Shown here one piece after another: positions 1-64,000 of a DNA stretch of 64,000 nucleotides (positions are counted from its first letter, which is position 1; each line of letters opens with the position of its first letter). The translations under genes and the position numbers were made by a program. Origin of the DNA: Acytostelium subglobosum LB1 (lineage: Eukaryota > Evosea > Eumycetozoa > Acytosteliales > Acytosteliaceae); contig NW_012236524.1 in NCBI RefSeq assembly GCF_000787575.1, forward strand, positions 615,665 to 679,664. Reading direction: 5' to 3'. The notes under the pieces are model-generated. The model worked only from the letters and a program-made list of their open reading frames with translations. It was not told the origin of the DNA and ran no database searches.

Positions 1-847
1 TACGTGTTGGTGTATTGTTGTTGATATCTACAGGTTGATTATTGTTGATGTTGTTGTTGTTGTTGTTCGCATTCACATTGTGATTGACGTTTGGGTTGAC
101 ACTGATGTGTGCCGATTGATCGTTCTTAATACGCTTGGTCGATGCGTTTAAAGGTTGTTGTTCATCATTCTTGTAAAGTGTTTGCCGTTGTTGTTGTTGA
201 GGCGCTGCTGATGTCGAATGTGTCGGCTGCTTTGGTTTGATAAATTGATGATCATCATTGTTGTTGTTATGTGTGGACTGTCCAGCAGCACTGGTCGTCG
301 TAGTCGTCGTAGATGTAGTCGTTGGTGCAGGCTTTGAATGTGACTGTACAAAGTGCTGATGTCTACTCTGTAGTATGTTCTGAAAGTTCCCCTTCTGTAT
401 CAGATCACTTGTATACTGTGTCGATTGTGACTCTGTCATTGATATATCAAAGTTCTTCGCTGTCTGTTGTTGTTGTTGTTGTTGCTGCTGTTGCTGTTTA
501 TGTACATTGATGGGTGCAGCAGCAGCGGCAGGTCGTTGTTGTTGATGCATCGTTGTATCAACATTGTTGTTTGGTGCTTTGATCGTTGAAGTTGTTGTTG
601 ATGTTGGTGTAGTTGAGGCAGAAGTTGTGACATTATGTATTGGCTGTTGTTGTTGTTGTCGTATCTGTAAAGGGTTCTCCTTGGGAGCCAAAGCTTTGGC
701 CACTGGTACATGAACATTCGTATTGTTACTGCCATTTGTGTTTATGTTGGTGTTGGTGATGTTTGTGTTGATGTTGACCTTGGCATTGTCATTGTCATTG
801 TCACTGTCAAAGTCCAAGCCTTCAAGATCTTCATCGCCATTGTCCAT
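1..847 (-). CDS. Asn/Gln-rich low-complexity protein, N-terminal part (runs off window)
   Basis: Read from ATG at 847 down to base 1, the minus frame stays open for 282 codons with no stop, so the 3' end lies outside the window. The protein starts MDNGDEDLEGLDFD, followed by Asn/Thr-rich, poly-Gln (about 11 Q near 470-510), poly-Ala, poly-Thr and Asn/His-rich stretches. A short basic patch (STKRIKND) near residue 235 could be nuclear targeting. No folded domain is visible. The acidic start and Q/N runs are common in dictyostelid nuclear regulators, but that is only suggestive. The start could be wrong: the bases just upstream (AATCAATCAACCAAG) resemble a 3' splice site of this genome, so the ATG may lie inside a later exon. 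Confidence 0.7.
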   Translation of the reverse strand, partial: MDNGDEDLEGLDFDSDNDNDNAKVNINTNITNTNINTNGSNNTNVHVPVAKALAPKENPLQIRQQQQQPIHNVTTSASTTPTSTTTSTIKAPNNNVDTTMHQQQRPAAAAAPINVHKQQQQQQQQQQQTAKNFDISMTESQSTQYTSDLIQKGNFQNILQSRHQHFVQSHSKPAPTTTSTTTTTTSAAGQSTHNNNNDDHQFIKPKQPTHSTSAAPQQQQRQTLYKNDEQQPLNASTKRIKNDQSAHISVNPNVNHNVNANNNNNNINNNQPVDINNNTPTR

Positions 848-1041
848 CTTGGTTGATTGATTGTTTGATCGAGTATAAGTGAGGGGTGTGTCAAATGATG
901 TACATCAAAGAGAAAACAGGAGCGAACACTTCTGAAAGGTCAATTTCAAATTTACAAGAAAACATTTTATCTCTTTATCTCTATCATCTCACTTTGCAAC
1001 TTGTTCTTCGGTTCCTCAGCAGATGGAAACCACTTGCATTG

Positions 1042-3274
1042 TCAATCCCAATCGCATCGCAAGGTGGAGGCTCCATCATAAAAACTTCGTCGATGCGATT
1101 GCTGATGATGATCTAGCACTCTACCGACCCTGCCAACAGCATGCTTCTGTGCATCTCTACAACCATGACACTTCTTTGGCAATGGTAAACCACGTCTGAC
1201 ATAGAATGATTGTTCACTCGCATTCAATATCCATGACTTGTAGCACAGCGTGCAGCGCTTGGTCTGACCGACAGGAGACAATCGTCTAGTCGTTGTATGA
1301 GTAGGAGTAGGACTATACACTGGCAGTAGTCCTGCTGATGCATCGTCAGCAAGTTGTTTCTTGACAACACGACATGGACGACAGGTCCTTGGCAGTGGTA
1401 TTCCCTTGCCCTGGAAGAATGACGCCTCATCAGCTAGCATGGTCCATGGAGTGGTACACACCTTGCATGGACCCATTGGACTACCATAGAGTGGCTGTGC
1501 TCCGAACTTGAGCAGCACTTCCACCTTCTGTTGTAGTTGTGCTAGCTCTGACAATGAAATGTTTGATTGTTGCTGCCTGTCCAACTGCGCTTGGAGATTG
1601 GCAATCTGGATCTTCAGGTGTTGGTTCTGGTCTGGTGCAGGGTCACCAACTGGAGGACAGTCATCATCATCGCTGTCGTCACTATCAACAAACAACTCAT
1701 CATCATCATCATAATCATCGTCATCCAATGAGTAGACTGGACGAGGCAACCTTTGGAAGCTCTTGTCCTTGCTAAGACTGTCCGAGATCATCTTGACATG
1801 TTGGATCATCGTGTCGGCGGATCGTCTGGCCTCGAACGAGGTCAGTAGCTTGGCCTCCATCTCCATCTGTGTGATTGTGATGACAAGTTCATCAACAAGA
1901 TTGAAGCCACTACATATCTGCTTGAGGGCTTGGCAAGATGATGTGATCTCATGGGTCATTTGCTTGATGGCTGACTCAATGAGCTGCTTCGCATCATTGA
2001 TGGATGATATCTTGGATTGGGCCGTGGACATGCCCATCTGCGCCTTCTGGTACTTGTCCTTCATGTGTCCAATCTCGACCTCCAATGTCTTTTGCTGCTT
2101 TACGATGGTGTGTCTTCCATGGTAGTGAGTGATGTAGGAGCATCTCTCTGGACATTTGGAACAGTTGTTCAGTCCATTCATGGCCACACAGCCAGTGAAT
2201 GCATTGTCACCCTTGGATGATATCTCTTCAAGTCCACAATGTTCATGACAAACATGGTTACACTCACTACATATCGTGTTGTGATATGGTGTGTCCACCA
2301 TCTCGGTCGTCATCACGGTCTTCTTCTTGGTGTAGTTCTGGAACTTGGCCTGGTCCGATGAGTACTGTCCAAGCATTATTTGTGCCTGCCAGACCTCATC
2401 CTGGAGATCCTGGATACGCTTGATGTCAATCTTGGCCTTGTGAAGAGTCTGCTTGATCTTGAATCGATGGTTCCTCATTGTACCAAAGGCCGAGGTCGAC
2501 ACGACATCCTTCCTGGCAATGGACCTCATCATCTTATTGACAGTGAACATAGACTCTTTGAACTCTCGTTTAAGACTCTTCTTGGCTTGGTCATTCCAAG
2601 TGGCGGGATCTGTCGAGAAGGCCGAGTTCTCCATGTGGAACACCGAACGCGACTGGAGGTTTCCCAGAGCCTTGAGGTCAAAGTTGCGATTGTACTCTTG
2701 GCACTTGGTGAACACAATCACCAAGTTGTTGAGTATCACATCGGGGATGGAGCCCTGGAGACGGGTGATGGCACTCTTGAGTGAGATTACATCACGGCAA
2801 TCCTTCCCATTGATCAAGAGGATGATGGCAGACAATGAAGATGCCTGGTCAGCGGCATTGATGATCTTGTTGATATTGATCTCGTCTTGATGTATGCCAC
2901 GCGTGTCGGAAAGGCCCGGTGTGTCGATGAACACATAGGTATGTCCATCCTTGGTGAACTTGTACTCGGTACATTCATTTGTCTGGCTAGATGTTGTATC
3001 CCTCACATTTAGTTCACTATGTCTCAAACCTCTTTGTGTTGGCTTTAGGAACTTTGTCTCAATTGATACCTTTATATCATTAGGGAATGATCCCTCCAAG
3101 AAATAGTTGGTGAGTGTATTGATAAAAGTTGATTTACCTTTTGATTGGTGATATTAATAAAGTTAGAATATTGTCTTTCTGTGTCTTGAACCTGAATCAC
3201 ATACCAGATCCTGTTTCACCAACTACCAACACAGAGGACAATGAGGAATAATTGCTAGGTCTAAGGTTAACCAT
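1042..3274 (-). CDS. AIG1-like P-loop GTPase with Cys-rich and zinc-ribbon C-terminus
   Basis: Two exons: 3274-3205 and 3137-1042 (intron 3204-3138), 721 aa. The first exon supplies most of the Walker A loop: GETGSG is completed across the splice to GETGSGKST, the intron splitting the second glycine codon. Without this exon the protein would have no P-loop. G3 is DTPGLSDTRG; G4 appears as FTKC, so the usual NKxD/TKxD is weak. After the G domain come a coiled-coil region, a Cys/His module (CSECNHVCHEHC...CSKCPERC, about residues 310-360) of the kind found after AIG1-like domains in amoebae and animals, a very acidic Asp run (about 505-530), and two copies of a CxxC...LPxxCxxCR motif (about 590-700) resembling the 'probable zinc-ribbon' family. 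Function unknown; GIMAP/AIG1 relatives act on membranes. Confidence 0.85.
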
Positions 3275-3893
3275 CCTTAGAGTTATTATTATTTATATTT
3301 ATATATTACAATATAGAGTGGAGTAAATAATTGAATGAATGAAGGGATGAATGAAGGAAGGATAGTATGCTCATCTTCTTAATTTGTGAAGAGAAAGAGA
3401 GTGAGTGAGAGTTTCCACTTTAGAGAAGTGATGGAAAACCCACCAATTTAGTTTGTTGTTAGCACTCCTGGCTGCAACCCCATCAATCAAAGAGTGAGTG
3501 AGTGAGATTGGTGCGAGACCAAGTAACCTGAACTTCAACTTTAAGAGAGAAATGGTGTATACCCTTAACCATAGGTTTTAAAAGGGATAATGTCTCGTTC
3601 TTATTTAGTACTAGTACCTAGATGTCTATTATAATATTCACTGACTCAATGACGTCTACATCAGCAAACTTTGGTCGACAAAACTTTGATGACATTCGAC
3701 TTTGTCGACACTTATTACACTTTAGCAATTGACGCCGAAACACATAAACTCATTCATATATATAATGTAAGGTCAAGGACAGCACAGGACAAGACAGGTC
3801 ACAATACAGCATTACAAGCAGGTGCAGAGTCTCAGGAGTAAGGACTGACATGAAATATCGATCATTCAATCAATCATATATAGATAGATAAAG
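3275..3893. other. Intergenic, divergent promoter region
   Basis: Lies between the AIG1-like gene (-) and the Tom7-like gene (+). It has no convincing ORF. Near 3674-3709 there is an inverted pair of GTCGACAAA arms (listed separately) and an AT-rich stretch near 3755-3765 that could hold a promoter. Confidence 0.6.
3674..3709. repeat. Inverted repeat with SalI-like core (GTCGACAAA / TTTGTCGAC)
   Basis: Perfect 9-base arms at 3674-3682 and 3701-3709 are separated by 18 bases, about 185 bases upstream of the Tom7-like start. It could form a hairpin or be a paired binding site for a dimeric factor. No function is known. Confidence 0.5.
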
Positions 3894-4079
3894 ATGACAC
3901 AACCAAAGCCTACTTGGTATCAGAGACTACTGATGAATTTGACTTCAGAATCAATTACAGAGACTGCAAAGAAGATGTTCTACTATGGATATATACCACT
4001 TGTGTTACTGCATGCTTACAGATCAATGAGACGTCCCGATGCCTTTGGTCTAATAATAGGTGGCGTTGCTCCCAAATAA
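3894..4079 (+). CDS. Probable TOM7-like mitochondrial import receptor subunit
   Basis: Single exon, 61 aa. After a short polar N-terminus comes a hydrophobic segment YGYIPLVLLHAY (about residues 31-42), then a basic SMRRPDAFG stretch and a short hydrophobic tail. This order and the GYIPLV core match Tom7, the small tail-anchored subunit (about 55-60 aa) of the outer-membrane translocase that modulates TOM complex assembly. The ATG follows an A-rich leader (ATAAAG), as expected for this genome. It converges with the TTC7 gene, 173 bases apart. The match rests on one short motif, so another small membrane protein remains possible. Confidence 0.6.
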   Translation: MTQPKPTWYQRLLMNLTSESITETAKKMFYYGYIPLVLLHAYRSMRRPDAFGLIIGGVAPK

Positions 4080-4252
4080 ACGCCGCATGATGTAGCTACG
4101 AACGATAACAGCAGCAGCAACAGCATTATATACATAACAACAACGACATCAAGCGTACGAACGAATGAACGAAAGAGTAATCGATAGTATGTTTAGATTT
4201 ATTATGATCATTAAGGATACACAGCATTGCGAGCGACGGACGACACGACACC

Positions 4253-6875
4253 TTAGATATGCCTCGAAATGGTCTCGTATGGAATCAATGGCGATGTCTT
4301 GTCAAGCTCGATGGCAAGCTTGAAACATTCGGATGCACGCTCAATGTCACCTTTGGCCTTCAGCACGATGCCAAGTTGGAACCAGGCATAGTGCGACGTT
4401 GGATCGTACGAGCGTAGGATAGTCGTCAGGTTGTTCTCGGCGAGGAGCAGGTCGCCACCTGCGACAAAGTGGTTGACGGCAGTCCTGATGGCACTGTTGG
4501 TGTGTGATGGATCGATGGTCAGGGCCTTCTGATAGTTGGCCAGAGCGTCCTGGCGGAGATCCTGGATCTCCAGCATGAAGCCCTGTTGGTAGTACACGTC
4601 GGGGTTGTCGCGACAGATTGAGTCGGCCTGGCTCAGACAGGCGGCGGCATCCTCAAACATTCTCTGTTGTGTGAATGCCTCACCAATGGCCAGCCACAGC
4701 TGGACGCGACGGCTAGTCTCGCGATCGGCCGTGGTGTGAGAGGTGGCGCGCACGCGTAGCATCTCCTTGGCGCCCGGTGATGTGGCATCATCCTGGCCCT
4801 CGGACGAGAGTACCTCGCTGCCACGGTGGGACTTCTGGTCGGTGGCACCCGAGCGGATGTCAAACGAGACGATTGATGATGGGCCGCCCGATGTTCTGTT
4901 CCTGGGCACCGAGTCGGTCTCGTCCCAGTCCTCCACCGATGTCAGTGTGTGATTGGACAGATGTGACATGGCCGACTTGTAAGTGATGAGGGCTTGTGCG
5001 CCATCGTCCAGTGCGATCTCCAGCTTTGCCTTGGTCAGCAGCAGCTCTACGTTGGTGGGCGACAGTGTCAGTGCGTGCTTGCACGCTCTGTACGCCAGCT
5101 CGTAGGCCTTATTGGAGGACAGAAGCAGTGCCAAAAGGTTCCAGCTGGCAGGCTCGTCCGGGTTGATCGACAGAGACTCCTGAATGTACTTTAGGCCGAG
5201 TTTGACCTCACGAATGTATGCATATATCAGTGCCAGATGATAAGAGATGCGGTAATCTGATGGATCCAATTGATGTGCACGCTTCAAGTTCTCTCTGGCC
5301 AAGTCCTGATTGGCCTGCTTCTCATGCGATGACTTGCACTCCAATGCCTTCTTCTCATAGGCCACACCAATCAACAAGTAGGCAGTTGCCAATTGAGTTG
5401 GATTGATTGAGTCCATGTCCATCTTTGTCACTTGTTGAGCCAATGATAAACCTTTGGAGAACTATTGATTGATTGATCGTTTGAATGAGTATGATTGGTT
5501 GGTTGATTGATTGATTGGTCAGGGATGTGGACATACCTGGTTCAATTGGTTGATGCATATCTTGGCGCCCAAGAGGTTCAACTCAATCTTGTTTGGAACC
5601 AAGGCCAAGCACTCCTCAATGATGAACAATGATCTCTTGTACTTGCCAGCACAATACAATGACAGTGCCAACTGCGACCATCTATGTACCTCTCCAAACT
5701 TTGTTGATAGTGATCGTTCATAGTTCTAATTGATTGATTGATTGATTGATTGTTGGTGGTCAGTGGACAACTCCATCCATCCATCAAACTCAATGATGAC
5801 ATACCTCAACAATCTGATAGTACTGTCCCTTGCGACAGTATCCTTGACACAGGTCGTCGTATATCTCCATGTCATGCTCGGTGATGGGCGTCGCGGGGTT
5901 CTGCTGTAGCTGAGTGAATTGGACATGCTCGACGTTATGGAGACAGAGCAAGGCCTCTTCAACCTGATCACCTGGATGATAGAGATGTCCAGGCACAACA
6001 CGAGACTGTTGTTGCTGTTCAGTGTTGTCGAGCAGTGGAACATAAGACTGATTGCAAGTGTTTCGCAACAGTGCGTGGGCCAACTGTGTCAGTGCACTCT
6101 TATACTGTGTCGCTGGCAAGATGACCTGAGACGACAGGCAGTTCCTCAATGTCTTTACGCTCTCTGTAGTGTTGCTGTTGATTGATTGAGTGAGTGAGTG
6201 AGTGCCATCGATGCTACGCAACAACAAACATACCCATAGTAACGATTGATGTTGGCCATTCGGATAAAGGCCTCGACTACAAGTGGCCTGGTAACGACAT
6301 CGATGGCACGGAATGACTTGAAGTAACGTAGGGCCACATCGATCACACCTTGGTAGGAGGCCAAGGCCATGTTGCTCTTGCCGAGCGACTCTTGACACTT
6401 GCCCTTGATGCTGAATGCCTGGACGATGATGCTCACCTTTCTAAAGTTGAGTATCATGTCGTTGTTTGGGTTGTTGTAGGGGTTGGCCAGACGAGCCATG
6501 TCCTCCAACGCCTTCTTATAATCATTTCTCTGATAGTCCACCACGCCCAAGTATGCAATCACCTCTTGATCATCTGGTTTGATAGTGAGTGCTTTATCCA
6601 ACATTAACTGTGCATCCAAGTAGTTATTATCAGCAATATATCTCTCTGCATTAACTAAATACTCTAATACATCATTTGGTCTGTTTGATTGATTGAATGA
6701 GTATGATATGAGTCGTAGTATACTACTATGACACTTACGTTGAAGTAATCTTGGCATACTTCTTGAGCAGTGACAGGAGAGAGTTGAAGTCCTTCTCAGA
6801 CCTCGCCTTCTCAATGTCATACTCAATAGCTACACGCTTCTTGTTACGTATCGAGGCTGTTGTAGACCCAGACAT
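4253..6875 (-). CDS. TTC7: TTC7 homologue, TPR scaffold of the PI4-kinase IIIalpha complex
   Basis: Five exons: 6875-6739, 6680-6234, 6174-5805, 5725-5537, 5461-4253; all phases join, 783 aa. The N-terminus (SIRNKKRVAIEYDIEKAR) resembles the start of animal TTC7, and the C-terminus (WFQLGIVLKAKGDIERASECF...SPLIPYETI) matches its last TPRs and tail; length is close to the 840-860 aa of human TTC7. Several TPR helices are visible (e.g. LANYQKALTIDPSH). A Ser/Thr/Asp-rich insert (about residues 580-640) interrupts the repeats. In other eukaryotes TTC7 with FAM126 and EFR3 holds PI4KIIIalpha at the plasma membrane to make PI4P. Introns 1, 2 and 3 end in CAATCAAT-type tracts. Confidence 0.88.
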
Positions 6876-7755
6876 TGTTGTTGTGTGTATGTTTATCTAT
6901 CTAACTATCTATCTATCTCCTTCAAGAAGTATATGATATAACTTCATTAGGTTCTCCTAAAAGTTAGGGTCTGACCCACAAACAAAAGGCCGATTCATTC
7001 CCAGTTCCAAAACACCACAATTACGACACTATGATTCTTCAGAGGATCAATCATTGAAGTACACTTTGATCACAAATAATTACAGTATATCTATCCTCTC
7101 ATTATTGAACAACAAATATAAATGTTTACAATCAATAAGATATCTGATTGTATCTCTCAGGGTCACATGATCATTGTCAACTTCAACATTAATCAATCAA
7201 TCAATCATTTCCCACAACACACACAATCCAACATTAGCCATATGATTGGATTGATCTCACACCACCACCATCATCTTTAAACAGATACACACATACACTA
7301 ACAATCAATAAGATATCTGATTGAGTGATCACCCACACATATACAGATACACACTCACTCTCACTCAATCAAACATAAATACATCCATAAAAAGAAATGA
7401 TGAGGTGTATACTGTTGTTGTTGTAAACAAACACATTGATGTGGTCAACCATCCATCCATCGATCCATCAATCCCCCAATCCACTTCCAATGTTGTATAT
7501 TTAGTTGTTTGTTTATGGCGATTCATGTAGGTTGTCTACCTCAATCTCTCTCTTCCTTCCTTAATCACTCTTCTGCTTGGCGCTCATGGATCCTTCCAGC
7601 CAGACCAACCCGGCCATCCATCCATCCACCATGATATTATTATTATCCTAGGAATGATGCTTGGTACCAAGCAAACTATTCCTCTGATCAAATATACTTA
7701 AAGAGTTTCCTAGTTATCCAGTTTTCCCCAAAGATCCCATCCATCAAGCAATTAA
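6876..7755. other. Intergenic, divergent promoter region
   Basis: Spacer between TTC7 (-) and ANKRD13 (+). AT-rich, with CAAT/CATC repeats; a 23-base phrase around 'aatcaataagatatctgattg' occurs twice (near 7131 and 7303). I see no gene. Confidence 0.6.
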
Positions 7756-9593
7756 ATGGATCATCAACAACAACAAGCTAATCATCCATTCATGTTACAC
7801 ATGAAGACTTGCCAGAATGATGTTCAAGAAGTTGGCAAACTACTGGCAAACAAGTTCTACAGAGACAACATAGACCTAAAGGATAAATATGGTTATCCAG
7901 CATCACATTACGCCATCCATGTATGATATGTTAATGTACCAATATTGTTGGAAATTGTAGGCCATTCATTAATCAATCAATCAATCAATCAACCTGATAT
8001 ATATTATAGTATGGACACAAAGATATACTTGACCTGTTGATTAGACATGGGGCCGATCCAACTTTGAAGAGCAGGGCTGGTTGGTCGTGTTTGGATGAGG
8101 CTAAAGGAAGAGGTGAGCGTGAGTTGGTATCAATGTTAATCACATCAAAGAGACTACACAAACAAACTACCAACAAGTTCATTAGCATATTCAATGCCAT
8201 CAAGGATGTAAGTACCTACGTACGGAACCATCTAACCAATTCAAGTCATCATTATTAACAAACACAACTTCTATACTCTTGTTAGCTTCCAGACTTTGAG
8301 ATGGGTATGGCTATATCATTCATAGATGACATTACCCAACATCTTGACTTACTAACAAACCTTACCTTGTCATGTAGAGATGCATTGGGAGATGAAGAGT
8401 TGGTTACCATTCGTTAGCAAGAGAGTGTGTCCAACTGATGACTTTAAGTAAGTTGAGAATGAGCGAGAAAGATGGGAATAACTGACTAATTACCCATCAC
8501 ATTATGACAGGATATTCAAGAAGGGAGCATCCTTTAGAGTATACACTTCATACTTGGACCCTGAGACACAGAAGAGACAATCAATCTCATTCATCTTGGA
8601 TGGACAACAGAGTATGTTATTCAAGTCAATACATAATCCACTACTCCCGCAGCTGGACTAACAACCATTTAATCAATCAACCAACCAAACCAACCTTATA
8701 GAGAAGTTCATGTTCTTGGACTCAGAGAGCAGAAAGTATAAGGAGTTGGTATTGAAGGACTATTATTATAATCTTTCCAACTTGGATGAAGAGGTCGACT
8801 TGAACATGCAGATCAATAGGACAGGACGAGTGAGGATACTTCGTGAGACTGTCCAGTTCAAGCCTATCAAGACACTGACTGGTTCGGTAAAGAATGAGGT
8901 CATTGGACAGCCGGGTTGGCGCGCAGACACCTACTCAGTGTCCGGTACCAACTATCTAATGTATCGCAAGTTCTTCAATGCCCATGAGAAGAAGTCGCTT
9001 AGCTCAACACTCCATACTCTGACCAATGCTCATAGTCGTGACTACTCGCCATTGCTTACTGACAACACCCGTCGAGTCAATACTGTTCGCGACACTGCCA
9101 TGAACAGCAAGATAACATCAAAGAACTACTTTGCCGTGCCAAAGGGCTTTGACTTGGAGAGCCACATGTTCAAGTCGGAGAAGGTGGCTCATAAGAGCAA
9201 TGGACTGCGATGTAAGGGAGAGACCATCGAGTCACAGTTTGAGAGCTTCGAAGGAAAGGTTTGGCTGTCCCATGAGTTCCCCAGAGACATGCGCCAACTT
9301 ATGCCAGTATTTGATGCCATTGCCAAGACCAACAAGGTGTTTGCATCAATCAAGAACATATTCTCATTCGACTTCCCCAACAATGGATTCCCTGTAAAGA
9401 TATGTAAGTATCCTCTCCATCAAATATCCATTGATCACTCACTAACGCCACCTGGAATTTGATGGACATCACAGACTTCCCAATATTCCCAACCTTTTAT
9501 ACAACTCTCATCTTTAACAAGTATGTTGAGAGAGAGATTGAGGATCATCATTTTGTTTATCACCAGCCAGAACAACAGAAACAACAACAATAG
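7756..9593 (+). CDS. ANKRD13: ANKRD13 homologue (ankyrin repeats + GPCR-chaperone domain)
   Basis: Seven exons: 7756-7920, 8010-8207, 8286-8304, 8378-8447, 8511-8611, 8702-9403, 9475-9593; 457 aa. Exon 3 is only 19 bases, but with it the frame reads LPDFEMEMHWEMKSWLPFVS, matching the ANKRD13 signature (APDF..QMKWEFTSWVPLVS). Two ankyrin repeats (YGYPASHYAIH; YGHKDILDLLIRHGADP) come first. The C-terminal part, including EFPRDMRQLMPVFDAIAKTNK and FPVKIYFPIFPTFYTTLIFN, is the GPCR-chaperone-type domain. In animals ANKRD13 proteins bind ubiquitinated membrane receptors through C-terminal UIMs and steer them to endosomes. Here the protein ends about 20 residues after that domain in a Gln-rich tail, so no UIM is visible. 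Confidence 0.9.
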
Positions 9594-9665
9594 ATCAAAT
9601 AAATATATTTATAGTTACTCATGAAGGGGAGTATTTGTATCCAATTGAATGTAATTTGTTAACAA

Positions 9666-9929
9666 TTAAAAATATCCCCCATCATCTCGATTTTGATTAA
9701 TATCAAAGTCAGAAACCAAGGGATTAATAGCTTCAGTATCAGCATCAGCAATTGTTCTAAAAGGGGCGTAATTTCTTTTAGGTGATACTGTATAATATTT
9801 AGTTCCCGAATTAATCCTAATAAAAATTTAAAAAGGAATTAATAAAAATTAATTAAAATAAACCTCTTATAATAATAATTACTCTCCTTCTCCTCCTCCA
9901 TAAGAAGATGATGAATGACGATGGTTCAT
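9666..9929 (-). CDS. Small hypothetical protein, two exons
   Basis: Proposed exons 9929-9883 and 9816-9666, 65 aa, donor GTAATT and acceptor TTTTATTAG. The sequence starts MNHRHSSSSYGGGEGE and continues with TKYYTVSPKRNYAPFRTIADADTEA split over the second exon, ending DDGGYF. Composition is protein-like, with a conserved-looking aromatic/basic middle, but I do not recognise it. The intron is pure AT-rich, unlike the tetranucleotide introns elsewhere, and the gene sits in an AT-rich patch close to undetermined bases (10100 and 10136). It is in tail-to-tail orientation with ANKRD13, 72 bases away. Confidence 0.5.
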
Positions 9930-10187
9930 TTCGCCATTAATAAAATTTGATATATAAATAATATATATATTACAATTAGGATTAAAAATATGTTCTTCAT
10001 TGTAATTAATTGTTTGGTTGATTAATTGATTATATATTTGCTTAAATATATTGGATTATTTGAATCAATCAAACAAATTAATCAATCCATCCAATTATCN
10101 AACAATAATAAAAAATAAATCAAATTTGATGAAAANACCAAGGTATTTTACTTTAATATTATTATTATTTAAATTAACCAATTAAGA
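9930..10187. other. AT-rich spacer with two undetermined bases
   Basis: Very AT-rich, with N at 10100 and 10136. It separates two divergent small genes. The Ns suggest weak assembly support. Confidence 0.6.
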
Positions 10188-10384
10188 ATGACAAGAATGA
10201 ATGATGGAAACACCTCATCATCCTATATATATGTATCTTATGATGCATGTGTGACTCCTTTGTTTGATGCGATAACTCAAAATACTCGGTCAATTTTACA
10301 ACAAGAGTAAGTGGAAATAAATTATTGGGTTCTTGTAATATTGATAGTATCAATGAGGGGGATATATACAACTCTAAATCATAG
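10188..10384 (+). CDS. Small hypothetical protein, two exons
   Basis: Proposed exons 10188-10306 and 10348-10384 (donor GTAAGTGG, acceptor TTGATAG, intron only 41 bases), 51 aa. It begins MTRMNDGNTSSSYIYVSYD; the middle (VTPLFDAITQNTRSILQQ) looks like an amphipathic helix, as in small subunits of lysosome- or vesicle-associated complexes, but I cannot name it. If unspliced, the frame stops at once after ILQQE. Its TAG overlaps the TGA of the degraded minus-strand sequence (shared bases TCATAG). Confidence 0.4.
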
Positions 10385-10880
10385 ATTAGAGGTCCACCAA
10401 TTCAGGTGCTCGTCAGGAGGAATGTCAATATCAAAGTTGTACCAAGCATATTGGATATCTCCAGAGACATATTTTCGAGAATATCACCATCTGTCCTCTG
10501 ACACCTCTGACCACAAATGATCATGGACTTCCCATACCGTCGTTGATTACCCAACACCTTCAGTTCAGCCAGTTCTAAACGATACTCTATTGATTCATCA
10601 CCGCGTGCTCTATGTAGCATTGTGGAAGTCTTAGATGGGACTGTAAGTAATAACATTATCAATGACCAATGAGATCAGTGACACTCCCCATACTGATATT
10701 TTAGAAATATAAACTAGGAATTGATATAGATCGAAGTTGATAGTCTTGAACTTGATCCTGAAAGTTTGGTCCCACACTTTGAAAACCATTTCCAACCAAG
10801 ATGTCAACAATTCAAGTAACTGTTTGGGTCACATCACGATCAAAACCACTCACAAAAACACAGTTGTTGATGGACCTTTC
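10379..10880 (-). pseudogene. Degraded coding sequence, unidentified
   Basis: Several protein-like pieces lie on the minus strand in different frames. The last (about 10540-10379) reads TTVWEVHDHLWSEVSEDRW, an in-frame TGA, then YSRKYVSGDIQYAW...PPDEHLNWW to a TGA stop. Just upstream, in another frame, is ARGDESIEYRLELAELKVLGN. Further up (10880-10640) are fragments such as VFVSGFDRDVTQTVT (followed by TGA) and WLEMVFKVWDQTF in another frame. No set of introns I tried joins them, so I read it as a decayed gene, or a real gene damaged by sequencing errors in this weak region. The plus strand also has open stretches here, so strand assignment is not certain. Confidence 0.3.
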
Positions 10881-11029
10881 TTGCCAAGTTGTGGTTTTTC
10901 AACCTATTTTTAACCATTCTCTCTGACTTTGAAGTGAAGTATTATCTGTATCGCATTATCTGTATATATATATAATATATATGTTGTAACATTAAATAGG
11001 AAGGAAGGAGGACATTGGGTTTGTTTACC

Positions 11030-14000
11030 ATGTCCGATCCAAACAACAACAACTTTAATGGCGGCATTGCAGTGGCTAGCAACAACAACAACAACATCAT
11101 CAGTAATAGATCAAAGGGTCATTCAAATGTCAAAGAGTTAAAGAGATTGTTTGAATCAAAGAAGGTGGTCGTGTTGGATAAGCTCAGTTCATTGAAGTCA
11201 AGTAACAAATACAAGAATCAATCATCAAACAACAACTCGACCGTCACATCACCTTCACTGCCATCGACGACGCCACAAGTCACCGTTGGGTTCACTACAA
11301 CATCATCAAGCAGCACTGGTAATCTAGCAACACATACTACTCAATCAAAGCAACAACAACAACAACAGAGACAGACAACGACATCAACATCAACATCAAC
11401 ACTCTCATCATCACCTCCAACAACTACAACAACAACATCAACAATATCATTGACGACATCATCAGATAAGATAAATGATGATTACGTGTATAGTGAGTCA
11501 GAGTTGTCGGCAAGGGAGAGGAAGTACTACTTTTACGTGAATGAGGCGATTAGGAAGAATGTACCGATAGTGCCATCATTGGCAATAAGGAGGAAGTCAT
11601 TGGATATAACACACTCACCTATAAAGGGCTCGATGGTCCACTCCTCGCCAATGTCATCATCCTCGTCCACACTGCGCATACCTCAGTCATCGAGCAAGGG
11701 CAAGACACCTACAAAGCCAACTACGTTATCAACATCCACGACATCCACGACGACGACAACAACAACGCAACTCAATAGCGATACAAGTTGGATCAAACTA
11801 CGTAGCGAGCCGGAAAAGAAGAAGATTGATCCGACATCACCACGCGCAACACTCTTGCAGACAAAGAGCTCGTATGATCTAAAGCCCGTGGGCTTGCTCG
11901 ACTTTAGCAGCGCGATCACATCTCCATCGATCTCAATCTCCTCGACAAAGTCCAAGGAGGAACCGACAAACACTGGCGGGAACAAGAAGGCCCCTATGAT
12001 GTCTGTGGCTGTCACGCAGGATGACTCATCAGCACTGCTATCGCCACGCAAGAAGAAGGACGATCACCACCATCATCACCACAGCAGCAGCAGCGGCGAC
12101 AAACACAAGGACAAGGACAAGGATAAGAACAAGGACAAGGACAGTGAGCGATCAAAGTACTTCTCATGGGCTCCACTGCGCAGGATGCGAAGATCTTCTT
12201 CTTCGATCGACACATCATCACCTCTGGCAGGAACTGCTCCCAGCGTTGTGGTTGACTCCCCTCCACTAACAGTACCATCGCCACAGATTATACAATCACC
12301 TCCCAGAGTGGACATTAGCGGCGGAGGACGAAGTAGCAGCAGCAACACACTCAGGCCAAAGACACACCGACACCATCTGTCCCAATCGTCCGAGTCCGAG
12401 TCGGGTTCATCAACATTCCCTCAGATTGTAGTCACAACCAACGAAGACACCTCATCGTCGTCCAAACGATTCGTCTCGCACTCAATCACCATTCTCAAGA
12501 AGGACTTGGAGCGCATGTCATTGTCGTCTCCCTCGTCACCCACAGGCTCGCCGTCGTCCACACCTTCGCCGGAGCCCCTCAAGCCCAAGAAGCTGATATC
12601 TGTAGCCAAGACCATGCAGCGAGTCAACTCGGAGGACATCCTCATCAAGACGGCACGCATCGAGCCATCAACTTCCGAGCCCAGCTCCCCAGTGCTGTCG
12701 CCAACCAAGGCCGACGTGTCTTCATCGGCGATTATACTGCCCCGTCTCGAAGCCATGCTGCACCACACACGTGCTCGTTCGTCATCGGTTGGTACACTGC
12801 TCGAGGCAGCCGGCAAGTATGAGGTGGGTGACATCCCCCCTCTCAAGGTGCATGTCACCTCGCTGGATGAGTGTTTGGAGCAGATTAGCAAGCCTTTTGA
12901 GAACTCTGCCAGTGGTCGTTGCTTTGTCTTGGACCTTGCCAACTGCTCGTTGGGAGACGATGGTGTGCAGCAGATCGCGGAAAACTGTACGGACCCCATC
13001 GAGATCGCCGACCTCAGTTGGAACGACATAACAGACGTTGGACTCCAAACATTCGCCGACCTACTACTCAAGACCCAGTCACTATTCACCTCCCTCAGTC
13101 TACAAGGAAATCAAATCCAGCCTCCCTCTCTCCAAGCTCTCTTTGACACAATATCACAAATCAATGGTATGATTGGGACTCTCATTGATTGAATGATTGA
13201 TTGACACTAACATACATGCCTCCACACAATGTAGAGAAGAAGAACTACAAAGGATTTGGATTGAACTTGAAGGAGACTGGAATTGAGAATGAAGGAGCAG
13301 AGTTCATTGCCAACTATGTTGGTGCCAACAGGTATCCACCAATGATTGGACTGAATCTGACTTGTGCCAGTGTGACAGACATTGGAATGAGCCATATCTC
13401 ATCTGCCCTGGTCAGGAATACATTCCTCACCACTCTGATTCTGGACGAGAACTACCTTGGCGATGACGGAGCATGTCTGCTGGCCGAAGGTCTCAAGTTC
13501 AACAAGTCACTCACACATCTCCAGATGCGCAACACGGACATTGGTGAGCGCGGCACAATCGAACTGTGCAACACTTGTAAATTCAGCACGAGCATCGCGT
13601 TGCTCGACCTCTCGCTCAACCCCTGGCAGCTCAGCGGCGAGATCGCTCTGCAGTCACTACTCAACACCAAACAGATGATGAGCAAGCGACAAAAGATCGT
13701 AGTGCCCAGAGTTCTCTGGAAGGACGAGGGCATTGGCGAATGGGAGGATGAGGAGGTACAACAGATACTCCAGCACTTTGGAACAGAGAAGCTTGTTGAC
13801 TTCCTCATCAACGGTCTATCTCTGTCGCCGCTCATCCAACAAGACAAATTGTTTGAGCACTTCAAGCTGGACACGACACATCTCTCCAAGATCTTCCAGC
13901 ACATTGTCAGTGTCGATCCCAAGCTTCCCGACAACTCCAGTCACTGTCTCAAACTCCTCGTCGAGCTATTACCAACACATCTCAACAATCACATCTTCCT

Positions 14001-14791
14001 CACATCTTTCATCAATCATCTTCCATCACTTGTATCAATAATTGATAGAGCTTTCAAGGTAAGTTGCACGAGATGATCATGGCGAGATAGGAGCAGCAGC
14101 ACTAACACTCAAACTCAAACAGAGAGTGGACATGTTCTTCCTCAAACTACTGGAGTTCTTCAACCTGTTGATTAGATCAGAGAACATACAATGCTTTGAG
14201 AAGCTTAACGAATGCAGTATCTTTGCAATGTGTTTGGTATGCTACCCTTCATGGACATGGAGTATGGTGTATGGAATGATACTAACATTGATCAATCATA
14301 CCTCCGTCATATCTAGGATCTACTGTTTGACTTCCCTACCAACAATATACTGCACCAGACTGTACTCAACCTATTCATCTCAACAACCAAGTGTTCCAAC
14401 TTCTCAACCTTTGAACAGAATGTAAGTGTCACTGGTCATTGATGTTCCACTATCCCATCTGCCCATGTCTAACCATCCCAATCAATCAATACAGATATTC
14501 AAGGTTGACTATCTAAGCAAATTGATAACATTCTTAACATTGGAATACGATAACATACCTGGCAATAGACGACCGAACTTTGGACATTTACTCGAGATAT
14601 CCAACTTGTTGAGCAAGTCCTCAACGAAACATCCATTCCTCACAACAAGAGAGTGGAAGGTGTACAAGCGTGACGTGCTGGACAAGGAGATGCAACTGCA
14701 GGAGAGCTTCCTCTGCGGCTTTGTACCCGACAAGAATCTCAAGCTGGACAAGTCGCTCTTGGACAAGTTCGAGAAGGAGTTCAAGAAGTAG
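11030..14791 (+). CDS. Leucine-rich repeat protein with SAPS-like C-terminal region
   Basis: Five exons: 11030-13166, 13235-14058, 14123-14236, 14317-14421, 14495-14791; 1158 aa. An in-frame ATG at 11015 would add five residues; I prefer 11030 because MSDPNNNN follows. Residues 1-600 are low complexity (Asn, Ser/Thr, a His run, KDKDKNKD repeats), probably disordered. Ribonuclease-inhibitor-type LRRs follow (about 640-840: LDLANCSLGDDGVQQIAEN, LILDENYLGDDGACLLAEG, LQMRNTDIGERG). The remainder (about 850-1158) is helical, with DLLFDFPTNNILHQTVLNLF and RRPNFGHLLEISNLL, which resemble the PP6/Sit4 regulatory SAPS domain. If right, it would be an LRR-tagged phosphatase regulator; the SAPS call is similarity by eye only. 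Confidence 0.8.
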
Positions 14792-14922
14792 TTAGCAATA
14801 AACATGCGAGAGTGTATGTATGTAAGGTTACTGTATCATGATCTCCGACTGCGCAGTGGCAGAGTTAGCAGTCGGACGCTTCTTCTGCAAGTGAGGCTGG
14901 TTGAGAGCTGCAACTTGCTAGT

Positions 14923-17501
14923 TTATTTCCTGGATCTTCTTGGGTCGGCGGCCTTCTTGGGGTCGGCCTTGTTCTCCTTGAGTGCGCAGGTACGGTTGAA
15001 GACCAACTTCTCAGCGGTGGAGTCCTTGTCGACGCAGAAGAAACCAGTCCTCTCGAACTGGAAGCGGTCGTACTCCTTGGCGCCGAGGATGGTGTCGTCG
15101 GCCAAGGCGTTGGGGATGATCTCCAGCGAGTTGGGGTTGACCTTTGTGATCCAGTCGTCGCCCAGGTTCTCCTCAAGGAAGAGATGGCCGTAGAGACGGA
15201 CCTCAATCGCGGTTGGCTTCTGTCCAGACTTGGATGAGACCCAGTGGATAGCCTTGGTCTTGGTGGCGTTGGTCTTGTCGTAGGTGACACGCAGCTCGGT
15301 GACCTTGCCGGTGTTGTCCTGGATGACCTCGTTACACTTGATGTTGTAGGCGTATCTCAACAAGACCTCCTTGTTGGGGGCCAGACCAAAGTAGTTTGGA
15401 TCGTCCTGGAGACGGAAGTCGGTGCGCTCAATGTACACGACGTTTGACAGCTGCACCTTGTGCGAGCCAGCGGTTGGGATGTGGGGGATGTTGTTGACGG
15501 TGATCTCCTCGGTCTGTCCCTCGGGGAAGTTGGTGATGACCACCTTGATTGGGTCGAGCACAACCATCGCACGGGTGACCTTGTCGTTGAGGTCCTGGCG
15601 CAAACAGAACTCCAACAGCTCGTATGGGATAGTGGTGTTGTTGGCACGAGTAACTCCAATAGTCTCACACAGCAAGTTGATGGACTCTGGAGTGTAACCC
15701 TTTCTCCTAAAGGCGTTCAATGTGCTCAATCTAGGGTCATCCCATCCATTGACATGCTCTGTTTGAGTGAGGAGTAAGGAGAATGTGTTAGTGTATGGTA
15801 TCGAGAGACACTAACGACGACGATGATGACTTACTATCCTTGACGAGAGTGATGATCTTTCTCTTGGAGAGGACGGTATGTGTGAGGTTGAGACGGGCGT
15901 ACTCCCAGACGACTGGACGATAGAGGCCGAGGACGTCCACCAGCCAGTTGTAGGACAGTCTGCGGACCTCAAACTCCAAAGTGCACAGCGAGTGAGTGAT
16001 GTTCTCGATCGAATCGACCAGACAATGAGTGTAGTCGTACGAAGGATAGATGACCCACTTGTCTCCACTGACTGGATGTGGATGGTACTTGATTCTGTAG
16101 GCAATGAGATCACGCATGCATGGGTTTGGGTGCTTCATGTCACCCTTCATTCTAAGGGTGGCCTTGCCCTCCTCGTACTTGCCCTTCTTCATGTCCTCGA
16201 ACAGGGCGAGGTTCTCCTCGACCGAGCGATTGCGATAGGGTGAGTCAGTCATGTTCTGACGACACTCTGACAACTCCTTTGGTGTCTGATGGCAGACGTA
16301 CGCGTATCCACGCTTGATCAACTCGATAGCAAGGTCGTACAATTGGTCAAAGTAATGTGATGAGTATGTTGTATCGCATGGCTTGTGTCCCAACCAGCCT
16401 ACATTCTGTTTGTTTGTTGATGTTGTACAAAAGTGTTAGTATAAGATTCAGCATGCCAGTATGTGTTCGCGAACTCACCTCAATGATAGAGTCGATGTAT
16501 TCCTGGCTCTCCTTCTCTGGGTTGGTGTCATCGAAACGAAGATAGCACTTTCCACCGTTCTTCTTGGCATACGAGAAGCTGAGATGCATAGCCTTGGCAT
16601 GTCCAATGTGAAGGTATCCCTGTGTATATGATTGATTGAATGATTAGTCGACTGATCGACCTCGAGGAAGATGCTAGAGATTGATAGAACTTACGTTTGG
16701 CTCAGGTGGGAAACGAGTGACGACCATGCCGCCAGTCTCCTTGAGATGCTTGGCCAAGAGATCTGGGGTCTCCTGGATGTTGTCCTTTGGATCGGGGAAG
16801 GTAATCGACTCTCTGTGGATTGAAATACCGGCAAGCTCGGCAAGAGACTTCTCCTTTGGTGCCTCATTGGCAACTGGTGCAGCAGCAGCGGCGACTGGTG
16901 CTGGCTTGGTCTTGGGGACGGGTGCGTTGTCAGCCTCAGTCTTTGGACCGAGCACCTCGAGCACCTTCTTGTCCATCTCCTCCTTGATGTCTCTGGACTC
17001 GGCCCACTTTAAGCGCTCACGCACGGTTGCCAAGTAACTGGCCATGTTGTAACGATAGCGCACCTCCTTCAACTCGGCGAGACGCTCCTCGATGAATGTG
17101 GCGACGGCCTCTCTGACCTGCTCCTTGGTGATGACGACGCCAACACCGCACTGCTTCTCAAAGTCGGCCACGTCGAGATCCTGCGAGCCGACGCGATGCA
17201 AGTAGTCGAATGAGGCCTGGATGTTGATGGCTGTCACAGTCTTCTTGGCGACGCACTGGGCCAGCACGGCACGATGCTTGAGTGCGTTTGCTGGGTACTT
17301 TGTCGAGATGAGGTAGAGCAATTGTCCAACGGGCTTCTCACATCCATCGACTGGTACACCAGCCTCAGTGATAATGTCCAACAAAGTTGATGACATTGTA
17401 TTATTTGAGGCAGCTTCCTTTGCCTTTGTGGCATCCAATCCAATCTTTGTGAAGCGTTCAACAAGTGCTTCGTCTATTACTGCTGATGGTTTTGGTGGCA
17501 T
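14923..17501 (-). CDS. glnS: Glutaminyl-tRNA synthetase
   Basis: Four exons: 17501-16695, 16619-16479, 16405-15835, 15758-14923; 784 aa, against about 775 in human QARS. It charges tRNA-Gln with glutamine in the cytosol. Residues 1-240 are the eukaryotic N-terminal GlnRS domain, joined by an Ala/Pro/Lys linker to the class I catalytic core: FPPEPN then [10 protein letters not shown] (HIGH motif, spliced together from exons 1 and 2), [10 protein letters not shown], and the KMSKS counterpart VLSKRK (about residue 499). [10 protein letters not shown]-type sequence, read here [14 protein letters not shown] across the last junction, and the anticodon-binding beta-barrels follow. The tail is Lys/Arg-rich. 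It ends tail-to-tail with the LRR gene, 131 bases apart. Confidence 0.96.
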
Positions 17502-18310
17502 TTTATTATTAAATACTTATATCTATCTATCTATCTATCTATAAATATAATGTATATATATTTAACTTGTAATTGTATATAAATGAATGTATGAATGAAT
17601 GTCCATGCCACCTTTTGATTTAGCAATAAGGTCGACAAGTGAGAAAAGTGAATGAATATTGGAAAAAAAAGTGTGAGTTCGGGTTGGACAATGGGGATAA
17701 TGGTTGAATCTTGAAGTTCCTTTCAAACACTCGAACAGGATTTGAGATTAATTATTTAGTTTCCTATCTATTTTTAAAGTTATATTTATAAATAATAGTA
17801 TATGTTAAGAGAAGTACATACGAGTGTTATGTCTGAGACAAGTCCAGCCGACCCATTATTACAACAATGACCAATCTGATCGTTTGTAGATTGGTTGTAG
17901 ATTGTTGGGGGTAGGTGTCACTCATTCAAAATTCAAATTGGTGAAGTTGAGCTCAACGACGTGTGAACAGCAAGCTTTTTTGATGGATGCGGTGCATGTG
18001 GTCATGTGGCGCGAAATAATGAATGAATGAATGATGGAAGTCAATATACTTGTTACACATCCATCATATTTCATTCATCAATCCATTTATTCATTCATAC
18101 ATACATCTGTACATATATAAATACATTTAGTTGTTAGTATTATTATTTAATTAAATAATTTATTTACTAATTGATTGATTGAATATTAATTAATAATTAT
18201 TTTAAACGCATAGATCTGATATAAACGCACGCGATACGACACAAACACTCGGGTGTGTGAACAAGGCAAAGCAAATCAAACAGACAAACAAACTAGACAA
18301 CAAGACAAAT
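17502..18310. other. Intergenic, divergent promoter region
   Basis: Between glutaminyl-tRNA synthetase (-) and the Lys/Ala-rich gene (+). Mostly AT-rich with short ATTC/GAAT runs and TATCTATC repeats just upstream of the synthetase start. I see no gene. Confidence 0.6.
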
Positions 18311-20960
18311 ATGGATACAAAGGATACAGTCACATCATCATCAACAACTACTACTTTTGTTAGTAGCACTATGGTATCATCATCATCATCATCGACATCG
18401 TCATCGTCGACAGGTGATGCTGAACCAATGGCCATCACAGACACTGTTGCAGTAGCCAAGAAGACAATGACAACGAAAAAGACAACGACCGCTGGTGGCA
18501 AGAGTGTCACAACTGGTGCCACACTCACAATTGAGACAAGCACAGGCGGTGGTGGCGATCCTCCAGCAGCGATCGAGGCATCATCATCATCGTCCAATAA
18601 GGCAACAATCAAGGAGATTGAGGATGTTGTGTTTGACGAGGATGACAAGGCCGGCGACGAGCAAATGACAGACGACAAGACAGAGGAGAAGGAGAAGGAG
18701 AAGGTTGCTGCAAAGCCTGCCTCTGCAAAGACTACAAAGGCTACTGCTGCCGCCGAGAAGAAGACTACTGCGGCCGAGAAGAAGGCTGCTGCTGCGACCA
18801 CCGCCGCTGAGAAGAAGACTGCTGCTGCCGCCGAGAAGAAGACTACTACTGCCGCCGAGAAGAAGACTGCTGCTGCTGCCGAGAAGAAGGCTGCCGCTGA
18901 GGCAAAGAAGACTGCCGCCGCTGCTAAGGAGCAGGAGGAGCAGGAGGAGCAGGAGGCAGAGGAGGAGGCTGCCGCTCTAGCCGCCGAGGAGAAGAAGACT
19001 GCCGCCGCTGAGAAAAAGACTGCCGCCGCTGAGAAGAAGGCCGCCGCTGCAGCTGAGAAGAAGACCGCCGCCGCTGAGAAGAAGGCTGCCGCCGATGCTA
19101 AGAAGGCTGCTGCCGCCGCTGCCAAGGAAGAGGAAGAGGAGGAGGCCGAGGAGCCAGCACCAGAGAAGCCCAAGACAAAGACAACCAAGCCCAAGGCCGA
19201 GTCCAAGAGGGTCATCCCCAGAATGATCGTCAAGGAGCCAAACGAAGACAAACCAGAGATGACCAGAGATGAGGAGAGGATGGCCAAGCTTCGCAAGGTT
19301 GTAAGTACTTACACTGGAACTATATTGCGTGCGGGCGTCCATGCGTGATACTGATGTGCACCAACCAACCAACCAATCACCTAACAATAATATAGGAATG
19401 GAAAGATCTGATCCCTATTGGCTTCGAGCTGAAGGAGTTGGAGACCATGCGCAAGGAGCCTTGGTCCTTTGACCAGTTGAACAAGGAGCTCAGTCACGGA
19501 TTCCTGTCCAAGGCCGAGCACCCACTTTACATCTTCATGGGCGCTCAACCGATCGTCGAGAAGAAGGTCGCACTCAACATCCCCTACATCGTTGTGTTTG
19601 ATTGTTTGACGCCACCACCTCAGAAGGTGTGCAAGGCATCGATCCAGGGCGCCACAGAGGAGGTGTTTGACACCAGCAAGGACAACAGATTCAAGGTGTC
19701 CTGGCTCCCATACATCCGTTCCAAGCTCTTCAACCAGGACTTCACCAAGATTGCCAAGCCCATCCAAGCCCTCCAGTGCAACTCTCGTGGTCGTACCTCC
19801 AACGTCATCCCCGAGGAGAAGCTCATCGAGATGCAATACCTCCTGCCATGTATGTGTTGTTTGTCAGGTGTTGGTCCATGGGGAACACATGCTAACTCAC
19901 TCACTCAATCAATCAATCAAACGCAGACATTAGACTACCTCAGATCGTCGAGAATCTTAAGCAAATCGATGTGACCGCAGTCACTTTTGACTTTGAGGCC
20001 CAGCTGACACCTGAGCAATTGGAGAAGGAGAAGAAGCAGGCTGCAGAGGACGATAAGAAGCGCGAGGAAGAGTTCACCTCCAAGGGCAAGATGGTCCGTT
20101 TGACAAAGGCCGAGAAGGAGAAGATGAAGGCCCGCGACGAATGTCTCGCCCGCGGCTGCAAGATGATGTTCATCGCCTATGACAAGGCCGTCGACACACC
20201 AACGGCATTCATCGACGAGAAGAAGGAGGACGATGGCATTACAGATGAGTGCGCCATCGAGCTCAAGAGGAGGCTCAAGGAGGAGTTTGACAAGGCTCGC
20301 AAGATCCGTGGCGACTCCTTCGCAGCCATCCAGAAGGAGGTGGCCGATATGTCGCCAGAGGACAAGGAGAACTACCGCAACTGCAAGATCTACAAGTTCT
20401 ACCCAACACATCCCAAGATCGACGTTTCAAAGTACTCGTCCAAAGTGGTCAACCGTTTCTTTGGCAATGCCACCCAGGTCTTCCCCGAGGAAGCCGTCAA
20501 GGACCTGTCCGTCGTGAAGTTGGCCAGCAAGGAGGAGCTTGCCGAGGCAAAGGCAGACTATGATCGTGACGTTGCCCAATATGAGGCCCAGAGACTGAAG
20601 CACGAGGCAAAGACAAAGGTTCAGAAGGAGGACAAGACTACTACTACTTCCAAAAAGAGAAAGGCCACCGATGATGAGCCAGAGAAGAAGGAGGATGAGG
20701 AGATGCCAGAGGCTGATGCTGAGGCTGAGGCTGAAGAGGAGGCTGAAGAGGAGGCAGAGGCTGAGGCCGAAGCAGAGGAAGAGGCAGAGGCAGAGGCAGA
20801 GGATGAGACACAGCCAAAGAAGAAGGCAAAGACCTCAAAGACAACTTCAAAGACCACCAAGGCTGCCGCCACTACCAAGTCTACCAAGGCTGCTGCCACC
20901 AAGACTGCCAAGACCACCAAGGCTGCCACCACTACCAAGACCACCAAGTCCAAGAAGTGA
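18311..20960 (+). CDS. Lys/Ala-rich protein of unknown function with a globular middle
   Basis: Three exons: 18311-19300, 19396-19849, 19927-20960; 825 aa. The ATG is at 18311; an in-frame GTG further up is not needed. Residues 1-135 are Ser/Thr-rich; about 140-280 are imperfect AAEKKT repeats (probably one long charged helix or histone-H1-like tail); then RVIPRMIVKEP. Residues about 330-590 are ordered, without low complexity: EWKDLIPIGFELKELE, HPLYIFMGAQPIVEKK, IPYIVVFDCLTPPP, LPYIRLPQIVENL. A basic/acidic helical part follows, then an Asp/Glu-Ala run and a KTTKAA-type basic tail. Such tails bind nucleic acids in many proteins, so a chromatin or nucleolar role is plausible, but I recognise no family. 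Confidence 0.85.
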
Positions 20961-21439
20961 TCAACTTACTCCAACAACACAATCACTCAAAGGAATCGTT
21001 CCACTCACGATTCCTCTCTTCCATACAAGCAGCAAGCCATGTCCGCCATCGCGCCGACCTGGTATATATTACCAAAAATGTTAACTGACCAGTTCATGTC
21101 CCAAGTCAATCTTTGGACAGAATATCATATCATATCATTTAACATTACACATACACACATCCAAGTGATGGTGATGAGTCGACACTCAACCATAATAATA
21201 ATTAACAAATAAATATCTATTTCCATCTTCGCGAATAAGCACAACGTTGCATGCAAACAAACAAATAATCGACAAAGTTCAAATAATCGACTATTATTCA
21301 TTCTAAATTAAGGTGTTGTTGGTGTTGTTGAGGCAAAGAACCAACACAACCCATTCATTCGAGATCAATCACTCATTCATTCATTCACACACATATTGTA
21401 ATACATACACATAATATATATTTATATTTATTTATAAAG
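20961..21439. other. Intergenic spacer
   Basis: Between two plus-strand genes. It holds the 3' flank of the Lys/Ala-rich gene and the AT-rich promoter of the DCC gene. I see no further gene. Confidence 0.6.
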
Positions 21440-22123
21440 ATGATGGCAACAACTCCACCTATAAACACAGCCACTCCTGGAGGAGACGAGTTCAAAGAAG
21501 TGTCAGTGGATATTGAAGGATTGGCATTGCAACAACAACAGATACCTACGACAGCAGTGACAAAGCCTTCATACAGACCATCGAGCCCACCAAAGAGCAT
21601 AGTGATGTTTGATGGCGTATGCAATGTCTGCGATGGCTTTGTACACTTTGTCTATCCCCGCGACACACAGAAGCGCTTCACATTCCAGGCGTTACAAACA
21701 ATCAAAGGCAGAGAGATACTACAATACTATGGCATACCCGAAGACCTCTCCACCATTGTACTGATCGAGGAAGAGTCCAACACCTACTTCACCAAGTCCA
21801 CCGCAGTACTACGTATTATGTATTATCTACAAGTATGTTATCTAACACTGGGTCTCAATCAATCAATCAGAGATTAATGATACTGACATTCAATCAATCA
21901 ATCAATCAATCATTATCAGAGACCATATCCACTATTGTATTCATTCTATTACCTGCCGACATTCTTTAGAGACTTCTGTTATGGAACGTTTGCAAAGTAT
22001 CGCTACTTGGTCATGGGCAAGAAGGACACTTGTATGTTTAGTCCAGGTCTGCGAGACAGGTTCATCGACTGGAGGAGTCCCATCATCGAGGAGGAGGTGG
22101 TCGACGACAACAAGGAGATGTAA
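21440..22123 (+). CDS. DCC-family (DUF393) thiol-disulfide oxidoreductase-like protein
   Basis: Two exons: 21440-21832 and 21920-22123; 198 aa. The motif IVMFDGVCNVCDGFVHF (about residues 54-70) is the hallmark of the DCC/YuxK family, with the CxxC pair CNVC. STAVLRIMYYLQ and the following RPYPLLYSFYYLPTFFRDFCY also fit the family pattern of a Ser-Thr-Ala helix and a hydrophobic segment before a Tyr/Arg-rich C-terminus. The 50-residue Pro/Thr-rich N-terminal extension is extra compared with bacterial members. The family is predicted to do thiol redox chemistry; substrates are not established. Convergent with the TKL kinase. Confidence 0.88.
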
Positions 22124-22268
22124 ATCAATCCATTCGTCTCCTATCCATCATTGTACATACCGAGCTACAACAATAACAACAATAACACATATCTTGTCCA
22201 TTACATGTGACCTTACATACTCTACCAGTGACACTATGATTAACTACTAACTATACCCTATAATATGT

Positions 22269-24723
22269 TTATTTACTACTCTTGATTAGAGGACTGGTTC
22301 CAACCTTGCCATTGAAGGAGGACGGTGATCCCATGGGCGAGATGCCCGACGTCATGGAGTTGGAGTTGGCCGTGATGGTGAAGCTGTTGCTACCACCACC
22401 TATGCTATTGCCACCATTGCTACTGCCACCACTGTTGCCGCCACCACTGCTGCTATTAACGCTACTGGTCGAGGTGATGGTTGCAGTGATCGTTGGCTTC
22501 TTGAGCAACTTGTCCCACTGTGGCTTGTTGTGCAAGTACTCTTGTCGCAGCTGGTTGAGTGATGCGATGATCTGCTCACACGATGGACGTTGGCTGGCCT
22601 CCTGGTGCACACACTGCTTATACAGTGCGACGAGACCGGCTGGACAGTGCGAGGGCAGCGTGGGACGCAGGCCCTCCTTGGAGTTCATCATGATCTGGAA
22701 GTCCATCTTGATGTGCTGGAACTCGGCGTACGGTCTCGAGTACTCGCCGTTGATGACGCGCATCAGAAGCTCCCAGAACACAATGCCAATGCTGTAGATG
22801 TCGGACTTGGTGGTGTAGGGGGAGCCGACGCCGTTTGCCACCTCTGGCGAACAATAGGCAAACGTACCACGGATCTTGGACAGCGTCTCCATGTTGTCGG
22901 CAGTGTTGAAGCGTGACAGACCAAAGTCGCACACCTTGCACTCCCAGTCCTCGTTGACCAGCAGGTTCAGCGACTTGAAGTCGCGATGCACGATCTGAGG
23001 CGACCAGTTGTGCAGACACTGGATGCCCAACGTCATCTGCATGGTGAACTGGAAGAAGCGGTCCCAGCCAATGTCGTACTTCTTGGTGTTCATGACGTGG
23101 TACAGCGAGTCGCGACTACAGTACTCCATCACCATGCACAGCTTGGGGTCGAGGCTTGCGCCGTAGAAAGTGACCATGTATGGGGAGCGTATGGACGCCA
23201 TGATCTGGAACTCCTTCTTAAACTCTTCCAGCTGCGACTGTGTCGTGATCGCCTTGAGCACCTTGACGGCCACCTCCTTTCCTCTGAATATGCCTTTGTA
23301 CACTTTGCCACTGGAGCCTGCGCCGAGCTTGAGCGTGTACTCGAGCTCCGAGTGATGGATGATGTAGTTGCCGTTGGCGTGGATGCCCTCCAGGCTGGAC
23401 AGCGTCTCCTTGAGCTCGTCCGACGAGATGGAGCCGGTGGACTCGATGCTGTTTGGTGTGTTGAGCTTCATCGACTCCATTGAATGGTTGAATTTGTTGT
23501 TGTTGTTGTTGTTATTATTGTTGTTGTTGTTTGGATCGCTGCTGGCCAGCGCTGCCTGTTCCTTTAATATTCTACAGTTCTTGATGATCTTCAGTCGATG
23601 TCCGCTCGATGTTATTCTTAGCGAGTCCAAAGTCTTCTCATCAATGTCTGGCAACAGGTCCATGAATATCTCCTCCTTTACAAAGTTCAACCAGTACTGT
23701 TCCATCTCTATCGATTTCAACCAACTATAAACATCTGTTTGTTTGTTTGTTTGATTGATTGAATGATTGTTTAGTATGTGTTGCCGACGAGTTGCCATGT
23801 TACCACCCTCTCGTTGCCAGCAAACTTACCTTGTACATTCTTAAGGAAATTGATTACTTTTACATTGCCTCCTTGAGTGGAGAGCTCATAGCATGTCTTC
23901 TTCTCGTTACTCTTGATCGTGATGTCAGCGCCAGCCTTCACCAGCACTGATACGAGGTCCTCGCGGCCCAGATGCACGGCAAAATGCAATGGACTCTCGC
24001 CACGTGTCGTCACGACGTTGACGTCGGCACCGGCCTCGAGCAACAGGTTGACCATTAGAAGACGGATCGAGTTGTTAAAGATCGACTTGTGCAACGGGGT
24101 CTCGCCGTGCTTGTTCTGCAGATTGACGTTGACGCCCTTCTTTAGAAACTGCTGGAAGGGCTCCTGGCAGTTGGGTGTCTTGAACTTCTGGCAGAAGTAG
24201 TGCAACGCCAGGTTGTTGTCGTCGTTCGTCAGGTTGACATTGATGCCTTCGTATGTCAGCAACAACATCATCACCTGATCATCACAGTGGCTCGCCGCCA
24301 CATGCAATGGTGTGTATCCATTCTTATCCTGTTCGTTAATATCCATCCTTTTTAAAGTTGATTGATTGATTGATTGTTTGATTGTTAGTGATTGATCGAT
24401 TGAATGAATGATTGGCAACATGTTATAACATACTTGTTAACTTGATAGAAGTTTAGTATCTCACGAACAATGTCGTATGTACCTAATCTGAGGGCAGCGC
24501 ATAGTGGCGTCTGGTCCATGTTGTCAGGCTCAGTCAACTCGATCTTGGCCTTTCTGGCCTGTGATAGACGGGCTCTGACCTTGGCCAAGTCTCGCTGGCA
24601 TATTGCCTGATGCAATTTGTTGAGTGATTTGTTCATGAATGATGGTGATGTTGGTAGTGAAGTTGATGACCTTCTTGCAATGATCTCGTTCATCCAAGAC
24701 TTCTTCTCAATTGATGATGTCAT
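22269..24723 (-). CDS. Ankyrin-SAM-TKL protein kinase
   Basis: Three exons: 24723-24434, 24347-23830, 23734-22269; 757 aa. Ankyrin repeats fill residues 60-265 (GYTPLHVAASH, GETPLHKSIF, GESPLHFAVHLGR). A SAM domain follows (about 270-335: VYSWLKSIEMEQYWLNF), starting exactly after the last intron. After an Asn run comes the kinase (about 400-660) with GAGSSGKVYKG, VAVK, HRDFKSLN, CDFG and GTFAYCSPEV, so all catalytic residues are present. The tail is Ser/Gly/Asn-rich. TKL kinases of this layout are common in dictyostelids; the SAM and ankyrin parts suggest assembly with partners. The exact orthologue is not assigned. Confidence 0.93.
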
Positions 24724-25475
24724 TTATCCTACTACTACTATCACTAAATATATATATTATGATATATAATGTGATTGATTGTTTGTTTGTTTGATTATTT
24801 AATTGGTAATAATACAATGATGATTGATTGATTGGTTGGATGTTATAGTGTATATATATATGTATATGTATATATTTATATATTTATATGATGATGAATG
24901 ATTGATAGTTGAATGATTATAATAGTTGATGTATCATATCTATTTATGAGTTATGTGATATTGATGATGGGAACAAAGAATGATTGATTGATTGACAAGG
25001 GTCCAGGTCTACAAACAAATGGTTCGACCAATGAAACAAGGATGTCAACAACAATAACAAACAAACAAACAAATTAATGGTCAATGATTTCTAACTGCTG
25101 TAGTTGCTGTTCTAGCTACTATAGACTATATATCCTATCTCTGCTGTTGCCGCGTTTCTGTTTGTCGCCGCTACTGTTGCTAATGATTGGATTGACTTGA
25201 TTGATTGACTGACTGACTGGATTGATGATTGACTGACTGAAGTGATACTGCCTGTTGCTGTTGCTTTGATTGACTTGGATTGCTAATGCTGTTGCTTACT
25301 TGTTTGCTTTTTGTTGTTGGTTGCGGTTGGACTATTGTTGTGTGTGTGCTTGTGTGAGTGAGTGTATATACGAAAGTACAGGAAGTGCGTATGTTAGTTG
25401 AGTATTACCAACAACAACAACAACAATCGAATATAGAGTGATAGTGATAGAGTGATAGAGTGAATCTATATATAT

Positions 25476-25526
<51 letters not shown>

Positions 25527-26159
25527 ATTTGTGTTTGGTTGGTGTTTGATGTACTGTAGATGAGAGTGGTGAATGTGAATGTGAATGGTGAGAGTGATGT
25601 GATTGCTTTTGTTGTTGATGTGGTGTGAGTGAGGGAGGCACAATGGTCACTTTGTTTTCTTGTGTTTAGGTGTGGGAGTGAGTGAAAAACAATAAAATTA
25701 AAAATAATTATAATTCAAAAACAAGATCATCAATCAAAACAATGATTTCAAAGTTGGATCTTTGATGTAGTTGCTTTTGTCACTTATTTTTCGAGGTGAG
25801 GTATCCTCCCATTATGTGATTGTTTGGTTGATTGATTTTGAATGGCAACAAGATCATAAATCACAATGTCGTTGAGTGTCAGGACCTAAGATGGAATAGT
25901 TCCGTTTTAACATACTCAAACATTAACCTTATTACTTTATTCGATCACATTGACTATTCTATTTGGGATTAATCCAATAAACACCATCAAAGGACCTATC
26001 ACAATAAGTTAAACCCGAAACAATAGTTTTTCCACAATATCAAGGAATTTTTCCCTCACTTTCCCTCCCTGGTCATTCACCCAGTTTTTGACAACGAAAC
26101 ATTCATTTTATGAGCTCGTTTATTTAATTAGATAGTATACAAATATATGAATAGTAATA
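24724..26159. other. Long intergenic, divergent promoter region with repeats
   Basis: 1.4 kb between the TKL kinase (-) and the first F-box-like gene (+). It contains TGATTGATTG tracts, TTGCTGTTG-rich stretches (24-bp-scale CTG/GTT runs at 25090-25320) and a GT microsatellite. Short ORFs here only translate the repeats. Confidence 0.6.
25481..25523. repeat. GT dinucleotide microsatellite
   Basis: An uninterrupted run of about 21 GT units, flanked by GTGC. It lies about 760 bases upstream of the TKL kinase start and should vary in length between strains. Confidence 0.95.
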
Positions 26160-29100
26160 ATGTCAGAAGTATTCAGTTATAAACAGTCTTTGGAGTATTT
26201 TGAGAACTTGTTAACTAGTTTAACTACTGATGATAATAATAATATCCTGTTAACGAGTGAACAACATCAACATTCACTTGGTTTATCAATCATATGCCTG
26301 TCAGAAGAAGGCCTTAATTCCTTCAATTATGCTCAAACCATAAACTCATTGCCCTTATTGACCAAAGTATGTACATTGACAATTCATTCATTCATCACTC
26401 AACTCAAACTCAAACTTATACACAATTATTAGTTATGTTCAAATGAGAATGTTATTAGGGCACTACCTGTGAACCATAAAGATATGTTGTACAGGTTGTT
26501 GAAGGAGGCAAGTCCACAACTATCATATGGAGTATGGAAGCTCAATGAATCACGCGGGATCAAGATTGGAGTCTATGATGTAGCAATTGCTCATCTTTGT
26601 TCGATCAATACATCGATGAACATGAATCATCTATCATATTTCATTCTGGATCGATCATTCCTCGTGAGTTTGGTTGCCACTCTCGTCAATCAACCCGATC
26701 TACAACACAACCTATTGTTACAATATCTCAAACTACTTCGAGGTCCTATACATGAGTTTGATCCAAACACTTATGGTATGATCATCGAAGCATTTGGATC
26801 TGAACATGTTGAGCGTGAACTTGATCAATGGTTCATGGCGCCATACTCGCAAGATCCCACACTCATCCATTCCGAGCTCGAACAAAGGCTCAACTACCTC
26901 CTCTCAATGCCAAACAAGTCCACATCGACCCTCCTACTCAATCACAAAAAATACCTTTTAAAGTATGTCATTCATCATTCTAATAATATCAATCATTATT
27001 ATTATTTACTAATTCATTTATTCTTTCAAATTAGGTTCATCTGTACTTCTTTGAAACAGTGTAGCTTGACCAAGTTGAAGATGTTCAATAACAACATGTC
27101 CAAAGTACTGACAGTTGTGTTGATGGATGATGAGGATCATGTTGTCAAAAGTCAATCATTGATTGATCTCCTGAAGGATGGACAAAGTAGATATGGAGTA
27201 GATGCATACAATGTCTACTTTAGAGAGCTTCATACACACATCAGACCAATTGACTCTTTACTTCCATTATATGAACTACTAAATGCCAACAACAAATCCT
27301 CAGTTATCACACTCTTTGGATCATCATTCCAACAAGTAAGTCTTTCATTCATTTATTCACTCAATCACTTCCACTCATTAATGTACTCACTAACTCAATC
27401 AATCAGCATTACAATAGATATGAATCATCAATCATTAGTTTGTTGAAGGATACCAAGAGCCTTGTGCTCCTCAATGGAATATTCAAATGCTTTGGTACTC
27501 GTAATGCAAATGATCACATGGACATTTTCAAACCAATCTTGGATCGCTTAAAGATGATTGATTCATCAATCAATATCAACAACATTGATCACTCAATTCA
27601 ATGTGATGGTTTTGGATGGGGATTGCTCAGCCTCATTGACCTGCTCGAGACTAATGACGTCCTCCTTTGCAAGAGTGACTATCCAATCGACAAATACATG
27701 GACATTGCCATTGCTGCTCTATTGGTGGCGTCAGAGCCCTTTGCCACACAGAGTGATGAGGACCAGTTCATTGAGCAACATCGACCATCATTGGAGAGAT
27801 ACATCAGGCTCTATAGTAATCAGATAGTCAACAACTTCACACCAATCTCATTCCTCAATGCACTTGCTCGTCATTCAATGTTGGATGGTGAACTCATCAC
27901 TAATCTCATTCGTAATGGTGGAGGTCGCAACCGTACTCTTCAACAACCTCGACATCTCGGTATCTTCCTCAACTCATGTCGTCCGGACCCTGTGGGGGCA
28001 TGGATCAAGTACATTGATAGGGAGATCTCCTCCACCTATTCTGGAGATTTAGAGATACATACTATTCCCATACTACTCTACAATGAGATTGTCAACGATT
28101 GTCCGCATGTTGGGTCGCGGTTCCACATTCTCAAGTATCTTCAGAGCATCAAACTGTTCACACCAAAGTATATACCAACATACATCTACAAGACTACATT
28201 GCTGGGTAACAACCAACATGATGGCAATGATGACTTCAACCATCATCTTCAACTTTACAAACAATTCAAGATGAAATCATTGGCATCTATTTATAAATAT
28301 TCAAAGAGATCAAGAATGATTGATCATGATGACCAAGGACATAGACATGGAGATGGATGGATCAACCTTCCAGAGTTGTTGCTCAAACAAATATTTGGAT
28401 ATCTCACACTGGAGCAACCGTTGGAGTCCAAATGGTTGGTGGAGTTGTCGACAGTGTCCAAGCAATTCCATCGAGAAGTGTCAATCTCATTGTGCAACAC
28501 AATCAATCCAACAATATCAATCAGGTCCAAGATTAGTCATTTGGGTACCAAGTACTGTCTCTTCCTCACACCTCCACTGCATCTCAAAGTTTTTGACCTT
28601 GTTCACATACCATCAGAGCACATAGAACTCTGTCTCAATCGTTTGGTATCATTACAAGTCGAATATTATTTTGATGAATCAATCTTATTCACCAAGGTTG
28701 AAGCCCCCAATCTCAGACATATCCACTTCAAAGAGTCTGGTAGCGATCCTAGAGACTCCTTCGATAAAGTGTCAGCCATCGTGGGACATCATAAAATATA
28801 CATTGTGGAAGAGAAGTTCGATCATGATAAAGATGATAATGAAGTTGAAGGTGAAGTTGAGGAAGAAGATGAGAGAGATTATGGATATAGCAATTTCTAT
28901 GAACAGAGTCGAGGATATACAGCAATATATCGACAAGCATTCAAACATTTTCTCCAACATTACATCACCAACAACAATAACAATAACAATAATAATTCAA
29001 CAACATCAGTACAATCAATTGACATTGAGTCAACATCACCTTTTGGCCCATCACCAAACTTGATCCAAGAATATCCATCAACTAGAATCAAGTTCAAATG

Positions 29101-29686
29101 GAATCCAGAGTTGGCAGAAACAAGATTTCTCGACTATTGGAACCTCTCAGATGGCTATCCAACTCATATACTAGAGAGTATGAAGTCAGACCAACTACAA
29201 CATCTCACATCAATTATTAATCCAGAATGGCAATCAATCACATATTTATCAGTGGCCAATCAGGTGCGAGAGTTGACATTGGAACCATCGTGTTCCGGAC
29301 GTGATGAGAGGAATCTTCCTCAACATCTTGCTCCCTTGAAAATGTACTATGAGAGTGCTGCGTTCCAAAACGTGTGCTCACTCAAATTGTTATTTGCAAA
29401 CATCAATCATGTTGTTGTGATGATGCCAACGGTATCAAATAACATTGGATCAATAGTGATGCAGATCACTAATTTGAGATCAATGGTATTGTCTGATATA
29501 TCTCGATCATCAGAAGTGGATCAGATCATTATGGCATTATTGGATCACCTTAATCAATCCATATTCCGCAAACTCACCAAAGTAACATTGACAATCAGTT
29601 TCCGAGGTAAACGAGATCCATTCATCTTTAGACAATTTCTTCGATGTTGTCCCCAATGTCCACTTCAGCTAGTACATCATCAATAA
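26160..29686 (+). CDS. F-box-like protein of a dictyostelid family, tandem copy 1
   Basis: Four exons: 26160-26366, 26433-26962, 27035-27335, 27407-29686; 1105 aa. The N-terminus (VFSYKQSLEYFE) is shared with the next gene. The N-terminal two thirds are helical (LQHNLLLQYLKLLRG, FATQSDEDQFIEQHRPSLERY). An F-box-like segment (WINLPELLLKQIFGYLTLEQ, about residues 665-715, with WLVELSTVSKQFHREV) is followed by leucine-rich strands and an Asn run. F-box proteins select substrates for SCF ubiquitin ligases; the targets cannot be inferred. Introns at matching places occur in the duplicate. Nothing in the frame is broken, so this copy appears functional. Confidence 0.85.
28289..28546 (+). repeat. 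258-bp tract identical to 31212-31469
   Basis: By eye, every base matches the tandem copy; the nearest differences are at 28288 (T, against C at 31211) and 28547 (A, against T at 31470). It covers the F-box-like coding segment. Confidence 0.9.
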
Positions 29687-29864
29687 AACAAAATGGTATT
29701 ATATTAATTTATTTATCTCTCCAATCAATCAAAGTATGGAAGTTCAATCAATGAGACACATTCAAAAAAACTACCTAAATGAGGCAACTCAATTGGACGA
29801 AGTCTTCGAAGTCTTTTTCCGAAACAGTGTCTTATTCATAACATAATAGTAAGACAGTTATATA

Positions 29865-31878
29865 ATGTCTAAACCTAAAGTATTCAGTTATAAGCAGTCT
29901 CTAGAGTATATTGAGATGTTATCTAGTTTAGATGACAATGCTCAGTTAACAACAGAACAAAAGAGTTCACTTGAATCATCAATCAAATGCCTATATAGTG
30001 AACGCCATAATTCAATCAATTATTATCAAACCACCAACTCATTGCCAATATTGACCAAAGTATGTGTAGACCCTACCATTCATTCATTCATTCATTTATA
30101 CATTCACCAACTCAACTCAAACCCAAACACAAACTCAAACTCACACATACACAATCATTCAACCATTCAATCATTCATTCATTCACTAACTCAACTCAAC
30201 TCAATTCATCTCTATCTATCATTAGTTATGTTCACATGAGAATATGATTAGGACAATCAATGTAGAACAAAAAAATGAGTTAAACTTGATGTTGACGCGG
30301 ATAAAACCATACATATCAAATGGAGAAATGACGATCAGTGTATCAAGTGAGATCAAGATTGGAGTATATGAAGTGGTACTTGCTCATCTCAGTTCAGTAG
30401 TGATGGGTGGATGTTCAGAATTCCTTCAGAATCGATCATTCTCAAGCATTTGATTGACAGCCTTGCCAACAAACCTGATCTACTACACAACCTGTTGTTG
30501 CAATATCTCAAACTACTTAGACCGAGCTTTTACCAGACTACATATGAGTTGATCATTAACGTGTTTGGTTCTGATCGTATTGGACGTGCGCTTGAACAAT
30601 GGTTCAGAACGCCAAACATGGAGATTGCCATTGCTACATTATCGGTGGCATCAGAGCCATTTGCCACACAGAGTGATGAGGACCAGTTCATTGAGCAACA
30701 CCGACCATCATTGGAGAGATATATCAGACACTATGATAATCAGATAGTCAACAGCGCCACACGAATTTCATTCCTCAAAGCACTTGCTCGTCATTCAATG
30801 CTGGATGGTCAACTCATCACCAGAATCATTCAAAAATATAGTCAATGCAGCTATAGTGAACAACAAGTTTCACTCAGTCACTTCCTCAACACGTGTCGTC
30901 CAGACCCTGGGGCAGCATGGATCAAGTATATTGATACCACTATCTCGTCCGCAAGTACTGGAGAGGGGGAGATCTATTCCATTCCCGAAGCACTCTACAA
31001 TGTGATTGTCAACGATTGTCCACATGTGGCTGCACGCTTCCACATTCTCAAGTATCTTCAGAGCATCAAACTGTTTACGCTAAAGCAGACACCAACATAC
31101 ATATCCAAGAGTATACTGTTGGGTAACTACCAACATGATGCTGATGGCAATGATGACTTCAATCATCATCTTCAACTTTACAAACAATTCAAGATGAACT
31201 CATTGGCATCCATTTATAAATATTCAAAGAGATCAAGAATGATTGATCATGATGACCAAGGACATAGACATGGAGATGGATGGATCAACCTTCCAGAGTT
31301 GTTGCTCAAACAAATATTTGGATATCTCACACTGGAGCAACCGTTGGAGTCCAAATGGTTGGTGGAGTTGTCGACAGTGTCCAAGCAATTCCATCGAGAA
31401 GTGTCAATCTCATTGTGCAACACAATCAATCCAACAATATCAATCAGGTCCAAGATTAGTCATTTGGGTTCCAAGTACTGTCTCTTTGTCACACCTCCAC
31501 TGCATCTCAAAGCTTTGGACCTTGTTCACATACCATCAGAGCACATCGAACTCTGTCTCAATCACTTGGAATCATTACACGTCGAATTTTATATTGATAA
31601 TGATTCAATCATATTCAGTGGTATCAAACAACATTGTATCAAACGAGATACAGATCAAAGAGTTGAGATCAATGGTATTGGCGGATATATCTGGAGAATC
31701 CAATAACTGTCTGGCATTATTGAAACACCTAAATCAATCCATATTCCCCAAACTCACCAAAGTATCAATCACAATGCATAATGAATTCCAAGATGAATCT
31801 AAACACGAAAGATTCATCTTCAAACAATTCCTTCGATGTTGCCTTCAATGTCCACTTCAACTTGTTAATTATCAATAA
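29865..31878 (+). pseudogene. Broken tandem copy 2 of the F-box-like gene
   Basis: The first exon (29865-30059) and second (from 30226) align with copy 1, including VFSYKQSLEY and splice sites. Then three lesions follow. Near 30442 the frame runs into TGA (NRSFSSI*), while the expected continuation KHLIDSLANKPDLLHNLLLQYLKLL is open in another frame, a one-base loss. At about 30620 the sequence jumps from QWFRTPNMEI to the IAIATLSVASEP part, missing roughly 290 codons present in copy 1. Near 31620 about 250 codons are lost out of frame: the reading frame ends in a random tail at 31706, whereas the true C-terminus (VSNNIVSNEIQIKELRSMVLADIS...) lies in another frame ending at 31878. A shortened expressed fragment is possible. 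Confidence 0.85.
31212..31469 (+). repeat. 258-bp tract identical to 28289-28546
   Basis: Partner of the tract in copy 1. Flanking parts of the two genes are visibly more diverged, with scattered substitutions and large deletions. Confidence 0.9.
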
Positions 31879-32167
31879 ACTGGTATCGTTTCTGTATTAT
31901 TATTTGTTGATCAAACGACAAATTAGTCCCTATTTCCATTTATGGAAGTTCCTGATTCATCACAACCCCCACATCTACTCGTTTTTGCTTTGACAAACCA
32001 AGTCTACACTTGCTCTGAATGAATGAACTATTACTATTACATGCATGTTATAAATATATATATATCATATGAAGTTGTACATATATCTATATCTCTTCGT
32101 CATCATTGAATATCATTAGTATTGGATCATCAACGAAACAAAGTTTCAAACTCAATCAATCATCACT

Positions 32168-35100
32168 ATGAATACATCGATAGGATATATAGATGTAGGT
32201 GATGATACCAACAATAACAACAATAGCAACAACAATAATAACGAAGATAGATCACATAGTATATATTATGATCATAGTCATGTAGACCTGGGGATTCAAA
32301 CCCATCACAGTCAATCACAATCAAATGTTCACATTCATCATCAACATCATCAACAACAATATACAACAATAGAGACAGACTCTTTTGAAACACAGAGTCA
32401 GGGCACAACGATAACAGTCACAGCAAGTCAGTTTCATAATGATAGCTATATAGATGATGATGATATTGAGTCATTGGGCATGGATGATATGGACTCGGTT
32501 GGTTCAAATGGTCTCGACGAGAACGATCTCCAGAACATCGACAAGTACTTCTCAGAGGTCAACATCAACGATTCAGCGAGCAGTAGTAGCAGGTCACAAC
32601 AACATCATCATCAACAACATCAACATCATCAACAGCAGCAACGTATTGCGATCATCAATGGCACGACACAGTCCTCATCGTTGGGCAATCATCATGGTCA
32701 TACACACTCACACTCACATCATCAACAACATCATCACCATCATGTTGGATCACTGGACTCCCAGCCTCACCTGTACATAATACCAAACTATCAGCCTGAC
32801 TATGAGCATCACAAACATGGACACGCAGCAAATGGACATGAGCAGGACACTCCCTCGACGCCACAGTCCTCACATCCAGTAAACTTGTTTGGCGACCACA
32901 GCGACAACAACAACAATGGTACGATCACCAAGCCCATGGCCATTCCCCTTGCCACATCACCACCATCACACCCAAGCAACCTGCTCTGGTTCGAACCAAC
33001 TCTGGTCAACATGGTGGACAACGAGCTGGATCATAGCGAGCAGGGATTGTTCAAGTTCCCCGCCATACCACAGGACAACATCTACAAGATCATCGACCTC
33101 TCGCACAACAACATCGACACACTCCCGGTCAACATGGCCTCGTTCGCCAAGTTGGAGCAGCTCATCCTGTTCAACAACCAGATCGAGCAGCTACCCAGCT
33201 CAGTGGGCGCGCTGACCTGCCTCACCATCCTCGATCTGTCGCACAACAACCTGCACACAATGTGCCCCGAGATTGGCACGCTCACACATCTGCGCGAGCT
33301 CTATCTCTGCGGCAATCAGCTCACTGAGTTCCCGTCGACCTCGCGGCTCAAGTCGCTGAGGAAGCTGCAGCTGGACAACAATCAGCTCCAGGAGGTGCCA
33401 ACGTCGTCGCTCGAGACGCTTGGCCAGCTGCAGACACTCGACCTCTCACTCAACAAGATTCACACGATTGGCGACATGTCCAAGCTGCGCAGTCTCAAGG
33501 TGTTCAATCTGCGCAACAACAATATGACCGACCTCCCGCCCAGCATCAAGTCGCTCGTCAAGCTGCACAGTCTGTCGCTCGATCACAATCAGTTTGGTCA
33601 CATCAGTGAGCATGCACTACAAGAGTTGACGCGTCTGGCCAAGTTGACGATCAGCGACAATCGACTAAAGTGCTTGCCATTGTCCATCAGATGTTTGTTG
33701 TCCCTTATCGAGCTGAACGTTGCTCAGAACCATCTGGACGCGCTGCCCGATACCCTGTGCCACTTGGCCAGCCTCAAGAAGCTGGATATCAGCAACAACA
33801 ACATCCGGCGACTGCCCGCCGACATTGGCCAGCTATCCAAGCTGGCCGAGCTGCAGCTCTACAACAACCTGATCAGCTCTTTCCCGCTCAGCTTCCTAAA
33901 GTGTCGCTCGATCAGGGACGTGGGCGTCGACGGCAACCCGTTGCCGTCGATGTATCACATGGGCATCAAAGCGATCCGCCATCACATCAAGAATCCACAC
34001 TGCGACGACATAGACTATGACAACCTGCATGAAGCCGACGTCGAGTCGGCCGCGCAGATCATCAGTTCCAACCCGAGAAGGAACATCGAATCCGAGGCCT
34101 CAATGGCCAGCAACAACCCCACGCACACCAACACCAACCCCAACCAAACGATCATTCACCCGAGCAACAACAACGCCAACAACGACGACCACACAATCGA
34201 AAACATACAGCCAATGTACAGAGAAACACCATTAATACGTTCACCCCCAAGAACTAAATACGCTTGGGAGATAGACTTCAACGAGCTGGAGATGGGCGAG
34301 CTGATTGGACAGGGCGGCTTCAGCCGCGTCTACCACGGTCGCTGGCGACAGCAGGAGGTGGCCATCAAGCAGATCGAGCTACAGTCCTACCGCTCACTGG
34401 ACGACTTCCGCAAGGAGGTCGGCATCCTCAGCAAGCTCAAGGCGCACGAGAACCTTTTGCGATACTATGGCGCTTGCGCCAACGCCAAGTACTGCTACAT
34501 CATCACCGAGTTTCTGCCACGCGGCTCACTCTACGATCTGCTGCACAAGGAGGGCACACGCGGCCTCGTCCGCATCGACACGCCTCTCATACTCAAGTTT
34601 GCACTGGGTGTGGCGTTGGGCTGCTACAACCTGTCCAACTACGACCCGCCCATCTACCACACCGACCTCAAGTCCAAGAACCTTCTGATCACCAACGACC
34701 TACACGTCAAGATATGCGACTTTGGCCTCGCATCATGCAAGAAGAAGGACAATGGCATGGCGGACGCTGAGCGTCTTGCCTATGTCTACTACGCCGCACC
34801 AGAGATCCTAAACAGTCGTCCATTCACTGAGAAAAGTGATGTGTATGTATTAAATACCTGTCCCCCCGCTGCTCCAATGTGACTGCTCGTCTAACCACTC
34901 GCTATTTGCGCCACAAACAGGTTCTCATTTGGAACGATATTATGGGAGCTCATTACCAATGTTATACCATTCAATGGTATGACACCGATGGAGGTTAAGG
35001 ACTTCCTCAAGTCTGGCCAAAGACTGGCCATTCCATCCGAATGTCCAGAGTTCCTACAACGACTGATCACAGACTGCTGGAAACACAACGCCGAGGAAAG

Positions 35101-35173
35101 ACCCTCATTCGTTGATATATACTATCGTCTGAAGGAACAAACGATTGCTCCTCCACCTCCTCCTCATACATAA
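32168..35173 (+). CDS. Leucine-rich repeat TKL protein kinase
   Basis: Two exons: 32168-34842 and 34921-35173; 975 aa. Residues 1-280 are low complexity (Asn, His/Gln). About 12-14 LRRs of the LxxLxLxxNxL type fill residues 295-620. After an Asn/Thr-rich linker comes the kinase (about 700-965): GQGGFSRVYHG, VAIK, ICDFGLAS, YYAAPE, with the last intron inside SDVFSFG. The catalytic loop reads YHTDLKSKN: the aspartate and asparagine are kept, but the HRD arginine is threonine. The protein ends in a short Pro run. LRR-TKL kinases are expanded in dictyostelids; this protein's role is not known. Confidence 0.93.
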
Positions 35174-35649
35174 TGGACAATAATAAACCATCGTCCCCCA
35201 TATGGTACCAGGATGTCAGAGGGCAGGGCTTATATTGGCGACAAGTCCCTTTTCCGCATCAGTGGAAGTTTGAGTGTGACATTTGATTACATATGTATAT
35301 ATTACATACCAATGTCCAAAGTTTGTTCTTGAACATTCTGTACCATATTGGGAAATAAATAAAGGCCTGTCGCATACCATATAAGGTTAGATTCTAAAAG
35401 AGATAGTCGTGTTGTGTGTGTGTCTTTGATGATCGATCACCACACCACAACACACTACTTCAAACAAACAATCTATCTTGATGTAGTGTTGTTGTTGACA
35501 AGAAGTGTTCATTCATTCTACAACATACATACATATATACATACACATAATATATATATTCTTGAATGATATGATTCATTGTAATAGACATTAAATAATC
35601 ACAACAACAATAGCTACAGCATATACAATCGTATAATCATTTATAAAGG
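35174..35649. other. Intergenic spacer
   Basis: Between two plus-strand genes. It holds a potential hairpin (GTGTTGTG at about 35410 against CACAACAC at about 35446, around a TGATCGATCA core) and ATAC/ATAT repeats near the promoter of the next gene. I see no gene. Confidence 0.55.
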
Positions 35650-37707
35650 ATGTTTGTTCATATATTCTCCTTCCTGTTTGGTGTATTTGCAGTGATCATC
35701 TGTGCAATATACCTATTCATTCGTCTACTAGAGATTCTAGATGATAAGACAGAGAAGGAGTATAAACAGATATTGGCTGATGCAATAAAGAAGCAAAGTG
35801 ATAGAGTAATATCAATCAAACAATCAATCAATCAATCAACTTTGATCATTCAAACTCATACTCATACATACATATACTTATAGAGAACAGATACATCTAG
35901 GTTCAATGCTGAGAAGAAGGGAAGGATATTCATCAAGTCACCAGATGCCTCAGAGACACAAGAATGGTATCAATGTGTTCTAAAGACAAACATGTTGTTC
36001 TTGTTTAAGAATAGTGATGTATGTACATTGAATGAATGATTGATCAATGGTTGATGGTAGTACTCATTCACAATCACAAACATAGGAATCATCTGCAGCA
36101 GGCGTTATATGCTTCGATGGATGTACGATCAGTGTTATAAGGAACAAGACATCAAAGTTCCACAAGAAGAATGGTATTATTGTTACGAATAATGAGAGAC
36201 TGTTGATGTTCCACTCAAAGACATTACACTTTTACTTTGAGAATGGCAAGGAGCTGGAGACTTGGTTCTGGTTCCTCAAGGAGGCCGCCGCACTGACAAT
36301 CAAGAAGACGGCCGACGAGGACGCCTACATGAAGCTGTGCCAGAAATTCTTTGTAGATCTGCCCATTCGTGCACATGTACCAAAGTATCACATTCAGTCC
36401 ACGGGCAACATGGGAGCGCCGCCCATCACACCAGCAACCAGCACGCCAACAACTGGACATCGCCGCTATCCCTCCAGTGGCTCATCGACTGCCTCCTCAC
36501 CAAAGCTCTCACTCTCTCCAACCGATTCACTGACACCAGCATTGGAGGAGTCGATTGTCAAGGAGAGGAAGTCACATTCATCGTTTGTGCCATCGTCCAG
36601 TTCATCATCATCATCTTCTTCTTCACAGCCATCAGTCTACTCATCGACTATTATCACTGGCAACAACAACAACAATAGTTCATCGTCATCATCAAATGGA
36701 ATGGCCGGTGGCATGCTCGAAACACCAGATCTAAACAGTACAGTGATCAAGTATGATTGGTTCAATGTACTTCTTGGACGCATATTCTTCAACATGTACA
36801 ATTCAGAAATGCTTCTCTCTCTATTCGCATCCAAGATCACAAAGAAGCTGGACAAGATCAAGAAGCCATCAATCCTTGTACGTCATGTCCATCCACCATC
36901 CTCGCGTATACCTACCCTTTACTTACTCCTCAAACAATCAAACAATAACAGAAAAGCATCACTCTCAAGAACATCCACTTGGGACCCAACCTTCCCATCC
37001 TTCAGAACTCCAACCTCTTGTTCGTTACACCAAAGGGTGAAGTTGTAAGTTGTTGATATCCACCCGCCACATGCGTCACACGCCGGCTAACCAATAACTT
37101 GGCAATCCACCAGAGTGTCGACTTTGATTTAGTATATCATGGAGGATTCACATTGACTATTATGATCGAGGTATCATTCTCAATCAGGGGCAGATCTATG
37201 ACCATTCCTTTGGTGATCTCAGTGTTGATCAAATCACTGCAGGGTAGGGTCAATCTTCAACTGCTTCCACCACCATCAAAGAGATTCTGGGTCGGATTCT
37301 ACACGGAGCCTCAGTGTGAGTTGGAAGTGGACACGTCGATCGGGCCATCAAGGTCAAGCTACTTCAATCTGCCCAAGATTGCCAAGATCATCATTAACAA
37401 GCTGAAGGCAGAGGTGTTTGAAATGATGGTGTTACCAAGTGCCGAGGACTTCCCATTACCTGGTAGCAAGAAGAAGAAGGTCGATGCTGTCGACCTTGCC
37501 ACAACAACATCAGCTACTGCGACCACTAACAACACAACTGCAGTCCAAGCGAACCCACAGACAGCCACTCAATTCGGTATGTGTGCACGACATTACTCCA
37601 TGATTGATTGGTTGATTGATTATGATACTTACCTTTATTCCTTTACAGCTGTTGGAAGTCCTATAGACAGATCATCAGAGGCCAACCATACTCCTCAGTT
37701 TATTTAA
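35650..37707 (+). CDS. TEX2: TEX2/Nvj2-like lipid-transfer protein with SMP domain
   Basis: Six exons: 35650-35805, 35884-36018, 36086-36877, 36952-37044, 37114-37576, 37649-37707; 565 aa. An N-terminal membrane helix (residues 4-27, IFSFLFGVFAVIICAIYLFI) is followed by a PH-like domain (about 55-165: GRIFIKSPDASETQEWYQCVL, MFHSKTLHFYFENGKELETWF), a Ser-rich linker, and an SMP domain (about 285-460: YDWFNVLLGRIFFNMYNSE, LKNIHLGPNLPILQN, GGFTLTIMIEVSF, FWVGFYTEPQCELEV, IAKIIINKLKAEVFE). This is the TEX2/Nvj2 order. These proteins sit in the ER and carry lipids across contact sites. The first exon is small and needed to supply the membrane anchor. Convergent with the P-type ATPase, 75 bases apart. 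Confidence 0.9.
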
Positions 37708-37782
37708 TTTTTAATACATGTACATGACTCATAGATTACAAATATCTTATTATATACTCGATCAACCAGCGTTGACTTTATT

Positions 37783-40700
37783 CTATTCCATCGATGTTCC
37801 AGCCATCACCATCTGATCCTCATGGATTATGGGCACCTTTATCAACATATCCTCCTCTGCCTCTTCCATATGGTCTTGAGTCTCTGATGAACTCTCTTCT
37901 TTAGCTTCCAGTTCATCAAGTTCTTTCTCCCTCTCTGCATCATCAACATGATGATCAAGGACAACATTCTCTGTCTTTCTCTTGATTGTATCAGCAGTGA
38001 CTCTTCTCCATACTCCAACACAATGGACTTGAGCTCTAACTTGTTTGATGGCCTTGATCCATCTACCTTTTGCTGTTCCAGGTTGTACCATTGCCGGACC
38101 AACATCATCCACATCGCTATTCGAATCAATATCTATCTTGTTCTGACTGACATCATCACTAACTTCACCTAGTATGTCGTACTCCTTCCTAGTAGTGGCC
38201 GCCACGACACTCTTGATAAAACTCTTAATAATCACCATGAATTGACCACTGTCATACTCATCGGCGTACTTGAGAAGTTGACCAACAGGTAGACTTATTG
38301 CTCCAAGTCCTACGGATGCGAACCATTGACGAATGGATAGAGGTACTGATCCAAATACCAGTCCTCCAATCTGTGCTGCTACAATTTGAATAAATATGGT
38401 CATTGCCATGACCATCATGAACTGCCAATGATTCAATATATCTCCAAACACATTCTTGGTTGCTGATCATTGATAGTATAATTAGTGAGTAGATTCATAC
38501 CAATTGATCATTCCAATCTAACTAATAACTTACAACTCTGTATCCTTCTGCTGTTGAACTGATTGAATAGTTGTAGGAATACAAATGTGTTGAATATAAT
38601 GTCCTGTCCTCCGGTGAAGAGTAAGATGATCAAGATGATAGTCTAAAAAGGGTGTTAGGAATGATGTTCCAGGACTCCTCAAATCCAAACTTTACTTACC
38701 TGGACCATTGATTGCCCAATGATGTTGAACCACATTCCTTTGTTGATTAACTTGATAGATTTACCTTGGCTAATGGAGAAAGTTGGTTAGTACTTAATCA
38801 TCCATTCTACTCATCTCAATACAACGATCTTACGTTGCACTATTTAACAACTCATTTCTTGGACTCTCGGTGGCAAGTGAGAATGATCCAATGGTCTCCA
38901 TGATGAGATTGATCCATAGCAATTGAACAAGTGTCAATGGACTCGAGGATGAAGTAATGACTCCTATAATTGTAATAATCACAGCTGCACCATAGACAGT
39001 TAACTGGAATTGTAACATTTTCTGGATTGAGTCCATGATGTTCCTTCCCCATACTATTGAGTTGACAATTGAGCTAAAGCTATCATCAATCAGTATAATG
39101 TCTAAATCAAAGAAGTTATTGTTAATCAATCAATTTTGAAGATGGTACACATGTGAAAACATACCTGATTCCTCTCGAGCTATATCAGTTCCATTCTTTC
39201 CTTTGCTATATGATACATCTGATTGATCAAATGATGGAACATCATGGGTGTTGTCTCCGGTCACTCCCACAACTTCTCCATGTGCTTGCAGCATTGTTAT
39301 AAGATCAAGCTTGTCCTGTGATGATGCCTTGGCCAACACCTTGATCTTTGGTAGCATTTGCTCAACCTCCAACTTTGACTTTGTGTTGAGCTCGCTGGCC
39401 TCCATACATATATCATCATTTGAAAGAAGTCCACATACTTCGGCAATTGCCTTGGCATGATCAATATCTTATATTGATTATATTTGTTAGTAGTGATTGG
39501 AATGATTCCAAATTGATTGATATAGTGCGATGGACTTACTCTCATGAGTGATCAATCTTGTGATGATACCAGCATCTTGACAACGCTTGATGGTGCTTGG
39601 GATTTGTCGCCTCAGTGGGTCTTTGATGCCAAATACACAAATGAGCACTAGTTGATCAGGTTGATATGTAGTCCAATCTCTTTCATCGACTATATCCATG
39701 TAGGCCACTGAGATTGTCCTTAAACATTGCGATGACATTAGCTTCACACGATCCATCATCTTTGTTCTCTTCTCTTGACTTATATCCACTACCACCTTCA
39801 TATTTCCAATCATGTGAGTGGACTTGGCGATCAAATCCTCTGATGATCCGCGAATAACATATCGATATCCATCTGCCAGCTTGTACACTGCCCACTGATC
39901 ACCTCTTGCAGTGCTTGGACATCTTGCTCTTGTTCCAACAATGTCCAAGCCCATCTTAGATGCGAAGGACAGCAGGGCACACTCCACCTGATTTCCAATC
40001 AACCAGGATTCTTCCAAATACGGGTCGTACTGCTCAAATGCCAAAGAGTTGACGGCTATTGCTTCAAAGAGTAGATCATGTTGAGCACTTGATAGTTGTT
40101 GAGTGATTGATGCATGGTCAAGTGGCCCCAGTTCTTCGTTCACTTTGACTCCCATCACAGAGGCGGTCACCACATTTATCTTATCGTCCACGGTCATCAG
40201 TCCAGAGATGTCGGTGCATATCGTTGTGACAGTGCCCATCTGTTCGAATGCATGTAGGTTGCGCACCATTATGTTGTCCTTGATAATCCTGCCCGTGTTG
40301 TAGGCCAATGCAAAGCTGATGCACTGTGGCAATCCATCGGGAACGATTACACATATGATGGTGGCGGCCAGGATAAAGTAGTTGACTACAGCCACAATGA
40401 AGTTGGTACCGCCATAGTTACCATCGTGTGCCACACTCACTATAATGTGTTTGATCACTATTATAAAGAATGTGCACATGGCCACTACAACACTAACCTT
40501 TGCAATATTGTTGGCCAAGTTTGTTAACTTGTTGTACATGCTTGATTGTGTGGTGTAGTTGGGGACCTGGACTTGTTCGGCGGCATCTTGGAGGGGTGAT
40601 GGTGATGGACTGGATGTCCATGAATGGCGATAGTCACCAATGCATACGACCAGTAGGCTGCCATATCCCTGGACTACCTTGGTACCAGAGTAGAGCCTGC

Positions 40701-41618
40701 TTCCATCCCGGGGCTGAACACAATCTGATGAGTATCCATCACCAACTTGGCAGGCAAGGTTGAAGCTGTCGAGCAGTATACCATCGACGGGTAGGATGCA
40801 GCCAGGCTCGATCATGATCACCTCGCCAACATTTAGCTCCCTGGTGTTGACCTGCTTCTGGACACCAGCACGCATCACTCGCACCATGCTTATGTCGGCA
40901 TTGTTGATGGAGCTCAAGCGTTTAAGTTGCACCTCCATGTAATACTTGTTCAAGCTGTTGACTATGATGACGAGGCACACTGCTCCGATGACCTTGAGAC
41001 TATGCGCCCATTGAGTACTTCCATCAACAATCAACACAACTATCTCGAGGAATAGCAATAGGATGAGCGAGTGATGTCTGAAACCTTCGGTGATGGACCA
41101 GAGTACGGCAAGGGCTTTAGTGTACCATGTACCATCAGTGTCTGATGACATGCCTGGAGCACGGATATTGCTTCCAAACACCTGTTTACGCTGTTTAAAG
41201 TTGTCGTAGGTCTCGTCTAGCGGCAATCCAGCCTTGATATCAGTCTGGAACATCTTTTCCAGATGTCTCCTCCAAGGTACCTTCTCATTCTTCATCATAT
41301 CATCAATCAATGAACTATCATCCTTGTCCATTAACTTGGCACAATATATTCTATCAGTGTCGAATCTGGAATTATTGATTGGTTAGAATATGGAATTGTT
41401 GGTTGATTGATCATTGCAATCACATACATTGAGTGAGACATGTGCTCTAGTTCTACATCGTGGAACTCTATTATTGTGGATTTATGGTTGTTCTCGAATA
41501 GCTTGACTTCGACTTCAACATCTTTGTCATGTTGATCATCAATACTATGTTGTTTTGATGATGACGCTGCATCCACATGTTCATATCTTAGGAATGGCAA
41601 CTTATCTTTGTAATCCAT
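37783..41618 (-). CDS. PMCA-like P-type ATPase with altered catalytic motifs
   Basis: Seven exons: 41618-41428, 41365-39540, 39467-39165, 39101-38834, 38769-38700, 38642-38534, 38462-37783; 1148 aa. The fold and order are those of plasma-membrane Ca2+-ATPases: SGTKVV, PDGLP (TM4, usually PEGLP), GIKDPLRRQIP, TDIAREESDIILIDDSFSSI, MLQFQLT, LLWINLIMETIGSFSLATESP, IIFNTFVFLQLFN. Key motifs are changed: DKTGTLT reads DISGLMT (about residue 449, Asp kept, Lys lost); the actuator TGES reads VGDG (about 271); TGDN reads THEN; GDGxNDAPA reads GDNTHDVPS. The C-terminal basic stretch (KGRWIKAIKQVRAQ) could bind calmodulin. Pump activity is doubtful. No stop or frameshift is present. Confidence 0.9.
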
Positions 41619-42129
41619 GTTTGTCAAAGAGATAGATAGGGAGATGGACTATGAATGGAGTTGACTGAGTGAGTGACATAACATGTCATTTCATAGTCTG
41701 TTGTATACTCCAATACTCCATCCTCTCCTCTACTTCCTCCACTTATCCCTCCTCCTCACAACAAGCATGTCAGCTGGCACTCTCTCACACTCTTTGTGTC
41801 ACATCCCATCTCAGGCACTGCCACATGTGACAATATATCAGCCAGTGACTGCTTGATGTGTGAGAACAGTGTTTGAGAAAGGAGTACTTTGGAAAGACCT
41901 CATGTGAGCTAGGGCTGATGAGTGTGTGATGCTTGCTAAGGCTTGTGTGTATGTATGTATTTGCCTCTACACACTCTCTTTGTTGATGTGAGAACCACTG
42001 GTGTGTGTCAAAAGGGGTGATCAGCTGACTGATTGATTTGATGTGAGTGTACTCAATCAGTACTTCCAAGGAATGAATGAAAGTCAAGTCATATGATTGA
42101 CCGATTGATTGATCCAGACCATATCATAT
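41619..42129. other. Intergenic spacer upstream of the P-type ATPase
   Basis: Between pyridoxal kinase (stop at 42130) and the ATPase start, both minus strand. It is presumably the ATPase promoter. Short ORFs look random. Confidence 0.6.
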
Positions 42130-43145
42130 TTATATGTTGTGTGATTTGAAGAGTACATCAGTACTTCCAATGAAATGACGCGATTGAACAAGTCGAATCT
42201 CGTAGTACTCGCCTTGTTTGGATGTTGGTATCTGTTGCTTGGTCTCATGTGTCTTTTTGATGATGTTGTAGAGGGTGCTGACAGAACGTTCACATGCCAA
42301 TGCAAGGTTATTAGGCTCGCGTGTGCTCCATCCAAGCAGCAGTGCACTGAATATATCGCCAGTGCCAGTGAAGTATCCGTCGATCCTTGGTACGGAAAGG
42401 CGGAATTTACGCTGTCCCTTGGCTCCGCCAATGACCACAATCTCATCGTTGCAGTCATCCACCATACAGCTTGTTATTATCACATTGGCAATGCCCTTCT
42501 CATGTAATTTATCAATCGCCATTATAGCGTCCGCTTCTGTATTTATCTTGATTCCTGTTAAGAGTCTATATTGATCAAAGGATATTAGCCGACACCGATA
42601 TGAATCTATGAATGAATGATTGACTTACTCTGCCTCTGTTTGATTTGGAAACAGGTAGTCTGCATGCTGGATGACTTCGTCGCGATATATGTCGACCAAA
42701 TCCTCAGGAACATACAGCTTATTGTTGTCCCCAAGTACAGGATCACAAACTATGTAGGTTGTATGATGTTAGACGGAGAGTCAGACACAAGAGCGAGCGT
42801 GTACATACCATATGTGAGGTTAGGATTGGCCTGCTTAAGTGTACGAACTATTGATAGTACAGCTCTTAGTGTCTCGGCGTTATTGTTGTAGCCTGTTAGC
42901 ACGTGTGTATAGTTGTCTGAGAGATGGTTGGTGGTCAGCGTCTGGAAGATCTCCAGAAGCTTGGCGGCAGACAATGATTCTCCCTTGAATGCCGAGTACG
43001 CAGTATTATTTGATAACTGTACAGTGTTTATGGGATCTACCTCTATACCCATCTGTTGTAACGCCAACACTGCACACTTATTTCCAACATATCCATGGCA
43101 TACCCATGATTGAATGGACAACACATTATAATCTTCTCCTCCCAT
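42130..43145 (-). CDS. pdxK: Pyridoxal kinase
   Basis: Three exons: 43145-42809, 42749-42629, 42565-42130; 297 aa, normal for the family. It phosphorylates pyridoxal, pyridoxine and pyridoxamine to the PLP precursors. Visible signatures: [19 protein letters not shown] at the N-terminus, [13 protein letters not shown] (spliced from exons 1 and 2), PNQTEAELLTG (exons 2 and 3), and the anion-hole/catalytic motif [18 protein letters not shown]. All are intact. SPT, further along the window, is a PLP-type enzyme complex, but there is no sign of co-regulation. Confidence 0.95.
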
Positions 43146-43462
43146 CTTGTTTGTTTGTTTGTTTGTTTATATGTCCAACCTCCTTTCTTTCTTTCTTTCT
43201 ACCCTCACTCTCTCTTTTCTTTATTATCTTTATCTCTTTTAGTTTGAGTGAGTGAATGAATAATGAGATGAGATGAGTGAACATCGTTTGAGTGGGTTGT
43301 TTAGTGGATGGTGGGGTGAACATGCGCATGGATCTGAACATCCAAAAGAGGTAATAAGTACATAAGGGTTATTGTTTATTCAGATGATCAGATCTCAAGA
43401 TCCTCTACACAAACTAAACATTTCCTTTCTTATCGATCATCTCTAACTCTATCTCTATGTTG
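43146..43462. other. Intergenic spacer with CTTT repeat
   Basis: Holds a (CTTT) run at about 43183-43200 and the 3' flank of the PIP kinase gene. I see no gene. Confidence 0.6.
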
Positions 43463-45510
43463 TTAGACAATTGTAGAAGAAAGGAATTCTTGGAAGCGCT
43501 GTGAATAGTCGGATGGTGAAACGGACGATATCTCCTCGTTCGCTCCATACTTGATCGTCTTGTAAGAGTGCTCAATCTTCTTTCTCAAACTATACAACAT
43601 TAATATATCTATAATGCCCATGAAGTAATGCTCCTCGTTATGATGACCATCCTCTCCAACTCCCTTAATGCCTCCCTCATCCTGTTGGAATGCACTTGTA
43701 TAATGTCTAGAAGTACAAGGTAAGTTATGTTAGGTAAGGTTGGCGTTTGAACGGATAACTAACGAATGAATGATGAGGTACACATACTCTGTCAGATCAC
43801 CCAATGATATATTGAGGTCCTTAAGGTCTAATGGTGGATTGTCTTCGAAGCTGTCGCCGAGGGTACTGCGTAGGATGGAGGGCGAGGGTGGGTCGCGATT
43901 GGCATAGTGGATGCCAATGAGTAGGGAGTAGTCCATGATGTTGAGTGACTCTAGTAGTTGGCAATCCTTCTTGATCTGATCGAGAAAGGCCGTTCTCCTC
44001 TGTGCTCCGATACAGATCTTCTTCTTGCGGTTCCTAAAGTCAATGTCCTTCAACGTCACTGTGTCGGACTTCTTGTCATTGTCCGATGCCTCGCGGCCCA
44101 CAATGGAGCCCTTGAGATCGTAGCGCTCGTGGATCTTCTTGCGTGTGGGGAAGTTGTTGCCCATCACCACGAAGCGCACCTGGCGGCCGCCGTGCGGCTT
44201 GACCCTGAACAGGCCAAAGAAGCGCGGCAGCAATGTGTTTGGATTGGTGATTAAGTGATCGGTGTACGATGGCAGCAGTTGCCTCAGCAGTTTGGCCTCG
44301 TCCTTTGGTATAGTCTTAATGATGAACTTCATGTCATGTGAGAAGAAGAACAATGATCCACTCTTGCCTGGCGTTGGCAACTCGCGCAGCGCGTTCTCTC
44401 CGTTCTTCAAAGTGTTGCACAGGGACACCAAGAAGTCGGCCTGATCGATTCCAAACTGATAGCGCAGGAAACGGAAAGCTGTAGAGCAGTAGTCCTTAAA
44501 CTTGAAGGGTCCTGTCGAATGCGCCTCTGTCAGCTGAGAGCCTGCCGAGTCAAAGCGGAGCTCCTTTGGTGAGTGGAAGAATTCTGTCTTGTTCTTGAAG
44601 TCCTTGGGAGTGCGTAGAGTGTGGAACTGATGTGGCATATTCGAGTTGGAGCCGCTCGTACTCATACTCTTTCCAACAGCATTCCTAATGCCAGTCTGTA
44701 TGTTTAGCATCAATGCCCATGAAGGGTGGCCCTTATATATAATCTCTCCAAGCAAGTTCTTCTTATGCTCATGTGTTCTAGCCTTGCGATGTGACAGTCG
44801 TCTGTCAGCTATATGTATATAACATGTGTCAGTTAATCAATCACACGACCAATCAATCAACCACTCTATCACTTACATCGTCTCATTCTAATTCTTTGGC
44901 TTTGACTTAGTCTGGACTTGGGCGTTGGCGAGTCGGTGAAGCTACCGCTCGGACTGCTCTCAAGTTCGATGCTGGTCTTCATGGTTGGTGTGACTGTTAG
45001 CGGCGTCATTTGGAAGCCGCCAACGCCCATGTGACCATTGGATGTGGATGCGCCAGTAACAGAGAAAGGCGAGGGCATCTGTGTCTCGCCGCCACTGCTT
45101 GGCGAATCGAACATTGTGACTCGCGAAGACGAGCTATGCTTGAATATGACCTGCTCGCAGTTGATCTCGCTCCTGACACTGGACACGCCCAGTTCCTCTG
45201 GCGCATCCGAGTCGGAGGACACGCTGTCACGTGTGAGTGGGTCGGCCTTCTCGCGCTCGACCACATCGCCCACACTTCCGCCACCCTGTCTCTTGGCTAT
45301 GTATGACAGGTCGTCCAGTGAAGTATATTGATCGCGAGATGGCTTGTCGGCGCCATCATTGTTCAATGTATTCTTTGTGGATGTTGTGGATGTGGTGGAT
45401 GTTGATGTAGTTGGTGGTGCCAATGTGGAAGTCGAAGTTGAGGTCGAGGTCGAGGTCGAGGTTGGAGTCGAGGTTGAGGTTGTATTGGCAGAGTTTGGTG
45501 TATCCATCAT
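43463..45510 (-). CDS. Phosphatidylinositol-4-phosphate 5-kinase
   Basis: Three exons: 45510-44877, 44808-43788, 43706-43463; 632 aa. The last exon has no Met and is easily missed; it adds EHYTSAFQQDEGG and the catalytic YFMGIIDILMLYSLRKK with the specificity-loop region ISSVSPSDYSQRFQEFL, ending at TAA. Residues 1-215 are Ser/Thr-rich and probably disordered. The kinase starts near NLLGEIIYKGHPSWALMLNIQTGIR, with the nucleotide loop SGSLFFFSHDMKFIIKTI, RYDLKGS and NIMDYSLLIGIH. It makes PI(4,5)P2 at membranes. Sequence favours a type I-like PIPK; I cannot rule out type II from motifs alone. Confidence 0.93.
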
Positions 45511-47240
45511 CTGTTTGTTTGTTTGTTTGTTGTTTGTAACTGTAATATTAGACTATCTGGTTGACTGACTAACTGATTGGATGATTGATTGATTGAATGA
45601 TTGATTGATCAAGTGCTGGAGTGACTGTCTGTTGGCCAATATTTATTGTCACAAGGTTAGTGTTGACTAGACCGGATTGGATTGGACTGGATTGGAGGAG
45701 GTGGATAGTATTAGATTATATGAATAGTATGTTGTTGTTGTTGTTTATATAAGTTGGTAGAGTTTGGGATTGTGATTGTGATTGGAGATGATGGATGGTT
45801 GGATGGACTGGCGTGTGAGTGTGAGCGTATATCTCATCATCTCTACCTCTATACCTACACTCCACTCACATCCAGACTTTGACTACGAACAGCAATCCAA
45901 TCACAATCTAGCACACACTCACCCATCACACATCACACTTCAAACACACACACATTAATCAACTTGTTGTCAACATCCACCACCATCCATCATCACACCC
46001 TCTGGCATAAACAAACACCATTAGTTCGCCATCAAACACACACAACACAATACCGATGCTTCCAGTGTTGATCACACATATACATGTTCACTATATCAAG
46101 CTAGCTAGGGTGTTGTATCGTATGTGGTGTCGTTTCCTTGTATATATCTATGTTTCCTTAATCATTCCATCCATTCGGGTTGTCTTTCTGTCTCTCTGTC
46201 TGTGTTGATGTGATGGTGATGGTTATGGTGATGGAATGATTGATTAGACACCTACCTTGTTGAAAGAAGTCAAGTCAATACTTAAAGGCCTTTGTGTTAA
46301 GGACCAAAAACACTGACTATTAGTATATTATGGACATAAAAGTAATATAACTGTTTAATTGTGTGTGATTGATTGATTGATTAATTGATTGATCTATCTG
46401 TTGGACACCGTCTCTTTTGACATGGAGATGAAAAACAAGGAAGGTATCATGATTATGAGTATATCACATATGTAACAGAATCTTTGGCGTCATTTGTGTG
46501 GTCCACTTGAATGAAGGGCATGGACAGTGGTTGATCAGTTTAGTGATGTGAGTTGCACCCCACCTACCATTCAAACGAATGCACACAAGCCCCATCACAT
46601 CATCTTAGGTGGTGATGACCCTGCCCCTTCTTTTTCATCCACACACCTTTTTGTAAATGTTTGGACAAACAAAAGTTGGTGATCATTTCACAGTTTGGGC
46701 CTCATTTTGTTCAAACACCAGGATGTTTTTTGTTTAATTAATTAACAAAAAGCCCAATGATGTTATAATAATGATTGGTGGGGGTGAGAGAGATAATAAG
46801 ACAATTGTTCATAGTGTCTATACCAAGTCAAACACACCTTATGGTGTTGGGGGAAGAGTGGTAAACAATTGATTTATTGATTGACTAACCGTTCCAGCAG
46901 TGTCTGGAAATAATAATAACTCCCCATCATTGTAGGCTTATAACTAGACTTGGTAATAATTGTTTATATTGATGTAACCATTATCAAATTACAAATGTTG
47001 GATCTGTTGACTCTAGACTGATTCCTGTACTTTCTTGGTTGTCCATTTTGAAGGCTAATTGACATTAGTTGCGGCCTATCTCTTCAATTTTGACCTAGGT
47101 ATGGTCCTTTCATTGAGGACCCCCTTTGATTGAAACTAAGTCTGGCCGGGACTTGTTCAAAGATAGAAATCTGGTGATTATCTGGTGATTGTTGTGTCTT
47201 GCAATAGGAACTATGCTACTATTGACTTGTATATATTGAC
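45511..47240. other. Long intergenic region
   Basis: 1.7 kb upstream of the PIP kinase gene (-) and downstream of the PH gene (-). It has long CA/CT-rich stretches (45840-46080), TGTGATGGTGATGG runs and AT-rich blocks. I found no ORF with protein-like composition. Confidence 0.55.
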
Positions 47241-47809
47241 TTAGAACTTGATTCTCTTCTTGATCTCGGTGATCCAGATCTTCATGTCCTCTTGTGATGT
47301 TGCCTTTAGTTTGATTGACTTGCAACAGTTGAGAGTGAGCACATCGTTTGGACCATGCTTGAATATCTTTAACTTGTTATTCCCCGTTGCACGAATACAA
47401 AATGTAAACGTCTTGGAGTTGACAATTGTAATCTCCACATTCTCAAGCTCAAAGAATCTCTCTGATTCTCTCTCAAAGTTGCCATTGGTATATGTTATCA
47501 AACTATGTTTGATACTAAAGAATCGTTGACTCCAATTATTAAACTTTCCTATATTTAGTAATCATAACCATAAATAGTAATAATAGTTAGATATTGATCG
47601 TATCCTTATTTGGAGATCAATTATTTGTATGTATAATATAGTACAATACCTTGTTTCATTAAGAATCCACTTGGATATTTGACTTCCTTTTTGTGTGGCT
47701 CCATATTCCTACAATTATTATTATTCCTTGTTATATTATTACAGTTGTTATTGTCGTTGAGGTTGATGATGTTGCATGTGATTATAGTATTAACTTCTTC
47801 CTCTGGCAT
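47241..47809 (-). CDS. Small PH-domain protein
   Basis: Two exons: 47809-47650 and 47548-47241; 155 aa. After an Asn-rich N-terminus, residues 45-153 form one PH domain: KYPSGFLMKQGKFNNWSQRFFSIKHSLITYT (strands 1-3, spliced at the glycine), the FTFCIRATGNNKLKIF strands, and the closing helix SQEDMKIWITEIKKRI with its usual Trp. There is no other domain, so it is an adaptor-size PH protein. Strand 1-2 basic residues (K, KQGK) could contact phosphoinositides, but specificity cannot be read. Confidence 0.9.
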
Positions 47810-48605
47810 TGTTGGTATTAGTACAAAGTAATATTACTAGTATGTTGGGAGGGAGGATAAGTAGAATGAGAGATTGAGTATTGAAAGATGGTAAATCGAT
47901 GTAGGTATTGAGGAATATGGATGTTATTTGGAACTGACAAATTAACCGTTTCTTCCCTGATCATTTCTTGAGACACCTGTTTGAACCTTTTGACAGAGGG
48001 TGTTGTTACCTTGGTTGAGCGGGTGGGCATCATCCGGGATGTGGTGGAACCAAGTATTTCCAATGCAACCTGAGGTGGACCTTCTTACACACACTATATG
48101 TGGATGTGGTTGGTTGAATGTGTGGTGCAGAAGGTGGGTAGGCAACGGATAACATTGGTTGAATTAAAGACCACCCACCATAATCGATCATTGTTTGTTT
48201 GATTGATTGATCAGTGTGTGATCACCAAAATAGATACACACAATCACACACACACAATCAATCAATTAGCCCTGGTGGATGGTTTGAGCGGATGATCTGA
48301 TCGGCAATCCACACATCCAGAGTTGATCTCCCTAATTCCTCATCGTCATCAACATCGTCAGGCCTATTTCTCATTGTTGGTTTAAACGGGTAAGACGTAG
48401 AGTTACTATTTCCACTTTTACCCGTTACAGCTGTAAATCAGAAGTCGGGAGATCATAGTTGATTGATTGATTGAGAATGATCTAAAAAGAGAATAATGCT
48501 TATTACGTATTATGGAAATATGAATGATGTGGATGAGGAATGAACTGACATCACATGATGTTTGTGATTATGATCACCGGATATGGAATAATAATTAATG
48601 TTAAT
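47810..48605. other. Intergenic region
   Basis: Between PH protein (start 47809) and RhoGAP-like gene (stop 48606), both minus. An ORF at 48063-47818 is short and ends in repeat-like sequence, so I do not call it. An inverted repeat lies at 48385-48426. Confidence 0.55.
48385..48426. repeat. Inverted repeat AACGGGTAA / TTACCCGTT
   Basis: Perfect 9-base arms at 48385-48393 and 48418-48426 with a 24-base loop. GC-richer than the surroundings. It could be a small RNA hairpin; the following bases (CAGCTGTAAA) only loosely recall the conserved 3' motif of dictyostelid class I ncRNAs. Confidence 0.45.
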
Positions 48606-51600
48606 TTACATTTGAGCACCTGTTGTCGTAGTCGCCTGTGATGATGACGATGTCACCAAAAGCACCTTCTTGATTGCCATTAGCTTCTCGCTGATGTTGA
48701 CACTCTCCCTGTCAGAGGTGAATGTGTTCTCAGTGCCCAGCTTTGACACTGTATCAATCTGGAAGAATATCCTCTCGAGCAATGGGTCCAACGTCTTCTT
48801 CAAAGTGGTCAGTTGACTCTCGTCGGGTATCGGCGCCATCACCTTGACATCGGGTGGCTGCTGGTATCTGTTCTCCGTGTACAGCTCGTGCAATATCTGT
48901 TTGATACTCCTGATTGACTTGCCAATATCGATGGCCTCTGGCAGCGATGCGTGCTCCAGACCCTTCTTCATGACTGTCAGTCTATCCACTATCTCCTTGG
49001 TTGTCTTGCGACTCTCTTGAGCGTAGGACTTGCGCTTCGATGGTGTCAGTGGCATTGACGCGTCGCCTCCACCACCACCGCTGGATGACAAAGGTGATTG
49101 CTGATTCGATGTTGAGGTTGATGATGATGAGGACTGCAATGAGTTGCGGCCAGAGCTTGGTGCTCCATTGTCCTGGCCACCACTGCCACCTGATGGCATG
49201 GCTTGGTCTACGATTGACTTGAGCTTACTAATGATCTGTGCCAATTGAATAACATGCTCCTTGTACAAGAGTGTGTGTAGCTTGGTCTTTAGAACAAAGA
49301 TGTACTCTGAGAGGTCTTCGATGGCCATGTGAGCAGCACGCTTCAACTCAAAGTGTTTCAGCTCGTCGACGCCCGTCGGTGGATTGGCCAACTGTTCATT
49401 TGATAGCACATGTATCGAGTAGTTTGGTGGCTTGTTGAACTGTTGTAGGAATGACTTTATATCATTCTTATGTATGTTGAGCTGTTTCTCTGACGATTCC
49501 ACAAGATGCTATAGTAATATGAGGTGGTTAGTCCATGCCTTCCAATCAATCAATCAATCTCCCGTGATCTGACTTACTCTCTTTGAGTCGCGAAGTGCTG
49601 TCGATAGTTTGATGGTGACACCATAACTTGTCTCTTTCTCAATGCCCTTGGCAATGGCTCTTAGTTGGGTCCAGATGTGCTCACTGATCAGTGACTCTGT
49701 AGTTCCCTTGATCTTGTTAATCTTCTCGGTTGTGTCTGTGTCCAGTGTAGTCAGCAGTGTCAGTGTGATTGGCTTGGAGTTGGGACTGGTTACTGATGAT
49801 GGTGATGATCCAACATTATTGTTGTTGTTGGTGGGGCCATTGTTGTTGTTTGATGAGGAAGTGGGAGTCGAAGGAGTCTCCCCTTCACCCTTTGAAGGCG
49901 ATGGTCCTTGATTCAAATCGAATGCTGACAGAGTCAGTGGCAAGGATGGCCTAGGTGGCGCTGCACTTGACCGCCTGCTGATACTGGAAGGTGTAGATTC
50001 GTTGTTGTTGTTGTTGTTGCTCTTTGATTGAGGCGCTGTTGGTGATAGGGAATTTGACGCAGCATTGGCAATAGATGGTGGACTGCTCGTCGTGGACTCT
50101 TGCTTGGCGGATGAAGTTGGAGTTTGAGGGTTGGCTGATGATGAGGATGATTGTTCAATTGTTGATGAGGATGTTGGTGACAGATGTGAGGACTCCTTGT
50201 GAGGAGAGCCACTGATGTTCAAAACGGGCGGCAATGATACAGGGGATACGGGCGGCGAGCTTGGCTTGCGCGCACCGTTTTGGCTGGAGGACGCCTGAAG
50301 GGGCGGTTTGATCTTGATGATGGTTGTAGTCTGTTGAGTGTTCTGTTGCTTGGGGATTGTAGGCAGCGACAGCTTGGGCGATTGCTGTGGGTTGGTAGCA
50401 TTGGTCAGCTGTGTCTGTGTGCTGATCTTGTTCAATCCAATCGTTGGGTGTTGCTGTGGCGTCGATGAGGGCGACGCAGAGTCGCCGGCGCCACTTGCCG
50501 CACCGTGACTGTTTGTCGCCGATCCGCTCTGATGCGATGGTATGAAAGGTGTGGCCATCGCCTGGATCTTGGTAGTGGGCACCGTTGGCGACTTTGTCAC
50601 ACTCTCAAACTCGTCTATCCACAACCTAACAATGTCCTCCGTATTGATCCTATCCTGCTTCATATAGTATATCTCTTCCTCGGGTCTCAGAAAGGCGCCC
50701 GTGAATATGGCCGCCAGCGACTGAGCGTCCAGCTTTGTCTGGGAGCTATTACAATGCACTCGCCACAACAAGTCCAACACTGCCTTTATCGTCGTCCTGA
50801 AGCCCTGTGGCAGATATGCCAGGAGGAACCTATAAGCCCACAATCTATCTTGATGTGATAGGATAGCTTGATGGATTGATTGAGTGAGTGAGTGACCAAG
50901 ATGAGGGGCAATGGCTGGTGACTGGATACATACTGTGAGTCAAGAGAAAGCTATCGTACAGTTGGAAGGAGAAGAGTGGCTCGGACAGGGATAAGAGGTA
51001 TTGCTTCAGCATCTCTGCCACCACAAATGGACTGTTTGTGAACGATGACAGTTGTATCTGTTCAATGTCATTGGTGATGCTCATCTCTGTTTGGGGAGGA
51101 GGATGAAGATGTTAGAAAGAGGCCGAGCCAATCAATCAATCAACAACGACATCGATGAAGACATACCTTTGAGCAGTTTCTTTTTACATTGTTGTACATC
51201 GATGTCTAGCGAGTCGGATGGCTGTTGTACAAAGATGTTCTCAAGGGCGACGCCCTTGACGAGGAGGAATCGGATGAACTTTAGGAGGATGGGTGGCGGC
51301 TCAGACATGGGCGGCAGTGTCACGCCATGCAATAGATTGACAGGCGAGCTGATATTATAATGATCGATCGGTGTGGTTGATGAGAGCGCAGATGACGATG
51401 GCAGAGGGTTGGACACCAATGGTGAAGCTGCATTGGCAGAAGTGGCAGCTGCACCCATTGTTGAAGTCGATGGTTGTTGTTGTTGTTGTTGTATTTGTCC
51501 ATAATGTTGTTGCTGTTGTCTTGATCCAGTCAATGGATGATTCAAAGTATGATTGATGGCACCACCCAACAAGTTGTTATTACTGCTGCCACCTGGTTGG

Positions 51601-51701
51601 TTCGATGCCAACACTGGACTTGAGTTGACATTTGCAGCCGACCCAATGCTCAAAGATGTTGTAGGTGGTGGTTTTGCGTTTGCTTTACTCTTCCAAGCCA
51701 T
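48606..51701 (-). CDS. RhoGAP-domain protein lacking the arginine finger
   Basis: Four exons: 51701-51167, 51086-50934, 50848-49578, 49508-48606; 953 aa. The RhoGAP fold is recognisable over about residues 130-310: PPILLKFIRFLLVKG, then SPFVVAEMLKQYLLSLSEPLFSFQLYDSFL, LLAYLP, KLDAQSLAAIFTGAFLRPEEE. But where active RhoGAPs have GIFR, this protein has NIFV (residue 158 is Val), and the conserved Asn of the NLAxxFxPNL motif is missing (SLAAIFTGAFL). It should not stimulate GTP hydrolysis by the usual mechanism. Residues 320-650 are Ser/Pro/Gln/Asn-rich; the C-terminus (650-953) is helical (HLVESSEKQL, ELKRAAHMAIEDLSEYIFVL). The ATG at 51701 (MAWKSKANAK) is preferred over upstream non-ATG codons. 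Confidence 0.85.
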
Positions 51702-52757
51702 CGATATCAATGTCTATATATTCTGGTTCTAGTTATGTATCTGGTTCTGGTAATGGTTCTGTTTGTTTGTTACACGCTGAATGATGTTGATGATGATGAT
51801 GATGCCGCTGCTGTCTCAACGTTTGAATGATTGAATAAATAAATAAATAAGTATAATAATGAATGAATGAATGAATGTACAACTAAATAATAATAATAAT
51901 AACACAACTACTAAGGCAGGTGATGTGAATGAACAACTAATGATTAAGTAAATATGATTGATGTGAATATAATGGGATTGGGATAATAACAGCAACAACA
52001 ACAATAAGAACACCGTGTCGTTGATATTAAACAAGATAAGGATAGATAGGTTGGTAAGATAATAGTCCTTTGCGACTTGGTCCATCCATTTTTTAATTTA
52101 GCTTCAAATGCAAGTATCCAGCCAAGCTAGTTGCATTCATGTATCATGATACATACACACTCTCTTCTCTGGCATGCAATTGATTGAGTGAAAGGTGAGT
52201 GTATTGGATGGGTGGGTGAATGAGTCCCCATCGAAGTCAGATCTCGCCTTTGTCTTCAAAAATGGATGGTTTGGGTGGGTTTCAGATAATATGTGTGTTC
52301 GATCTTGATTAGTTGCTCGTCAATGTTCCGTGTTGGTGTTGAACATACAAACACACAAATATTGTCAACAACATACATGTACTTACTTAATTTGCGTAAC
52401 TTGTGGTGGATGGGATGGAATGGATGATTGATTGATGACAAGATGTTGCCGACAACATTTCGCGTCCATGTAACAACATCAACCCATAGTTGTACATCAA
52501 CTTCATGCACCAATGTACTTCAACACATCCAATTGACTTGACTTGAACTTTCCAAAAAAGATAAGTTATATATCTTGTTGTTGTTGTCTCTTATGATATG
52601 GATAAGTTGTCCACCTTGATTGATTGATTGAATGAATGATTGATTGACTGGAAGGGGAATTTCAGAAATGGAATGAAGTAATATACGACTTTCAAAGTGT
52701 CACTTTGCCAACTCACTAACTCACTTTATCCCGACAAGTAAGTGAATGAATGAATGA
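51702..52757. other. Intergenic, divergent promoter region
   Basis: Between the RhoGAP-like gene (-) and the RCC1 gene (+). Contains AATA and GAAT runs (51838-51870) and TGTTGTTG stretches. Two minus-strand ORFs (52085-51816 and 52513-52256) were examined and not accepted. Confidence 0.55.
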
Positions 52758-54564
52758 ATGATGTTATGTATAAGAAGTAGACAACATTGTTTGTTACATA
52801 GTCGTAGTGGACTATTTCAAGTATTAGATAGTTCGACAACAACAACAACAACAGGTTATGTTGGAATTAGGTCTATATCATTCTTGAAACGTCTGTTTAA
52901 GTCATGGCGACATGAGGTCGACGATGATGATGTACATTCAACAACTCAATCAAACTCAACTGTCAAGTATCAATCGATAGGTGATGCATTAAAGTCTGGC
53001 AAGTCATCATTGTCACCTGTAAGTAGCAATAGTTAGTAGTTCATTGTTTGATTGATCGAATGAATGATGGTATTGACCTTGAAGCATGATATGATGTTAG
53101 GGATTCCAATGGAGCAAACCAATGCCTGCATCAGCAGCATCAAGTACAACAGTATTCAAACCAACAGCAGTATATTCAATTGGTAACAACAATCAAGGTC
53201 AACTTGGATTGGGTGATTGCAAGTCAGAGTCAACCTTTAGCTTCCTAGACTCATTATCCAACGTCTCTGTAAAGTCATGCAAGTCATCACTCTTGCACAC
53301 TGCACTCCTGACACGTAAGTACTCAATCATTCAATCATTCATCGATGATCACTTGTCTAACAACCTACCCTCATTAGACGACCACGACATGATGACTTGG
53401 GGCGCTAACTTGCACTTCCAGATTGGACACAAGGGAGGTGCAAATACGAGCATCTTCCCAAGCTTTGTAGAGAGTCTGCCGTTCTCTGTAAAGGCTGGCG
53501 CATTCCCAAAGGATGCTATTTTGGACTTGGCATTGGGAGGATGGAACTCATTCGCGCTGACAAAGGCTCCTCGCACTGGCGCCTCACACATCTATACTTG
53601 GGGCAACAATGCATGTGGACAGATGGGCATCGGAAGCATATTCAACATTCAAACCCCGTCCATCATTCAATCGCTGGCCACCTTCAACATTGTGCAGATT
53701 GCCAGTGGTGGATTCTATCACACGCACTTCCTAACGGACAAGGGCATGGTGCTCAGCTGTGGACGCTCGGTCGATGGACAACTTGGAATATCCAATGTCA
53801 TTGCCGGTGGCGGCGGAGGCGATGCGGACAACTACGTAGCCATTCCGATCAGGGCCGACCTGCTCTCAGACATTATCGTGAGATCTATCACATGTGGAGT
53901 CTTCCATTCGTTGGCCATTGATGACAAGGGAGATCTGTATCAATGGGGCCGAGGCGAGCTGAGGAAGGAGAGCAAGGATGATGTTCATTACAATCCGATG
54001 AACCAATTCAATCGATATGACAGGACTGCTGACATGGACAGAGTGTCCAAGATCACTGGCATCGAGGGTCGAGTGATCCAAATCGCTGCAAGTGACAACC
54101 TCTCATTCGCACTCACCGACGATGGTGTGCTCTACCAATGGACGTGCATGGACCTCACGCCCATCAAGCTTGCTCATCCCGAGTTCAACAATCACAAGAT
54201 CATTCATATTAGTACCAGTCCAACGCATACAGGTGTCATCCTACGACCTGACGACATCGAGTCATCATCGTCATCATCATCAGCAACAGCAGCAGCATTG
54301 ACTGATGTTAATGATCAATCAAACAACAGCAACAGCAATAGCAACAATAAGGTATTTATATGGGCGAATCGATCATTCTCATTGGACAAACAGTTACATG
54401 GCAGCATGTTCTCCACGGTCACCGAGACCAAGCAACTGTTCAACTTCCCAAGCGATCACCAAGTCGTGGACCTTTCATTAGGCGCTCACTACGCTGTTGT
54501 CTTGGCCGAGCAACGAACTACCAACAACGCCAACACCGCCAACACAACCATCACCCAGAGCTAG
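52758..54564 (+). CDS. RCC1-repeat protein, possible mitochondrial targeting
   Basis: Three exons: 52758-53018, 53101-53314, 53378-54564; 553 aa. The second intron is 63 bases and stop-free, so the frame also stays open if retained; splicing gives ALLTHDHDMMTWGAN, a better RCC1 repeat. Repeats include YSIGNNNQGQLGLGD, YTWGNNACGQMGIGS, LSCGRSVDGQLGIS and YQWGRGE, enough for a seven-bladed propeller if the weaker ones count. The N-terminus (MMLCIRSRQHCLLHSRSGLFQ..., with FLKRLFKSWRH) is basic and low in acid for 60 residues, like a mitochondrial presequence; an RCC1L-type mitochondrial role is a guess. Ser and Asn runs interrupt the last blades. Convergent with SPT1, 63 bases apart. Confidence 0.88.
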
Positions 54565-54627
54565 ATCAAATAGATTGATAGATTGATTGATTGAAGTTTA
54601 TAAAGATATATAATGATGTCAAGAGAC

Positions 54628-56376
54628 CTACTTTGTAAACACTTTGCTGGCCACCTCCTTGATGGTGGACGCTGCGAAGCGCATGTGATCTTGGGTGAGC
54701 GCGGCGTTGACACAGAGACGAATCGATGGCTCTGGCAAGAACTTCTCAGTGTCGACGTACTTGGCGCGAGTGATCAGCAGACCCTTGTTGAGTGACTCGA
54801 CGACGATCTGCTCGAGAAGGTCTTCATCCTGGTCGCGATTGCCTGTCGAGTGGGTGGCCTGCACGCGCAGATGCAGCACGGGCGACAGTGGCGAACCAAA
54901 CAGCTGCAGGCCGTTGATGTCCTGCAGTTGCTTGAAGATAAACTCAATGTTGTTTGAAAGCTTGGTCAGTAGGGCCGGGTCCCTTTCCAGCAAGTCGATG
55001 GCCTTTGTAGCCGATGTGGCCAAGAATGGTGGGAGCGAGGCGGAGAACACGTAGCCGACGCAGTTGAGTCTCTGATGAGTGACGACCTTCTCGTCACCAA
55101 CACAGAATCCACCTCCTGATGAGAATGAGTTGGCCAAGCTTGCAGTTGTGATCTCAATATCGTTTTGCTGATCACGTGATTGATAGAGTGAGTGAGTATG
55201 GTTGGTGATCATGCATAGAGTGATTGATTGATCGATCGATGCTTACATTGATACCAAAGTGCTCGGTGATTCCACGTCCAGTCTTGCCAAGAACACCTAT
55301 CGAGTGTGATTCATCAATGATGATTCTGAACTTGTACTTGTCCTTGAGCGCCATGATCTGTGGCAGGATGCACAGGTCACCTGTGTTGTAATAGATACCC
55401 TCCAGGACGACGAACTTCCTTGTGATCTTTCCCTTCTCGCCGTGCGTCTGAGTCTGTTCGAGCACACGTGTCAAGTCCTTGATGTCGTTGTGGTTGAAGT
55501 AGTGCAGACGACTACGTGACAGCGCCAAGCCGACCTGGATGGGCTGCGAGATGCACTTGTCTGCGATGATGATATCGCCAATCTTGGAGAACGAGGGGAT
55601 GGTTGTCGAGACTGTCGCGTAGCCCGACGAGTACAGAATGGCTGGGCATGGGTACTTGAGGAACTCGCCCAGACGCTTCTCAAGATCAAGATGAACATCG
55701 ATCGTTCCGTAGAATCCTCTGGGTCCACAAGCGCCAACACCATACTTTCTAATAGTCTTCTCTGCGTCAGCCTGTTATTCATTCGTTCATTGTTTGTTTG
55801 TTAGTATGTATGTTTGATTGAGTGAGTGATTGGAATTATTCCAGAGCGTGATCGAGTGTGATTGATTGAGTGATTGAACGGTTCCAGGATTGAGTGATAG
55901 TGTGATTGAGTGTGATGATTGAATGATTGATCGATTGATCGATGATGTATGAGTGACTGGAATAGTCCCAATCTACGATCAAGTGATTGAGTGTGATGAT
56001 CGAATGAATGTATTACCTGTATCTCTGAGTTACCAATGAAACCTAGATAGTTTGAGCGAGCAAGGTTGAGCACGTTCTCTTGGCCATTGACAGTGACGTG
56101 GGTGGCGTTGGATGCCTCGGTGATGGTGATGTTGTTCTTTGAGTTTCTGATCATCATTGGCGTCAACTTTGGTGCCAAAGGTATGGGTCGCCACTCACGC
56201 AGCAACTCCTCCTCTTCAGCCTTTGACAAAGCATCAGTATGTCTTGGTTTAAAAGGTCTCTTTGTCAATAGATATACAATGAACAACAACATCACACCAT
56301 GTATAATAAGATGTGGTCCTCCATTTGCTGTCAAATATTGAAATGCACTATCAAATGTTTGAGTTATAAATGACAT
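54628..56376 (-). CDS. SPTLC1: Serine palmitoyltransferase subunit 1 (LCB1/SPTLC1)
   Basis: Three exons: 56376-56017, 55771-55247, 55167-54628; 474 aa, as in human SPTLC1. With LCB2 it condenses serine and palmitoyl-CoA, the first step of sphingolipid synthesis, at the ER. A membrane helix (residues about 22-40, HLIIHGVMLLFIVYLL) precedes the aminotransferase-like fold: LARSNYLGFIG, KYGVGACGPRGFYGTIDVHLDLE (split over exon 2), VVLEGIYYNTGD, IIIDESHSIGVLGKTGRGITEHFG, YVFSASLPPFLATSA. As expected for subunit 1, the PLP-binding lysine is absent (SLANSFSSGGGF where LCB2 has TKSFG), which separates it from LCB2. Confidence 0.96.
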
Positions 56377-56747
56377 TATTATTATTATTATTATTATTCT
56401 TATTATCTGTTTATACTAATATATATATATAATTAAGATGTGAATGATAAAGTAGAGTGTTTGCAATGTGATGTGATTGAAGTGATTGTCCCGCTGGTCT
56501 TAAAGTTTGAAAACGAAAAAACACTCATATTCAAAGATTTTGAATTATTTATTTGATTTTGGAAGGTTAGATATAGATTAATGATCATTTGACAACTTTA
56601 GTGGATGGATATCCCATTCCTGGTCAATAATTGGTCATTCCAACAAAGATGCAAACAACATGTTTTCCAAACATCTTGAATTATTGAGGCTTGGAATGAT
56701 TCCATATCATCCATCTGCCAATCAATCAGAGTCCACCAGGTGATTAA
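56377..56747. other. Intergenic spacer
   Basis: An (ATT)n run lies directly upstream of the SPT1 start (56377-56398), followed by AT-rich sequence and the 3' flank of the F-box-like gene. I see no gene. Confidence 0.6.
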
Positions 56748-58133
56748 TTAGTCCCAATCATCATTGGCAAAGTCTGTGTTGCGAACGTATACTATCCAAT
56801 GCCATGTTGACTTATTGACCAGTGATGGATGTTGGATAACAAGTTGATTGAATTGATCAAATTTGTCTTGATCCACTATTATCTCTTTGTTCTTATCTGT
56901 TAAGTTATAAAGATATTGAATAGTTGTGTTCTTGCTAAACCATGAACATAGTGTATCAAAATGGTTGTTGTTGATCAAGTTGAATAGATCGGCAGAGATT
57001 GATTGTGACTCAAAGTCATGATGGAAGAGCATCTCCATCATGGGGTGCTGACGGAAGTGTCGCACCTGGTTAAACGACTTGACAAACTCAATGTCAATGG
57101 TCTCGACCTGAGGATGGCTCTCGTCATACGTGAACTTGATCAGTGGTCTTGTGATCGCGGGTGGACGACTGAACCGATCAAACATCAATGATAGGTTGGT
57201 GATCTTGCACTCGGGCGACTGCATCAAGTACTTGTTGACATCATCATTCAATGCATTGTTGTACTTGAACGTTGTGAGTGTATCGCGTGATGTCGTCTGG
57301 ATGTAGTCGAGGAGTGCCGCTTGGAATGGTTCCCCGCCAACATCCATCATCATCAGTCCCAGATGAAGCACCAGTGATTGCAATCTAATACCATTGATCG
57401 TTAGGGACTGAATGATTTCGGTCATTCGTTGGAATGTGATTTGACAAAAGATGCTCAGGTCATCGATGATCCTTAGCTTCTGAAGATTGCGCAGTGCTGG
57501 GAAGGACAGCAGTGATGCGGGGGGTTCGCAACTAACGCGGATTGACAAGTAGGCCAGGCCGCCATCAGGCAGCGCATCGAGCACTTCCCCAAACTCCTCT
57601 TTAAATCTTTTATCATAGACTGTTTGCCAAGACTTGAGTGATGTGCCAATGTTCACGGATGACTTATTGTTGACGCCACTGATCAGGCTGAGCGTGTCGT
57701 ATATCCTTGCCCACAGATATCGAAGTGTAGGAGTTTGATCATCCACAAACAGCACAGGACGGAGTGTCTTCAATGGTATTACACCGCCTCTTGAGTGATT
57801 ACTATACACCAACAATGATCGGAGTGTGCGTTGGTAGAGTGGGACAAATACTTGGTGATCGCCATTGTCATCGTCACTTTGAGGAGGCACAACGATTCGT
57901 CCATGATCGACCAATTCTTCAAGTTCATCGAGTGAAGAACAACGTAGTGTATCATTGATGTATCTTGCAATGAATGAACGTATTCGTTTGGATATGAGAC
58001 TTAGTGATAATCTCCATCTTGCTGCCTCTGGACATCTCTTTGGACTAGTAACAGAATTCCAAGAGAATTGAATGATCATGTTGATCAAGTATTCACTAAG
58101 TACTATATGTTGTTGTTGGTGTTGTTGATCCAT
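56748..58133 (-). CDS. F-box-like/leucine-rich protein of a dictyostelid family
   Basis: Single exon, 461 aa, from ATG at 58133 (MDQQHQQQH). The first 70 residues (IVLSEYLINMIIQFSWN...RWRLSLSLISKRIRSFIARYI) have the helix pattern and the LS.IS...R.FI signature of F-box-like motifs common in this genus. The remainder has scattered leucine-rich strands (LRNLQKLRIIDDLSIFCQ, GIRLQSLVLHLGLM) like the large paralogous F-box-like families of dictyostelids. It may act as an SCF substrate adaptor. It is only distantly like the tandem pair at 26-32 kb. Confidence 0.8.
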   Translation of the reverse strand: MDQQHQQQHIVLSEYLINMIIQFSWNSVTSPKRCPEAARWRLSLSLISKRIRSFIARYINDTLRCSSLDELEELVDHGRIVVPPQSDDDNGDHQVFVPLYQRTLRSLLVYSNHSRGGVIPLKTLRPVLFVDDQTPTLRYLWARIYDTLSLISGVNNKSSVNIGTSLKSWQTVYDKRFKEEFGEVLDALPDGGLAYLSIRVSCEPPASLLSFPALRNLQKLRIIDDLSIFCQITFQRMTEIIQSLTINGIRLQSLVLHLGLMMMDVGGEPFQAALLDYIQTTSRDTLTTFKYNNALNDDVNKYLMQSPECKITNLSLMFDRFSRPPAITRPLIKFTYDESHPQVETIDIEFVKSFNQVRHFRQHPMMEMLFHHDFESQSISADLFNLINNNHFDTLCSWFSKNTTIQYLYNLTDKNKEIIVDQDKFDQFNQLVIQHPSLVNKSTWHWIVYVRNTDFANDDWD

Positions 58134-58682
58134 TGTGGGTGGCAATAGTCCAGAGTGTTGTCTCTATCTGTATGTTATTAACTCATCCAATGATCTGGTC
58201 CCATGAATGAGCCAATGATTATTCATTTTTGGAGACGACAATTCTCTATCTTTTCCTAGATTGTTCAAAGGTAAATATCCATCATCACGATTGTCTCTTT
58301 AGATTTGTTGTTTGTTTGATTGATTGAATATCTCCACCCTGAAATTGAATGATAATTCAGGAATCATTCCAGGTTAGTTTTTCCATCGACCAAATAATAA
58401 TTTGAATGTTGATGTTCTTATAAGAACATTTATACTATTTAACTTATAAACTATCAATACTTGAAAGACAGAGGTAGAATCAACATGGTTCAAACGATTG
58501 ATTGTTTTGTTCAGATAATTATAAAGTGTCCCATAAATGAAATTATACTTCCAAGAACAAGTTTTGGCGCCATTTTGTAAACAAAGATACTCTAATTGGC
58601 AACTCACACATTCTCTTCACTTCACTTGTCATTACCATTAGATACAGATATATATATATATATTAGATAGATACAGCAGAGA
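58134..58682. other. Intergenic, divergent promoter region
   Basis: Between the F-box-like gene (-) and STAG (+). It contains an 18-bp perfect palindrome (listed) and a TATATATATATA run about 25-35 bases upstream of the STAG start, which may serve as its promoter. An ORF at 58607-58374 does not look coding. Confidence 0.6.
58412..58429. repeat. 18-bp perfect palindrome ATGTTCTTA|TAAGAACAT
   Basis: Both halves match exactly with no spacer. It sits in the divergent promoter between the F-box-like and STAG genes and could bind a dimeric regulator. No known factor is assigned. Confidence 0.6.
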
Positions 58683-61600
58683 ATGGCAATTGGTCGAGCA
58701 GCCACAAGCAAGAAAAGAAGTAGCTCGTCTTCTTCAAGGAAGAAGAGATCATTGTTTGGTATGATTGATTGGTCAACTCAATCTTTATAATGGTGATGGA
58801 TGACGATTACTCACTCACTCAATCAATCAATCAATAAAATATAGTTCAAGTAATCATGTCAAAGGCAAACATAAAGAAGTTGGTTTCAAGTTGGACAGAT
58901 AGATATAATGAGGATGCAGAGGAAGCGACACTTGAGTTGGTAAACTTCATGGTGGAGGCTGGCGGCGCAGAAGAAATGACAATGCAAGAGTATAAGAGCT
59001 CTTTCAAGAAGGGCTCGGAAGAGGTGTGCGAGAGCGAGGACTCAAAGACATATCCTCTGGCCAACAAACGATCAAAGACGACGCCAACAGCCTACTGCTC
59101 ATTCTTTGAGCAGGTGGTGGCCAAGTGCCAGACGTCCATACTGTTTGATGAGTACCTACTCGAGATGATCGTGCTATGGTCCAAGGAGTTTGCCGAGGCC
59201 AGCAGTCGAGGCGTGCGCCACGCCACCGTTCTGGGCTGTGTGGCCATCGTCGAAGCCGTGCTCAAGGTGTGCTCCGAGTTGAAGCGCGAGCTCAACCTCA
59301 CCAGTCGACAGATATCATCAGAGGGCAGTGTGGGCAAGAGTACAGAGCGCCTAAAGACACTCAAGGAGAACCAACTGCAGCTCACCAACAAACTCAAGCA
59401 TCTCGAGTCGTTGGTCATTGGCAAGTTCTACGCCACGGTATTCAAGACGCGCGTCAACGACATTCAGCCCGAGATCCGAGGCATCATCATCGAGCATCTC
59501 CCCGTCTGGATTCTCGAGCACCCGTCACTCATGCTCTCTGGCGACCTCCTCAAGCACATCGGATGGGGATTGAATGATTGGGTAAGTGTTCAGTCGCGTG
59601 TTCGCGTAAATCCATCACCAATCTAACTCACTCACTCAATCAATCAATCATGACGAACAAACAGGCCAACGATGTTAGGATGTCAGCAGTCAAGGGATTG
59701 ATTCAATTGTACAGCAATGAGGACCACCTCACTCAGTTCGACGACTTGACTCAGGTGTTTGGAAACAGAATCGTGGACATTGCCAGTGCGGACAAGGTCG
59801 ACAAGATATGCGCAGAGGCCATCAAGTTGGTGGCTATAATGGCCAAGCACTCTTTGATTGAGCAGGACAAGATGGAGCGCGTGTTTGACAACTACATGGT
59901 GGACAACCCAGTTATCACGCACGCAGCGGGCGACCTGCTCTTCCAGGTGTTGATCAAGCCACACGATGAGAAGCTGGCGTCGCTGCCCAAAGGCGACAAG
60001 AAGGGCGCCAAGAATGAAATGAGACAGCAGCAGTTGGCAGCGGTGTTGGACTTTTTGGATAGCAAGTCAAAGGCACCCGACGTGCCCTACTACCTCGTGC
60101 TGGCAATGTGGGAGCAAGCCGAGCACTTCTTCACCGACTGGCCATTCTTTGTCGGACTGCTCAACAGTCTCGAGGAGCAGGACTACACCGAGAAGCAGTT
60201 GATAACCATCACAAGAATCATCGCGGCCTCTGTCAAGATATCCTGTGGCCAGAAGATACCCGTATTTACCATTGACGGTCAAAAGTTTGTTGGCCAAGAC
60301 CCTCTCAAGCGCAACGCCGTCGAGCCCAAGGTATGTTGTCATCACTCTTCACTCAACCCTCGCTCGCTAGCTCCATCACTAACAATCGATCAATACCAAG
60401 TATGAGGATACAATGATTGAGATCACAACCAACTTCCTTGGTGTCATTCCAGAGTTGCTGTCACAGTACAAGTCGGTGAATGAGCTGGCCATCAATCTGA
60501 TCGAGGTGGCCAGGTACTTTAAGATGGAGACCTATATTACATTGCGACAGCAGACCAAGTACGCAGACCTGTTGGATGTGATCAATGAGGTGTTGAACCT
60601 GCATCCCAATGAACGACTTGTCGAGACCGTCGCTCTCACCCTCCTGCACCTGTCCCAATGCCCATCCCAACTCGAGTCTGCATTCAATCTCACCATTCAA
60701 CAGCTGTTCAGTGGACTGATCACCTCAATCAGGAACCTCAGCGAGCCATCAGAGGACGCAGGCAAGGACAAGGCAGAAGAGGAGGACCCAGACTCACAAG
60801 CCAAGGCAATAGCTACGGCAACAAGCAACGAGAAGCTCTACACATTACACTCACAACTGGTCAAGCTGCGCTTCATTGGCAGCCAGATCAATTGTGAGGA
60901 TCCTGATCTACACCTCCTGCTACTGCCGCTGATGGATGGAATGGTTGGCAATGCTCTCATTCAGAACTCAGATTACAGGGAGAAGATCATCATGACCGCC
61001 ACCATGTGTCAATCGCAGATGATCATGTGGGAGGTGACCAACATGGAGCCTGACGTAGCCGCACAGGCCCCAATATCCAAGGCCAGCACCCCGCTCTACT
61101 TCATGTTCTACCAGTTTGTACATAGAATGAATTTGATACTAGAGTCCAGTAAGGCCACCAACAGTCTGAAGCACTTTGTAAGTAACATTGGTCCTCCTTC
61201 ACTCACCCAATTAATCATTCAATCAACTAATCAATCAATCAATCAATCAACTCAATCAGGCATATGTAACACTTACAGAGGTGTTGTTATTCTTTAATCC
61301 ATTGCTGGAGAAGTCTGTAGCAGGCATCCTCTCATTGCACGTACCCAAGTCCTACAAGTTACTTGAGAGCAAGTCTAGGGTGTTGTTTGAAATTGGTAAG
61401 TACCATATATAGTCCTGCCTATCCTGGCCCGCCTCGCCACTCACTGACCCATTCAATCATTCATTACACAAACAATAGAGAATGATCATGTCTTTGATGC
61501 CATTAGAGCCAGAGCGGAGGATGAGGATGAGGAATTGAACAACGAGGAGACAAGGAGCAGCAACATGAAGAAGAAGACTGGCAAGAGTAGTAGGTTGAAG

Positions 61601-62695
61601 AAAGGAAAGAAGAAGCAAAGAATACAGACAGAGTCAGAGGATGACGGTGATGATGAGGAGCAGGAGGAGGAGGGAGAGGGAGCCGAGGATGAGGAACATG
61701 ACAAGTCAGAAGCAACGTCTGCATCCGACAAGGAGACAGCAAAGAAGAAGTACAAGTTCAATGTGGAGAAGGACACCTTGCAGTTGGACAGCGCAACTCA
61801 GTTGCGCATCGAACAACTACTCATCACGACAATCCAGGCCATCGAGACACGAATCATTCCACAAAACATGATTGGTGTGGTGCTGAAGCAAGTGGCTCTC
61901 TCGCCTGGACCAAGATCGCTGGCCATCATCAAGGAGTACGTCGCTGTACTGAGGTCCAGAGTGACAGAGATCAAACAAGAGGCCGCAATCATCTCAATGA
62001 TCATCAAAGAGTTCTTCCACCTGTGCGACTCAATCGAGGATGACAAAGAGCTCAAAGAGCATATGTATGGACGTCTGCGAGGTCTCATCGATTGGATGTG
62101 CACCGAGTTCATGAGGAAAGGTATGTTCCATTCAATCTTTCATTCAATCAATCAAAGAATCGAATCAATCAAATGCCTAACTATCCATGATGCTTTGGAC
62201 CAACCTAGACTCACTTGGACAGGTGTTTGAGAGTGGACTTAAGTACTTCTTTGGCAATGACCACACCAGCCCTGACCATCCACAGTTCCTTAGATGTGTC
62301 AGCTTCCTTATCCCCAAGCTCACTCATGAGCAAGCTGTAGAAATGTATGTAGCCATTCCATTCACCTGAGTTTGTGGCTCCACAGCTCACTAACCATCAT
62401 GATCTTCACCATTACTAGAATGAAGAGGAAAGAGATCTATGACGAAAACGACGAGGATTTCAAGTCATTGAACAATGTATACAAGATGGTGGAAATGATT
62501 TCAAACAGCAAGAAGAAGAGTCTGAAACGAAAGGGCAAGCGAACTGATGAAGATGGAGATAGTGACGAGTCGAGTGATCAGCGAGTTGATGACGATGATG
62601 AGGACCCCATCGAAGACGACTATGACGAGGAGGAAGAGTTTGAGCTGTCGCAACAGACCAACACCTCCACTCCCAAGAAGAAGCAAAGGAGATGA
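58683..62695 (+). CDS. STAG: Cohesin subunit STAG/Scc3
   Basis: Eight exons: 58683-58758, 58845-59581, 59665-60330, 60401-61177, 61260-61395, 61479-62120, 62209-62344, 62419-62695; 1148 aa (human STAG1 is 1258). It is the HEAT-repeat subunit that links the cohesin ring to its regulators and DNA in sister-chromatid cohesion. Clear matches to STAG: LVSSWTDRYNEDAEEATLELVNF, FDEYLLEMIVLWS, SRGVRHATVLGCVAIVEAVL, and the SCD domain HIGWGLNDWANDVRMSAVKGL (joined across exons 2 and 3). The small first exon gives a basic start (KKRSSSSSSRKKR). Residues about 905-960 and the C-terminus are acidic/basic low complexity, as in other Scc3 proteins. Exon 7 needs the CAACCTAG acceptor; the later CAG would hit a stop. 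Confidence 0.93.
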
Positions 62696-62804
62696 GATAG
62701 ATAAATATACAGATAGATAAACTCCATTGATGTAACCATTGATTGAATGATTGAGTGATTGATTGATTGAGTGTGTGAATATATCTACAAGTAAACGTTT
62801 ATCT

Positions 62805-63354
62805 CTAAAGTCTCTGGAAGTCTTCGTTTTTGGTGACTGTGGCGTGATAAGCGAACGAGCCTCCTCGAAGCAAATATGATATGATGATGCCAACGATCTG
62901 TTGTTGTCCAAGGTCGGAGTATAAGCGTGAGTGAGTGATCATTCTATCCAAACAATCAAACATTCCATCCCATCAATCAATTAAACAAACAACAAGTGAG
63001 TGGCACTGATTGATTGATTGATAAGATGGATGTGTAGTGACTACATACATAACATGCGATGAGGGCAAAGTCCTTGATCATCCATAGTGTGAATTTATGT
63101 GCCTTGATCAGCTCCCAGAGGAGTGATACACCTGAGAGTGCCATCATCACCAACAGACCCATGATAAAGAACCACAGCAGAGTGCTGTTCTTTGTCTTGG
63201 CTCCGAGGAATCCTGTGACGGCCACAATGATCGTACCAATGCATATAACAATTCCAATGAGGAATATAGAGAACACTGAGATGATTGCCAATATCAGCAA
63301 TAGCAAACACAGGAAGTATATGGCCTTGACCTTTGGTTCAGTTCCTTCAAACAT
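62805..63354 (-). CDS. Small four-helix membrane protein, unidentified
   Basis: Two exons: 63354-63049 and 62897-62805; 132 aa. Four hydrophobic segments: about 13-33 (FLCLLLLILAIISVFSIFLI, running into the next), 34-52, 62-82 (LLWFFIMGLLVMMALSGVSLL) and 94-112; the last is completed by splicing (FALIACYIVGIIISYLL). Without the second exon the fourth helix would be cut, which supports the junction (acceptor CAACAACAG). Short loops and small size recall four-TM families such as MARVEL-like or tetraspan proteins, but no family signature (no CCG motif) is seen. Convergent with STAG, 109 bases apart. Confidence 0.75.
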
Positions 63355-63670
63355 CTCTTTCTTTCTTTCTTCTTTCTATATCTGTATCTGTATCTCTATC
63401 TGTATCTGTTTGTAACTCTTTTACCAAACAATGTACTTGTTTCAAACTTAGGCCAACACAGGGAACAATCATCATTCCTAGCAATGCTCCAAAAAGGAGG
63501 GCTGTGTCTCAGTTTTGCAGGTAAGTTCGTATGAATGATCAGGGACTCGCAAAACGACCCTTTTTTGATCAAAATATCAACCACCACACTGGGAGCCTCT
63601 CGGAAGTATCTGAAGAATTCTGTCGTTGGTATCGGGGACATACAATTATGATTGACTGATTGATTGTTCT
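63355..63670. other. Intergenic spacer with CTTT/TATCTG microsatellite
   Basis: The run at about 63356-63410 (CTTTCTTT, then TATCTGTATCTG) lies directly upstream of the four-helix gene start on the minus strand. I see no gene. Confidence 0.6.
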
Positions 63671-64000
63671 TTACTTGATCATCACCAGAGTATGATCGAA
63701 TCCACAAGCTACTTGTTCTGCAATTTCTTCACTCTCTAGGTTGTTATCTTCACTGAACTCCTCCACTCGTTGTGGCAGACACATGTTGACATCGTTGGAA
63801 GCACCACCTCCNCCGCCAATACCCAGCTTGCCTTTGGCCATGCTGCCCCATGTATACAGATGTCCACTCTTTGTAAGTGCGGCAGAGTGTGCTCGGCCAG
63901 CGGCAACTTGCACCAATGTATCATTGCCAAAGTGATTGTCTGGCGGCAGACTAGTTGGTGTGTATCGATTGTCTGTATCTCCCAGTCCAAGTTGTCCACT
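63671..64000 (-). CDS. RCC1-repeat protein, C-terminal part (runs off window)
   Basis: The frame is open from the window end to TAA at 63673-63671. It reads SGQLGLGDTDNRYTPT, VQVAAGRAHSAALTKSGHLYTWGSM, then a Gly-rich loop with one undetermined base (63812), and ends EIAEQVACGFDHTLVMIK. These are two RCC1 blades, so it is the end of a propeller protein; RCC1 proteins serve as exchange factors or scaffolds. It is a different gene from the RCC1 protein at 52.8-54.6 kb: the repeats are closer to consensus. Its start and other domains lie beyond the window. Confidence 0.88.
   Translation of the reverse strand, partial: SGQLGLGDTDNRYTPTSLPPDNHFGNDTLVQVAAGRAHSAALTKSGHLYTWGSMAKGKLGIGXGGGASNDVNMCLPQRVEEFSEDNNLESEEIAEQVACGFDHTLVMIK

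Follow-up and report, generated by a model that had tools for sequence, protein, structure and literature searches.

A complete but divergent plasma-membrane Ca2+-ATPase paralogue in Acytostelium subglobosum, probably retained without a full catalytic cycle

We analysed a window of 64,000 nucleotides from Acytostelium subglobosum LB1 (contig NW_012236524.1, positions 615,665 to 679,664) and found that one of its genes encodes a divergent homologue of the plasma-membrane Ca2+-ATPases (PMCA, P2B type) in which catalytic motifs that are intact in four other PMCA genes of the same genome are changed together. The explanation that we favour, with some reserve, is that this is a paralogue under selection whose product would not run the full phosphorylation-dephosphorylation cycle and would be kept as a folded PMCA-type membrane protein. 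By homology the protein would have ten helices, and it is probably non-pumping and perhaps linked to calmodulin.

The gene lies on the minus strand at 41618..37783, where, as an earlier sequence-only reading of this DNA had claimed, seven exons join in frame into a single open frame of 1148 amino acids with no internal stop (Table 1). All six introns are canonical (GT...AG, 57-72 bp), with a GC content of 0.314 in a window of about 44% GC, and the one that follows exon 6 is in phase 1 and lies no more than one alignment column away from an intron, also in phase 1, of two paralogues, P3 and P4. The GC3 of the gene, at 0.469, is lower than that of the four paralogues (0.549-0.703). With a single assembly to go on and no cDNA seen, an assembly error or a false gene model has to be weighed, but such an artefact is hardly credible given that nine catalytic codons are changed in frame by multi-nucleotide changes, that every intron is canonical and that one of them sits so close to an intron of the same phase in P3 and P4. 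We rejected sequence error and a bad splice model on the strength of these in-frame changes and clean introns.

Table 1. Positions within the window of the divergent PMCA gene and of its main features, listed 5' to 3' along the minus strand.
Feature	Position	Strand	Remark
Whole coding region, 7 exons and 6 introns	37783..41618	-	joined frame; TIGR01517 above cut-off
Exon 1, N-terminal extension	41428..41618	-	mostly aligned to gaps in paralogues
Exon 2: M1-M4, A domain, first part of P domain, N domain	39540..41365	-	assigned by homology
CQVGDGYSSD, residues 269-278	40723..40752	-	A-domain loop shortened, without TGES
PDGLP (PEGLP)	40327..40341	-	M4 Ca2+ ligand Glu to Asp407; ligand role from an excerpt of PMC12488499
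DISGLMT, residues 449-455, for DKTGTLT	40192..40212	-	Asp449 kept; Lys replaced by Ile, one Thr by Ser and one by Leu
RCPSTARGD	39898..39924	-	N-domain stretch without seven residues that paralogues have
IRGSSE	39838..39855	-	Lys of KGA to Arg569
THEN, residues 670-673	39466..39549	-	TGDN in paralogues; across the 39540/39467 splice
Exon 3, P domain	39165..39467	-	
GDNTHDVPS	39232..39258	-	GDGTNDGPA in P1-P3, GDGVNDAPQ in P4; Asp744 and Asp748 kept
Exon 4, end of P domain and M5-M6	38834..39101	-	
QFQLTVY	38992..39012	-	M5 Tyr810, Asn in P1-P4 and PMCA2 (N841)
NLIME (NLIMD)	38896..38910	-	M6 Ca2+ ligand Glu842 in place of Asp; Asn838 retained
Exon 5	38700..38769	-	
Exon 6	38534..38642	-	
Exon 7, M9-M10 and C-terminal tail	37783..38462	-	
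Candidate calmodulin-binding segment GRWIKAIKQVRAQVHCVGVWR, residues 1055-1075	38005..38067	-	statistically modest
Strongly acidic C-terminal stretch, residues 1096-1128	37846..37944	-	
AATAAA	37777..37782	-	immediately 3' of the stop codon

Scored against the PMCA-type model TIGR01517, the protein reaches 596.7 bits over residues 75-987 (cut-off 507.05), and its best match among solved structures is PMCA2 (E=6.4e-122). A search of the 30.7-Mb assembly (56 contigs) returned four further PMCA genes, P1 to P4, on other contigs (C34, C56, C35 and C30; loci L033, L034, L035 and L036, respectively), the main open frames of which score 955-1215 bits against the same model. All four keep DKTGTLT, TGES, TGDN, GDGxND and PEGLP intact and match the divergent protein at 33-37% identity in local alignments, P1 being the nearest (34% over 963 columns when compared at whole length). 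A tree tentatively places the divergent protein inside P1-P4 (90/91) and together with P1-P3 (94/91), neither grouping being starred, on a very long branch of 4.37 compared to 0.11-1.14 for P1-P4, while the branch of Q1, a more distant P2C-like ATPase on contig C49, is even longer. This placement agrees with the phase-1 intron held in common with P3 and P4. Scans of viral and prokaryote contigs, within reach of close relatives only, found no orthologue. Across the genome, E1-E2_ATPase matches occur at 39 places (two of which, on C43, are one gene), and at 37 of these a DKTGT codon string follows downstream within 2.5 kb; it is missing from the divergent gene and from a copy on contig C26 that is truncated and decayed. 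Such strings number 45 genome-wide, against 6 for a reversed control pattern. Two similar P2 ATPases, Q2 (C45) and Q3 (C51), have NGES for TGES and keep DKTGT, GDGVND and PEGLP.

The changes that the sequence-only reading had listed for DKTGTLT, TGDN, GDGxNDAPA and PEGLP are all present (Table 1), DISGLMT and THEN at the positions that it gave, and its claim that near-invariant motifs have changed jointly is borne out, since none of these changes occurs in P1-P4. With the paralogue residue written first, the exchanges are Lys450Ile, Thr451Ser, Thr453Leu, Leu454Met, Lys569Arg, Gly671His, Asp672Glu, Gly745Asn and Asn747His, which together amount to at least 15 nucleotide changes in nine codons. 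The phosphorylated Asp had been described as retained and it is; the Lys and Thr that support it had been described as lost, which is right for the Lys (Ile450) and for the second Thr (Leu453), but Ser451 keeps a hydroxyl and Thr455 is kept. The proposed replacement of TGES by VGDG stands insofar as there is no TGES and the loop is shorter, but the pairing itself depends on the alignment, the paralogue TGES lying opposite a gap in MAFFT while phmmer pairs other residues, and the span cited for VGDG, 40746-40723, covers VGDGYSSD, VGDG alone being at 40746-40735. To this list we add Arg569, Glu842, Tyr810 and the seven missing N-domain residues, which include the Phe equivalent to SERCA F487, which stacks on adenine.

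Residues that are kept comprise Asp449, Gly452, Thr455, Gly570, Asp646, Pro647, Arg649, Thr670, Lys725, Gly743, Asp744, Asp748 and Pro750, and presumably include one anchor per HAD motif. Considered as a P-type ATPase, the protein has the phosphorylatable Asp and departs from the DKTG[TS] signature (DISGLMT), from the TGES or xGE loop (a shorter loop of unsure alignment), and from TGD and GDGxND (THE and GDNTHD, with both Asp of the latter kept). At the Ca2+ site, excerpts of PMC12488499 report that the one Ca2+ bound by PMCA2 is held by three side chains (E412, N869 and D873) together with three backbone groups, and that N841 is a latch residue whose mutation lowers transport. The exchanged acidic ligands of the divergent protein (E to D and D to E) should retain the charge with a different geometry, and Ser846 stands at the position of PMCA2 S877, where P1-P4 have Ala.

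We compared 26 catalytic columns that are invariant in P1-P4 with a background of 315 other invariant columns. The divergent protein keeps 13/26 of the former and 168/315 (53%) of the latter, and a test for preferential loss of catalytic residues found none (p=0.84); a first count with a wider catalytic set had given 21/39 vs 168/318 (p=1.0). Q1, which has intact motifs, keeps 26/26 catalytic vs 133/308 other columns (p=1.3e-9), Q2 keeps 22/26 vs 149/272 and Q3 22/26 vs 146/271 (p=0.003 each). When TGES is excluded because its alignment is unsure, the divergent protein keeps 13/22 catalytic columns as against 22/22 in Q1, 19/22 in Q2 and 19/22 in Q3. A count of 13/26 is close to the background rate, so the catalytic residues no longer enjoy special protection, though they have been lost no faster than others, a pattern that would also result from uniform relaxation. 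Of 107 columns that do not vary among the other seven ATPases of the comparison, 62 are kept and 45 changed. By region, with borders set by us, the invariant columns kept are 15/40 in the A domain, 9/23 in M1-M2, 52/91 in the second part of the P domain, 28/44 in M5-M6 and 26/41 in M7-M10. Pfam Hydrolase (21.1 bits, cut-off 26.4) and Cation_ATPase (21.2 bits, cut-off 21.7) both fall below threshold, and Cation_ATPase_N is absent from the Pfam matches listed for the protein; for each of the four paralogues, the main open frame exceeds the cut-offs of all three.

The proposal of the sequence-only reading that the gene encodes a pseudo-pump holds in part: the protein is a PMCA relative that has lost its special catalytic constraint but preserved its frame, its splice sites and its hydrophobic core, and complete inactivity is less certain because several HAD anchors, including the phosphorylatable Asp, are kept. 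Residual phosphorylation may persist, as Asp449, Thr670, Lys725, Asp744 and Asp748 remain and the Ca2+-site exchanges are conservative, and this counts against our favoured explanation. Because these anchors survive, the main rival is a working but altered P-type ATPase, which would form a slow aspartyl phosphate or move another ion and whose changed motifs would tune its kinetics, for example through a long-lived phosphoenzyme resulting from loss of TGES. Its case is helped further by Asp646 and Arg649, by the hydroxyl at Ser451, by the conservative Lys to Arg569 exchange and by a Ca2+ site in which Asp407 and Glu842 retain both charges and Asn838 is kept. Against it stand the absence of the TGES loop, described as essential in an excerpt of PMC11977196, the replacement of the DKTGT Lys by Ile and of a Thr in that motif by Leu, the seven missing N-domain residues, the shifts from GDGxND to GDNxHD and from TGD to THE jointly with the other losses, and the change of 45 of the 107 columns invariant elsewhere. 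We regard an altered ATPase as possible but unlikely. Less probable still is a new enzymatic or sensing role, in which the presumed HAD anchors would bind phosphate or Mg2+ and the protein would be a non-transporting sensor of Ca2+, phosphate or acyl phosphates; these anchors are indeed kept despite the change of half of the catalytic columns, but Pfam Hydrolase is below cut-off and the retained residues may merely hold the fold.

We next turn to selection and decay, for which the P1 coding sequence was decayed neutrally in simulation until a set number of the 26 catalytic codons had changed. On the assumption that all losses follow the end of selection, and with the unaligned TGES counted as four of them, decay to 13/26 losses produced a mean of 22.2 stops and a minimum of 9, with no stop-free run among 100; stop-free runs were also 0/100 at six losses and 10/200 at three. 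Columns that are all hydrophobic are still so in the divergent protein in 253 of 301 cases (84%), compared to a neutral maximum of 77% in 200 runs, a comparison that also spans the time before any loss. As stops arose in each of the 100 neutral runs, plain decay is unlikely, and so is a plain pseudogene. Judged by these indirect tests, catalytic constraint is lost while frame and fold are maintained, as in a pseudoenzyme, and this combination, together with the preserved splice sites, is better accounted for by a pseudo-pump than by a pseudogene.

The appearance of decay in this genome is illustrated by the copy on contig C26 (C26:240500-247500, at about 1403-1955 of that piece), a truncated, decayed P2C-like ATPase and thus a P-type pseudogene. 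Over the first aligned piece it is 68% identical to an ATPase on contig C21; it has an internal stop as well as a frame change, and beyond M3 the 7 kb searched yielded no match. That the divergent gene is likewise on its way out, with selection weak or only recently lifted and the stops yet to come, would fit the equal loss of catalytic and other invariant columns, the long branch and a GC3 lower than that of the paralogues. We nevertheless think it improbable, given that every neutral run at 13/26 losses had accumulated at least nine stops, that six clean introns and a hydrophobic core above neutral expectation remain, and that the C26 copy already has a stop and a frame change at 68% identity to its relative.

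If the gene is instead a selected pseudo-pump, coupled Ca2+ transport would not be expected, considering that TGES is absent, the Lys of DKTGT gone and N-domain residues missing, and the protein might, more tentatively, act by protein-protein contact. Excerpts of PMC8835232 report that PMCA activity can increase on oligomerisation, so that contact with true pumps, with calmodulin or with both would be the simplest job remaining to it. The most likely forms of such contact would be association with the true PMCAs P1-P3 or competition, through the tail, for calmodulin, lipid or partners, by which the protein could determine how active the pumps are or where they lie, perhaps at the contractile vacuole, the site of PatA in Dictyostelium discoideum. 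A role as regulator or scaffold is what we infer from these features.

Within the tail, residues 1055-1075 align with the segment of PatA that is predicted to bind calmodulin and with the counterparts of this segment in P1, P2 and P4. The pairwise scores were reached by 44, 2248, 740 and 288 of 5000 shuffles for the four templates; a 21-column profile gave 1/5000, with a runner-up of 12.3 vs 12.8 when all six frames of the window were scanned, and a 19-column profile that includes PatA gave 470/20000, yet the segment was the best of 5237 positions in five proteins. Its likeness to a calmodulin-binding segment is only suggestive. According to excerpts of PMC7079120, PatA resides at the contractile vacuole and has a predicted calmodulin-binding segment, an earlier report having described it as without the conserved inhibitory calmodulin-binding domain, and an acidic C-terminal cluster directs a protein of D. 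discoideum to the same organelle. The bolder proposal that a catalytically dead PMCA now serves the true Ca2+ pumps as a dedicated regulatory subunit that responds to calmodulin, brought to the contractile vacuole by its acidic tail, is one that we consider rather unlikely.

P-type ATPases are usually regarded as obligate catalysts. Pseudoenzymes such as pseudokinases and iRhoms are complete paralogues with eroded catalytic motifs that exist alongside active enzymes, and the divergent gene resembles them in being complete, with eroded motifs, beside four motif-intact PMCA genes. If our explanation is true, a complete, selected PMCA without its catalytic signature would be a natural separation-of-function form, and it raises the question of what use a Ca2+-pump body has without pumping. 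It also calls for caution in annotation, as the family score alone (TIGR01517) labels the protein a calcium-translocating ATPase. A literature search for P-type or PMCA pseudo-pumps returned none among the matches listed.

Among known systems, the nearest are dictyostelid PAT1/PatA and its probable counterparts P1-P3, PatA being compared only through the calmodulin-binding peptide in an excerpt of PMC7079120. The divergent protein has the same layout, with a tail after M10, and resembles P1-P3 in the sequence of M5-M6 and M7-M10 (FNTFVFLQLFN, WGRN and QFQLTV blocks), but differs from them (36-37% local identity) in its changed motifs, the absence of TGES, the N-domain gap and the long acidic tail. 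Human PMCA1 and PMCA2 (6a69, 9gsd) are the best structure matches, and in comparison to these the divergent protein retains the Asn of the Ca2+ site and has Ser846 at the place of PMCA2 S877, whereas the Glu and Asp ligands have become Asp and Glu, N841 has become Tyr and the catalytic motifs are changed. In the literature listed, the nearest case is that of apicomplexan guanylate cyclases that contain a P4-ATPase domain (TgATPaseP-GC and PfGC-alpha), where a P-type ATPase body belongs to a protein that acts in signalling, as it may here. Excerpts of PMC6592433 and PMC7858053 report that these cyclases keep DKTGT and that PfGC-alpha parasites with the Asp replaced were not selectable, from which the authors infer an active ATPase; in the divergent PMCA, by contrast, DKTGT itself is changed.

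The surrounding DNA holds further genes. Upstream on the same strand are a pyridoxal-kinase-like gene at 42130-43145 (PF08543, 28 bits vs a cut-off of 27, for the last open frame only) and a PIP5K gene at 43730-44836 (PF01504, 250.5 bits). PtdIns(4,5)P2 is used by PMCAs, but the adjacency of the PIP5K gene is probably due to chance. Elsewhere in the window, two open frames on the plus strand, 27275-29686 and 30372-31706, for which no Pfam match was found at E 0.001, form a tandem duplicate with long near-identical stretches such as SIYKYSKRSRMIDHDDQGHRHGDGWINLPELLLKQIFGYLTLEQ.
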